Shown piece after piece: positions 1 through 64,000 of a stretch of DNA of 64,000 nt. Positions within the stretch are counted from its first letter, which is position 1. Each line of letters begins with the position of its first letter. The stretch is taken from NCBI GenBank assembly GCA_941918925.1, contig OW799236.1, positions 81,804,213 to 81,868,212 of the forward strand, in the 5' to 3' direction. The notes below the pieces were generated by a model. The model did not search any database. It saw nothing but the letters and a program-made list of their open reading frames with translations, and had not been told where the DNA came from. The translations under genes were made by a program, and so were the position numbers. The DNA is from Phyto melanocephala (lineage: Eukaryota; Arthropoda; Insecta; Diptera; Rhinophoridae).

Positions 1-2417
1 GCTTTTTAGAGGATGTTTCTCAAGGAGAACTCGTATATTAGGGAAGGAAAAGTTGTTATTAACTGTTTAATTAAAAAGAAATGATAAAAAGAGATATACT
101 TATATTAGTTAAACCAATGAAAAGGATGTAAAAACAACAAATATAAATTAAATTATTTTATTTGTTTTTTGAAAAGTATACTTAAGTTAGTTATTCAGTA
201 CCGAAACTGTTATATAAAATTTTATTATTTATTCACTCAATATTATTATAACAACCAGAACAGCAATTAATTGATTGATGATGAAAAGCAAAGGAGTAGC
301 AAAATATCGAAATAATTAATAAAATTTATAGATCAATATTTTTAACTATAATTGTAATTATTCTAAAATTTTGATCATTTTGAATTTAATGAATATGTAA
401 CGATTTGCGTTAACGGTTTTTTTATGAAAAAAAAAAACAAAAGGTGCTGAGTCAGTCTGGTGATCAGTCACGTGCTTCCAAGAAGTTATTACGAAAAAAT
501 CTTCGCCAAGGAATCGTTGGAAACACCTTAGCTTATTACCTTACAAGTGTAAATTTTCAGAGAACTTATCAATTGCAATTACTGCAAGTAAAGTTAAACA
601 AAAATGTGTTTTTCTCAATTGTGGTACTCTCAGGTTTAAGCTCCTGATCCCAGTTAACAACTCTCGCCTAAATGTTCTAGGTAACCCTTTCGTAATTACT
701 AATTTTGTCATTTGGTCAACAAACCCACCTTTACTTACGTATTCTATATACACCACAGCTCATCATTCTATTTTACTCTGATTCTATTAAACGGGTTTAA
801 GTCAAACAATTAATTTGCCAAGTAAGTGCAACTTTTAATTAGAAAAAGGTGGTATTAAAAACATCTCTTCAACGATAATTCTTATTAATAAATTATTTTT
901 TATTATTTAAGAAGTTTGTAATATAAGAAAATTTGTAATCATTATGTGGCTTTGATTACTATACCTTCGTGTAATAATACTTTAATGAAACGTATGATGA
1001 CTACTTTCAAAAATTATATGTTTTAAGTCATATACATGATCAAAGTATTGTTGCCTGAGATTATGATTATCTCAACCATATTTTTCTATGTGTATTATAA
1101 CTCCGTTAAAACAGAATCTAACAATACTTGGAATCTAACAGTCGTATTATTAAATCCAAAGATTATGCCTTGCATGCGCTAGGCGCGGAACCCGCTGACA
1201 TCTTCATATATTCATCCCGTAAAATTTTTTGTTATTTTACAAAATTTTTCAGAGTTTAATCTAACTTTAAATATCCCCGCTTTCAGAGAAGAACTTTATT
1301 TATACTTACAATAAATAAAATAAATAAAAGATTTAGTATCGAAGTGTAAAAAATCATTCAAAAAATTATTAAATTATTCTTAAAAAATATTTCAGGTTTA
1401 TTATTAGAGGCTTTTTTCTCGGATGTTGTACATAAATTTGAAAAACAAGCTGTCAACAATCCTAAAATATTTTTTATTAATATGGCTGTTATAGTATATG
1501 AAACTAATTTTTAATGAAAATTTGATTTATAAAGCTGTTTTAACTGTTATGAATAAGACCGTAAGAATTTTGTTTAACACAAATATAATTTTTTATTATT
1601 TTTAAAAAAATTCAACATTTGGATGTAAGTATTGTTCGCCTTGATATTTCTTTCTTTTGGGAAATGCATGAGTTAAACAAATTTCATATACAACTACACG
1701 AATGAAACTTATGTATGTATGTATGTACATTAGTATGGGTATGTGTATGTAATAGATGAAGCAACATCAAAAATGTAGATAATCGCAGACATAAACAATA
1801 ATAATCGTCCATCATCAGGCATTGGGAGTTTGTAGTTTCCTGCCAAACAACAGCAAACAACAACAGAGAAAAATTAACATTCTGGGGAAAATGATCACAA
1901 AACTTGTAAATGAGAAAAAAAAATACAAAATAAACAAAAATTCAAACAATCATATATCAAATACGGGGAGAAGTAATTTTGAATATACTTATAATCGTAA
2001 TATATGGGATACAACACAGTATTTTAATTATAAGTTGCAGGAACTCCGAGTAAAAAATAAATTATTTATATAAATGATACTTACAGCAAAAACTCTCATT
2101 GCTAAATAATGAGTTCAAAGTTCTTTAGATCTTCACTACAAGGAGGGACTCAAATAAGTACTCTTTTTGATAGCATTAAATAAGTACTTGATTTTTGTAA
2201 CCTAAATAACTCATTGTTATTATGAATTTACAAAAGTCATTCAGTTCTTTTTATTGCGAAAATTTGGTTGGCTTGTTTAAAATTAAAACAATTATGAAAT
2301 TTCCAGTTTAGCATTGAAAGTCAAATTACTTAATTTAATGTAAACTAGCAGATATTTACGATGACCATAATTTTAAAATCCAAATACACAACAAGAAAAT
2401 ATTTAACAAAAAAAAAT
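1..2417. other. Intergenic, no gene recognised
   Basis: I see no convincing gene here. The stretch is AT-rich with short chance open frames on both strands and a short TATG microsatellite near 1710-1727. No element ends were recognised. Confidence 0.6.
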
Positions 2418-3585
2418 CAGCCCAATTATAATTATTCCCCGAGAAATAAGTTCCCTCCTATTCTAAACACACGAGTAGAATGTTATTGCGGGAAAGGAAA
2501 TATCGAATTTTCATAGTCAGCTGTTTTGCTTTCAGCTGTTGTTGTTTTTGCTTAAAACTTGCAAATATTTTTAATGGAAAAATAATAATTCGAAATAAAA
2601 TAAAATGTTTAGTGTAGCACTTCAATTGGAAGCTGAAGCAGCAGAAGCTTAAGAACAGCAATATTCTATAAATTAGCAAAGAATTGCAAGGAGACAGTTG
2701 CGTGAGTTGCCACAAACGTTGTGAGTATAAAAAGATGTTATTGTTTATATTTATATGTTCATTTTATTTATGATTATTTCACTTTTGCAATGCAGATCCG
2801 AAAAATATTACAGGGTAAATAAGCCACCCTTTAAATATCTGCTAGACGAGTTAACGTCGTACAGTCAGCAGCGAATAAAGTCGTTCGCAATATCCCCACT
2901 TGTGAAACTAAATGTAGCTTTACTTTTCTTTATGGAAAGTGGGTACCAAATATTAAATGTTTCATAAAATTTTAACAGGTCTGTGCTAATGAGCTAAAAA
3001 TTCAGTACGTCGATGCCTCCCATTCTGGTGCATGCCACGACTCTTTTATTTGGAACTCCAGTAAATTGCAATCTTACTTTAAGAAAGAATATCTTGAAAG
3101 CGACAGCAATTATTGGCTCCTTGGTAAGGTTCTGAATGAAAACCAAAAATATTTATAAATAACTATTGAGTTTTTTACTAGGAGAAGCAGATTACCGTAT
3201 TGAACCTTGGCTTCTGACTCCTTATAGATGTCCAGAGGATGGGTCATTGCATTGTGTTCAAAAGAACCTCTAATAGTTTCTTGTTTGTTGTTAAATAACG
3301 ATATTTATTAATTTTTTCATAAAAAAATTAAAGACCTACACTTTTTTGAACAACTCCTTTGCAATTTGTTGGCGTAATTATTCCCAAAATTTATTATTAC
3401 AATTTCCCTTTAATTGTCATTCGTAATGCTTAATTTTTTCCCGGGGAAGAGTTTTCAAATTTCGAAGGTCATTATGAATAAGTGAATAAGGGAAAAGGAG
3501 AAATTCCCGGGGAGAAATTATTCAGAATAGGGGAGCATGTAATTGGGAAAAAATTCCCAGGGAATTTTTATTTCAAATTGGGCTG
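2418..3585 (+). mobile_element. Decayed PIF/Harbinger DNA transposon
   Basis: The element is bounded by imperfect terminal inverted repeats starting CAGCCCAATT at 2418 and ending AATTGGGCTG at 3585, with further matching TTCCC-rich subterminal sequence. The flanking triplets are AAT on both sides (2415-2417 and 3586-3588), as expected for the 3-bp target duplication of PIF/Harbinger elements. It contains a broken HARBI1-like transposase. At about 1.17 kb it is far shorter than an autonomous element, so a large internal deletion has occurred. Confidence 0.75.
2605..3273 (+). pseudogene. Harbinger (HARBI1-like) transposase remnant
   Basis: PIF/Harbinger transposases are DDE nucleases. The N-terminal piece (2605-2718) encodes an acidic/arginine-rich start with two in-frame stops and a downstream GT donor. 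A second piece (about 2794-2967) reads VNKPPFKYLLDEL...LNVALLFFMESG, matching the helical region of HARBI1. A third piece (about 2980-3273) reads IQYVDASHSGACHDSFIW and then WLLGEADYRIEPWLLTPYR, the region where the family normally has a G-D-S-G-Y catalytic motif. Here that motif reads GEADY, so the conserved Asp position is altered. The region with the first catalytic Asp is missing. A likely short intron lies before the last piece (GT near 3122, AG near 3181). It is non-functional. Confidence 0.75.
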
Positions 3586-3652
3586 AATGTGTTAAGTACA
3601 AAAAAACAAACTTAAATAATTTTTAAAAATACATAAATTCCATGTCAAATTT

Positions 3653-4775
3653 TATATACCCTTATATATATTCATATATACTTTTGATACTCATAATAAT
3701 GGGGTCAAATTAATATATCTCTATTTTGTTTTTGATGTCATCTTAGATTTTGAGTTTTTACATATTAAACTATAGTCAAGCCCTTTTATTAAATACCCAA
3801 ATCGGTTAGGCTAAGAAAAAATTATTTGTCATTCAGATTCTGAATAAATCCTAAGGAAATAAATTTATAATTACTACATTTGACCCATATATCTGCCATT
3901 GTGGACTTAAATTTGTTCATAGTCAAGCCCAAGGAAATAGTTCTCTCTTTTTTTTTATTTATTTCAAATGTTAAACGATTACCTGATAAATATGCGTTGG
4001 TTCAGCACTTTTATTTGATTAATATTGAGGGGGTTGAAGGGGGTAAATATCTAATTACCGGATTTAATCCATACATATGCTTATTTCTGTTTGCCATTTT
4101 GAAGCATCAGCCATCATTAATTCCAAAGGATATTTACATGGAGTCTGTCGGTTGAGATGAAGCTGAAAATTTAATTCTTGTTGGTAAATTATATAATAAA
4201 CACCGAGGCAGTTATATTAAGGAGATTATCTCCAAATCAGCTTAAAACCGATTTGACTTATTTAATTTTAAATAATTTACGACACTGCGATTTGCGATTT
4301 GGTGTCACTAAAGGTTTATTAGGAGCTTTAACAACTTGATTTATTTAAAAAGATATTTTTTTAAAATTATTTATGTATTAATTTGCAGATTATTGATCGA
4401 TTTGTCTAAAACTTTCTACAACTAGCCAGAGAGGGCTATTCTATATATGAACAAAAGTGTCAAAACATTATTCCAGAGGTAAAAATATTAATTTTGTGTT
4501 AAAAGTATGAGAAAAAAATATTAGCGGTTGTGTTTCTTCGCAGATATCTCAGCACATTTTACCTCGATTCTGCTTACTTTTAACACCTAGGTTTTTCCGA
4601 ATAGTTCGACTCTACATAGAAATATGTTCAGCATATGGGATTTTCAAATGATGATTTTAAAAACGCACAAACAGACGGTCAGTGCTTATAAGACTTCCTT
4701 TTTCATAAGCTTTCGGAAAATACATATGTATTTTAGGGGATCGCAAAGCTATATGTCTTTAACCATGCATGGTTA
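3653..4775 (+). repeat. Family A repeat, degenerate copy
   Basis: This is an old copy of the non-coding family A seen better at 13826-14858. Shared landmarks occur in order: a TATACCC start, AAGCCCTTTNATT blocks, GGGGTCAAA blocks, AACAGACGGTCAG, CATAAGCTTTC and a GGGGTCG-like segment near the right end. There is no coding capacity; open frames here do not resemble any protein. Confidence 0.6.
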
Positions 4776-6885
4776 ATATTTGAAGATTTTATTAATTGCT
4801 TATTTAAACTGTATTATTAAGATTTAAGCTATGTTAGTTTGTTTAAAGTTTTTTTATATATGGAAGTACAGAGCAAATACTGAACAGAAAATAAAATACA
4901 TTTTAATGATATTTTCTAATACATTTTTAATACAGTACAGGACTTTCGTCTCTGTTCTGTATAAAACGGATCGGATGCAAGTTTGATGTTATGCATGACA
5001 AATAAATTTTTAATGATTTTTTTATTATACGAAACACCCATATAAATTCCGTAAATTCGTTGTATTTGCTATTTATAATGTATTTATTTTTGAACTGCAA
5101 TGATGATGTATGTTAGTTTTATGCTTTAAATACATTTATTATGTTTCAACAAAAAAATAAAAAACAAATATGACTTCCAAAACGCATACATAAAAAAACA
5201 TTCATATACATATGTATAATGGTAGATAAAACAAATACTTATACATATTTTGCTTATTAATCCATTCTATTTCCTTATTACATCACAATAGATATTATAA
5301 ACTCGTTTTCTAGTATTCTTTTCGAAAATGTTGTAGTGGGTTGGTCTTATTTTTTGCAGGGATTTTTAAGCCATGACCATTTTTCATTCAGTGCTGTGTT
5401 TACTATCTTGCTCCCAAGCAATGTTTCTTTTCTACAGTTTTAAGGGATTGATTTTTGTGGTAAAATTTATAAAAATAAAAAGATAGTCTTTATATTTATT
5501 TTAGAGCTTTAGTGATGTATGTTTAAGAGTAACCACATTTTCTTTATTTCATTTACGGTTTCTTATTGTCTAAAATATTTCTATTGTTTAAGAGTATGTG
5601 TTTTATGTATACACCCCACCCCACTTAAATAATCATAATAATCGTATGTGTTAGATTTTTTCAATAGAAATATGTTTGGGTGGGTAGGAGTGTTTATAAA
5701 ATGTTAATGTATATCTATAGCAGGGCTTCTCAAAGATTTTTGTAAAGAGTTCCTTATAAATTTGTACGATTACTTAAATTATTTAAAAATATAATTTTAA
5801 ACTACAAGAACCACATTAGAATTACTCAAATAGGATGATAAACAAAGCTTATAAGCACATAAAAAAGTTCTTCAATAGACTTTTAAAATAATAAATCGAT
5901 TTATTAGAAATTCAAAGAATTGTGATAGTTTATTTATCGTAGTACCTACGAGATTTTTTCTTAAAAAATTTTATTTACTTCTAATACAAAAGGAAATGTA
6001 CTTTGTCGTAGTTTGAAAAAAAAATCTTCCCAAAATTTGCTATCACTGATTTTTAAGGTAGTGTACTTTAAAATACTACGCTACAAAAATAAAATTTTGG
6101 CAGAAATTTATAAGATGCTTGCAGTTGAGCGAAAACTATTTTGTTTATATCTTTTTATTTATTGAGTTGAACGCAGGAAATAGAGATCTTTTTACACCAC
6201 TTTATATAAATTATTGAAGCGCCTCAGCAAAAACTAGATAATGACTGGCTTTTACTAAAGAACACACTGTTCACTGACTGTTACATATCGCATGGCTTAC
6301 GAAGAAGCGTTTAATACTGACTTAATTTATAATGTGATATATAAGTACTTGTTTTTAGTCATTGCTTAGATACACACACAAACCAACTAGAAGCCATTCA
6401 AATATAGAACTACTTATAGTTTTTCTTTAGTTTAACACAATAAAGGTGTTATGCACAACAACAAACTGTGTCCTAGCTAACGCGCTGCTATCTTTCTCCT
6501 ATGGAGATTTTCCCATTAAAAAGTTAGCACACGATTTTATTTTATACATAATACCGTGAGTTTATATGTATGTAAGTTTTTGACAATAAGGGAAATGAAG
6601 TTTATTGATAAAGTTAAGACTTATGGATTTTCACAAATTTTTAAATATAAAATTAACGTATCGCAAAACAATCAAACTAAATTTTCGTTCTTAAAAGAAC
6701 CGAACAACTTCTCTAAATTTAAAATATTAATGGGTTATTTTGGTTATTAAAATCAAGTACTCATTTATTACCATAAAAGTCAGGACTTTCAAATCTCTAT
6801 TTATAAGCAAGCGTAATATGTACTTATTTGAGTTCACATATTTAAGCTTGCGTGGTAGGTACTTCCCACCAATGACAATGTTTAA
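4776..6885. other. Intergenic, no gene recognised
   Basis: AT-rich DNA without a supportable gene. A possible hAT-type left end (CAGGGCTTCTCAAAG) starts at 5721; see the separate entry. Short palindromic and A/T-homopolymer tracts are common. Confidence 0.5.
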
Positions 6886-8798
6886 CCCTTTAACTACTAA
6901 GACCGTCTGTAGAAGGTCATCTAAAAAACACAATTTAAAAAAAAACGATACATTTTTTCTCTTTGACACTCAAATACTTTTTAATGCACAGAAAATTATC
7001 TTTCGAACAGTGCTAGTTCAAACGTGCGTGGTTGATTAGTTTGCAAGCAATAATCATTTGTCTCAAGATTTTAGCGAAGAAATAGAAAAAAATTATTTGT
7101 GATTTTAGTGAAAATAAAAACTAAAAAAAAAAACTTTCTAATTGCTCAATCAATTCGGAAATTTTTCTGGTAATTACTTAAAGTGTTTACTTTTACTATT
7201 TGTTGCTAGTTTTATTCAAAATTCAAATACTTTGTTTTAATTGAGTTTTTTGTGAACACCGTCTGTAGACGGTGTTAGTGGTTTAGTAGATAAAAATTTA
7301 TTGTACGTATTTTTAATTTAATAAAACGTATTCGTATTTATCATCAGTTTTCTTCATAAATATTTAAGAAATAGTTCTTAAAAAATGTCCCAACAAATAC
7401 CAAAAACTATGGATTATAATAGGCGTAAAAAATTTAAGCTTTCTTCGCTGAGTGATCAGGAAATCGTCGATTTTATGGATTTAATCGAGGACGACAATGA
7501 CTATGAAAACTCTGATGACAGCGTCGAAGACCCTGATTACCGTTGCGACGAACTCAAGCCAGAAGACAGTTCAATGATAAACGATTGTTTGGAACTAGTA
7601 GATTCTTCAACATTTGTTAATGCGGTAAATTTGTCGTTAAATGTAAGCAACTTTACGTTAAATGAAATTAGTGAAGAGCAAGAAACGTCTATTGTTGCTA
7701 CCGATACGACACAGGATGTACCAACATTGGAGTTATCGGAGTCGATTTCAGTACAACGAATTCCGGAACTAGAAAAGACAGCTTTGTTTCAAGCAAAAAA
7801 AAAGAAAAACACGATCACCATTACCTCTTATGGGGATTTCGGGACCTCAAGTAGTGCCATCAGCTTGTGGCTTTAATGGGGGTAGTAAGTACTTCGAAAC
7901 CAATTCATGTATAAATAATTTACAAATATTTTTTTTACTAGACTTGTCTAATATCAGCAAGGATTCAGCTGAACTAAAGTCAATTATATGGCTTATGGGG
8001 TCGACATCACCATGATTTTGTGGAAGGATACAAAGAACGTAAGACTGTGTTCAACGTATGTTGGCACTAAACCTTTTCAAAGGGAAAATTTAGTCAATCA
8101 ACCAGCTAAAGTTTTTTACCATCTGCTTGATATGAGCATAACAAATGCATTCGTTTTATATCGTAGACTTAACGCTGAAAAAACCAAAAATTTTGAAAAG
8201 GACGAAAATATAAAAGATATGACAATGTATGAATTTCGGTTGAGCATTGCGAAAGAACTCTGTGCTTCCACTGAAAAACGACTTGTTGGTCGTCCTTCAT
8301 CAGGCGAAGAGCCAACTACTAGCAGTTCTGTTGAAAAAAAAGGAACTCATCCCGCTGCCAGTATGAGATTCGACCCAATAAATCATTTTCCTGAATGGGG
8401 GTCAAAAAAGTCATATAAATTGTGTAAAAAGTCGGATACACCCACGTTTTGTACTAAATGTAACATTCATTTATGTTTCTCAAAAGCAAAGAACTGCTTC
8501 ACAAAATATCACAAAAATGGATAATCCATAGTGCATTTAAAATTAGTTTTAATCTTATTATATTTAGCATTTATTTGAAATAAATTTCTGTTTTTTTTGC
8601 TTTACGAAAAATCATTTTTTATTTCGCTTAACCACTAAGACCTTCTACAGACGGTCTTTCAACTTTCTCTCCCATAGCCTTCAGGATACATTTTTTTGAA
8701 AAAAGGACTTCAAATTAGTGCTTTCCAGCCAAAAATCATACGAAAACCAAAATTATTATAACAATAAAATTCGTATTTCGATTTCAGTGGTTTAAGGG
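6886..8798 (+). mobile_element. Internally deleted piggyBac element
   Basis: TTAA flanks the element on both sides (6882-6885 and 8799-8802), the target site of piggyBac transposons. The ends begin CCCTTTAACTACT on the left and, read inward from the right, CCCTTAAACCACT. A subterminal motif GACCGTCTGTAGAAGGTC (6901-6918) is present in inverted orientation near the right end (8639-8656), and a closely related near-palindrome occurs at 7257-7274. The interior encodes both ends of a piggyBac transposase but has lost the middle. Confidence 0.85.
7385..8524 (+). pseudogene. PiggyBac transposase, internally deleted
   Basis: The N-terminal frame (7385-7876, 163 codons) is acidic, as in piggyBac transposases (EDDNDYENSDDSVEDPDY). 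The C-terminal frame (7988-8524) retains the region around VDITMILWKDTKNVRLCSTY, a FYHLLDM...AFVLYRRL helix and the cysteine-rich C-terminal domain (CKKSDTPTFCTKCNIHLC...NCFTKYH). Most of the catalytic DDD core between them is absent, and a second smaller deletion joins the STYVGTKPF region directly to the YHLLDM region. The stretch 7886-7941 contains a GTAAGT and a T-rich AG and could be read as an intron, but the missing core shows a real deletion. The product cannot be an active transposase; it could at most bind ends. Confidence 0.8.
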
Positions 8799-8802
8799 TT
8801 AA

Positions 8803-9102
8803 GTAATGTGTAAAGATGGAAGTATTGAAAAACTGTTTTCTAGTACATTCAACTTATGTTTTTTGTACTGAAAATTTTTGTTGGATGAATGCCAAATCTT
8901 ACAGTGTCGAAAAAAGAACTTGTAAAAACATTATATATTTAAATCAAGATTTCTATCAAGAAAAAATTTACAAGAAGAAGTTACAAACCGAGAAACGAGT
9001 AATTTTTTAACCGCTTGGGTTTTGAAAATTAAAAACACAGAAAATTTGCAAAAGTGAATAAAATATTTATTTAACTAAATACCTGCTATTAACTTTTTAA
9101 AG
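8803..9102. other. Short intergenic stretch
   Basis: No gene recognised; a 64-codon open frame at 8816-9010 resembles nothing I know and has strongly biased A/T composition. Confidence 0.5.
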
Positions 9103-9547
9103 ATTATTTCATGTAAATGTTGTTCATTCGGCATACCTTTATCAGCATTTTGGCCGGTATCTCAACAATAGCAGCTGTGATGTTGTCTTTTAGTAATGGA
9201 ACTGTAGCTGTAAACGAGTGGAGTTAGATCCCATAATAATCAAACTCGCCTCTTAATAGGTTCATGAGAGCGCATGCATGTGTCTTCATTTTGTTAAAAC
9301 CATATGTCAGTCAACCAAGTCAAATTCTTTCATTTTGACAAAAAAAAGGCGGGTAGTCATTGCGAGTAACCTTACAGGTGATCGAATAACACCATCCTAA
9401 TTGTTGGCAATGTAAAAAATTTGACATATAGCGATCATCATTGACACTAGCCGATATAGCAGGAATTTTCTTCTCCGTATGCACTCTTCGCATAGGGCTT
9501 GATGAATTACTGTGTAGTAAATTGAAAGTGGTCCGAAATTTGATCAC
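9103..9547 (-). pseudogene. Mariner-like transposase remnant
   Basis: On the minus strand the first part (9320-9547) reads like the N-terminal helix-turn-helix region of a mariner-type transposase (SPMRRVHTEKKIPAISASV, then a QQLG.CYS segment). The last part (about 9103-9220) reads LKDNITAAIVEIPAKML, the motif found near the C-terminus of the same proteins. The central DDE/D catalytic part is absent, so the two ends were joined by internal deletion, with additional frame breaks. No clear terminal repeats were identified. Confidence 0.65.
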
Positions 9548-10101
9548 AATAGAGTGAATAACCTTTTCGGTGATGATTACGACGACCGTAGCATGAATAT
9601 TAATTTACGAAAAATATTTCTCATACATCACGAATTTTGAGAATAAAATTTTATGATTTTCAATCATTGAACATTTTTCGGTTTTTTCGTTGTGAAATGA
9701 CAAACTTTACTGAGCATACTTGGCATTGCTGTATGTCACTAATATTGTTTCACCATAAACAATTTACTTTTACTGTAAATAATTTTTATTTTGGCTCAAG
9801 TTCATTTATTCCAAGGCAAATCCATAAGGTATATGCATCGCGGCAACAAACACAACAATAAAAAACACATTTATTTTGTTTTTGTATATATGCCGGCATA
9901 TGTCAAACAATTTTTTTTATTTTCTTCTCAAATTTGAACAACTTTTAAAAAACTTTATAGCGAAAACTTTTAATTCACGGTTTTGTATCTTTTAACACGC
10001 TTTAAACCAACTGAATCTGCGAATTATTTATTGTACAATAAAATTTAAAAAATTAAGTTTGACAACTGCAGGCATGACTTTTAAAAAAGGTTGGTAACGC
10101 T
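9548..10101. other. Intergenic, no gene recognised
   Basis: AT-rich sequence with no supportable gene or repeat end. Confidence 0.5.
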
Positions 10102-10480
10102 AAGGCGAATTCATACAGGTGCACTTATCAGCACATGATGATGGGGAAACATAATGTCTAAATTTGTTGAATTCTCCTTTATTCTATTTATTAATGCAGG
10201 AATGGAATATTAGATTTTGGATACCGAATTAAACATTTAACTTAGTTGTGCTTTTTATGATAATAAATTTACCAAATTTATGTATATTTGTTGTGCTTGC
10301 ACCATTTATAATGTGCTTCACAAGCACATATCCTTTTTTTAATAAAATTTTATTGAATAAAACATACAAAAACAACTTTTCCATCCTTGTTATACAAACT
10401 GGCCTTGAAAGAAAAAATCCCCTGAAAATTTGCTTTGTTGTATTAATTCGCCGTTGCATATACCTGTATGAATATGCCTT
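10102..10480. mobile_element. 379-bp MITE with 9-bp target duplication
   Basis: The inverted ends are AAGGCGAATTCATACAGG on the left and CCTGTATGAATATGCCTT on the right. GGTAACGCT is present immediately outside both ends (10093-10101 and 10481-10489), a perfect 9-bp duplication. The length of the duplication fits Mutator-like elements (9 bp) better than hAT elements (8 bp). There is no coding capacity. The open frames inside on both strands are not protein-like. Confidence 0.75.
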
Positions 10481-10489
10481 GGTAACGCT

Positions 10490-11751
10490 TTTAAAATGTA
10501 TATAAAAAAAAAAAAACAGTCAGCTGATTGGATACGAGTACCTTATGGATATGCCTTGATTTATTCTATTATTGAATTTCCTAAAATATTTTCTAAATTA
10601 AATTGATTTGTAAAAAATTTAATCTAAAAACCGAATATCATAAAAATACCCATTTTATGAAATCTTTTATAAACCCAATTACAATATATCATTTTATATA
10701 TATAATTATCATGAAGTATAACGAAGTGCTTAAACAAATTTGTAATATTATTCCCTCACCTTGAGAACCACTGCTCTACCTATTGCCCTATTTTTATGGA
10801 TTTGTATTTTAAGTGCGCATCGTTAGATTTGATAAATTGTGTAAATTTCAGTTTGACAGAATGTCAGCATGTTGCTAAATAGAGATTTCGCTTTATTAAA
10901 GTGTAATTTATTTTACCACTCGGTTTTAAAAGTTCATTAAATCCAAATTATTTTGTAGAAGAAATTATTTGAGGGTGATATAAAAAACCTATAGCGCTGA
11001 CAAATCCCTTATAAATATTACGCAAAAGAAAACTCTCATATCATATTGTGCATCCAGCAACAAACAATGTAAACGATATATCTCATAAACAATCGATAAC
11101 AATACTTCCTTAAACCCTTAAATGAAATTCTCCAAAAAGAAAATAATTTTTTTATTTAATATTTTTATCTCTGTTATTTAACGTATAAATGTGTATTTGT
11201 AGTTGCATTGCACTTAAATATTTTCTCTTCAATTTCTAGCTGATTTTTATGTATTTCGTGCCATTTCTTCATTTTAGCCTTTTGGCTGTAAATTTAGTTA
11301 TTCCATAAAACATTCACGTTTTGCAAACAAATTTATATACTTTTTTTTTACTTCTGTTATATTGTTTACTTCTTATGTGGACTGTATATGGAAGACATTT
11401 AAACTGAATTTGATTTTTGCATGCATAACATCAATGAAGTCGTAAAAATATAACAAAGTTGTGGATGGATAGGAAATCACTTCATATGTTTATTTATTTT
11501 ACTGTACATGTATGCACATACCAAAATATGAGGATATATGGGATTCTGCGAGGCTATCTATATGTGTTTTAAAAAACGGAACCATTTTTTAGTGGTTATG
11601 GAATGTAATACAGTTGTGGTAAATTCTAGATTGGTTTGGTTGATCGCAGGGACTAGAGTTATAGGTTGTCCTACTATATTATAGCGAAAAAAAACTTTAT
11701 TTAAATTGAAAAGTTTTCAAGTAATAAAGGGTCGATGTTAGAAAAGCATGA
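10490..11751. other. Intergenic, no gene recognised
   Basis: AT-rich DNA. A GATATGCCTTGA segment near 10548-10559 echoes the end of the neighbouring MITE and may be a fragment of another copy. Nothing else supportable was found. Confidence 0.5.
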
Positions 11752-12842
11752 ACTTAACAAATAAGAATGCTTTACTTGGCCGTGCTGAATCTGATAACAC
11801 CTTTCATCATCATATAAATACATAGGTACAGTGAATACGTCAGATTTCAGATTAAATGTTTAACGTTTTTTTGTTTTATTGTTTCCAATGCCATTCTAGA
11901 TTTAGACTTTGCATATATTAAGCTGTATTCTTCTATTCAAGGCCTTTCATTTGATACTTATTTCGGTTAGGTAGATTTAAAATTTTTCCATAGCTTACTG
12001 TTTTCTATTGGTCAATCGCTGGTATCAAGTGAACGCATTTGATACCAATATTAAGGGGGTTAAATTAAGTATATTAGATTTGACCCATATATAAATTTAT
12101 TGTATCCAATTTTGTAGTGGCAGACATCTTGGGTTTTATATATATTTTTTATAGTCTATTAAATTTTTCTAGTCAACCCCTTTTTAGCGATAATAATATC
12201 GCTCCTCTGTTATATCCAGAAGTTTAAAAAACCGATTTTAGTTTGTAAATTTTAAGAAAACCGTTGAAATAGTTGTAGTTTTGTACTTATATCTCAGTTA
12301 GCTTCTAGCCGCTTTGACAGTTTTTCTTAGCAATAATTCTTAAAACTTTAACTTGTATTTAAGTGTCACTAGCGTGTCCTAAAATTAACTAACAGCTTTA
12401 GTAACTTGATAAATTTAAAAAATATGTATTTAAACAAAATCCTATTGCCTATAACTTTGCCGATTAGCGTCGAGTATGTGCAATATTTAAACAAATATCC
12501 CAAGATTCATATCATAGCTTCCAATTCTAACAGACGTGTTGATAATTTATTCTAGGACTGCAAAATTTTGTTGTTTATGTTAAAAGAATGAGTAAAAACA
12601 GAAGCAGTCGTGTTTATTTGCTTCTATCTCAAAAAGCTATTAGCAATTATTCTGGATTTTAATAGCGATTCATTCTCAGATATTTACAAAATATTAATAC
12701 CCTTTATGGGTCTCTTTTAAAATTAAATTTCGACTTCCATAGTCAGAAAATGTATTCTTTATGGGGTCGCAAATAGATATTATAGAAATTACAAATGGTA
12801 TAACAAAGCTCTATATAAAACCTTGGCACAACAGGTAAGGAG
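11752..12842 (+). repeat. Family A repeat copy
   Basis: This diverged family A copy starts near the GGCCGTGCTGAATCTGATAA block and ends near GGCACAACAGGTAAGGAG. It shares the internal blocks AGTCAACCCCTTTTTAG, GCAGTCGTGTTTATTTGCTT and TATGGGGTCGCAAA. The 5' stem-loop has decayed. It is non-coding. Confidence 0.7.
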
Positions 12843-13825
12843 TACAAAAATCTCTGTTGGAAAAAAATATTTTTTTTTAATCGTATGATACCGTTTATGT
12901 GACCTCTATTGCTCCACATAGACTTACTTCCAAGAAAATACAGCTTTCTGATTATATCATGCTGCTGAATTGTATTATTTGCCATTGTGATTAATTAGTA
13001 ATGGAAGAATAAGTAATTGACAACGGATTTAAAAAACACCGCCAAAATATCGTAGTGACCATAAACTATCTACGTCCTTATCAATGTTCAACTTTAAAAC
13101 ACATGGAGTGCACCACTGTAATATTGTAAAATATCTCCAACATTGTTTACACTAAATATATCTACAACATGTTTTCATTGTTTTTTATTTTTTATTTTTT
13201 GTGTGTTAATAAAACTGTTTGTTTTGGCTAGCATAAAATAAGTACTTAATACTCAGCTTCATTGCATATATAAAAAAGGCTATAAGTAAGACAAACCGAA
13301 AACGTTTTAAAAGTACTAAAAAAAATACAAAAATTGCCAATAGGGGGTTATAAACTTAATTAATGAAAATGTTAAGAAAACTATTGATTTACAAAGTCAG
13401 TAAAGTAAAGTCAGTAGTTGATTCACTTAAGTGATAGTTTTATAAAAATCTCTTTCGTAGATTTCATGTCATGTCTTATAATTCATAATTTTTCTATATT
13501 ATTCTTTCTATATCAATATCATTGTTTGTAAATCTTCTATACGAGTAAACTTTATTATTAATTATATTAATTTAAGCATTTATAAGTACATAAAAGTTAA
13601 CTTAATCATATCATCTTTTCGAGACAGCATTTAGTTTAAGTGGGAGAAAACTTTGTAATTAATTATGTTTTAAGTTGTATTGATGTGTGGCAGTAGCTGT
13701 AATAACAAAACGCAGATTTATTTTAGAAGAAAGTGTCTATTTTATGTGTAATAATGTGGGACAATTTATGGTACTTTAGTAGAAGAAACTAATTCGTTTG
13801 TAACAAAACAATCGAAACAAAAAAC
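12843..13825. other. Intergenic, no gene recognised
   Basis: AT-rich sequence with no gene or repeat end that I can support. Confidence 0.5.
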
Positions 13826-14858
13826 AAGTAAGAGTGTTATATTCGGCCGTGCCGAATCTGATAATACCCTTCACCATCATGTACATAGGTATAATCTCAC
13901 ATCGTAGCTTAACCTATATTTCATGTTATACCCCTTTTTTCTTTATTATTTCCGACGCCATCCTCGATTTTGAATTTTTACGTTAAGTTAAGTGTATTTA
14001 ACTAGTCAAGCCCTTTAATTTGATATCCATATTGATGGGGTTAAAAAAATTGTATCCTCCATTTTGTTTTAGAAGCCATCTTGGATTTTACATTTTAGAA
14101 CAATTTACTGTATTCTACTGGTCAAGCCCTTTAATTTGATACCAATATTGAGGGGGTTCAAGAAGTAAAATTTAAAAATATCAGCTTTGGCTCATATATA
14201 AATTTATTGTCCGCCATTTTGTAGTGGCACCCAACATAAATTTAAAGTTTTTTATAATGCTTTTATTATCCTAGTCAAGTCCTTTCAGATGATACCAATA
14301 TTGACTCTCTCGGTTGTCTAGAATCTGAAAAAAATTGATTTTTGTTTGTAAATTTTTAGAATATATATTTTAAAAAAAATTTTTTTGCCTATAACTTTAC
14401 CGATAAGAGCCCGATTTATGCAAAATTTTACACGAATATCTGTAAAGGCATGTTATATCTACAAATAGTAGCAAAGGTACCTATAAATTATTCCATGGCT
14501 GAACAATTTTAATTTTGGTGGTAAAAATATAGGAAAAAACAGAGGCAGTCGTGTTTATTTGCTCATATCTCAGAAAGTTATCGCGCGATTGTGCTGAATT
14601 TCAATAGCAATTCATTCCCGGATATTTCTAAAAGATTGATACCATACACAGATCTGAGGAACATATGGTTGCTTCTACAAGTTGATTTCAACCAACACAC
14701 GGACAGACGGGCAGACGGTCAGGGCTTAATCGACTCCTCTATTCATAAGCTTTCAGAAAATATACTTTATACTTTATGGGGTCGGAAATGAAAATTGTAG
14801 AAATTACAAACGGAATGACAAAGCTATATATACCCTTGTGCACCACAGGTGAAGGGTG
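13826..14858 (+). repeat. Family A repeat, well preserved copy
   Basis: This copy is the best reference for family A. It starts AAGTAAGAGTGTTATATTCGG and carries the hairpin TTCGGCCGTGCCGAA, then an ATACCCTTCAC block. It ends GGTGAAGGGTGTAAT, the inverse of that block. Between them lie AAGCCCTTTNATTTGATA blocks, ACAGACGGGCAGACGG and TATGGGGTCGGAAATG. Reading the other way, the element would have subterminal inverted repeats and a stem-loop just before its 3' end, the layout described for Helentron-derived non-autonomous elements (DINE-1/HINE). That classification is inference; the repeat family itself is seen directly in at least ten copies. Confidence 0.8.
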
Positions 14859-14883
14859 TAATAAAAACTAACTTATTTAAAAA

Positions 14884-15638
14884 CAAGTAACAGTGCTATA
14901 TTCGGCCGTGCCGAATCTTATATACCCTTCACAACGTGTAGTCATGCAATAACAATTGTTTGTATCACCATTCATCCCATATAAAATACGTGCATACGTA
15001 CACGTTAGAATAAATGTGGCATCGAATCCCAGCTGAGCCAAAAAAATTTTATTTTATTTTATTTAATATATTATCTATATTTTATTATTTTTTTTATATT
15101 TTTTTTACATTTTTTTAAAAAATTTTTTTAGAAAAATTTTTAAAAAATTTTTTTAAATTTTTTTTTAAATTTTTTTTAAATTTTTTTTTTGTAGTTTTTT
15201 TTTATTATTTTTTTCTTATTTTTAATATTTTTTTTTTTTGTAATTTTTTTTGTTTGGTATGTTTTTTACATGTATGTATGTATGAATGTTGTTGTTGTAA
15301 TTGTGAAAAAAACGATGTGGTCGTGGTTTTTTGCTCATATCTCAGAAAGTTATGGGGCGATTGTGCTGAATTTCAATAGCGATTCATTCCTGGATATTTC
15401 CAAGAGATTGATACCATATACAGATCTGAGGAACATATAGTTGCTTCTAAAAGTTGATTTCAACCAACACACGGACAGACGGGCAGACGGACAGACGGTC
15501 AGGGCTTAATCGACTCCTCTATTCATAAGCTTTCAGAAAATATATACTTTATGGGGTCGGAAATGAAAATTGTAGAAATTACAAACGGAATGACAAAGCT
15601 ATATATACCCTTGTGCACCACAGGTGAAGGGTATAACA
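14884..15638 (+). repeat. Short family A variant with T-rich core
   Basis: It begins with the family A 5' block and hairpin (TTCGGCCGTGCCGAA) and ends with GGTGAAGGGTATAA, but the middle is replaced. There is a tRNA-like segment GTGGCATCGAATCCCAGC near 15013-15032 followed by about 200 bases of T-rich low-complexity DNA, then the family A 3' half from the CTCATATCTCAG block. The same variant occurs reversed at 22.2-23.8 kb and, more decayed, at 41.0-42.2 kb. Confidence 0.75.
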
Positions 15639-15749
15639 AGTAAGTGCGCTATATTCGGCCGTGCCGAATCTTATATACCCTTCACAACGTGTAGTCATGC
15701 AATAAGTATCACCATTCATCCCATATGAAATACGTACATACATATAAAC
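15639..15749 (+). repeat. Family A 5'-end fragment
   Basis: The first about 110 bases of a family A copy (hairpin, ATACCCTTCAC, then CACCATTCATCCCATATGA) follow directly on the preceding copy and are cut off at the start of the family B copy at 15750. Confidence 0.7.
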
Positions 15750-16147
15750 AAGTAAGAGCACTATATTCGGCTGTGCCGAATCTTTTATACCCACCACCAA
15801 TTTTGTGTACATTTAAAGCACAATATTTATTATTTTGTTAATCGCTATAGAATAATCTCTTTATAATAAAATATGTATCACTTTCTTTGTAGAGGGTGGT
15901 TAAATTTGAAGGGCCCATGTTGAAGGTGAACTACACCTAGTATTTAAATTTGTTTTCTGCATTTCACTTGACATTTCTCCATCTTCAAATTTACTCAATT
16001 TGATCCGCGGACAGATACACAAATAAGCAACGCTTTAAAGTTATTCAGGTTTTTTATAAAAATGGGCGTTCAAATAAAATTAAATAAAAATTAAATAAAT
16101 TTTTGTACAATTTATTAACTGTGCTGACACGTATATTCTTTTTCAAT

Positions 16148-17092
16148 ATGAGTTGTTCTAAACCAAAGTGCAGAAATAAGGCGGATGATCCAATGATTTC
16201 CTGTTGGCTGTGCAACGCAGTTTATCATGCAAAATGTGTTGACTTGGCAGCACGAACTGCAGACAATCTTCGTGAAGATAAAGGCTTACGTTGGTGCTGT
16301 AAAAAATTTATTATTTATGATGTTGAATTTTATTCATTTTTTAAAAATGCGCGAGATGAATTTGTCGGTATAAATAACGATCTAAAATGTTTATCCCAAA
16401 GATTTTTAAAATTCAAAGCATTATTTGATAATGCGTCATTCTCGCCCAAAAGAAAGAAAACAACTCCAACTTTAAACTCTTCACCTCCTGTTATGTCTAC
16501 TAACAACTCTTCTGTTGATCAAAACACTTCCGATAATTTACCTCGTCCGAGTCCGTCTACTATTTCTTCCATAGTTAATGTACCTGTAAAACCATCTCAA
16601 AATCCGAAAACTAATCCCTCGTTATTTTCATCGTCTCTCCCTCATAACACCGAAATATTACAACCTAATACTTATCGTATTCAACAGATTGCAAGTAATT
16701 TAAATTTTCAAAACGACATTCAACAAATTAATTCACATCCTCCGGCTGTGGTTTCTAGTCCGTTAAATAATCCTGGAATACTTAAAGTAATTTCTCCAAA
16801 GAAAACAATTTTCGCTGCTCGTTTTTCATCTGATACTACTTCTAACGCTGTTGCTGACTACATTAAATTAAAGCTTGGATACGATTGTGAATTATCTGTT
16901 TTTAAATTCAACTATTCGGAAAAACGGAGTAAATCTTCTTTTAAAATCATCGTACCAGAGGAATATTTTAATATTATTGTCAATCCTGAGTTTTGGCCAC
17001 CCAATGCTATAATACGTGAATATGAATATAGAAATGCTTCTCGTTCTGATATCGTTTATTTACCTACTCAAAATAATACCCAAAAAAACTAA
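16148..17092 (+). CDS. LINE ORF1 protein with PHD-like zinc finger
   Basis: ORF1 proteins of LINEs bind the element RNA in the retrotransposition particle. I start at 16148 because the zinc finger begins there (SCSKPKCRNK); an upstream in-frame ATG at 16103 would add 15 hydrophobic residues. Residues about 3-50 hold a C4HC3-like array: CSKPKC, CWLC, HAKC and WCC. A serine/proline/asparagine-rich linker follows, then a C-terminal domain (about residues 215-300, KTIFAARFSS...FKIIVPEEYFNIIV) of the type that follows PHD fingers in CR1-like ORF1 proteins. The frame of 314 residues is intact. ORF2 follows with essentially no spacer. Confidence 0.8.
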   Translation: MSCSKPKCRNKADDPMISCWLCNAVYHAKCVDLAARTADNLREDKGLRWCCKKFIIYDVEFYSFFKNARDEFVGINNDLKCLSQRFLKFKALFDNASFSPKRKKTTPTLNSSPPVMSTNNSSVDQNTSDNLPRPSPSTISSIVNVPVKPSQNPKTNPSLFSSSLPHNTEILQPNTYRIQQIASNLNFQNDIQQINSHPPAVVSSPLNNPGILKVISPKKTIFAARFSSDTTSNAVADYIKLKLGYDCELSVFKFNYSEKRSKSSFKIIVPEEYFNIIVNPEFWPPNAIIREYEYRNASRSDIVYLPTQNNTQKN

Positions 17093-19950
17093 ATAATTTT
17101 TCTACCGATAATCTTATTAATATTGTTTACCAAAATGTCCGTGGCCTTAATACGAAATTAACCACTCTTTATGCAAATAGTTTTGATTTTTCATACCACA
17201 TCATTGTCTTTACTGAAACCTGGTTAAACGATAAGAAATGTATTAATAACAACGAAATATTATCTTCAAAATACCAAATATTCAGACATGATCGATCACA
17301 TAAGTTGGGTGGAGGTGTGCTCATTGCCGCACATAACAATTTTCGTTGTGAAGAAATCAATGTTATACTTAACGATGACATCGAATTTGTCGCTGTAAAA
17401 ATTCGACTGAGAAATACAAATTTATATATTACATGCTCATACATTCCTCCAAACTCTTCTCTGGATATATACAATAATCACATCTTTGCCATTGAATTTG
17501 TTTTGCAACAATCTATTCCATCTGATTTATTTATTGTTTTGGGAGATTTTAATCTACCTAACATATCGTGGAATAAATCTTCAGAAATAAACTATCTAAT
17601 TCCTACAGTTTCAAATGAATTTATTCACTCACTCACAAGCTATGGACTTTTTCAAATTAACTATGAAAACAATATTAATGGAAAACTTCTTGATCTTGCA
17701 TTTGTCAACCAGCCGATGGATATATTTTTACATAAAACACTTCCCGTTACTTACCCTGAAGATCGTTATCATCCTACATTAAAATTGGAAATATTTAATT
17801 TATTAAGCTTACCTGTTTTACTTCCTAACAAAATTAAACCCCATAAAGTTTTTTGCTTTTCTCGTGCAAACTATCAGATGCTTAACTCTTTGCTATCAAA
17901 CGTTAACTGGGATAGTATAATCTCTATCGAAAACTTAGATGATGTTGTTTCTCTCTTCTATTCAACATTACGCCGCTGCATTTCTGAAACTGTCCCAAAA
18001 ATTACAATTAGAAACAACAATATTGGGCCACCCTGAAATAATAAGTATCTCCGAACTATTAAAAACAGGAAAAACAAGTTATATAAGAAATATAAAAGGA
18101 CCGGATCATCTGTAGAATATACCAAATACTGTATTGCTCGTTCTTACTACAATTTGGCAAATAAATCTGCATACGACAACTATATAATCCGTATGATGTC
18201 GAAAATGAGATCAAATCCTAAATCGTTTTATAAATTTGTGAACTCTAAACGGCGATCGTCCGTTAATCCTAAATACTATAAATATGGATCAAATGACGCT
18301 GATGATGACGTTTCTATTTCCAATTTGTTTGCTGATTTTTTTTCAACTACCTACTCTAAAAAAGTATATAATAACATAACATCTTACCCATTTAATATAC
18401 CTCAATCATCTGGTGTACAATTCTCTTTTATTACTTATAAAACGACTCTTTCAAATTTATTATCACTAAATAATTCGTTTAATGCTGGTCCAGATGAAAT
18501 ACCAAATTGCGTTCTAAAAAATTGTGCAGAAAATTTATGTTACCCGCTTACTGCTATCTTTAACAAATCCATTAAATTAGGATACGTACCATTGATTTGG
18601 AAATTATCGTATATAATTCCGTTGTTTAAAAATGGAAGCAAAATTGAGATATCAAACTATCGTGGCATTGCTAAGCTGAGTGATATTCCCAAACTTTTTG
18701 AAAAAATTTTAACTGATAATTTATACTATCAAATTTCTTCGATTTTGTCACCGTGCCAACATGGCTTTTGTAAACATCGCTCTACAACGACTAATATTTT
18801 GGAGCTAACTACTACAATAAATGATGGTTTTATAAATAATATGCAAACTGATGCTATCTACACAGATTTTAGTAAAGCTTTTGATAAGGTAAACCATGAT
18901 CTCTTGCTTAACAAATTGTCATTAATGGGATTTACGGATATGACAATAAAATGGTTAAGATCATACTTGTCTTTAAGAACTCAACAAGTTAAGTATGGAA
19001 GTGCTACGTCTAATGCTATCAAAGTTCCTTCTGGTGTTCCGCAAGGTAGCCACCTTGGTCCTATTTTATTTACCTTATTCATAAACGATCTACCTTCAGT
19101 TATTCAGCACTCTAAAGTTTTGATGTATGTCGATGATGTCAAAATTTTTCGTTCTTCTAATAATCCCGAAGATCAACTTTTCCTTCAATCTGATATTGGC
19201 AAATTGGTAAATTGGTGTGAAATCAACTTAATGGAGCTGAATATAAAAAAATGTAAGCATATGTCCTTTTTCAGAATTAAGAAATTGGATTTATTTTATT
19301 GCATAAATGAGTGTAAACTTGATAAAGTTCTGAATTTTCTTGATCTTGGTATTTTGCTTGATCACCAATTAAATTTTCGTGACCATATTTCTTTAATTGT
19401 TAACAAAGCAAATGGTGTACTTGGATTTATGAAGAGGTGGTGCAAGGAATTTCTAGATCCTTATATTACGAAACAATTATATTCATCGTTAGTTCGACCT
19501 ATTCTAGAATATGGATCGATTATTTGGGATCCTTGCTATAATATTCATATTGATAGTATTGAGTCTGTACAAAAGAAGTTTTTAATATTTTGTCTTCGTG
19601 GCCTTGGATGGAATTCGTTTTTACTACCTTCATACGAAAGCAGACTCTGTCTTATAAAATTACTAACTTTAAAAAGTCGTCGTTCAATGCTGAGTTTTTC
19701 TTTTGTGCTGGGCCTAATTCAAGGCGATATCGACTCAGAATTCATGCTAAGTAAAATATCATTTAATGTTCCAACCAGACCAACTCGAAATTTCCGTTTT
19801 ATTAACTTAAAATACTATAGAACCAACTATGCTAATAATGATCCTCTTCGTCGTATATGTGAAAACTTTAATAATTATTATCACCTTATTGGCCTTAATG
19901 AAAGTAAAGAAATTGTTAAAAGAAATATCATTTTATATTTAAATCGTTGA
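17089..19950 (+). pseudogene. LINE ORF2 (endonuclease + reverse transcriptase), one nonsense codon
   Basis: ORF2 nicks the target and copies the RNA into DNA. The frame is open from ORF1's end with no early ATG, suggesting re-initiation or coupled translation after ORF1. The APE-type endonuclease shows QNVRGLNTK, FTETWLND, a GGG segment and LGDFNLPNISW. A single in-frame TGA at 18034-18036 interrupts it just after the endonuclease, where related proteins commonly have a Trp after Pro-Pro. The same frame then continues to 19950 with reverse transcriptase motifs: YTDFSKAFDKVNHDLL, SGVPQGSHLGP and YVDD (19126-19137; many relatives have YADD). A conserved C-terminal region (MKRWCKEFLDPYITKQLYSSL) follows. 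It is otherwise undamaged, so recently inactivated. Confidence 0.8.
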
Positions 19951-22636
19951 ATTATTATTGAATATTATTTTATATATAACCTTAATTTTGTTTTGTTATT
20001 TTACATACTTTAGTCTGTAAGGATTATTATCTATAGACAATAAATTAAATAAATAAATAAATAAAAAAAAAAATCAAAATGAATTTTGTGCACTTTGTAA
20101 TTCTTTTGATCAACATAATCGTTCAAATTCGTCCACAATCGGGAGAATTGTAACAAATATGTAAATTTCTGCAAAACAGGTCTGTATAAAATGTTAGAAA
20201 ATCTGTGAATGCCTTCTTAGTGCGTTGAATGGGAACCACTGCTGGTTTTTGCGATAGTGTGGCAAAAGAGCAGTCAACAATTGAGCATCAACATTGTCAT
20301 TGAAAATTTGGACCATCAGATAGAGGAGTGGCGCCAAGGATGGGGGGGGATGGCCATTTGGCCGATATTTTGTTCCATACATAATTGAACCATAAAAATA
20401 TTATAATTACAAAAAGAAATAATAATATCCTAAATAATTTGTGTTTTATTTAAATTCAACATCGGTTCTTAAAATTTAACCACCCTTTATAACTTCGACA
20501 TGCGACTTAAATGCTTTTGTAAATGTAGTCTTTCAATGAAAGTGGACGTTAAAGTAGGCGTGTCAATAAAGTTTCTGCTAACAAATACAACTTAGAAATT
20601 TCAATATAGTCCTTTATTTTCCCAAAAACTTTGTCAATAGAGAAATTACATGAATTTAGGATAAACCGTTACATGGGAGGTAGGCGTTAAAGTGGGCGTG
20701 TCACCTAAACTTTTTGGCACAACAATTACATTGATTAGAATGATATATGTAGCAAATTTCATCATCATACCTCTAATTTTGTTGGTTTTATGAGCTTTTA
20801 GATTTCATTAACGGTAGATAACGTGAAAAGTGGGCGTTATAGTAGGCGTGTCAAAGTTATTTTTGCGAATGAGTACAACTTAGATGTTTCAATATAGCCC
20901 TTTATTATTCCAAAATCTTTATTAATAGAGAAATAATATGAATTTTAGGTAAAACGTTATATGAGAGGTGGGCGTAAAAGTAGGCGTGGCACCTTAATTT
21001 TCTGGCACAGTAATGACATTGCCTAGAAGGATATACGCAGCAAATTTTATCATCATACCTCTAATTTTGGCGGTTTTATGAGCTTTTAAATTTCATTAAC
21101 GGTAGATACCTTGAAAAGTGGGCGTTATAGTAGGCGTGTCAAAGTTATTTTTGCGAATGAGTACAACTTAGGTGTTTCAATATAGCTTTTTAGTATTCCA
21201 AAATCTTTATTAATAGAGAAATTATATGAATTTTAGGTAAAACGTTATATGGGAGGTGGGCGTAAAAGCAGGCGTGGCCCCTTAATTTTCTGGCACAGTA
21301 ATGACACTGCCTAGAGGGATATACGTAGCAAATTTTATCATCATACCTCTAATTTTGGCGGTTTTATGAGCTTTTAAATTTCATTAACGGTAGATAACGT
21401 GAAAAGTGGGCGTTATAGTAGGCGTGTCAAAGTTATTTTTGCGAATAATTACAACTTAGGTGTTTCAATATAGCCCTTTATTATTCCAAAATCTTTATTA
21501 ATAGAGAAATTATATGAATTTTAGTTAAAACGTTATATGGGAGGTGGGCGTAAAAGTAGGCGTGGCACCTTAATTTTCTGTCACAGTAATATTATTGCCT
21601 AGGGGATATACGTAGCAAATTTTATGATCATACCTCTAATTTTGGCGGTTTTATGAGCTTTTAAATTTCATTAACGGTAGATAACGTGAAAAGTGGGCGT
21701 TATGGTAGGCGTGTCAAAATTGTTTTTGCGAATGAGTACAACCTAGATGTTTCAATATAGCCCTTTATTATTCCAGAATCTTTATTTATATAGAAATTAT
21801 ATGAATTTTAGGTAAAACGTTATATGGGAGGTGGGCGTAAAAGTGAGCGTGGCACATTGATTTTCCGTCACAAAAAAGAGTCTCACCAAAAAGCAAAGTG
21901 TGCAAAATTTCAGAGTCGTACATTCAATTTTGTTGCTTTTATGACGTTTTTGTTTTTAAATATACCGAAAAATACACTGTGCGGTATAAATTTTCGTACA
22001 TTTTGATCGATAACTCTTTTCCTAATCCATAAATTTAAGCGATTTTCAGGAAAAATATTCTTTTGACTCGATAAATATGTATTCGAAGTTTCATGACTCT
22101 ACGTTAATGCGTCTGGACACAATTCCATTTTATTCGATGTGCGAAGGACACGGTTTTTTCGACCTACTCTTGCTTTACGAGCTATAACTCTCTTCCTAAT
22201 ATTCCGATATAGCCCATTTTTGAACTTTTTGAAGCCCCCCGACATTGCTTGGACCCGGGTCAGGTATTTAAATATCAGAAATATTTGGGAGTAGATCGGT
22301 ATTGAAAATCAGAAACATAGGTACATAAAAAACTGAGATATGAGCAAAAACCCACGACCACCTCGATTTTTTTTTTCACAAAAACAAAATTACAACAACA
22401 ACATACATAAGTACATACAAACGTGTATACTGGTTAGAGAAAACGTGGCATCAAATCCCAGCTAAGCCAAAAAAAAATTTTTTTTATATTTTTTTTTTTT
22501 ATTTTTTTTTAAATTTTTTTTTTATTTTTATTTTTTATTTAATATATTATTTATATATTTATTTTTTTTTAATTTTTTTTTTATTTTTTTTTTAAATTTT
22601 TTTTTTCAAATTTTTTTTTGTTTTATATTTATTATA

Positions 22637-23482
22637 CAGTATTGTTCGAAACCTAAGCAACTTTTTCCCACTAAGTAATAATAGACTCATATCTTCTCTT
22701 TAAATAAATTTAAAGAAAATATTTTTTTTATTTACTACTACAAAATGTGTCTATAACCTAAAAATAACAACAAAAATTAAATTCCATTCTTTTCGAAGTT
22801 ATAATAAAATAAAAAAAAAATTAACTTAAAAATTCGCTGTTCAAAACCTAAGCAACTTTTAGTATTTGGTATGATATCCTTTGTTTCTTACGACCTCAGC
22901 GCATCTTTTGGGCATAGATTCAATAAGATTTGATAGAATAGATGTTGGTATAGCTTCCCACTCTGATTTTAGACAACTCTCCGTCTTAAAATTCTAAATA
23001 GGTTCTCTATGGGTTTCAAGTCTGGTGATTGAGCTTGCCAACCCAAAACTGAAACCCCATTAGCTGATAACCAATCATTGACCAACTTCGATGAGTGTTT
23101 TGGGTCATTGTCATGTTGAAACACCCATCGAAGTGGCATTTCCCACTCAGCATAGTTAAGCATGTGAGTTGCTAAAATGTCTCTGTAAACAAAACGGTCC
23201 ATTTTTGTTTGAATTTCTACAAAGGGACCAACACCACTGGCCGAAAAACAAGTCCAAACCATCACATTACCACCCCTATGCTTTATTGTGGCTTTTGAGT
23301 ACCGGGGATGTAGCCGCTTTCCTTTTGGTTTTCTCACGTGGCAAACTCCATCTGAATTTAGTAAGTTGAATTTAGATTCATCACTAAACAAAACAGTTCT
23401 CATATGGATTGGACTATGTCCAAATGATATGAGTCTATTATCACTTTGTGGGAAAAAGTTGCTTAGGTTTCGAACAATACTG
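22637..23482 (-). mobile_element. Tc1 element with 57-bp terminal repeats
   Basis: Near-identical inverted ends start CAGTATTGTTCGAAACCTAA on each side and extend about 57 bp with a few mismatches. TA flanks both sides (22635-22636 and 23483-23484). A further copy of the motif GTTCAAAACCTAAGCAACT lies internally near 22839-22857, giving the doubled-repeat end structure of many Tc1 elements. At 846 bp it is about half the usual length because the N-terminal part of the transposase gene has been deleted. Confidence 0.85.
22859..23403 (-). pseudogene. Tc1 transposase, N-terminally deleted and frameshifted
   Basis: Tc1 transposases cut and paste the element with a DDE catalytic triad. The remaining frame starts at 23403 and shows all three catalytic positions in context: VLFSDESKF (first Asp), QHDNDPKH (second Asp) and SPDLKPIENLF (Glu). 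The DNA-binding paired-type helix-turn-helix domains are missing. After LFRILRRRVV the frame ends at 22969, but the neighbouring frame continues with KSEWEAIPTSILSNLIESMP to a stop at 22859-22861, which is the family C-terminus. A small indel therefore broke the gene near 22985. It is not active. Confidence 0.85.
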
Positions 23483-23761
23483 TATTTATATATGTATTTT
23501 AATTATTTTTTTTTAAATTTTTTTTAAAATTTTTTTTTTATGTTTTTTATTTTTTCTTTTAACACACATACATAAAGTTATAATTTTAAAATGGGATGTA
23601 TTTATATATGTATGTTTTTTATATTTATGTACGTATTTCTTATGGGATGAATGGTGATACAAACTACTGTTATTGCATGACTACACGTTGTGAAGGGTAT
23701 ATAAGATTCGTCACGGCCGAATATAGCGCTCTTACTTGTTCACTGTATGAAGGGTATAACA

Positions 23762-25448
23762 AGTAAGAGCACTTTATTCGGCTGTGCCGAATCTTTTATA
23801 CCCACCACCAGTTTTCCGTTATTTTGTAGCTAGGGTTTTTTCCCGAAAATTTTTGTTTCCCGGAAATGCGAGATTTATTTTTCAATATCCCAGGATCCCG
23901 CAGCAAAACAAATAAAAAGTAAATTTGTTTTTAATTAAAAAAAAGCATAAGATAGTTTATAATGTAAAAGAAACACTTCAAAACTATAAAAATTAATAAA
24001 GAAACTTGAATTTAAAATATAAATTGAGTAAAAATATTTTTTATTGAAAAAAATATTATTCTCTATTTAGATACGAGATCAGATGTGAGCACAAAAAACA
24101 AAAATACGGGTACTTCAGTTATGAGATCAAAAATAAAATCATTAGAATTCAATTTCAATATAAACAATATAAAGATCTGCTTTCGAAACGTAGCCACCTT
24201 TTTGATTTCCCGGCATCCCGAAAAATAATCCCGGGAAATCGGGAAGATTAAATAACTCAAATTCCCGGAAAATAACCAAATTTATAGCACACAATGTCTT
24301 TGTTTGTCATTAACAGTAATCGCTATGCAATAATCTCTTTATACCAAAATGTATATCACTTTCTTTGTATAACTTCGATATGCTAGTAAAATGTTTTCGT
24401 AAATTTAGTCTTTCAATGAAGGCGTTAAAGTAGGCGTGTTGAAGTTGTTTCTACTAATGAATGCAACTTAGATGTTTCAATATAGTCCTTTATTATTCCT
24501 GAATCTATATTCATAGAGAAATTATATGAATTTGAGATAAACCGTTATAAGGGAGGTAGGCGTTAAAGTAGGCGCGTCACCTAAATAACATAACAACGAC
24601 ATTGACTAGAAGGATATCTGTAGCAAATTTCATCATCATACCTTCAATTTTGTCGGTTTTATGAGCTTTTAAATTTCTTTAACAGTGGATAACGTGAAAA
24701 GTGGGCATAATAGTGGGCGTGTCGAAATTATTTTTAATAATGAATGCAACTTAGATGTTTCAATATAGTCCTTTATTATTCTAAAATCTTTATTCGTAGA
24801 GCAGTTATGTGAATTTAAGTTTAGACGTTATATAGGACGTAGGCGTTTAAGTGGGCGTGTCACATTTATTTTCCGTTAGAACAAAGAATTTGACCAAAAC
24901 GCTATGTGTGCAAAATTTTAAAGTCGTACATCCAATTTTGTTGCTTTTATGACGTTTTTGTTTTTAAATATACCGAAAAATCGATAACTCCTTTCCAAAT
25001 GCATAGATTTAGGTAATTTTCAAGGAGAAATATTGGTTTTACTCAGGAAATATATATTCGAAGTTTCATGAGCCTACGTTAATGCGTTTGGACACAATTC
25101 CATTTTATTCGATGTTTGAAGGACACGGTTTTTTTGACCTACTCTTGCTTTTCGAGCTATAACTCTCTCCCTAATATTCCGATTTAGCCCATTTTCAATA
25201 CCAAACAAGCCTTGTCTATAAGAAAGATTCTGGCAAAATTTGAGCCCCCTAGCTTTTTCGGTGCGACCTCTATCGTGCTTTCAACAGACGGAAAGACGGA
25301 CAGACGGACGGACATAGCTAGATCGTCATCAAATCAAACGCTGATTTAGAATATATACTTTTTGGGATCTAAAATGGATATTTCGATGTGTTACAAACGT
25401 ATTGACAAAATTAATATACCCCACCATTTTTTTTGGTGGCGGGTATAA
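23762..25448 (+). repeat. Family B repeat, complete copy
   Basis: This copy has both ends: left CAAGTAAGAGCACTTTATTCGG with the hairpin TTCGGCTGTGCCGAA and TTATACCCACCACC, and right CCCACCATTTTTTTTGGTGGCGGGTATAAAAA. About 450 bases of unrelated sequence (about 23825-24290) containing GGGAAATC/CCCGGG-type motifs sits in the left part and may be a further insertion. The TA site hit by the MITE in the other copies is empty here (CTTTGTATAACTTCG near 24363-24377). Confidence 0.8.
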
Positions 25449-25450
25449 AA

Positions 25451-25837
25451 AAATATACGTTTTTTTATATTTTTTTACTGTTAAAATAATAAGCAGTTCA
25501 GGAAAAATTACAAAAATATTAAGTAGCCTACAACTGCAGATAGTATTTCATTCATGACATCTGTCAGTTAAAAGACTTTAAAAAATGTTTGTCTTTTTTT
25601 GTATGAGTGCTTTTTTTCAAATTACTCTAATAACTTAATAATTCTTTTAGTTTAGACAATTTCGAAACATTAAAAATCAATTCAAAAATATTTAATACCT
25701 TTCATCATTTGACTTATCGTAATGTTTGATTTTTAATAGGTTTCTTTGATATATCATGCATGACTCATACTACAATCCTTTATCATTTTTACTTAGTATC
25801 GTTTAGCTAGTCATTATAGAAAGACTGACACCGTAAA
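25451..25837. other. Intergenic, no gene recognised
   Basis: AT-rich sequence between a family B copy and a mariner-like remnant. I see no gene or repeat boundary. Confidence 0.45.
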
Positions 25838-26320
25838 AACGTCTTCAAGTTGTTCGTTTTTTATGTAAGGATATTGGCTTTAAAGCGAACAAATTGAAGC
25901 AGGAATTAAAGCCGGGCGACTTAAATTTGCGCCTTATTTTCAGTGAACGGGCTCTGGAAAAACTCAATGAAAATCCGATGTTATATAGTGAAATTTTATT
26001 CTATGATGAAGAACATTTCTGGCACAATGGATATGTTAATAAATAAAATTGCTGTATTTGGGCTGGTGATCAACCCAAAAAAGATCTACAATTATATCTA
26101 TGAGGAAAATCGGAATGTTACCATCAATAGTAAACGTTATTACATCGTGTTAATAGACTATGTGCTTTCTGAAATTCAAGCGCTTGGTCTCGATGAAATT
26201 TGCTTAACCTGACTCGCTACGAGTCATACAACGCGTGAAATAATGGATTTCTTGGACTTAGGTCGTGCGATAACACTTTTAATTTTTTTATCTGAAAATA
26301 TTTAAAGTTTGATGTTTTTA
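25838..26320 (+). pseudogene. Mariner-like transposase remnant
   Basis: Translating with several frame changes gives the order seen in mariner-type transposases: ERALEKLNENPMLYSEILF, a YDEEHFWHNGYVN segment (normally SDEAHFWLNGYVN, the first catalytic Asp context), NRNVTINSKRYYIVL, and then LDEICLT followed by an ATSHTTRE-like segment (second Asp region). The longest clean piece is 25943-26212. Multiple stops and frameshifts show an old, dead copy. Terminal repeats were not found. Confidence 0.7.
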
Positions 26321-26329
26321 GGAAAGAGT

Positions 26330-28245
26330 CAGCTACTATTAAATAATGCTTCGAAAGCTTTGCGAGATACTATTTAGTTGCTATGCTCGAGTGAGTCCTC
26401 CAAAATTTGACCTTTCGAATGGATCACGTAGTAGTAGCAAACATTGATTTGATATCGTTTTAAAACAGCAAATGACATAAATTAATCTTTTAACACATAA
26501 TAAAAATGTTAAGTTCATTTTTAAATTCATAAAATCATTACATTACAAATCAAACCTTAGACAAATCACATGATACACGCATAGAAAAACCATGGTCACG
26601 ACATGATCACGACGGTCATATTATATTTTCTAAAACAATATTTGGTTGTAGAAAACAAGTAATATTTTTTTTTCATTTTATCATATATTTTGCCACGATA
26701 ATCAAGCATTTGTTTGAATTGTATCATTTAATGTTTACTTTTCGTAAATATTTCAAAATGGTTATCATTTTAAAAAAGTATGATTTAAAGAAAACAATCC
26801 GACAAAAATAACATTATATTCAAAAGCATTAAGAATTACAAATAATCATTTAGTAATAGGTGAGACAACAGTATGATTTCAAATTAATCAAGCTATGATT
26901 TTTTAATAATAACTTGATTTCAACTGTTCTTCTTCTTGCTGAATAAATTTTTATTATTTTATAAGTTTGAGATGTCAAAAAAATGAACAAAATTTTTGAA
27001 AAATTAAAGAAAATTTACAAATAAACGAGAAAATGTAAAAAATATTGGTATAAAAATTTTAATTTAATTGGCAAGTACAATCAATATGTGTATGTTACAG
27101 CAAAAGACAATAATTTGCCGTGAAAAATCAAAGATTGTCGATTTCAATTGTAGTCATATATATGATTATTAAATGATACTTTAATTTAACATAATAATGA
27201 TAACTGGTAACCATTATATGTTTTAACCATAATCATATAATTCAATCATAGTATGTTACTCTTCGATTATGGTTACCACAACCATATTTTTTGAATTTAT
27301 AAACTATATATATTGTCCTTTTTATATTTTTAGGTTTAGATATATAGCCCGTTTATCTATTAATAAGTATGCAATATTCTGACAATCGAAATTCTGTGTT
27401 TAATGTGCTTTTTTGGATTTTGCTCACACAGCAAATCAAAATTTACAACTTATTTGTGTGTGTGTTAATCTTAGTCTTATGACAAGCTTATTTGTTTGGA
27501 AAGTGAAAGCAATTGTGACATAATCTTCATGAGTAGTTAAGTTCGCATCTAAATTGAAACAGTACTAAAAAAATATTTATTTATTATAATTTTTTATTTA
27601 AAGAAAAATTCCCCTGATTCTGTTTTAAAAAAAATCTTATTTTCCCACTTTGTTAAAAGTTACCAGAGAATTCTTCTAGTCAAACTATTAATTATAAATA
27701 ATTTTAACTTGTTCCACCACTTTTTATATACCCACTGTGCCACAATGCTTAATTGCTCCAACAGGCTAATTAAGAACAACTGCAAGCACGAATAGCTTCT
27801 ACAGTTTGTATTTAAATAAACATCATCTTCTTGTGGCTGCTTAATGTTGGACTTACAACTTTTTCAATGTCTAGCTAAACCAATAAAACAAAAGTGAAAA
27901 TTATACCAACACATACACACGCACACATGCTAAAAACATACAAACCAAAGTTGTATATGTTAAAGGAAAAATAAAATTATATGCAAAAAAAATTAAAACA
28001 ATTTAAATAATTTCCTCAAAGAACATGCTTAATAAGGGCGCCTTTGGGTTTGTTTTAAATAGAAAATGAATGAATTTTCATGAACTTGTTTTTCCTTCAT
28101 TATTTTTTCGTATTTTATTATTTTTTACTAGTCTTGTTTGTTGTTATATGTAATTTTCTCGTTTTCAGTTAATAGTATTTAAAAGACATAATACAAGACA
28201 AGTAGTAATTAACAACAAAAGTTGGCATAAATAAAGAAGAAAAAA
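26330..28245. other. Intergenic, no gene recognised
   Basis: AT-rich DNA. CCATGGTCACGACATGATCACG near 26590 and scattered GGTTACCA/TGGTTAC motifs near 27210-27285 hint at an old element, but I could not define it. Confidence 0.5.
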
Positions 28246-30408
28246 TAAGAGCACTATATTCGGCTGTGCCGAATCTTTTATACCCACCACCAATTTTTTG
28301 TACATTTAAAGCACAATATTTATTATTTTGTTAATCGCTATTGAAAATCTCTTTATAATAAAATATGTATCACTTTCTTTGTAGAGGGTGGTTAAATTTT
28401 AAGGGCCCATGTTGAAGGTGAACTACACCTAGTCTTTAAATTTGTTTTCTGCATTTCATTTAACATTTCTCAATCTTAAATTTACTCAATTTGATCCTTG
28501 GAAAGATACGCAAATGAACAACCCTTTAAAGTTATTCAGGTTTTTTATAAAAATAGGCGTTCAAATCAAAATGCATTTTGTGTACTTCGTAATTCTTTCG
28601 ATCAACATAGTCGTTCAAATTCGTCCACAATCGGGAGAATTGTAAAAAATATTTAAATTTCTGCAAAACTGGTCTGTATAAAATGTAAGAAAATCTGTGA
28701 ATGCCTTCTTAGTTCGTTGAATGGGAACCACTGCTGGTTTTTGCGATAGTGTGACAAAAGAGTAGTCAACCTCGACTCATCATCATGCCCAACAATTGAG
28801 CATCAACATTGTCATTGAAAATTTGGAACATCAGATAGAGGAGTGGCGCCAAGGATGGGGGCCATTTGGCCGATATTTTGTTCAATACATAATTGAACCA
28901 TACAAATATTATCATTATAAAAAGAAATGATAATAATTTCCTAAATAATTTGTGTTTTATTTAAATTCAACATCGGTCCTTAAAATTTAACCACCCTTTA
29001 TAACTTCGATATGCTACTAATATGGTTTTGTAAATGTAGTCTTTCAATGAAAGTGGGCGTTAAAGTAGGCGTGCCAATAAAGTTTGTGCTAATAAATACA
29101 ACTTAGATATTTCAATATAGTCCTTTATTTTCCCAAAAACTTTGTCAGTAGAGAAATAACATGAATTTAAGATAAACCGTTATATGGGAGGTGAGCGTTA
29201 AAATGGGCGTGTCACCTAAACTTTTTGGCACAACAATAACATTGATTAGAAGGATATACGTAGCAAATTTGATCATCATACCTCTAATTTTGTCGGTTTT
29301 ATGAGCTTTTAAATTTCATTAACGGTAGATAACGTGAAAAGTGGGCGTTATAGTAGGCGTGTCAAAGTTATTTTTGCGAATGACCACAACTTAGGTGTTT
29401 CCATATAGCCCTTTGTTATTCCAAAATCTTTATTAATAGTGAAATTATATGAATTTTAGGTAAAACGTTATATGGGAGGTGGGCGTAAAAGTGGACGTGG
29501 CACCTTAATTTTCTGGCACAGTAATGACAATGCCTAGGGGGATATACGTAGCAAATTTTATTATCATATCTCTAATTTTGGCGGTTTTATGAGCTTTTAA
29601 ATTTCATTAACGGTAGATAACGTGAAAAGTGGGCGTTATAGTAGGCGTGTCAAAGTTATTTTTGCGAATGAGTACAACTTAGGTGTTTCAAAAAAGCAGT
29701 TTATTATTCCAAAATCTTTATTAATAGAGAAATTATATGAATTTTAGATAAAACGTTATATGGGAGGTGGGCGTAAAAGTAGGCGTGGCACATTGATTTT
29801 CCGTTACAAAAAAGCGTCTCATCAAGAAGCAAAGTGTGCAAAATTTCAGAGTCGTACATCCAATTTTGTTGCTTTTATGACGTTTTTGTTTTTAAATATA
29901 CCGAAAAATACACTGTGCGGTATAAATTTTCGTACATTTTGATCGATAACTCCTCTCCTAATGCATCGATTTAGATAATTTTGTTTTGTTTTTTGTTTGT
30001 TTTTACTCAGGAAATATATATTCGAAGTTTCATTAGTCTACGTTGATGCGTTTGGACACAACTGCATTTTATTCGATGTTCGACGGACACGGTTTTTTCG
30101 ATCTACTCTTGCTTTACGAGCTATAACTCTCTTCCTGATATTCCGATTTAGCCCATTTTCAGTACTAAACAAACCTTGTCTATAAGAAAGAAATTTGGCG
30201 AAATTTGAGCCCCCTAGCTTTTTCGGTGCGACCTCTATCGTGCTTTCAACAGACGGACAGACGGACGAACATGGCTAGATCGTCATCAAATCAAACCCTG
30301 ATTCAGAATATATATACTTTATGGGGTCTTAAATGGATATTTCGATGTGTTACAAACGGAATGACAAAATGAATAGACCCCCACCATTTTTTTGATGGCG
30401 GGTATAAA
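28246..30408 (+). repeat. Family B repeat carrying a MITE
   Basis: Left end ATAAGAGCACTATATTCGGC with the intact hairpin; right end CACCATTTTTTTGATGGCGGGTATAAAA. After removing the MITE at 28384-28998 the sequence is collinear with the other B copies. It has two copies of the roughly 289-bp unit (GTGGGCGTTATAGTAGGCGTG at 29341 and 29630), fewer than the copy at 20.8-21.9 kb. Confidence 0.8.
28384..28998. mobile_element. 615-bp Tc1/mariner-type MITE
   Basis: The ends are GAGGGTGGTTAAATTTTAAG and CTTAAAATTTAACCACCCTT, with TA on both sides (28382-28383 and 28999-29000). The interior contains no intact transposase. It matches the split copy at 15892-20487 at the same position in the host repeat, so either both family B copies descend from an already occupied copy or the site was hit twice. 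Confidence 0.8.
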
Positions 30409-30410
30409 AA

Positions 30411-31550
30411 ACAAAAATGGAAAACTGTGTAAAGAATTTGTAATGAATGAAATTTGATTTTAAAAGAAAATGTTTTTAATAAAAGAAAAGTATGCTCCAT
30501 AATATAGTAATTTGTTGATAATGATAATAAATTTTGAAAAGGGTACAATGAGTTTGTATTAATGTTTGTAAGAAATAGTTGTACATGCAGCTTTAAGTGA
30601 AACAATCACCAACAATCACTTTATGAGTCGATTTCAGGACGTGTGTTCGTCCATTCATTAAAAATTATCTTGTGATCAAAGTACAGATCGCATTTATAAA
30701 AACCTAATCAATATAAAGTTGATACAGCGCTATCATATAACACGGTAAATACAATTTTATCTAAATTTTCTCTACAACTCCGATAGCACACGTTAGTCCG
30801 TCAAAAAGACATTGATGGAGACTAGAAACACATCAAGGTGCCTTGGCATGCTGTTTACTAACATCATACAAGTTCTCGGTGATACTTCGGGTGGTATATT
30901 TGATATATTTGATGCTTCCTTCTAATCGCTTTTTTGAAGAAAGCTTTAATTTCCACATCAGAGTACTGAGATATCCTTTGCTACATCTGCCTTGTTATAA
31001 GAAAATTTCTAGTCGCAGAGCTTTTTTATATTAATGTATGTTATAAAAAGAGATCGAAACTTCAATAGTGCTTCACACAAGAATCACGAATAATCACGCA
31101 AGCGTTGCCCACCTCAAATATATGTGTACATGTTTGTCTACAAAATACCAAAGAAACTATAGAATATTTCAAAAGTAGCTTATGGTTTTCTTTTAAGATA
31201 ATTATATTATCTTGATAAAAGTGTTTAAAAAAAGTGTGTAAAAAAGTGTAAAAACTTTAGTACCTTAATATTTACGTGAAATCCTAAATTTAATGATGCA
31301 GTGTTTATTAGAAAAAAAAAATAACATTTGAATTAACTTGAAATCTAATCAAATTGACATATTCCTATTAAATTTGAAATTTAAGTAAGCTTGACTTGAC
31401 TTTTAGTTACTGTGTGAAAATTGGTTGGCTTTATTCTGTTCTAAATACCGCAGTTCCAATAATTTAGTTTTTTATGTAAGGTGGCAACCTCTACGATGAT
31501 TACCTTATGAAATTTAAATTATTTATATAAACTTTTTTAAAAACTTTTAA
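30411..31550. other. Intergenic, no gene recognised
   Basis: AT-rich DNA. The stretch 30760-31035 is less A/T-biased and has open frames on the plus strand, but no splice signals or recognisable protein, so I do not call a gene. Confidence 0.5.
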
Positions 31551-31767
31551 GGCCAATATTACAACTTGCCGTTAGTTAAAGGTTGGATTTTGTCGGACCG
31601 ATAAATGGCTTTGCTTTATAAAGCATTCATTTATTATATTTTTATCCATTAAATATTATCATTGTTAATCACAATGACAAAAAGAGTATAGGTTTTAATA
31701 ATAAAAAGCTATTTATCGGGCACAAAAAAATCCTGCTTTTAACTAACGGCAAGTTGTAATATGGCCC
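31551..31767. mobile_element. 217-bp MITE at TTAA
   Basis: The roughly 30-bp inverted ends are GGCCAATATTACAACTTGCC and GGCAAGTTGTAATATGGCCC. The left flank is TTAA (31547-31550) and the right flank TTAG, a one-base decay of the same target. It is non-coding. The TTAA target points to piggyBac-type mobilisation (inference). Confidence 0.65.
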
Positions 31768-32411
31768 TTAGTATCGTATATTAATGCCACAATTCTTGTA
31801 AGAATTTGTAAACAAACCTAAAAATTTTTAAATTCTTTTTGTCAAGTTTTGATATGGCTGGTAGGTGGACCTGTTATCTAATCCCACCCTTTTTATTTTA
31901 CACAAATTTTTATTTAAATTTCTTTTTTAAATTAAAAAACAATTATATAGTTTAAGGAAATTTTTTTAGTAAAAGCTAAAAAAAATTATTTATTTATTTT
32001 TATATAAAGCTTGCTTAAGCGAAATTTCTACAGATATTTTAGCAACAATCTTAATAAGAAAATATTTGGGAATTCCGATGAAAAACAAAATTTTGGCAAT
32101 TTTTTCTTTTCAAAATTGTATACTTGAGGTACCCAACTTTATAGCAAAGCCTACTCACATGCACTTTATCGAGTGAGTCGTACGATTGTAAGGCAAATCA
32201 GATATAGCTCAGATCTTACCTAGCAAAATTTTATTGTGAAATATTCAATGATTTGTATGTAACTGAATTTAAAAAAAACAAATTTCTTAATATCTTTAAA
32301 ACTCAATATACATACGTTTCCTACTTGGTGGTGTAGAGTAAAGATACTAATAAAATGTAAAACCAAATATAAACTAAACAATTTCCTTTATCTCTTCCTC
32401 TTCATAAGTAT

Positions 32412-32417
32412 TTTATT
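32412..32417 (-). terminator. Poly(A) signal of the lipocalin gene
   Basis: AATAAA on the minus strand, about 55 bases after the lipocalin stop codon, in the expected position for 3'-end cleavage. Confidence 0.6.
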
Positions 32418-32469
32418 AAGTCAGAATTTCTGCATAATTTCAATACAATATTTATAAAAGAAACTATCT

Positions 32470-35400
32470 TTAACCAGAACTCTTTTCACAGCCACTTTGA
32501 TCGGTTTTATTTAGACGTCCCAATGACAGGCCATTTTGCTTAATAACACTTCTAGCACGTTCAATGTATTGCGGTTGAGGATGGCGTTCACGAGTTAAAA
32601 TCCAAGCAACTTCTAACAAATAAACAAACAAAAAAATGTTTAAAACTTAAAAAATAGAAACTAAATGATTCATACAATTTTTTATCTTTCTTTTTAAATG
32701 TACCTCACAAATTGTATAAAATAATTGCAATAAAATGCAACATTTTCATTCAAAAATGGAAATCGCAACGTAAAGTGACTTAACTTGTTTTAATGTTTGT
32801 TATTTGCAACAACAAAAAATACTTTTTATTACTTTATTTGTTTGCGACCAAAGTGCATATTACATCAACATGCAATGATATAGCAAAAATTGTTTTAATA
32901 AACAACAAAAAAATTGCACAAATAGTTACTAGATACGAGTGTCATTAAATATATTGAACTTTTTGTTATTACTTTTACCATTTAGAATCAATGAATGTGT
33001 GATGTTCTGATTTTGCAAAAATTAATGAAAAGCTTTCAAATTTCACCAGTTCTGTAATGATAGAAAATCTTTAATTTTGTTTAGTGTGTATCTACTTACT
33101 GCCATTCAGAAAACCTCCAATGTCGGCACATGAATAAACCACAGCATAATTATCATAGTCGGTATCTAAAATCCAATAGTCAGCTGCAGCAATAAAGTCT
33201 TAAACAAAATAAAGCAAATTTAGCACTAAATCAAAAATTTGTTTATAAAGATACTAGAAAATCCCGGCGCGCGTTGCTACGCCCCTTCATGAATTTTAAT
33301 CGCATTCCAAATTTTAATCGAATATCAAGTGCAAAGCTAAAAACTATAACTTTTTCTTTATCAGCGTGGCACTGCCCACTTTTCTAATTACGAAACTGTA
33401 TAGTCATGACAGCTCAATAAGTGTGCAAGGTTTCAGAAAAGTCGGTCCAGTGAAAGTACCTTAAATTATAACTTTTTTAATGAGCCTAGCCCTGCCCACT
33501 TTTCTAATCACGATATTATAAAGTCATGACAGCTTAATATGTGTGCAAAGTTTCAGAAAAATCGGTCCAGTGCAAATACCTCTAAATGATACTTTTTTTT
33601 AATGGGCGTGGCACTGCCCACTTTTCTAATGACGAAAGTGTAAAGTTATGACAGCTCAGTATGTTTGCAAAGTTTCAGAAAATTCAGTCTAGTGCAAGTA
33701 GCTAAAACTGATCAATAATTTTTTATGGGCGTGGCCCCGCCCAATTTTTTAATCACGAAATTATAAAGTAATGACAGCTTAATATGTGTGCAAAGTTTCA
33801 GAAAAATCGGTCCAGTGCAAGTACCTCAAAATTAAAACCTTTTTAGGGGCGTGGCCCCGCCCACTTTTCTTATCACGAAGTTATTTAGTCATGACAGCTC
33901 GATATGTGTGCAAAGTTTCAGAAAAATCGGTCAAGTGCAAGTAGCTAAAACTGATATCTAATTTTTTATGGGCGTGGCCCCGCCCACTTTTTTTCACCCA
34001 TAAACACTTCCTGGTATGTGTACAACAACTTACCAAGGTTTGAGCCCGATCGGTTTTACAGTTTCGGAGTCTATAGCTAACACACACACACACACACACA
34101 CAGAGTTTCACTTTTATATATATAGATAGAAGAAGAAGATAAAATACATAAAAGTTAGCTGCACCAATAATCATATATTGAACAAATTAAAAAAAATTAA
34201 CTTTTGCACGCCTGAATAATAATTTGAACAATCGAACTTTTTTTTTAAACCAAAAAAAAAAAACTTTTGACTCAGCGACCAATTTTTTACTTTTAACAAA
34301 AAGTGTTAAAATTTCTAATTTTTTTATGAAAAAAAAGGTAGACTGTATCATAATTTTGGATTTCTGTGACAAAATTACAAAAAAAAAATTTGTTAGAAAC
34401 AGACATATTTAAAAAAAAAATTTATTGCTGTATTTGGGATCTTTATTGGTTGTACATAAATTATTGACATGAAGAAATTTAATAAAACACCGAAAGGTAT
34501 TTAGGTAAGATAAGGGTTAAAATGTGTTTGTTTAGTATTTTAAATATTTTATACATAAATATTTGTAGAACTTTAAAATATTATAAAACAAGGGTTAATT
34601 TTTTCAATTGACATGCAATTTTTTATCGTCAATAACACGGCGAATGTTGTTCTCCAAATGGTCAATAATTTCGGGCGTATACAAGAGACTTTACAATTTA
34701 CGGGTCCGAAATTTAAAACTATATGGCTACCAAACGTTTCCTTCAATAAATCAGTTGTGGCACAAGATGTGTGACACGTTGGGTCGTCCTGGTGAATAAG
34801 TAGTTTGGAAGAGAACTCATAACATACAAACACACATTTCCTTTTTATTATATTAGTATAGATATTGCATGCAATGCATGCGCACACATCCAGTAGTGTG
34901 TATCTAAGTTCATTCTACATTATCAGTATTCGCATTCTCCTTTTCGATCATTTTTATGCTGTTATTCATTTCATCCATTAATATTAAAACTATTTAATCA
35001 AATTTAAACATTTTTGCTTTCATTCGTTAGGTTTTATATAATTGTGAGAGAAAGTATTTCATTTATATGGGGGGATAACACTACCTCTGCTCAGATTGTA
35101 ACCGTCATTGGTTTAAATAAAGAAATTGTCGACAAAAATGCTAATACAACGTTTTAACTATATTGCTAGATTTAAAGTTTTCTATATATGACATCAAATG
35201 CATTATTTTTTGTATGGGGGATACCATGCCCCCTGCTCCGATCCTATGCATTGAAGTCAAAGTACCTTGAATAAAATTTAAATAAGTAGTTGCCTCAGTT
35301 CTCAATATATGTCACGAAATGTGTTCAATTTCGTCACTGCTTCCCGTTAATTAAAACTATGTGGATTACATGGATTTTAATACGCTGAACTCAAATCCGT

Positions 35401-37754
35401 TGTCGGTTTTTTTCTATCAGATCGTGATTTTTTTATGGGCGTGGCAAAATTTTCCCCCCTAAATATGTCAGGTACGGTACGGAGACATATTTCATCCTAA
35501 CTCCAGAACTAGTCATTCGATTTTCAAAAATAAAACACCAGAAGTTGTGCAACAAAATCGTATTTATTTTAGTTAAATAGAATTTTTCTTTATCTTTTAT
35601 CGTTTTAAAATGACTCAGAACTTAATTGAAAAAAAATTTTTTCGTGCAAAGTTCGTAATATTTTTCAATTTAAAAATGGAAAAAAGAGCTGCTTGTTTTA
35701 AAATAAAAAAAGCCATAAACCATAAAAATCGGTTAAAAAATGTAGATTTTATTGTCAATTTACCACTGGAACCCAATATTGACCAAATATATGTAATGCA
35801 GCAAACAACTTCAGAGTGGGCGCACTAAAGCGCCTTGAAGCAACAATGAATGGCAACTATTTACTTCTTTGCTGAACAAAACTGCATTTAAGCTTAAACT
35901 TGTATTGCAAACATTAAATGGTTGTCGTATCATACGTTTAATCCTCCCATATGTTTTAAGTTATCCATAAATGAGATCCATAATTATTCTAAACCTCAAG
36001 CAATATAAAAACAAATAATAATGCCTTATTCGGCCGTGGCGAATCTGATAATGAGCACAGTTATAATGACCACATCATAGCATAGCCAATATTTTAGATT
36101 TAAGGTTATAAGCCATTTTGCTTAATTTTCTCCGACGCTATCTTTGATTTCGGGTTTCTCAAAATCAATCGCTTTCATTTAATACCCACATTAACTGGGG
36201 TTAAAAAGGACAAAGCCGAAATTACTATATATAAGCCGCTTGATTTACTTTTTCGTAATTTACTGTATTTTACTAGTTAAGCCATTTTATCTGATACCAA
36301 TATTGAGAAGGTTGAAGGGCTTCATTTCTCAGAAATAATTAGAACTCGGTGTCAATAATATGACCAAAAATCATTTACAAGCTTGAGAAACTTAATATAT
36401 TTTAAAATAAACATTTTTCCAAATAACTTGGTTGACTATTACTTTGACCTTTATTGACCGATTTGTCCAAATTTGTTATATAAGAGGCATCTTTAAATAG
36501 TAATAAACAAAGAAACAAATTATCCAAGGGCTGAAATATATACCACAGATGAAGTGTAAAATTAATATACAAATTCCAGAGTATACCTTATACGGAATGA
36601 AAGAAATATCTTTGTCCATATAAATAGAAAATATATAACTTTAAAGAAAATCCTTATATATTAGGTGGGCGTTAAGCCCCATAAATCGATTTTTGGCGGT
36701 TCTATAAGGTTTTAACTTTAACTTACTTAAGGTTTTAACTTAACTTAGCTTATAACTTAAGTAAAGTATGCCTTATATGGAACGTGTTAAATAGGCGTGC
36801 CAGAGTAATTTTTGCTAATAAATTCTACTAGAATATTAAAATATATATTTCTCCAAAATCTATGCGCATACAGAAATTATATGAATATAGGAAAAACGTT
36901 ACATCAGGGGTGGGTGTTTAAATGGGGATGTCATATTGATTTTCTGGTAATTGAGTTAAAACCTGTATTAATGAAATTCTACATTTATTTCTGGCAATTT
37001 TCGTAAATTAAACTGTTTTCGTAATGCGATAAGCGCCAAGGAATTGAACATGTTTAAAGTGCAAATTCCATAAGATGTTGCTGTGTTCCACACAGCGGAG
37101 TCCAAATTAACCAATTATTATTATCAAAAGCTATTTAGTGATGATTCCATACATTTTATTTTTCTATTTGTTTAAGCATTCAATATATAAAGTACTACTA
37201 AAATTTACTTACCCGGCATACTATTAAATCGCACTTTTAGTTTTGCATTATCCACAATTTTAGCGGAGCCCCTAATGTCATTTGGTGTGCCGGTACTATA
37301 AAGAAATTGTAAATAGTGTTATTTAGTATTTGCAGATGATTATTAATATATTCTCTCACAGTTGATTTATGTTAAAATTGTAAACACTGAGATCACCGCT
37401 CTCCGACAAACCATATTCGGCGTAAATGCATTTACCGCCCAACTCAAAAATAAAGGGATATTTTTGATTTTCATACCAGCGTCCAAGATACTTCAAATTA
37501 TTAATTTAATTTTAATTTCTATATTTAGAAAACATTTTTGCTTTCCTTACCCTGGAGAGATCAAAGCTTTTCACTGTAGATATATTTTGATTACATGCAC
37601 TCGCAGCTATAAGCTGAGCCACTGTGAATTGTATAAAACTTAGGGCTACCACAATGTTTATAAAACTGAAAATATTTACAAATTTAAATTTTTAGGATTT
37701 TATTATTTTTTTTTTTTTAAGAATATTATAATTTATTATTTTGCACCTTCTCAT
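32470..37754 (-). CDS. Apolipoprotein D/Lazarillo-like lipocalin, six exons
   Basis: A secreted carrier of small lipids; insect Lazarillo proteins act in stress resistance and lipid handling (family knowledge). Coding exons, all minus: 37754-37747, 37665-37551, 37490-37360, 37295-37213, 33198-33100 and 32612-32470 (with stop). Every join keeps frame and has GT/AG, giving 192 residues, the usual length. Residues 1-20 form a signal peptide. GRW at 44-46 is the lipocalin GxW motif, LTGTPNDIRGSAKIV spans the exon 3/4 join, TDYD is at 125-128 and YSC at 134-136. Cys27, 62, 136 and 187 match the two disulfides of ApoD-type lipocalins. Exon 1 (eight coding bases, donor GTGCAA) is the least certain. 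The acceptor of the last exon could lie three bases further in. The 4-kb intron 4 holds a Helitron. Confidence 0.88.
33254..34126 (-). mobile_element. Non-autonomous Helitron, copy 1 (intron 4 of the lipocalin)
   Basis: On the minus strand it begins TCTATATATATAAAAGTG after an A and ends GCGCGCCGGGATTTTCTAG before a T: 5'-TC, 3'-CTAG and insertion between A and T, the Helitron signature. A short GC-rich stem (GGCG...CGCC) precedes the CTAG. The interior is a tandem array of a roughly 121-bp unit (GGGCGTGGCnnnGCCCAC...AAAGTTTCAGAAAAATCGG), about five units plus a part, followed by a CA microsatellite. It is non-coding, so mobilised in trans. Confidence 0.85.
34575..34812 (-). pseudogene. Mariner-like transposase fragment in the lipocalin intron
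   Basis: The minus strand reads DDPTCHTSCATTDLLKETFG and FGPVN, matching the second-Asp region of mariner-like transposases, and then in another frame PEIIDHLENNIRRVIDDKK, the family C-terminal region. The part between them is deleted. It is a dead fragment. Confidence 0.7.
34813..36004. other. Intron sequence with decayed repeats
   Basis: Part of lipocalin intron 4. ATGGGGGGATAACACTACCTC (35069) and ATGGGGGATACCATGCCCCC (35214) look like successive units of an old repeat, as does TTATGGGCGTGGCAAAATTT near 35433. No exon seen. Confidence 0.5.
36005..36560 (+). repeat. Family A fragment in the lipocalin intron
   Basis: Left-end blocks (GCCTTATTCGGCCGTGGCGAATCTGATAAT, with a slightly mutated hairpin) and internal blocks (ACTAGTTAAGCCATTTTATCTGATACC) of family A are recognisable; the right half is missing. 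Confidence 0.6.
36561..36990 (+). repeat. Decayed family B fragment
   Basis: Phrases AGGTGGGCGTTAA, GTTAAATAGGCGTGCCAGAG and AAACGTTACATCAGGGGTGG match the roughly 288-bp unit of family B. No ends remain. Confidence 0.5.
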
Positions 37755-37864
37755 TATTACTTGCTGTTGTTTATACGTTTAAAAATTTGTTTTTATTTAA
37801 TTTTTTTTTTCTATTTTTTCTCACTATAAGCCAGCGAATGCCTATTTCCTAAACAGTCACTTTT

Positions 37865-37873
37865 GCTTTTATA
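37865..37873 (-). promoter_or_regulatory. TATA box of the lipocalin gene
   Basis: TATAAAAGC on the minus strand, about 110 bases before the inferred ATG at 37754. Transcription would start about 30 bases downstream (about 37840), giving a 5' leader of roughly 85 bases. No TATA-like sequence as good lies nearer the ATG. Confidence 0.55.
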
Positions 37874-38214
37874 CGCCATAGAAAACACTAAAGATTCTGA
37901 TTTAAGCTTTTAATTGTTGTAAGTAAAGCACAAAAACATGAACTTTCACATTGTAACTTGGCAGTTTTTATTAAAATGCTGCTGTTAGTTTTGTCTAGTC
38001 TAGATACATTTGTGGTACATATTCAAAATAAATAATTATTGATTTATTATAAAGAAAAATAATTTAATCAAAATTCTCGCGATACAAATATGTAATAAAG
38101 TTTAGCAGAGGGCTTATAAGATTTATTTCCTTTGGAAATTTGATAAGAGGGTTTAAACTCTTATAAAGCTGTTTTCATTTTTATAAAAGTACGCTCTCAT
38201 ATATGGTGACGTCA

Positions 38215-39110
38215 ATAAGGTTTTCGTTAAGGATCATCAGCTATGACTAGCAATCTTCAATTGGGAACATATTACTGGTTAATGGAGGATTTACTAGTGG
38301 TCAGTATGCTGATGTTATTTGTACTAATATGATTAAAGCCTTTGAAAAAGTTTATCACAAACTTCTACTAAAAAAACTGGAAACAATGAGTTTCGATATT
38401 TACTTAAATTTGTTAAAGTCATATTTTTTATGCAGAACACAGTCTGTAAGATTTTATTTGCAATTTCTAGAAATATTTTGGTAAAATCCGGTGTCCCGCA
38501 GGGAAGTTACCTCGACCACATTTTATTTTTACTTTTCATTAACGATTTGCTATTAATTATTTTAAAATACTGATGTTCGCGAAAGATCTTAAAATATTTG
38601 TAAGTTTCAAACAGTGTGACCTTAATTTAATGAAACTAAACCTGAAAAAATATAAGCACATGACTTTATCGAGAAGGTGTGATGCTTTTAATCACTATTA
38701 TTTATATCAATGCCTATGAAATAGAGTCGGTAAATGTGGTAATTGTGAAACTCGGTATTATATTAGATGCAAAATTGAACTTCATACAACATATTACGTT
38801 GGCTGTTAATAAACCTCGTGGAATTTTGACTTTCATCAAACGATGGGAAAAAGAATTTAAGGACCCTTTTATCACTAAAATATTTTTTACGTCACAGATA
38901 AGACCGGTTTTAGAATATTGCTCAATTTTACGGAATCATTATTATAATATTTAAACTGATCTAATCGAATCTGTCAAGAAACAGTTATTATTTTTTTGTC
39001 ATAAAGATGTATATCGAGGATATTCTGCGCTTACATCATGTTCATCACGTCTTGCTTTGATTCGGCTTTGATTTTTTAATTTTAAATCTAGCTACGAAAT
39101 GCAGATCCGT
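38215..39110 (+). pseudogene. LINE reverse-transcriptase remnant, same family as the 16-20 kb LINE
   Basis: With many frameshifts and stops the plus strand aligns to the reverse transcriptase and C-terminal part of the LINE ORF2 at 17089-19950: NMIKAFEKVYHKLLLKKL (palm motif A region), SGVPQGS-like SGVPQGSYL, then FIKRWEKEFKDPFITKIFF against MKRWCKEFLDPYITKQLYS. The YVDD segment has decayed to AKDLKIF. The longest clean piece is 38679-38954. A TGTATGTATG tract and A-rich sequence follow. Confidence 0.75.
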
Positions 39111-39282
39111 TTAGGAAATATTGCTGTTTTAATAAAATGTTTAACTATACAGATTTCTCTCTAAATTATACTGTTAAAAAACGTAAACTTATTTTAAGTT
39201 TAAACACCTATTGTATGTATGTATGTATAAAAAATTAATTTTTAAATATAAAGTTTACATCCATAGACTTAAATAAATAAAT

Positions 39283-39345
39283 ACAGTACGTACTCTCTGA
39301 AAGCTTACGAATAGGGGAGTCGATTAGACAGTGTCCCTCTGTTTT
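39283..39345 (-). repeat. Family A right-end fragment
   Basis: GAAAGCTTACGAATAGGGGAGTCGATTA is the reverse complement of the AATCGACTCCTCTATTCATAAGCTTTC block of family A. Only this short piece remains. Confidence 0.55.
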
Positions 39346-41007
39346 TCAATATAAGATGTTTCATAAGTCGGCTTTAGATGACTTTGAATTCCACATTTTA
39401 GGTCTTCTACGTAAAAAAATATGACTAAAAATATATGAAAATTTTGTCCACTAGAATATTAACGGTAGATAAATATAAAGATCACATATGTTTAGTACCC
39501 TGCATCCCTTTTGTTATACAAAAAAATTTAATGGACCTTACAGTGATAATAATAATGGATTACTTTTCACTTATAATTAATAAATATTTATTAATTACTA
39601 TTCTTACACTATTTTTTGCGTTCTGGGTTAGTCATTCGGTTAATTATGAAAATGGTCTAAGTAAATTCAACCTCCGAAAACAACATTTCTGTATGAGATA
39701 AACACAAAATGCCACATTTCATTAATTGAGATTAATTCAATCCGAAAATTAAATATTACACAATTTGGAAATAGCTTTTAATTTATCCAAACGCAAAACA
39801 ATAAAAATATAGCGAAACAAAAAGTATATGACTTAGACCACTTTTATAATTAAGGGCACATATAAGATGTACTCAATAATTAAATATAAGTAATAAAAAA
39901 TATAATCAAAAAATAATTTTCAAACTTATTCAGATATAACAACGATAAAATGTATGTGTTTGTGCACAGTAATAATACGTTTGCAAGCAAACGATTTTGT
40001 TAAACGACTTTGTTATCATCTGAAATCATTTTGATTAAATATAGAACTTTGTTTTTTCGTTTCGAAAAATCTGAATTGGTCCATCTTATTTTCGAAATTA
40101 TTTTGAAGGTGTAAGCGGCGTTCAAATTTAAGCAATATGAAACAAAAATACAAAATCCACAAAAATATATATACGCGTTTGCAAGTGAAAACCACAAAAT
40201 ATACTTAAAAACTCACTAGTTAAATACTCATATTAATATTTTATATTCAGTGTACTTATAAAACATACATATAATAAATCTCAATAATAATGGTGCTATA
40301 ATATTAAATTAAAAGAGTTGTTTAATTTTAAATTGCAGATATTCGTTATAAACTTTTTACACTACTTTGCTGTTATTTAAAGTTTAAACAACACACCCTT
40401 CCTAATGACAAAGGGACACTGCCTTATCAACAAAAACATAACAATATAAATTCGGTAATAGCCCCATCTAGGTGTCAATAAATATACACATTTTGAATAA
40501 AGTTACCATAAACAGTATTATCGATACAACAGTTTTTCATTACATATTTGCTAATACATTCATACACAAAAAAACTCCACGATGTATAGTATGAATATGA
40601 ATGTATATACAAATTTTAATTTATGAAATATCACAAGAATTAAAAACAATAATAAATATTAATAGGATAATATTGAAAAAAAATGTGGGTATATGTAAAA
40701 TGATTAAATCATAAGACGCAGACACAAAATCAAAAAAAATTTACAAAAATAAAAATATTTTGGACATTTAAAAAAATGTTTGTAAATTATAAAATATTTG
40801 GTTGGAAATTTTCGTTGCCGGCTTTGTAGGTAGATAGATTTTTTAAATTTATGCTATAGAACATTCGCTCAATTTATTAATATGTATTTCGCTTGTCAGT
40901 ACGTGCTACTTATGTAAAATGAATGTAAACAACATTTTTTAACAAAAAACTTTTTACTTATATACTTATGTACATCCAAATCTTATCGAGTTATTTTAAG
41001 GTCAAAA
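39346..41007. other. Intergenic, no gene recognised
   Basis: AT-rich DNA with only chance open frames. I see no repeat boundary or exon. Confidence 0.5.
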
Positions 41008-42170
41008 AAGTAAGAGTATTACATTCGGCCGTGCAATAACAATTGTTTGTATCAGCATTCATCTCATATGAAATACGTACGTACATATAAAAAACATACA
41101 TATATAAAAACATCCCATTGAAAAATTATAAATTGAGTTTATGTATGTTGTATGTTAAAAAATAAATAAAAAAATTATAAAAAAACTATATAAAAAAAAG
41201 TTAAAAAAAAAAAAATTATATTTATTTGGTTGTTGGGTTTAAGCTGGTTTATATGCATTTCACTGGTGCTTACGCCAGATCATCAGTAAACCTTTACCCA
41301 AATTCTTGAAAAAGTTTAAAATTTTTATAAGTTATATTTTCAAATTCTCATTAACAAAATGAGAATTCAAAAATAAAACAAAAAAACTATAAAAAACTTT
41401 TTCAAAAACCCAAAAAAAAATAAAATAAAAATAAATTAAAATTGAAAAATTGTTGGTTGGGTTTTTGAAAAAGTTTTTTATAGTTTTTTTTTGTTTTATT
41501 TTTGAATTCTCATTTTGTTAATGAGAATTTGAAAATATAACTTATAAAAATTTTAAACTTTTTCAAGAATTTGGGTAAAGGTTTACTGATGATCTGGCGT
41601 AAGCACCAGTGAAATGCATATAAACCAGCTTAAACCCAACAACCAAATAAATATAATTGAAAAATTATGGGAGCATATCCTAAATAATTTAGTAAATTAA
41701 AAAAAAAATTTTTAAAAAATTTTAAGAGAAAATAATAAAATAAAATATATATAAAAAAATAAAAAAAAATTATATAAAAATAAAAAATTTTTTTGGCTAA
41801 GCTGGGATAATTTGCCACGTTCACTCTGACCACTATACCACGTTTGTATGTATGTTGTTGTGATGAAAAAAACGAGGTGGTAGTGGTTTTTTTCCTCATA
41901 TCTCAGTTGTTTATGTACCGATTTTTCTGATTTTTATTACTGACTGATTTTGAATATTTCTGATATTCGGGGGCTACAAAATGTTGATTTCAACATACAC
42001 ACGGTAAGACGGACAGACTGATAATGCTTAATCGACTCCCCTATTCATAAGATTTCAGAAACTATATGTATACTTTATGGGGTCGAAAATGAAAATTGTA
42101 GAAATTTCACACGGAATGACAAACCTATATTTGTATACTCTTTCTCACTTTTGTTTGAAGGATATAAAAA
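41008..42170 (+). repeat. Family A variant with palindrome insertion
   Basis: Starts AAGTAAGAGTATTACATTCGGCC, with the hairpin truncated, and ends near TTTGAAGGATATAAAAA. The right half (CTCATATCTCAG, AAGACGGACAGACTG, TATGGGGTCGAAAATG) is typical. The T-rich core of the variant is replaced by A-rich sequence and a large inverted repeat. A tRNA-like segment lies reversed at about 41803-41855. Confidence 0.7.
41214..41658. repeat. 445-bp near-perfect palindrome
   Basis: The left arm (41214-41413) and right arm (41457-41658) are reverse complements over about 200 bp; I find only one difference, a 2-base change in the length of an A/T run. The spacer of 43 bases is A-rich. The arms contain distinctive non-repetitive sequence such as TTACGCCAGATCATCAGTAAA. 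No coding frame. It would fold into a long hairpin as RNA or single-stranded DNA. Confidence 0.9.
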
Positions 42171-44119
42171 TTATTCAAGTAAAAAACACCATTTACAAAT
42201 ACAGATTTTTAATAGTTTTGTATATTTATACCTATGTATATGTATATAAAAAGTGTTCAACAATTTTTAGTGAACATAAAATTAATCTAATATTTCGAAT
42301 AGTTAGTTAAAGTGGTAATAATATTTTACAAAATTATAGGAAAAAAATTTTGATTTGATTACTTGTATGATTTATTATTATTAATAAGTCATATATTTAC
42401 AAGCGATATAAAAAAAAATATATATATACCTTTCAAATAACAAAAAAAAAAAAAAAGTACTTCGAGTAAATGGCTTTAGTTGCATACACTACATATATAA
42501 AAAAAATCATGAAATTCGTTGCTTAGTTAAAAAAAAACTCTTTAAATAAGAACCTTACAAAAATACAATTTTTATTTATTTAATTGTAAAATTCACAACC
42601 TCGTATTGTATTCTGTATTGACTATTGAAATACAGTTTACGTTTATTTACTTCTGTACACAATTTCTGTTGTATTGGTGTATGCTTCTATTGCTTAATTT
42701 TAAATAATGGAATGGGAAAGTTGATCAAATCTTACTTCAACAGATTTACCAAAAACTATTTTAAAACAAACTTTAATAAAAATGTTTACCTAACAAAAAA
42801 AACAACAAAACCTTTAAGATAAGAATTTATTATATTGTAAGTTTATTATTTTAGAAGCAAAAAAATACTACAAAAAATATTTTATGACTCTTTAAATAAT
42901 TTTCATTTTCCATCCCTGTATGAATAATACACACTTTTAAAACATATGAAATGAACTTGTATTGTTATACAAAATGTTTTAAAGAAAATAACCAACAACA
43001 AGCATAGAATACTGCAAACACATACAAACCAATAATAGTACTAATAGTACAGTACAACTAGGGTTGTGAATTGTACTAATATTTGTATATACATATTTAT
43101 TGAAATATTTTTAAAAAATTTTTTATTTAAATGTTAATATTGTAATAGTTTAGCATTTTTTTTTTATGTATTTAAATCAGTTTTAATCTTTTTATACTAG
43201 TTCCTTTTTGGTTTATGGTTAAGTTTATGCTGCTGTGCTTTGCTTTGCACACAGCATATAGTTTTCTCTATACAATTTGTTTGAATATAAATATTTACGG
43301 TGGTTTTTGCATAAAACGTGAGATTTTTTTCTGTGTTTGTAGTATATATATTTAATTTGCGGTTTATTAATACAATCAGGTAAATGTAGTTGAATTATTT
43401 TGTATTACTTAATGTAGATATCTAAATGTGTACATAACTGTGGACTTTTGATAAAACTGCCTATGTCGTATATTCAAATATTTCAGTTGAGCAAAAAACG
43501 AAAAACCAATAAAAAAAAATTAATTTAATTAACTATTTTTGATAGACATAAGTAATAGCTTGTATATTATATATTAGTTGTATAAATGAATAAATGTAAT
43601 TAAATTAGGATTTTTTGGACTATGGACATTTGACAAAATGTTGTCAAAAGGCAAAACAACTGGTGTTTTAAAATTTATTATCTTATCCATTTTTAACATG
43701 ATATCTCTTAAAGTTTTATAATTTAAAATGCTGCTGTTAATATGAAAACGTATTTCGGATATCATACTTCTATGATTAAGAAGCTTGAATATTTTCTTAA
43801 CTTGAAGTAAGATGTTTTGTTAAAATTTCATAGATTTTAATGGCCACAAATAAAATATATATACAACACTTTTTTCAAAAAATTCTCATGAATGTTTAGT
43901 AATAAAATTAAGTATGATGCAATATTTCTCAAAAATGAAAATGAACTTTTAATATTTTTGATAAGTATACTATTTGAAGCCAATGTAAAGGATGTAGTTA
44001 TAAAGCGCTGAAATTTGTTTTAATTCATACTATGTAAGCAAAATTTAAATCTGTGTCGAATTATAAAATCCAATTTGGGAAAGAGGTTTGTAATGAAAAT
44101 TTTTCCACAGACCTTATTT
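42171..44119. other. Intergenic, no gene recognised
   Basis: AT-rich DNA with chance open frames and a short repeat of AGTACTAATAGTACAGTAC near 43037. Nothing supportable. Confidence 0.5.
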
Positions 44120-45020
44120 ATTTAGCCTCAATAGGAGAGAGTGGTATATTGTAGGGTTTTAAAGAGACCGATTCGTAATTACTATATTTGACCAATGTAT
44201 CCGTCATTTTATTTTAGACACTTATTCAATTCAAACCCTTATTATCATACATAATACGGGTTCCTACATAATACATCATTCCTCGCTGAAAAAATCGATT
44301 TTCGCTTGTAAATTCTAGAAAAAACACTGAAGCTTTTATATTTTTCTGCTTATATCTCAGTTAGTTTTAAATCAAATTGTCAGTTTCTCTCAACACAAGA
44401 CTACGGCCTATATACTAGTGTCTCTAAAATGTCCAAAAATTAAATAAATGCTTCAATAACTTGACGTATCAAAAAAAAAAAAAATTTTTAAAATTTATTA
44501 TAACTTTGCCAGTTCGTAATCGAACTTTAAGAATATCTCTAGCGGCATATCGTACCTATAAATGGTAACAAATGGCTCTACGAATTATCCTAGGGTTGAA
44601 AAGTTTTGATTTTGTGGTAAAAATGTGGGAAAAAACAGAGGCAGTTGTGTTCATTTGTTCAAATCTCTGAAAGTTATGAGGCGATAGTGCTGGACTTCAA
44701 CTTCAATTCATTCTCGGATATTTTAAAAAAGATACACATACGATCTGTAAAAGTTGATTTCAAGCAACACACGGACAGACGGATATGGTTCAATCGAATC
44801 CCCTAGTCATAAGCTTTCAGAAAAAAAAATGGGTGATGATTATTTTAGAAACGGCAAACAAAATGACAAAGCTATATACCCTTGGGTACTACATGTAAAG
44901 GGTATAAAAAGAAGCAATCGTGTTTATTTGCTTATAACTCAACTTATTATTATTAGGCGATTGTGCTGGATTTTAATAGCGATTCATACCCGAATATTAA
45001 AAGATAGATACCTACTCGTT
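44120..45020 (+). repeat. Family A repeat copy
   Basis: Internal and right-end family A blocks in order: GGGTTTTAAAGAGACC, TCGATTTTCGCTTGTAAATT, GCAGTTGTGTTCATTTG, CACACGGACAGACGG, CATAAGCTTTCAG and ATGTAAAGGGTATAAAAA at 44893-44910. About 100 bases of a second family A segment (GCAATCGTGTTTATTTGCTT) follow directly. The 5' hairpin is not present. Confidence 0.65.
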
Positions 45021-47003
45021 ATTCCTAATTCTTAATTTTTTTCAATATTCATTAAACTTATGAAAACTTATTTCCAAAATTATTTTCATTATAAAAAATT
45101 CTAAGAGTTTACTATTAAGCTCTGTTTAAAAATGCATTCAATATATTAGGTAAATGATTTCTTGGTCCTCCTTAATCATATTTTATCTTACCTTTTTAAT
45201 GTCACACTAAATTTAAAATAATAAAATTCAAAAATATAAAAAGTACCATAAAAAAGGAAAAAAATACCTTTTGTGTTGGTTTAATATAACTTTGGTATAA
45301 ATCTTAACTTTGATTAGTTGGCCAAATTTTTATAATTATAGATTGATAAACTTAGAAAATAGAGAAAGTATCATTAAAATGGGAAAAGTACCTTTTGGGT
45401 CCTCCATAATAACGTACAAATTTCAAGTTTGGGCCATTAAGGGTAAAAAATTCAATGAAGTTTCTTTTGTTTTTAGTTTAGGAGATATTAGCTTATCAAT
45501 TATACCCATTTTGATTCTTTTGTCAAATTTTCCACAAAAACTCTTCTTGGTAGATATAAACATACATCAGAAGAATAATCCACTATCCAAATTTCACGTA
45601 TCTAGCTATTTGCGTTAGGGCTGTGAGATGATGAATAAGTCCATCAGTCACATTTATTTTATTTATTAATATATAGATAATAAGTTATTTTTTGTCAAGC
45701 ATTTCAAGAATTCAGCACAACTTTTTTAACTTTTATTAAAGCACAAATTTCAAGCACTTAAATGTCGTGCTTTGAAAATAATTTAAGAAAATTTAAACGA
45801 TAAAAACCAGCTGACGTTAATGATTTGTAATTTATCAAATATGTTCTGTTTATATTGAAAATGTGTTTTTTTTATTCTTAGGTTCTTTTGGCAATTTGCA
45901 ACATATGGGAACTTAAGCAGAAAACTGTTTTTGTTGTCAGTTGGAATATTTATAACTTGCTAAAATATTTCCTTTATTGTTTTTAAGTAAATTCAAAAGA
46001 AAATTCAAAGTGTATATACAAACATACAATTTAAACGAGACACAGAAAACAATCGAAATAAATCGACTTAAGTTTCCTTCAATAAAGCAATATCTGAAAA
46101 AAACAAAAATAATGCAACAGCAGCATTTCAACAAACTGTTTAAAATTCTTTTGACAGTTGCAACCATGTAACCTGTCATTATGCTGTACAAAAGCAAAGT
46201 ATAATATCGCAAAAAGTATGCAACATTTGTTTTTGTCAGTCTTACGTATACTATACATGTGTGTGTGTGTGTGTGAGATTGTATGAATGCGTAGTTATAA
46301 CTAGATAAACTAACTTATGCAATAGCTAACAAATCCTGTTGAATATTGAAAGTTTATCGTTAAAAGTTTATTTGTATGTATATTTTTACAATCTTTTTTT
46401 AGATGTCAACCAGCTTTAATCCTTCAATTAAATATACTTTTACCTTATTTTCTTTTAAGAGAACAGTTGTTCAAGTTGATATTACAGTATCTCTGCATTT
46501 ATTAGTATTTCGTAGTATTTTCTTTTGTGAAAAAAATATGTTTATGTTGCAATACTTTAAGAAGTAATTAAATATAACTTATGCATATATTCACGTTGGA
46601 TTATTGCGTGATATATGGAGGTAGGAGCTCACAATTTTAGCTAATAACAAAATTATCAAGGTTGCATGGTACGTAATTTACAGCCAAAAGACACAAGAAT
46701 ATAATATTATTGCTGATAATACTAGCAAAAATCCGGTCTGGTTTAGTATCATTTGCTTGTGTATTTGACGTTTCTGTTAAAGAGTATGATTAATCTCAAT
46801 ATTTGTATTAAATAATTAAATTTTCTTCTGTTTTCATAAAAAGAAAGTAATAATGCACATATTATTAAAAAGATTCGTAAAAAATATAGTTAATAATATT
46901 ATATGTAAATAATTTTTATTTCTCAAATACAAAAATTTCATTGAAAATTTTCTTAAAAGCAAAATTAATTGAAAGTCTTCCAAACAAAAAATTTTATTTA
47001 AAA
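45021..47003. other. Intergenic, no gene recognised
   Basis: AT-rich DNA with a TG microsatellite near 46258-46275. Several 60-100-codon open frames occur, none protein-like. Confidence 0.5.
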
Positions 47004-47741
47004 CTAGCCAAACCCGGCGCGCGTTGCTACGCCCCTTAATGAATCGAAATGCATTCTGAATTTTAATTGAATATCAAGTGCAAAAACCTAAAAATTATAA
47101 TTTTTTTTATGGGCGGCGCATTGCCCACTTTTTTAATCACGAAATTGTAAAGTCATAACAGCTCAATATGTGTGCACAGTTTCAGAAGAATCGGACCAGT
47201 GCAAGTACATCAAAATTATAATTGTTTTTATGAGCGTGGTCCTGCCCACTTTTCTAACCACGAAATTATTAAGTCATAACAGCTCGATATGTGTGCGAAG
47301 TTTCAGAAAAATCGGTCTGGTGCAAGTACCTCAAAACTATAACCTTTTTTTATGGGCGTGGCCCTGCCCACTTTTCTAATCACAAAATTATATGGTTATG
47401 ACAGCTTAGTATGTGTGCAAAGTTTCAGAAAAATCGGTCCAGTGCAAGTACCTCAAAATTAAAACTTTTTTAGGGGCGTGGCCCCGCCCACTTTTCTTAT
47501 CACAAAATTATTAAGTCATAACAGCTCGATATGTGTGCAAAGTTTCAGAACAATCGGTCAAGTGCAAGTAGCTAAAAGTTATAACTAATTTTTATGGGCG
47601 TGGCCCCGCCCACTTTTTTCCACCTCCCTGGTATGTGTACAACAACTTGCCAAAGTTTGAGTCCGATCGGTTTTACAGTTTCGGAGTCTATAGCTAACAC
47701 ACACACACACACACACAGAGTTTCACTTTTATATATATAGA
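47004..47741 (-). mobile_element. Non-autonomous Helitron, copy 2
   Basis: Same family and orientation as the copy at 33254-34126. On the minus strand it begins TCTATATATATAAAAGTG after A and ends CGCGCCGGGTTTGGCTAG before T. It has about four full roughly 121-bp units plus a part and a CA microsatellite. Confidence 0.85.
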
Positions 47742-48018
47742 TCTTTTAAGAAGAAAATTTTGTCGCATATATTTTGAAACGAACATTTTATTAAAATTTT
47801 GCTAAAAACAACTTTACTTAAAGCAACTAAATTGCAAATTTTATTAAAATTATTTTGGTAGGTCGATAAATAATTTAAACGACGCCACCTTGGATTTTGA
47901 ACATATACTGAAAAGGGGTTCCAGGAGATAAATTCAAAGTTATTATATTGAATGGATTTCATGGATTTTACATTTTTTATAAAGTACTAAACTCTAGTAC
48001 TAGTAACAATAGTCATTT
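47742..48018. other. Short intergenic stretch
   Basis: Nothing recognised, apart from a phrase (GACGCCACCTTGGATTTTGAA, 47881-47901) that recalls family A internal blocks. Confidence 0.4.
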
Positions 48019-49196
48019 TTATACCCGCCACCAAATAAATGGTGGTGGTATATTTTGTCATTCCGTTTGTAACACATTGAAATATCCATTTAAGACCCCA
48101 GAAAGAATGTATATTCTGAATCGGAGTTTCATTTTATGACGATCTAGCTATGTCGGTCCGTCTGTTCGTCTGTTGAAAGCACGAAAAAGTTAGGGTGCTC
48201 ATATTTTGCCAGAATCTCTCTTATAGACAAGGTTTGTTTGGTATTGAAAATGGGCTAAATCGGAATATTAGGAAGAGAGTTATAGCTCGTACTGCAAGAT
48301 TAGGTCGAAAAAACGGTGTCCTTACAACACCGAATAAAATGGAATTGTGTCCAAACGCATTAACGTAGACTCATTAAACTTCAAATATATATTTCTTGAG
48401 AAAAAGCAATATTTTTTACTGAAAATTGCTTGAATCTAAAGAAGTTAGAGATAAAAATGTACGAAAATTTATACCGTATATATCGGTATATTAAAAATTT
48501 AACTGACAACATTAGATGTACGATTCCGAAATTTTGCAAACACTGCTTTTTGGTCAAAGGCTTTTTCTAACGGCAAATTAATGTGGCACGCCCACTTTTA
48601 CACTCACCTTCGGTATAACGCTTTATCTCAAATTCATATAAATTCTCTATTAATAAAGATTTTGGAATAATAAAGGGCTATTTTGAAACACCTAAGTTGT
48701 ACTCATTCGCAAAAAAAACATTGACACGCCTTCTATAACGCCCACTTTTCACGTTATCTACCGTTAATGAAATTTAAAAGCTCATAAAAGAGAAAAATTA
48801 GAGGTATGATGATGAAATTTGCTACAGATATCCTTCTAGTCAATATCGTTTAGGTGACACGCTCTCTTCTATATAATGGTTTATATTAAATTAATATAAT
48901 ATTTCTATGAACAAAGTTTTTGGAAGAATAAAGGACTCTATTTAAATATCTCAGATTTATTTATTAGCAGAAGCTATATTGACACGCCTACTTTAACGCC
49001 CACTTTCATTGAAAGTCTAACTTTACGAAAACATTTTACTAGCATATCGAAGTTATACAATATATTATATTTTAGTATAAAGAGATTATTCTATACCGAT
49101 TACTGTAACAAAATAATAAATATTGTGCTTTAAATGTACACAAAATTAGTGGTGGGTATAAAAGATTCGACACAGCCAAATTTAGTACTCTTACTT
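48019..49196 (-). repeat. Family B repeat, reversed, one unit
   Basis: Read on the minus strand it has the family B left end (near 49196; hairpin mutated to a TTTGGCTGTGTCGAA form), TTATACCCACCAC, a single copy of the VNTR-type unit, and the right end GGTGGCGGGTATAAAA near 48019. It is the only complete reversed B copy in the window. Confidence 0.75.
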
Positions 49197-49659
49197 CCTT
49201 TGTACTTATACTGATCCCCTTTGTTGTTTAGAACCTAAAAAATGTTGATTTTCGTTTGTAAATTGTAGGTTCAAACCAATTTGTTAGTTTTACTCAGCAT
49301 TAATTTTTGAGACTACAATTTGTAATTTGGTCGTTATTCATATCGTACATTTAAAGAAATTCATACTTTCTGAATTATTTTTTCTAAACCTTTTCTATTA
49401 AGTAGTAACTAATTTGTGCAACATTTTTTACGAATAGATATGAAGCCTATAAATTATTCCAGCGACGAAAAATTCTAATTTTTGTGTTAAAAATATATGA
49501 AAAAGAAACAGAGGCAATGGTGTTAATTTGGTAAATATCTCAGAACGTTATGCTCCTAGTATGCTGGTTTTCAATATCAATTACTCCCCTAATATTTTGG
49601 AAAGACTAATACTGCACACAGGTCTGTGCAACAATTGGCGGCTTCTCAGACAGTTGCTC

Positions 49660-50892
49660 GTACGTCCGATTCTCACTTATGGATCTCTGGTATGGTGGAC
49701 CGCAACAGGGCGTAAGTATGTTGTGGACCAGTTGTATAGAGTACAGAGATCGGCGTGCATTGGGATAACGGGAGTGATGCGAACTAGTCCTTCGGAGGCG
49801 CTGAACACTATGTTGCATCTCGTTCCCATAGATATTCATATATTGGCCACATCCGCAAGTAGTGCGGTGAGGCTTAATGCGACTGGATGTTGGAGGTCGA
49901 GGACGTATGGCCATGCGAGTATATTGGCCACGCTGCCTTCGAGCGTGAATCAACCCTCTGACTACATTACGCCCTACATGGATTTTGATGGGGCGTTCAG
50001 GGTTCTTATTCCCTCCAGGAGAGAGTGGAATGGGGGTCGCCTTTTGGGGAGTTTTGACACCAGGATCTATACTGACGGTTCGAGGATGGAATGTGGTGTT
50101 GGATCTGGTGTCTTCTCTGATGGACCGGAGATTGAACTCTCCTTCCGTCTTCCGGATGATTGCAGCGTTTTTCAGGCGGAAGTACTCGCTATCAGGGAAG
50201 CATGTAGGATACTGAATGACGGGAATATCCACGGGAGCATTGGAATATTTGTCGACAGTCAGGCGGCACTCTTGTCACTCAGGTCATACATTATTACGTC
50301 TAAATTAGTTGGCCAATGTAGAAAGGAACTGTCAAGGCTTGGTCAGCGGGCTGACGTTACTCTAGTTTGGATTCCTGCGCATAAGGGCCACTATGGTAAC
50401 GAGCGTGCTGATGAGCTAGCCAGGGGAGGATCTGCTCTGGATATCTCTAATGCAATTGCAGTTGCAATCCCGTTGGGGACTATTAAGAGCAGAATCTCCA
50501 GACACTTTCTCCGGAAGGCTGATAACAGGTGGCGTGGGCTGAGCACGTGTAAGGTGGCACGGCTTACGTGGCCCTCTTTTGATGCACGACGTACATTGCA
50601 ACTTACCAGTCGGAGTCGGAGGGACATATCGAGGTTGCTGGCGGTATTGACGGGTCACTGGATGTTAGGCAAACATGCAAGTCGGCTCGGACTCCCATCG
50701 AACGACCATTGTCGCAGTTGTCTGGATAGAGAGAAGGAGGAATCGGTTTTCCACTTTCTCTGCGAATGTCCTGCACTGGCGGCTAAGAGACACAGATTTC
50801 TGGGCGAACATATACTAGATGGCCTCTCTGCGATATCTGAAGTTGGACTGAATTATCTACTGAGATATCTCAGGGCCACGGGGTGGATCTAG
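49660..50892 (+). pseudogene. LINE ORF2 C-terminus with RNase H domain (truncated)
   Basis: The frame is open to its natural stop at 50892. It starts within the thumb region (RPILTYGSLVWWTATGRKY). It continues into an RNase H domain with the four acidic motifs visible: IYTDGSRMECG, VFQAEVLAIREA, IFVDSQAALLSL and GNERADELA, plus VWIPAHKGHYGN. A CCHC-type zinc motif follows (CRSCLDREKEESVFHFLCEC). RNase H in this position is typical of the R1/LOA/I group, not of the CR1-like LINE at 16-20 kb. No stop or frameshift is present, so the insertion is recent; it is dead only because of truncation. The upstream in-frame ATG at 49528 lies in the host repeat and is fortuitous. Confidence 0.85.
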
Positions 50893-51014
50893 TACCCTTA
50901 CTCTTGGATTTTATTCTGAGATACACTAGAAGCTGACGAGTGATGTGGTCCTGTCAAAACGGAGTCATACAGACTCTACTTGACTGTTGGCGTGCAGCGA
51001 ACTACCACGATAAC
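49660..51014 (+). mobile_element. 5'-truncated RNase H-type LINE with 13-bp target duplication
   Basis: CAGACAGTTGCTC occurs immediately before (49647-49659) and at the end of the insert (51015-51027), a perfect target duplication. Only the 3' part of ORF2 and about 120 bases of 3' UTR are present, the usual result of incomplete target-primed reverse transcription. The insert is clearly more GC-rich than its surroundings. It lacks a poly(A) tail. Confidence 0.85.
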
Positions 51015-52074
51015 CAGACAGTTGCTCAGATGGACAGATGCACATCGCTTAATCTACTTTTTTATTTCTTTTATTAAACTGAATAATTTAGTGAAAGAAT
51101 ATCACCATAGAAAATTTTACAGAAAATCGGAAGCATCAAAGAAATTTTCTGGATGATCAGAGTGGGAAAGTTATATTGATCCATAATGGCCGGCTTCACA
51201 ATATGATCGATAAAATATTACAATTCGAATGCCAGAAGTTACGAAGATTATTGCAGATTATTAAACATTTTTTTTTAATATTAATGCTTTTAAGACTTTT
51301 TTACAAAAATTAATATTATCCTTTTATCAGAGATGTGTAGAAACTGCTACACTTTTTATATAAGCTCATTGCCTTTTAAATGTTTTAAGGTATGTGCTAT
51401 TAGTATTGCTAGCCAACACTAGCTAATGTGCCATTAGGAATACATACATAAAGTTTATCATTTTGATGTAATTGTTATAAAATTGATTTAAATACAAATA
51501 GATCGTTTTTAATGAAAATAAACAATATTTTTTTTTAAACTTTCTTTAAAATAAACCATTCATAAGCCTTTATGAAAATAAATACTTATGGGGTCGACTA
51601 AGAATATTATAAAAATTACAAAAGGAGTGACTGAGCCATATACTTAGTCCCTCGGAACGACAAGTGAGAGGTATAAATATCGCAAAATTTGAACAGAGAA
51701 TGTTGTATAAAATTATTTATAGCAGAATAACGCTATCGAAATTAAAAAAAAAAACTATTTAAAATCTTTTATAAACTAAAAAATTTAAACAAAAATTTTC
51801 TACTAACCGGAAACTTATTTGTTTACAAACAGACACTTTATTAAAATTTATGAAAAATTTTTAATAGGCTAAATATAAATATTTTGAACAGTTAATTTTT
51901 AAAAATCTTAATTGAAAATTTTCTTTTCATAAATTAAATCTTCTATTTCTGTCTCCTTTTGTTTTAATATTCGTATTAAAATAAAATCGAAGAAATTGGT
52001 ACATTTCAATTCGTTTTTGTCTCTTAGTTGGAGATTAATCAAAGATAAAATGGTAAAGAACTATAAATCCTTAC

Positions 52075-52131
52075 CTGTCATAAGCAAAAAACAAGCTTCA
52101 TTACTACCACTCGTACACAAGAAATAACCAT
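52075..52131 (-). other. Candidate orphan coding exon, 57 bp
   Basis: On the minus strand a T/C-rich tract and AG precede 52131, and GTAAGG follows 52075. The 57 bases between read GYFLCTSGSNEACFLLMT with no stop and a protein-like composition. No neighbouring exon could be identified, so the gene, if real, has long introns or lies outside. I do not recognise the protein. Confidence 0.3.
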
Positions 52132-52620
52132 CTATTGATAAGTCAATATCATAAATTGAAAAATAGAAGAAAAAAAAGGACTAAAAACTAGAAACACATA
52201 GCATTAAATAAGTTAACGCTATATGTACTACGTAGCTCTTTTTTTGGGGGGAGTATGATACACTAGCCATAATGTCAACACTCAGCTATTAAGCCTAACA
52301 CAGACCTTGAGTATTGAAAGCATGTGTATATGTGTGTATAAGCAAAGTACTGCTTTACATTGCTTTATCATACTATAAAAGTATCACAAGCACCCAAAAA
52401 CAGTGTGACACAAACAGCATCAAATATATTTGCCAAAGAAACACAACACTGAGTATTAAACATCATAGTTCATCAACAGAGGCTTATCTGATGGAGACAC
52501 ATTACTCGCACTTGGTTGACCAGGGCAAGAAGACAAAAAACACACACCTACACATATTTACAATTTTATATACATACTTAAGCATTAGGTATAAAAAGCA
52601 GGCCTTTGTTTATATACATA
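52132..52620. other. Intergenic, no gene recognised
   Basis: AT-rich sequence; an open frame from 52314 continues into the Helitron and is not a gene. Confidence 0.5.
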
Positions 52621-53240
52621 CTAGAAAAGCCCGGCGCGCGTTGCTACGCTCCTTAATGAATAAAAATGCATTCTTAATTTTAATTAATTATCAAGAGCAA
52701 AAAGCTAAGACTTATAACTTTTTTTAATAGGCGTGGCACTGCCCACTTTTCTAATCACGAAACTGTATAGTCATGACAGCTCAATATGTGTGCAAAGTTT
52801 CAGAAAAATCGGTTGAGTTCAAGTAGCTGAAAGTGATAAGTTTTTTTATGGGCGTGACACTGCCCACTTTTCTAATCACGAAATTGTATAATCATGAGAT
52901 CTCAATATGTATGTGCAAAGTTTCAGAAAAATCGGTCCAGTGCAAGTCCCTCAAATTATAACTTTTTTTGTGGGCGTAGCCCTGCCCACTTTTATAATCA
53001 GGAAATTATATAGTCATGACAGCTCAATATGCGCGCAAAGTTTCAGAAAAATCGGTCAAGTGCAAGTAGCTAAAAATGATAGCTAATTTTCTATGGGCGT
53101 GGCACTGCCCATTTTTACCACCCATAAACACCTCCCGGAATGTGTACAGCAACTTGCCAAAGTTAGAGTCCGATCGGCTTTACAGTTTAGGAGTCTATAG
53201 CTAACACACACACACAGAGTTTCACTTTTATAAATATAGA
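52621..53240 (-). mobile_element. Non-autonomous Helitron, copy 3
   Basis: Minus-strand start TCTATATTTATAAAAGTG after A; end CGCGCCGGGCTTTTCTAG before T. About three full roughly 121-bp units plus a part, and a short CA tract. It is the shortest of the three copies. Confidence 0.85.
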
Positions 53241-53767
53241 TAGATAGATGTATGTGTATAGGTATTGGCATAAGGACATTAACTGCTGATAGTAACACCC
53301 ATACACTGTCATATGGAGACGCAAAGAAAAATATTGTAATATTCTATTATTCGTATTGGTATACTTTGATGAAGTGTCGAAGGAAAGGAAGAAAAGGCCC
53401 TTTTTTAAACTGACCCAAATGTGAAGTTATTCGAAGCCAAAATGTATGCAAAATCAGAGTCCCTTTTTGTATATACATTTCCTTTTTTATATCCTATAAA
53501 TTCGTTTGGAATTTTTTAATTTGTATACTCAACATTTAAATGTTAAATAATTATGTTTTGTTAATATGTTTGCTACAAGATCAAATATATTAGTTTTAAA
53601 TAAAATTAAATATTTTCAGAACAATAGCAAAACCTGTAGAATATAAAAAATTATAGCAACTGGTTAACGAGACTGTTAGAATCTCCGACATTTTGAATGG
53701 TATCAATATACGTTGATCGCTTTGATAAAGATTTTTTTAACAACACTTCCACCTTTTACTCCCTTAA
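53241..53767. other. Intergenic, no gene recognised
   Basis: AT-rich sequence with GATA repeats at the Helitron edge. Nothing else supportable. Confidence 0.5.
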
Positions 53768-53854
53768 GTCCGTATTCATAAAAAATATTTTATGTTTATT
53801 AAAGGCTTATTTGACAGATGTTGTAGAGAAATAATAATAATATGAATACGGCCC
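53768..53854. mobile_element. 87-bp MITE at TTAA
   Basis: Inverted ends GTCCGTATTCATA and TATGAATACGGCCC, with TTAA on both sides (53764-53767 and 53855-53858). It resembles the 31551-31767 MITE in target and in starting GGNCC, but the interior differs. Confidence 0.6.
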
Positions 53855-53869
53855 TTAACCTTTAGTCTG

Positions 53870-54740
53870 CCCGTGTGAAGGCTGAAATCAACTTTTAGAA
53901 AATTTTTTTTTTCACAAATCTGCCTTATATCAATCTTTTGGAACAAATCACTATTAACAGCCTCACATTTTTCTGAGATATGAGTGAATAAACATCGCTG
54001 TCTCTGTTTTCTTCCATATTTTTGCCACCAAACTTTATGTTTTATGCCCTGGGATAATTTATAAAAAAAACGTTACTTTTTATAGATACGCTATGCTTTT
54101 AAAACTATTTTGGAAAATTCAGTCAGTAATCGGCAAAGCTATAGGCAAAAGTTATTTGGAAAAATACATATTTCCTAAAATGCATCATGTTTCTCAAGTT
54201 CCCAAATATTTTTTGAGCACAAAATGGACTAAAAATTTCTAGCCATTGCTTTGAAAGTTATAAGTAAAAAAATCTAATTAAATTTAACTAAGATATAAGC
54301 ACCAAAATACAACTGCTTTGATGTTTTTTCTAAAAATATAATAAAATAAAATATATTTTAAGTTCATGATGGCCCCTGCGACCTCAAAATGGCGTCAAAT
54401 AAATTTATTTATTTATTAATTTTAAAGTATCACATAAAATGGATTGCCTAGTAGAATATAGTAAATTATGAAAATATTAATCCGAGATGGCGCCCTCAAT
54501 AAAATGCGTCAAATATAGTAATTTCGGACTTGTCCTCTTTAAGCCCCACAATATTAGCATTAAATGAAATGGCTTGACCAGTGAAATTAAAAATCAAAGA
54601 TATCTTAAGCCATTAATATGGGTATCAAATTAAAGGGCTTTACTAGTATAGTACAGGTTATTATATACAAAGTCAAGTTCAAAGATAGCGTCTTTAATAA
54701 TAAAGCAAATTGGCGTATAATATTAAATCTGAAATCTAGG
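53870..54740 (-). repeat. Family A repeat, reversed, cut by the Polinton
   Basis: Read on the minus strand it matches family A from the internal blocks (AAGCCCTTTAATTTGATACC near 54636) through GCAGTTGTATTTTGGTG to the AAAGTTGATTTCAGCC block near 53880. On the plus strand it is collinear with the copy at 11830-11900 up to AATCTGAAATCT, then stops abruptly at 54735-54740 where the Polinton begins. Confidence 0.75.
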
Positions 54741-55320
54741 AGTAGTATATTTGTGGGCTTTCTGGGACACCAAATTCATCCTTATGGAGATTCCATGAGG
54801 ATGAATTTTTGTTTTAAATTTTCATCCCAATGGTAATTTCCCATAAGGATGAATTTTTGTTAATAATTTAAAATATTCATCCCAATGGTAATTTCCATAA
54901 GGCTGATTTTTAATTTTTGGTTGATATGCATTTTGTTATTGGTTTGTTTGTCTCAAGTTTCAATTAAAATTTTTTTATTGTCTGCAATTTACTCATACGG
55001 ATGATTTTTTTGTTGTTAAAAATTTTTTTAAAATTGTAATATGAGAAAATGCAAAGGTAAATTATTATTTGTAAATACATATATAAATACTTACATATAT
55101 AAATATGTGTATACAAACTTACATGTTTTAGAAAATGTATGTGCAAAATTGTTTAAATAAGAATGTTAAGAGATGAATTTTCACAGATGAATAATTTAAG
55201 AGAAAATAATTTTTATTGAATGTAATTATAGTTTTCCATAAAGATGAATTTTATTTTTTAAAGATGAATAATTAAAGAGAAAATGATCGTTTGAGTGATT
55301 TTTATTAAAATAGTAAAGAG
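54741..55320. repeat. Polinton left terminal region with palindromic subterminal repeats
   Basis: After the AGTAGTATATTTGTGGGC start, a unit of about 55-60 bases recurs three times (54771-54920): TTCATCCnnATGG...CCATnAGGATGAA followed by TTTTTGTT. Each unit is itself an inverted repeat. More diverged GATGAATTTT/GATGAATAATT units follow near 55170-55290. Polinton terminal inverted repeats are hundreds of bases long, so this may be the left one; the matching right end is not in the window. Terminal protein priming by the polymerase is expected to start at the outer base. Confidence 0.6.
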
Positions 55321-55529
55321 GGATTGAATAAAAAAATATATGGAAATAAACTCAAGATATACTAAACCAACATTCTTAATTGATACAAAAATATATTAAA
55401 AAGTTACATGAGTATTTACATTCCTAATACTCAACCTATTTTTTAATTAGGTACCATTAAAAATTCCAAGAATGTATTAAAATGTCTTTAAAATTAAATT
55501 ATTAATTGTTAAAAAGTTGCTAAGTTAAC

Positions 55530-55817
55530 ATGTCGAGAAATATAATTCTTAAATTTTTGGAAGACTTCAACGGATATATTTTTATTGAACACCTTTGTCT
55601 TATTAATAATTTTTTAAAATTAACACAGAGTTGTAAAGACACTGAGGAAATACCTGTGCATGGAAAACACGGTGTTCATTACAAAAATTGTATTTGGGCA
55701 ACGGATTCCACAACTGAGGGTCCTGACACATGCAGATGTATGATATACGGGCAGAAAAAAATTTTTATAGAGAATCTAATAAGGAGATATTATTTATTGG
55801 AAAAACGTATAAAATAA
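55530..55817 (+). CDS. Unrecognised 95-residue Polinton protein
   Basis: I do not recognise this protein. It lies just inside the terminal repeat region and is transcribed inward. It has a protein-like composition: a hydrophobic, helical N-terminus (ILKFLEDFNGYIFIEHLCLI), then a segment with several Cys and His (HGKHGVHYKNCIW...TCRCMIYG) that could bind metal, and a charged C-terminal helix (ENLIRRYYLLEKRIK). The start at 55530 is the first ATG in the frame. Its position and intact frame in a high-A/T setting favour a real gene over chance. A role in regulation or host interaction is only a guess. Confidence 0.45.
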   Translation: MSRNIILKFLEDFNGYIFIEHLCLINNFLKLTQSCKDTEEIPVHGKHGVHYKNCIWATDSTTEGPDTCRCMIYGQKKIFIENLIRRYYLLEKRIK

Positions 55818-56405
55818 CATTTTGTACATATATACAATAATTTAAACATAATTTGTGTATCAGTTAATTAATTATTTATTCTACATTTTAAGTAAGCATT
55901 ATTAATAAACAAAATTTTTCAAAACATAAAACAAAATCTTCTTTTTTCACGTATGTAGATGTGTATATGAAATACATTTGTTGTTTTGTCGTGTGCTATA
56001 GCTGAAATGAAATTTAACGCTTTAATTTTATGATAACAAAGTTTTACATAAGACATTTGAAGTTTTATTATATTTTTTATTTCTTAAATTGCACTTTTAG
56101 TTGAAAAATAAGCTGAGTATATTTTTAAGTATTCTTGGAAGTTTTCCTGAAAGTTTATTGACTTTAAAATGTATTTTCTTTCAATTGTGTTAGACATAGT
56201 CATGATAATTTAAAAAATTGTAAGTTAACTAAAGAGACAAAATATGAAAGGTTGTTGACATTAGTAAACAAAATATTTACACTTTTGTTAGAATAGGTCA
56301 AGATTTTAGAATTTTGTATGAGTGTAAATTTTATGAATATGATAGAATTTTTCGTAACGTATTTAAACAATCAATCATTTTTAAAAAAACTGTGCAAGAA
56401 GCGAC
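55818..56405. other. Polinton spacer
   Basis: AT-rich, without a gene I can support. It probably contains the 3' end signals of the preceding gene and the promoter of the next. Confidence 0.45.
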
Positions 56406-56606
56406 ATGGATTTTCTTAAAAAACCTAAGGAAAACGCTGTAAGCAAAAACAACCAAAACGGAGAAAGGACAATAGAAAAGGAAAGGATACATATAGAGGA
56501 AGTGATCATCCTACCGCCAATAGACCTCCAACTATTCCTGGCATTATATGATGGGAATGACAACATTATTTTAAAAGCAGCGGAAAATTTTGAAGCGAAA
56601 AAATAA
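56406..56606 (+). CDS. Possible 66-residue Polinton protein
   Basis: A short, highly charged frame (many Lys, Glu, Asn) with a less charged segment VIILPPIDLQLFLALYDG in the middle. Unrecognised. It converges with the protease gene, whose stop is about 50 bases away. The middle segment looks more protein-like than the shadow frame on the other strand, but the small size leaves real doubt. Confidence 0.35.
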   Translation: MDFLKKPKENAVSKNNQNGERTIEKERIHIEEVIILPPIDLQLFLALYDGNDNIILKAAENFEAKK

Positions 56607-56659
56607 TCAACATCATTTTATTGTATTATTTGTTTATATATCTTTTTTTATTTTTATTT

Positions 56660-57121
56660 TCATAATTGTTTAAAAAAAAAAATCTTAAATAACCTTAGTA
56701 CTATTGTATCATTTTTATATAAGTTAAAATAATTAAAAATTCTTAATATTTGATTAAAAGATACATTTTTACTTCTTAAATAAATAAAAATACAGCAGTA
56801 TAAACCACATAAATTAGATGTTTCACTTTGAATTCGTCTTGTATTGCAGATGAAAGTTTTGGAATTTCTTCTTAAAAATGAAATGAATTGTTTAATAGGT
56901 GGTTGGCCAGCAGAGCAGAAGAATTCAGCTGCTTTATTTTTAGGAAAGTAAAATGCAACCCAATGCTGTCCAGGTTTATGTGATGGATCAGTGTTAGCAA
57001 TATAAAAACATGGTTTTTTAACTGATTTTGTTGGTAATTTATTGCATGCATAAACACCTTTAAATTTACTCTTTGTTATATTGTTTGAATTCAAAGTATT
57101 TTTTATTGTAATTGCATTCAT
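56660..57121 (-). CDS. Polinton adenain-like cysteine protease (PRO)
   Basis: In adenoviruses and, by homology, in Polintons this Ulp1/adenain-type protease processes structural proteins during maturation. The 153-residue product has His53 in GQHWVAFYF, the Gln98 of the oxyanion hole in RIQSE, and the nucleophile Cys105 in SNLCGLYCCIF. The acidic member of the triad normally sits in an F-F-D-S-type motif; here the motif reads EFFCSAGQPP with Cys69 in that place, while Glu66 lies three residues before. The ATG overlaps the stop of the capsid gene upstream as ATGA (57118-57121). This is the last gene of a five-gene minus-strand block. Confidence 0.85.
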   Translation of the reverse strand: MNAITIKNTLNSNNITKSKFKGVYACNKLPTKSVKKPCFYIANTDPSHKPGQHWVAFYFPKNKAAEFFCSAGQPPIKQFISFLRRNSKTFICNTRRIQSETSNLCGLYCCIFIYLRSKNVSFNQILRIFNYFNLYKNDTIVLRLFKIFFFKQL

Positions 57122-58386
57122 AGCGTTTGAAAAATACTGCGAGACTTATCAATTTCTATTATGCTATCAAATTCACAATACACTAAACAGGTAATCGCTT
57201 CAGTAATTGGTTTTCCAAAACGTCCTTCAATGCGAATTGTCCCTTGATTTATTAAATTTCCACAGTTAGAGTTGTTATTATGATCAGGTGTTAAATCAAA
57301 AGCGAGCATAAAATATCCGTTATCAAAAAGTTCTTTAGTTATTTGATGACCTTTATCAAAATGATGAATTCCAGTTCCTTTAAATAGTGTTTGATAACCA
57401 CGGGTGCTTATAATTGTGCCATTATTATAGTTAAATTCAATTGGTTGTGCGGGAAATTGCACTCCATTAACAACCAAATTGAATCTTTGTAGGTTAAAAT
57501 GTTGAAAGTTAAATGGATTTTCTTTTCTATCTCCTGTATAAGCTTTATTAGATACCATACCAAAAATTACAAAATTAGGTAGCTGTCCAAGTATAACATT
57601 ATCTAAAGATAGCGAGTGGTTTCCAGGATGTATAGTAAATGTTTTTATTTCCACTCTCTTATATGGATATATTGCATTTTTTGATTGCAACACGTTGTGA
57701 TGTGCCATTAAAATATTATTATTGATAGCAAGATGATTTATGTATAAATTAGCTTCGTGTATTTTTAAATTACATTCATTTTTATCTCCACCTTCTAAAA
57801 TATAGAATTCGGGTTTCTCCAAATTTAGCGTTACCTTAATATCAACATTATTTAGCAAGTATTTTTGTTGATTAAACACATCTACATGAAGTTTTCCAAA
57901 AAGCTCTACTTTTTTTCCAATTTTAAATAATTTTCTTCTTTTATCTAATCCGGGGTTTTCTTTCTCAATTAATGAATTAATTTTATTTGTATCAACTGCC
58001 CAACCACAAGATTCAAGATGTGTTGATGTTGCATCGTTTCCATAATTTAACAATGTTTCCATATATGCTCTATAGTGATAGTTATTGTCAGGTTGGGATA
58101 CATTTTTATTATTTAGATGAACTATACAGTTTCTAAATAATGAGTGTAAAAGGTTATTAACAACACTTCCGCTTCCTTTAAATTCAACGACTAGTCTAAG
58201 ATAAATACTATTGAGATCTCTATAAGTTTCTCCATTTCCTAATGATACAAACTCAATAGTACTAGAATTATCCAAAGAAGCTATTGGGTTGTAGGATATT
58301 TCTTCAGTTTTAATGACACTGGTTTGAATTGGAGGAGCTTCAAATAAATCTAATTCACTTTTCATACATTCTATAAATCCAGACAT
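57118..58386 (-). CDS. Polinton major capsid protein (double jelly-roll)
   Basis: The hexon-like protein expected to build the icosahedral shell. The 422-residue length is lower than in many large viruses but fits Polintons. Recognisable family segments are SLGNGETYRDL near residue 50, LHSLFRNCIVHLNN near 85-98, YINHLAINNNILMAHH near 215, NPFNFQHFNLQRFNLVVNG near 290, GYFMLAFDLTPD near 355 and the C-terminal RIEGRFGKPI...CLVYCEFDSIIEID. Asn-rich loops are consistent with a beta-sandwich coat protein. The start overlaps the end of the upstream gene by 16 bases, and its stop overlaps the protease start. The frame is intact. Confidence 0.88.
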   Translation of the reverse strand: MSGFIECMKSELDLFEAPPIQTSVIKTEEISYNPIASLDNSSTIEFVSLGNGETYRDLNSIYLRLVVEFKGSGSVVNNLLHSLFRNCIVHLNNKNVSQPDNNYHYRAYMETLLNYGNDATSTHLESCGWAVDTNKINSLIEKENPGLDKRRKLFKIGKKVELFGKLHVDVFNQQKYLLNNVDIKVTLNLEKPEFYILEGGDKNECNLKIHEANLYINHLAINNNILMAHHNVLQSKNAIYPYKRVEIKTFTIHPGNHSLSLDNVILGQLPNFVIFGMVSNKAYTGDRKENPFNFQHFNLQRFNLVVNGVQFPAQPIEFNYNNGTIISTRGYQTLFKGTGIHHFDKGHQITKELFDNGYFMLAFDLTPDHNNNSNCGNLINQGTIRIEGRFGKPITEAITCLVYCEFDSIIEIDKSRSIFQTL

Positions 58387-58808
58387 TTCAAATTTCCAAA
58401 AATATCTTTAAAGTTCTTTCCTCTGCAACGTTTTAATTTATTCTGCGGTCTCTGTTTTAAACGTTTTAGTTTTATACGCTTCCCTTTGCCTCTTTGCATT
58501 GTTTTAATCTTGTCGATAGCAGCCTCTGTAATGTCATTCATGACTTTTCTTCCTTGATTTAATAAAATTTGTTTTACTGGTTTTGTTCCAATTTCCTCCA
58601 ACATTTCTTTTCCAATATCTAATGATTTATTTTTTAAAATATGCAAACCTGTTTTCAATAAAGGTTTTAGATGGGAGAATAATGCTGAAAAAAGTGATCC
58701 AATACCACGTCCATACTGTATAATTCTTGGTGTATGATATATTTCACCAATATTTTGTAAGTTATTTCCAGACTGATTATTATAATAATTTGTATACATC
58801 ACATCCAT
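58371..58808 (-). CDS. Basic amphipathic minor structural protein of the Polinton
   Basis: This 145-residue protein has a Gly-rich, amphipathic segment near residues 33-55 (GRGIGSLFSALFSHLKPLLK), a helical middle and a very basic tail (RGKGKRIKLKRLKQRPQNKL). Proteins of this build occur beside the capsid gene in many Polintons and recall the membrane-active or DNA-binding minor proteins of adenoviruses (pVI/pX type) in layout; homology to those is not shown here. It lies between the two capsid genes on the same strand and overlaps the major capsid gene by 16 bases. Met4 is an alternative start. Confidence 0.7.
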   Translation of the reverse strand: MDVMYTNYYNNQSGNNLQNIGEIYHTPRIIQYGRGIGSLFSALFSHLKPLLKTGLHILKNKSLDIGKEMLEEIGTKPVKQILLNQGRKVMNDITEAAIDKIKTMQRGKGKRIKLKRLKQRPQNKLKRCRGKNFKDIFGNLKCLDL

Positions 58809-58848
58809 GGTTGTAATAAAAATGATTTATCTTTCTATTACATAATCA

Positions 58849-59760
58849 TTATATACGTTTCTTTTTAAAGTGTAAAGTGCAATAAACTGGAATATATTCT
58901 AACAACTCCATTACTTTCCCTTCATCATTTCGAATCATTATTGAAATATCATTAATATTAAAAGTTTCGATTGGAAAATATTCAATACGGCTAAAATGAA
59001 TATAATTTTTTAATGTCGATATTGAAAATATTTTTAAACATTTCGTTTTTTTACTTCCTACGTATCGAGGTTTAATTATATCAGTGTAAATAAATACGAT
59101 TTCATCTATTCCAGTGGATTCATTTTTATTAATAAAGTTGTTTATATTGGTAGGCAAATCATTTAAAGATTTATCTAAAATATATTTTTTTGACGATAAA
59201 ATAGAATCTTTTCTATTAGCTTCAAACTCTTGATTAATAGTTTGAGCATTTTGTTTGATATTTGAGCTACCTTTATTTTCGTTTCTTTTTATATTTGAAT
59301 TTCTTTTATTGTCACCTTTCTTTTCTTCGAATGGTGTTATAGTTTTTAGAATATTATCATCCACATTATTTAAACGTTTTGAAATTTTATAACCATTCTC
59401 TAAATTTGTTTTTGTTTGCTCGTTTGTTTTATTCATAAGTTCTTTAAATTTCAATTTAATACTTTCATGATTAATATTAACATCCGGATTTGGTGTTTTT
59501 AATATTTCATAATCTAAAGGTTGGTTTAACACATTTCGTTTTTTACGTTTTATAACATTTTCATTATCTTCTTTTTTTGTTTTATTCATTAATGAAAAAG
59601 AAATATCTGATAATCCAACTACCCATTTATCGTTTAGGTATAAAGATTGCTTTAGCAAATTTGTAAAAGTGCTTGAAGAGTTTTTATAAATATCTGTTGA
59701 ATCATTACTTAATAAAGTAACATAAAGATCACTTTCTTCCATACTTGAAGCCATCTTCAA
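58849..59760 (-). CDS. Polinton minor capsid (penton-like) protein
   Basis: The N-terminus (YVTLLSNDSTDIYKNSSSTFTNLL, then KWVVGLSDISF) matches the start of Polinton penton-like single jelly-roll proteins, where the pattern VTLxSNxS...F...L.....LxxxWxVGLxxI is typical. The C-terminus (residues about 222-303: FIYTDIIKPRYVG, LKIFSI, HFSRIEYFPIE, ISIMIRNDEGKVM, TLHFKKK) matches the conserved end. The middle (about residues 60-215) is unusually Lys/Asn/Glu-rich and looks disordered rather than like a beta sandwich. The protein would occupy the five-fold vertices. It sits 54 bases after the integrase gene and 40 before the basic minor protein. Met3 or Met7 are alternative starts. Confidence 0.8.
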   Translation of the reverse strand: MKMASSMEESDLYVTLLSNDSTDIYKNSSSTFTNLLKQSLYLNDKWVVGLSDISFSLMNKTKKEDNENVIKRKKRNVLNQPLDYEILKTPNPDVNINHESIKLKFKELMNKTNEQTKTNLENGYKISKRLNNVDDNILKTITPFEEKKGDNKRNSNIKRNENKGSSNIKQNAQTINQEFEANRKDSILSSKKYILDKSLNDLPTNINNFINKNESTGIDEIVFIYTDIIKPRYVGSKKTKCLKIFSISTLKNYIHFSRIEYFPIETFNINDISIMIRNDEGKVMELLEYIPVYCTLHFKKKRI

Positions 59761-59814
59761 AAGAAATAATTGAAGTTAGTCGTTGTTTGCTATACATATA
59801 TGATTAAAATTGGG

Positions 59815-60741
59815 TTATTCGCCTATGTCGGTTTGATGAATCCATGAATTATGTTCCTTTCCGAAACCTAGCCATTTTACAAACAGCTTTTTTCCACGAC
59901 GTTTCAACACTTTTTCTACTAAATAAACGTTGGGAACTTTAGTTTTTAATAATTCTTCTTCATAAAATCCACCTTTTATTATATTTCCCTTAAGATCTTT
60001 AAGTTGATATGTTATTGGATTTGTTACAAAACTTTTATTTATTTGAAAAACTTCTGAAGACCAATTTGGTGTATATCCTTTCTCAAAAACATTTTTATAT
60101 TTGCTTATGCGAACAAAATCATTTGTCTTATATTTTCCTCTTTTAAATATTTTTAAGTTATTGTATATAGTTCTAAGAAGCCTTTTTTCATTTTTCTTGT
60201 TAACAGAGTTGGGTCTCATTTTAATAGTACGGTGATAAGATGAATTATACTCTTGCAATAATTTATCTAATATATTTATCCACTTATAATTTCCTTGCAT
60301 ACTGAATTGTTTCCACATTTTAGTTTTTAAAGTTCTGTTAAAACGCTCAACTACAGATGCCTTCATATTTGAAAAAGTGTGATAATGATTAATATTAAGT
60401 TTTTTCATTAGACTTTTAAAGTCTTTATTATAAAATTCTGTTCCTTGATCAGAATGAAGATTTTTGGGAGATTTTTGTTCGTTCAACTTTATAATATTTT
60501 TAAATGCTTTTGAAATCTCTGTTCCTGTTTTAGATTTCAGTGGTGCAGCATACGCATACTTTGAGAATACATCTATTACAGTAAGCATATACTTGAAACC
60601 TTTATTAAATTTTGAATATGGAATCATCTCCACTAAATCTATTTGCCATGTATCTAGAATCCCCTTCTGAATAAATCGTCGACGTTTAAAGTTTTTTCTT
60701 GCTTGACGATGAAGTTCATTAACAAGAGTTTGTTTACTCAT
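59815..60741 (-). CDS. Polinton integrase with chromodomain (INT)
   Basis: Retroviral-type DDE integrase that joins the element ends to target DNA. In the 308-residue product the catalytic residues are visible: Asp35 in TWQIDLVEM, Asp98 in LHSDQGTEFYN and Glu132 in SVVERFNRTLK, spaced as in the rve core. A C-terminal SH3-like segment (NDFVRISKYK...) and a chromodomain (about residues 272-305: YLVEKVLKRRGKKLFVKWLG) follow. Chromodomains may steer insertion to particular chromatin (family knowledge). The N-terminal zinc-binding domain of retroviral integrases is not obvious. The start at 60741 is only 41 bases from the divergent ATPase start. The frame is intact. Confidence 0.93.
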   Translation of the reverse strand: MSKQTLVNELHRQARKNFKRRRFIQKGILDTWQIDLVEMIPYSKFNKGFKYMLTVIDVFSKYAYAAPLKSKTGTEISKAFKNIIKLNEQKSPKNLHSDQGTEFYNKDFKSLMKKLNINHYHTFSNMKASVVERFNRTLKTKMWKQFSMQGNYKWINILDKLLQEYNSSYHRTIKMRPNSVNKKNEKRLLRTIYNNLKIFKRGKYKTNDFVRISKYKNVFEKGYTPNWSSEVFQINKSFVTNPITYQLKDLKGNIIKGGFYEEELLKTKVPNVYLVEKVLKRRGKKLFVKWLGFGKEHNSWIHQTDIGE

Positions 60742-60782
60742 ATTTATTTAAGGAATGTAAAGCTTCGATTCATTTACGTGTT
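60742..60782. promoter_or_regulatory. Divergent promoter region between INT and ATPase
   Basis: Only 41 bases separate the divergent start codons, so promoter elements for both directions must lie here or inside the coding sequences. ATATTTATTTAAGG near 60741-60754 is the only TATA-like sequence. Leaders must be very short. Confidence 0.4.
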
Positions 60783-61469
60783 GTGTATGAATGTGTAAAC
60801 ATGTTTCAACAGTTTATATATCCATTTACAATGATGGTGTGTGGTCCTTCAGGTTGTGGGAAATCTACATTTATTAAAAATTTGATTGAAAATCAACACT
60901 TAATATCTAAAGGCATTGATCGAATTGTATGGTGTTTTTCTGAAAAAAATTCACTACCATTAATAAAAAATGTTCAGTTTATTAAAGGAATTCCAGAAAC
61001 TTTTAGTACTAATGATAAAGAATCAACTTTAATAATATTGGATGATTTAATGCTTGAATCGTCAAATAAAAAAGTTTGTGAACTCTTCACTAAGGGGTCA
61101 CATCATAGAAATTTAGCTGTAATTTTAGTAACACAAAACATTTTCCATAAAGGCGCTTATTCAAGAGATATTTCTTTAAACTCTAAATATATAGTAATGT
61201 TTAAGAATCCAAGGGATAAGTTACAATTTCATCATTTGGCTCGTCAAGTATATCCCGAAAATTCAAAAGCTTTGGTTGATGTATATAATAAATGCACTCA
61301 ACATGCTCATGGTTATTTATTAATTGATCTTACACAACAAATACACAACGCATTAAGATTCAGATCTGATATATTCAATAATACTCACTATTCAATATTT
61401 GCAAATATAAACAATGACTTCCAATCTAAAATTGTTGAGGGAGAACAAACATATTCTTTATGTTCTTAA
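60783..61469 (+). CDS. Polinton FtsK/HerA-type genome-packaging ATPase
   Basis: Homologous to the A32-type ATPases that pump DNA into capsids of large DNA viruses. The 228-residue protein shows Walker A GPSGCGKST at 21-29, Walker B LIILDDLM at 83-90 and the sensor-type VILVTQN at 113-119, then the family segment KYIVMFKNPRDKLQFHHLA. Met7 is an alternative start and would lengthen the tiny divergent promoter. The gene heads a plus-strand block of three genes; its last 56 bases overlap the next gene. The frame is intact and of normal length. Confidence 0.9.
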   Translation: MYECVNMFQQFIYPFTMMVCGPSGCGKSTFIKNLIENQHLISKGIDRIVWCFSEKNSLPLIKNVQFIKGIPETFSTNDKESTLIILDDLMLESSNKKVCELFTKGSHHRNLAVILVTQNIFHKGAYSRDISLNSKYIVMFKNPRDKLQFHHLARQVYPENSKALVDVYNKCTQHAHGYLLIDLTQQIHNALRFRSDIFNNTHYSIFANINNDFQSKIVEGEQTYSLCS

Positions 61470-61758
61470 AAAAGCGAAACCCAAACTACGTAATGCAATT
61501 TTAAAATATGTTGATGATGTTGCTATTAAAGCTATACATGAAATACTTTTCAATGTTATTAAAAAAAATCATAAAATAAACAAAACAGTTTTTGAAAAAT
61601 TAAAACCATATAAAAATGCGATTAGAAAAGTTTGTTCACCACAAACCTCTATGAAACAAAAGAGGAAACATCTTATTCAAAAGGGAGGATTCTTACCAAT
61701 TATTATTTCTTCAGTATTAAGTGGAGTTATTGGAAAAATTTTGGAAAATGTCAAATAA
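61414..61758 (+). CDS. Basic core-like Polinton protein with C-terminal hydrophobic helix
   Basis: The 114-residue protein begins SNLKLLRENKHILYVLKKAK and ends with a basic stretch (KQKRKHLIQ) and a glycine-led hydrophobic helix (GGFLPIIISSVLSGVIGKIL). This layout, basic helical domain plus KR...QKGGFLP, is common in Polintons and resembles adenoviral pX/mu-type core proteins. I infer a DNA-condensing or membrane-active virion component. The start lies inside the ATPase gene in another frame, and the end overlaps the next gene by 11 bases if that gene starts at 61748. Confidence 0.75.
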   Translation: MTSNLKLLRENKHILYVLKKAKPKLRNAILKYVDDVAIKAIHEILFNVIKKNHKINKTVFEKLKPYKNAIRKVCSPQTSMKQKRKHLIQKGGFLPIIISSVLSGVIGKILENVK

Positions 61759-62353
61759 TTTATCTAAACTAATAGTTATACAGCCATCAGTTTATGAGAA
61801 GTTTATAAACAAAAATTCTGATTCCACCTTTTTGCATCGAAAGCTTTTACCACTATATGCTTCACACACGTTAAAAGATATTAACAAATGGTATTATATT
61901 AAGCAAGAATTAGCGAAATATTTAATTGAAAAACAAAAATCATCAAATCAGATCATAAGTTCTAAATATAACAATTTACGTGATAATGAAACTCAGACAA
62001 GAAAAACATACAAAAAGCATATTGAAACTCAAACAATGCAATCAAAGCAAAGTAGTGTTGGAACACAATGTAATATAAACTTGCCAGAGGATATTTATAC
62101 TTACGATCACGATGATCAAATTGATATGGATACAACAGTACAAAAAATAAATCCTTCTTCTGCATCTTCAGTAGGCAAACGACTAAAAAATTTTTCAAAT
62201 AGTGGAACACCAAAAATTAGAATATTATCAAAGGAAGAAAATCATACAAAATTGAAGCAATCAACTTTACCGTATCAGTATTCCCCACGAGTAACTAGAA
62301 ATCGTAAAAAGTTAGATTATGAAACTGAAAATGTACAATGGCAAAATATTTAG
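61748..62353 (+). CDS. Polinton protein of unknown function
   Basis: I prefer the start at 61748 (SNNLSKLIVIQPSVYEKFIN) to the in-frame ATG at 61721, because proteins in this position in other Polintons begin in a similar way (K-L-I-V-x-P-x-x-Y). The N-terminal 75 residues look folded and helical. The rest is rich in Thr, Gln, Ser and Lys, with two similar TQTRKTYKKH / TQTMQSKQ segments, and looks disordered. Function unknown; its place after the core-like protein suggests a virion or assembly role (inference). Confidence 0.65.
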   Translation: MSNNLSKLIVIQPSVYEKFINKNSDSTFLHRKLLPLYASHTLKDINKWYYIKQELAKYLIEKQKSSNQIISSKYNNLRDNETQTRKTYKKHIETQTMQSKQSSVGTQCNINLPEDIYTYDHDDQIDMDTTVQKINPSSASSVGKRLKNFSNSGTPKIRILSKEENHTKLKQSTLPYQYSPRVTRNRKKLDYETENVQWQNI

Positions 62354-62516
62354 AAAATAAAACACATTTAATAATTGAAAATATAAAGTTTGTTTATTAT
62401 TGATAAAAAAATATAATTTCTTAAAATAAATAATTGCAATAGTTATAGTTTGTTTACATAAAAGTTTAATGTATTTAGAATTAATATACAACAATTATTA
62501 TGGAATTTTGTATATT
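62354..62516. terminator. Convergent 3' ends in the Polinton
   Basis: The 163 bases between the plus-strand block and the polymerase gene hold AATAAA on the plus strand (near 62356) and TTTATT (AATAAA on the minus strand) near 62390, suitable for cleavage of both convergent transcripts. Confidence 0.45.
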
Positions 62517-64000
62517 TTAATATTCTATTTCCATTAGAAATTTATCTAAACTATCATCATTATTAAAGCTCTCTATAATATAATTTTGATCTACAAATTC
62601 TACTTCATTATCATTTATTTTACAGATATCTTTATCATTATTATATTCTATATCCATTAAATAATAATCATCACTATCATTATTAATAAATTTTTCTTTA
62701 TAGTGACCCCAAGCTAGGGTATTAATGTTATTCACACATATAAATCTTTTATTATCTAAATAGCTTAAGGATATCTTGTTAATAAGGGATGTATATACAG
62801 TGTGTAGTTTTGATTTAAAAATATACATATTTCTATAGTAAATTTTTTTATTATATAAGCAATTTTTGTAGTCAGAAAGACTTAGTTTTTTTGTTACGTT
62901 CACTTTGACACCCTTAGCTTTTTTAACTTCTTCCATATTTTCTGTTTTAAACGAATACATTTTCGCTCTCAACCCAACAAACTCTTTCATTATCTTCCCA
63001 AAATTTTCATCTTTCATCATACCTAAGACCTTTTTGTTTTTTTGTGGAATATGAAATTGATTATTAGCCTCATATTCAGATGTGTCAAACCTATCTTCAA
63101 TATCTTTTTTAATGTCTTCATAAAAGTCATCCGTTTCTATTGTGTATATAAATGAATCTGTATCCATATAATTAAGTTCAACTTTAGTTTTATATTTAGG
63201 TATCATATATTCATAATGGAAATCATACATCTTCCATTTTGAAAGTTCTAAAATTGTAAAACCTAAATAAATTGGCTTATTATAGTATGAGTAAGTTCTA
63301 TTTAATTCAACCGCGATCATATTTTCTTCAAATATATTACAAGAATTAAATTCTGGCTTAGCAATGAGGGCACGTGCTCCAAGTTTTTTACCAATACTTT
63401 CCCATTTATTCACAATTTTAATATCTTTACGTTTATCAACGTTTTCCATTGTTTTACCGTAAACAGCATTGTTTAATAATTTAAAAAAATTTTTTTCAAA
63501 TGAGTTTTTCGCATTAGTTCTATGAAAGTTATTCAAGGAAATATATTTCTTTAACCAATTGGATTGTCGAAACTTTAATATTCTATGAATTTTGGCTAAC
63601 TTTAAACCATGTTTTAAACATTGCTGCAAATTTTTATAATGAATTATATATTCATATTTATTATGTAGATCAACAATCAATTTTGTTTCTTTTGACTCGG
63701 GAGGTTTTTTATTTTCACAACAGAATGGTAGATTATTATGAATGTCATGGATTTCAACTGGATATATCAGATCAACTTCTAATATATATCCAACACTTGA
63801 ATCAGTGGGAATTGAGTTCAAAGAAAAATTATTAATATCTTCTACCCACTCAAAATTACCCTCAGGCAGAGCTTCTGACATTGCCCAACCATATAAATTG
63901 TTTGCATCTAAATACATTAAGTATTTAGAAGGTAATTCATTATTATAGTCTGATAAATATTTATTATTTGCAATTGAATGTCTTTTTGTACATTGTACTA
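62517..64000 (-). CDS. Polinton protein-primed DNA polymerase B (POLB), C-terminal part
   Basis: Family B polymerase that replicates the linear element from a protein primer. The frame stays open past 63917 (an internal Met) to the window edge, so the start and the N-terminal exonuclease domain lie outside. Visible motifs are palm motif A YLDANNLYGWAM (DxxNLYG, near 63870-63915), motif B KLLNNAVYGKTMEN (near 63445-63487), motif C YMDTDSFIYT (near 63145-63177) and the KxKGV segment KKAKGVKVNVTKKL. The acidic C-terminal tail (NDKDICKINDNEVEFVDQN) is family-like. No frame break. It converges with the plus-strand block. Confidence 0.92.
   Translation of the reverse strand, partial: VQCTKRHSIANNKYLSDYNNELPSKYLMYLDANNLYGWAMSEALPEGNFEWVEDINNFSLNSIPTDSSVGYILEVDLIYPVEIHDIHNNLPFCCENKKPPESKETKLIVDLHNKYEYIIHYKNLQQCLKHGLKLAKIHRILKFRQSNWLKKYISLNNFHRTNAKNSFEKNFFKLLNNAVYGKTMENVDKRKDIKIVNKWESIGKKLGARALIAKPEFNSCNIFEENMIAVELNRTYSYYNKPIYLGFTILELSKWKMYDFHYEYMIPKYKTKVELNYMDTDSFIYTIETDDFYEDIKKDIEDRFDTSEYEANNQFHIPQKNKKVLGMMKDENFGKIMKEFVGLRAKMYSFKTENMEEVKKAKGVKVNVTKKLSLSDYKNCLYNKKIYYRNMYIFKSKLHTVYTSLINKISLSYLDNKRFICVNNINTLAWGHYKEKFINNDSDDYYLMDIEYNNDKDICKINDNEVEFVDQNYIIESFNNDDSLDKFLMEIEY

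What the first reader, a model, noticed from the sequence alone, without database searches (positions are those of the whole stretch)
54741..64000. Polinton/Maverick with every visible gene intact
Protease, two capsid proteins, integrase, ATPase and polymerase are all recognisable and no frame is broken over 9 kb, in a window where nearly every other transposon is dead. This suggests a recent insertion that could still be mobile or could form particles.
Basis: partly seen in the sequence, partly recalled or inferred. Interest (0 to 1): 0.9.

Follow-up and report, generated by a model that had tools for sequence, protein, structure and literature searches.

The report
Young Polinton family with mirror copies
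A large virus-like transposon in what is probably a fly genome is complete and belongs to a very recently multiplied family, some of whose copies are mirror-image molecules of the kind that virus-style DNA replication can leave behind, which makes it a good natural case for asking whether such elements still behave as viruses.

Summary
The element starts at 54741 and ends 4,680 bases past the window edge: 13,940 bp, near-identical inverted ends, a perfect 6-bp target duplication (TCTAGG), no broken frame, polymerase included. It is a Polinton/Maverick. The family is young: short probes find 202 termini, 122 capsid-gene and 84 polymerase hits genome-wide. Of the 20 best-matching copies, 18 are colinear over 4.85 kb, with mean pairwise difference 0.065%. 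Of 35 terminal pairs examined, 29 have matching 6-bp duplications. Changes since insertion look neutral, so intactness reflects youth.

(1) Five elements are mirror-like, with the same arm inverted at both ends and a perfect target duplication; four carry two inverted capsid genes, and three of those lack the polymerase probe. One such molecule sits at two loci with different duplications, so it spread as a unit. I read these as snap-back or strand-switch genomes from protein-primed linear replication, integrated with help in trans. (2) The protease has cysteine where its catalytic acid is expected, shared by a clade of relatives and probably arisen more than once. Current mobility and particles are not shown.

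The parts
54735..54740 (.). Left copy of the 6-bp target site duplication TCTAGG (right copy at L009:4681-4686, outside the window)
54741..55363 (+). Left terminal inverted repeat, begins AGTAGT; partner at L009:4032-4680
   Evidence: 649 alignment columns, 3 mismatches, 26 gap columns
54791..54918 (+). Subterminal tandem repeats inside the TIR
55530..55817 (+). Accessory ORF, 95 aa, no family match
56406..56606 (+). Small ORF, 66 aa, no family match
56660..57121 (-). PRO, adenain-like cysteine protease; His53, Gln98, Cys105 kept, Cys69 at the position of the catalytic acid
57118..58386 (-). Major capsid protein, double jelly-roll
58371..58808 (-). Small protein between MCP and penton position
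   Evidence: no match above cut-off
58849..59754 (-). Protein in penton (minor capsid) position
   Evidence: position near the MCP as described in PMC4028283 (passages); no match above cut-off, none, so identity not proven
59815..60741 (-). Integrase, RVE core plus C-terminal chromodomain-like segment
   Evidence: (PF00665 2.9e-16; PF00385 weak, under cut-off)
60801..61469 (+). Packaging ATPase (A32-like), Walker A at residue 15, Walker B at 77
   Evidence: (PF04665 1.4e-6, above cut-off)
61414..61758 (+). Small ORF, 114 aa, hydrophobic C-terminal part
61748..62353 (+). ORF of about 201 aa, unknown
62517..64000 (-). C-terminal part of a family B DNA polymerase (motifs DANNLYG, NNAVYG, YMDTDS); the N-terminal part continues at L009:1-2371 with a probable in-frame 111-bp GT-AG intron at L009:1302-1412
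   Evidence: family assignment by recalled motifs, no Pfam polymerase match

Best explanation
The window holds the left two thirds of a complete, very young Polinton/Maverick. Shown: all its recognisable core genes are in open frames, and its family has dozens of near-identical copies with fresh target duplications, on contigs C1-C6. Inferred: the family multiplies as free linear DNA. The polymerase starts at protein-bound ends and copies by strand displacement; the integrase inserts linear products, duplicating 6 bp. During this synthesis a growing strand sometimes folds back or switches to an opposite strand, giving mirror molecules with the same arm at both ends. Because both ends are still valid origins and integrase substrates, such molecules are replicated and integrated with proteins from complete relatives, like defective genomes of adenoviruses. 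Whether the DNA is also packaged into particles is open.
For: Complete ends, TSD and frames. Copy counts: MCP 40-mer 122, polymerase 40-mer 84, terminal 31-mer 202 hits, reversed-pattern controls 0; 46 of 84 polymerase hits have an exact MCP hit at the expected 5,700 +/- 3 bp. 18 of 20 copies colinear with 0-6 substitutions in 4.85 kb. Perfect TSDs at 17 of 20 copies, 7 of 8 further pairs and five more elements. Five mirror-like elements with perfect TSDs. The two at C1:55.2 and C1:132.6 Mb have centres identical over 600 of 600 bases, spans of 12,379 and 12,380 bp, loops in opposite orientation and different TSDs, so one mirror molecule inserted twice.
Against: No extrachromosomal DNA, transcript, protein or particle was seen. 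Mirror elements are few, and one further inverted pair (C5:53.0 Mb) has no matching TSD, so inverted arrangements also arise in other ways. In C1:163.4 the two arms have different MCP offsets (3,458 and about 2,961 bp), so that one joins two different copies. Break-point sequences share only about 6-7 exact bases in two cases and next to nothing in the third, so a fold-back at an inverted repeat is not clearly marked. The mirror interiors were read only in parts. The protease lacks the usual acid. A terminal protein was not identified.
Confidence: 0.68

Rival explanations
1. Young but idle: the burst is over, the copies are silenced (for example by piRNAs) and the protease is weak or dead, so no particles form; frames are open only because little time has passed.
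For: Among 18 copies the 20 coding changes are 13 amino-acid, 5 silent and 2 stop, against 72/23/5% expected without selection, so copies decay neutrally after insertion. Cys at the acid position.
Against: The changes say nothing about whether source copies still move. Protease relatives with the same Cys are found as predicted proteins at 64-74% identity, four of the five full length, which fits a working gene in that lineage; but a database of predicted proteins favours open frames.
Confidence: 0.3
2. Mirror elements arose by recombination between inverted copies already in the chromosomes, not during free linear replication.
For: Many copies exist in both orientations; C1:163.4 joins two subfamilies; the inverted pair C5:53.0 lacks a matching TSD.
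Against: Outer ends of five mirror elements carry matching 6-bp TSDs, expected for insertion of a ready-made molecule, not for later recombination; the same mirror molecule lies at two sites with different TSDs.
Confidence: 0.2
3. Copies spread by segmental duplication or are assembly artefacts rather than transposition.
For: Very high identity alone would fit.
Against: 29 of 35 terminal pairs examined have matching 6-bp TSDs, and the 17 of the main sample all differ from each other.
Confidence: 0.03

Closest known systems
Polinton/Maverick transposons (Polintoviruses)
   Same: RVE integrase, A32-like ATPase, adenain-like protease, double jelly-roll capsid, polymerase with PolB motifs (recalled), TIRs, 6-bp TSD, AGTAGT terminus as in vertebrate Mavericks (PMC8097293, passages seen)
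   Different: Probable introns in and near polymerase-side genes (vertebrate intact elements are described as intronless in PMC8097293); Cys at the protease acid position; mirror derivatives, not met in my paper searches
Adintoviruses / Eupolintoviridae (for example Drosophila-associated adintovirus 1, 14.5 kb, PMC8363768, passages seen)
   Same: Size about 14 kb and gene set; MCP homologues named in Diptera
   Different: No virus phylogeny was built here; this one is integrated in many near-identical copies
Defective left-end genomes of adenoviruses (packaging domain near the left end and left-end DNA in incomplete particles: PMC5033970, passages seen; symmetric defective genomes: recalled)
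   Same: Two like ends; polymerase probe missing in three of the four copies with inverted capsid genes; dependence on helper proteins expected
   Different: Found here as integrated copies with TSDs; helper dependence and packaging not tested
ASFV pS273R protease
   Same: Same fold class; no acid at the third triad position (Asn in the alignment)
   Different: Cys here, not Asn; the pS273R catalytic assignment is recalled

Membership tests
Polinton/Maverick | Long terminal inverted repeats | tested here: met
Polinton/Maverick | 6-bp target site duplication | tested here: met
   window copy TCTAGG; 17 of 20 copies
Polinton/Maverick | RVE-family integrase | tested here: met
[quoted passage not shown]
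   1,284-codon open frame with recalled A, B and C motifs; no Pfam, PHROG or PDB assignment of the C-terminal part and no Pfam polymerase match to the N-terminal part; the halves were not joined for a search
Polinton/Maverick | Packaging ATPase | tested here: met
   PF04665 above cut-off
Polinton/Maverick | Adenovirus-like cysteine protease | tested here: met
   acid residue replaced
Polinton/Maverick | Double jelly-roll major capsid protein | tested here: met
Polinton/Maverick | Penton (single jelly-roll) protein | tested here: inconclusive
   right place; no match above cut-off, none; not folded
Polinton/Maverick | Formation of virions | not testable with these tools
   needs tissue
Defective-interfering-like derivative genomes | Same arm inverted at both ends | tested here: met
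   five elements, interiors read in parts
Defective-interfering-like derivative genomes | Essential gene missing | tested here: met
   three of the four with two inverted MCPs lack the polymerase 40-mer at <=2 mismatches; the fourth has it
Defective-interfering-like derivative genomes | Replicates with helper proteins and interferes with the helper | not testable with these tools
   presence at two loci implies help in trans; interference unknown
Eupolintoviridae (adintoviruses) | Placement in the family by polymerase tree | not tested
   no tree of polymerases was built

The most novel reading that the evidence does not exclude
This Polinton family replicates today, or did very recently, as free protein-primed linear DNA in an animal, and throws off snap-back or strand-switch mirror genomes that are maintained and re-integrated in trans: naturally occurring defective genomes of an animal Polinton, preserved with their target duplications. 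If it also makes particles with a protease whose triad has Cys in place of the acid, it would be a live animal polintovirus.
Probability: 0.45. Interest if true: 0.82.

Novelty: new variant of a known kind. Interest (0 to 1): 0.66.

Why it matters
Whether Polintons are viruses has been an open question since capsid proteins were found in them (PMC4028283; PMC8097293 states that their particles have not been observed). Here is an animal genome with many near-identical, mostly unbroken copies; for comparison, PMC8097293 reports at most 38 intact elements in one vertebrate genome, by stricter whole-element criteria than mine. It also holds integrated mirror derivatives that record how the DNA is copied. 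Both make the question testable in one animal, from tissue, without building anything.

Tried and rejected
Rejected: segmental duplication (TSDs differ from copy to copy). Rejected: that the missing right end marks a truncated copy. Rejected: that the protease Cys is a private defect of this copy; no variant at that codon appears among the 18 colinear copies and it is shared by the closest relatives. Led nowhere: viral-contig scans for integrase and MCP relatives (0 relatives); PHROGs gave only general transposase and ATPase hits; PDB sequence searches with the polymerase part (2 chance-level hits) and the penton-position protein (0 hits). Superseded: ungapped comparison, replaced by 51; minus-strand loci not turned, replaced by 86. 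Dropped from the mirror count: inverted pair C5:53.0 Mb, whose flanks do not match, and pair C3:130.67 Mb, where no termini were found and the centre is only 92.7% alike. Dropped from the terminal survey: the 100th listed terminus (C3:127.3 Mb), whose partner was not listed. Dropped from the protease trees: P0125, P0140, P0141.

Paper searches behind 'not met in my searches'. Only listings, starts of abstracts and passages were read, and most subscription papers are not held, so mirror Polintons may be in print elsewhere.
Full report

THE REST OF THE ELEMENT. The window is G000:C4:81804213-81868212 of a 740-Mb genome in 9 contigs. The next 9.8 kb (L009) continue the polymerase without a stop: 790 codons, one spanning codon ATA, and 493 codons, 1,284 in all. 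A 111-bp stretch at L009:1302-1412 begins GTTAGT, ends TTTTTGCAG, is a multiple of three and contains no stop; it is probably an intron, which would leave 1,247 residues (not tested with transcripts or relatives). The terminus lies at L009:4680, followed by TCTAGG, the same six bases as 54735-54740. Length 13,940 bp. TIRs of 623 and 649 bp differ by 3 mismatches and 26 gap columns. The AGTAGT start and 6-bp duplication match the description of vertebrate Mavericks in PMC8097293 (passages seen).

HOW MANY COPIES, HOW OLD. A 1-kb polymerase query gave 40 scored hits of 223 candidates, all printed as 100%; 18 reach the full score of 1804 bits and 22 have 1800 bits. Patterns give whole counts: MCP 40-mer 122 hits at <=2 mismatches (the first 100 are listed, all exact), polymerase 40-mer 84 at <=2 (65 exact), terminal 31-mer 202 at <=1 mismatch (first 100 listed, all exact); reversed-pattern controls 0. 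The polymerase hits lie on contigs C1-C6. 46 of 84 polymerase hits have an exact MCP hit at 5,700 +/- 3 bp on the same strand, 56 of 84 within 5.6-5.8 kb (22 MCP hits were not listed, so these are lower bounds). 18 of 20 are colinear with 0-6 substitutions in 4,851 bases and at most a few small indels; two are rearranged. 13 of 20 have all six frames tested (PRO, MCP, small protein, PEN, INT, ATP) unbroken; 3 more have only a one-base slip that changes the last codons of PRO; one has stops in PEN and at the end of PRO; one has a frameshift in ATP. In six of the eight copies held for the 4-kb polymerase piece, the window's included, that piece shows 0-3 substitutions from the window copy and its C-terminal part has no stop before the natural one; the other part was compared but not translated; two copies have indels. 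Mean pairwise difference in the 18 is 0.065%, maximum 0.165%. Sixteen changes are private to one copy (a seventeenth, 59235, is private to the window copy and not counted): 1.8e-4 per site, which at recalled fly mutation rates of 2.8-5e-9 means roughly 37,000-65,000 generations. The 20 coding changes (13 amino-acid, 5 silent, 2 stop) fit the neutral expectation of 72/23/5%. So the frames are open because the copies are young; selection acts, if at all, on the source lineage.

TARGET DUPLICATIONS. 17 of 20 copies have both termini intact and a perfect 6-bp duplication, all different; in three the left end was not in the fetched stretch. Of 8 further terminal pairs 7 match, with spans of 8.3 to 29.3 kb; the eighth, 69 kb apart, does not. 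Five more elements match. Two further inverted pairs were examined: C5:53.0 does not match, and C3:130.67 has no termini where expected. Together 29 of 35 examined match, 2 do not, 4 could not be read. This is integration, not duplication of chromosome segments.

MIRROR ELEMENTS. I paired the exact termini listed on C1, C2 and C3 up to 73.4 Mb, 99 of 202 hits (termini with a mismatch were not listed). They make 45 closed pairs and 9 single ends. 33 pairs are normal (one MCP and one polymerase on the same strand), 30 of them 13.7-14.3 kb long. Four carry two MCPs in inverted orientation: C1:55.2 Mb (12,379 bp), C1:132.6 (12,380), C1:85.9 (13,711), all without the polymerase probe, and C1:163.4 (12,641) with it. 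The other eight are deletions or odd arrangements, one of which, C3:45.9 (8,296 bp, no polymerase probe), has two ends alike at 99.2-99.6% over nearly all of the 1.6 kb held, far beyond the normal TIR. All five have perfect duplications: TATATC, ACTGTG, TATATA, CACAGT, GAGAAT. Junctions, in window-equivalent coordinates: 55.2 goes forward to 59437, then backward from 61888; 85.9 forward to 61554, then backward from 61638, nearly a full palindrome with an 84-base loop; 163.4 forward to 63798, then backward from 57823, with arms of two subfamilies. The interiors were read only at these centres and ends; the rest is inferred from probe positions and spans. The centres of 55.2 and 132.6 are identical over 600 of 600 bases, in opposite orientation. 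Alignments overlap at the joins by 10, 17 and 2 bases, but the break-point sequences share only about 6-7 exact bases in the first two and next to nothing in the third, so microhomology is weakly suggested at best. Because duplications differ, the 55.2/132.6 molecule itself was inserted twice, and lacking the polymerase probe it must have been helped. MCP hits (122) outnumber polymerase hits (84), which would fit derivatives that keep the capsid side, though the two probes may also differ in conservation. I saw no polymerase-polymerase mirror among the 45, but numbers are small.

MECHANISM. Shown: complete window element, young family, integration with 6-bp duplication, mirror molecules integrated as units, one of them twice. 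Inferred from knowledge of protein-primed systems (adenovirus, phi29): free linear DNA with terminal protein, strand displacement, fold-back or template switch giving molecules with two like ends, replication and integration in trans. In adenovirus the packaging domain lies near the left end and incomplete particles hold left-end DNA (PMC5033970, passages seen); if the capsid side of this element holds a packaging signal, mirror molecules with two such ends would be favoured. That last step is speculation.

PROTEASE. In the alignment of all 133 relatives listed plus the window copy (134 rows; 120 of the 1,386 matches were listed), the acid column is D in 122, C in 10 and S in 2; His is kept in 134, the nucleophile Cys and Gln in 132 each. 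The profile alignment puts this column on Glu of adenain and Asn of ASFV pS273R, so a non-acid third member has a precedent (catalytic roles recalled). Seven rows with C, the window included, form a clade with support 100/100 (131 rows; three rows dropped). On a quick tree without that column 5 changes between D and non-D are needed, and one clade for all nine C rows is rejected (AU p 0.0065); the group was named after the first tree was seen and one of its rows, P0248, is on a long branch, so I say 'probably recurrent'. All relatives are predicted proteins, which favours open frames. Activity is untested.

COMPARISON. By anatomy this is a Polinton/Maverick of the adintovirus type (the family is now Eupolintoviridae, PMC12451622, passages seen), like the 13.3-14.6-kb Drosophila-associated sequences of PMC8363768 (passages seen). 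What I did not find in print: a family this young and mostly unbroken in a fly, integrated mirror derivatives, and the Cys protease clade; searches were made, and none of them asked for the Cys substitution itself.

Noticed in passing
L009:1302-1412: Probable in-frame 111-bp GT-AG intron in the polymerase gene; a second likely intron of 56 bp lies 5' of the 100-aa ORF at L009:3596-3898.
   Followed up: partly
L009:3049-3498: 149-aa ORF with internal amino-acid repeats, no match above cut-off.
   Followed up: no
window 16088-19950: LINE-like element (by eye) whose second frame is open for 319 and then 637 codons with a single stop between, so at least one other transposon here is nearly intact.
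   Followed up: no
window 52691-53116: Tandem array, 122-bp unit, 3.5 copies.
   Followed up: no
C2:40813457-40827684 (L032, L031): Both ends share 1.1 kb, longer than the normal TIR, as if one end had been copied onto the other.
   Followed up: partly
C3:36829374-36838867: Element of 9.5 kb with two MCP hits in the same orientation and no polymerase probe.
   Followed up: no
C6:7764650-7793928: Two termini 29.3 kb apart with matching 6-bp flanks (GATGTA), perhaps holding a nested insertion.
   Followed up: no
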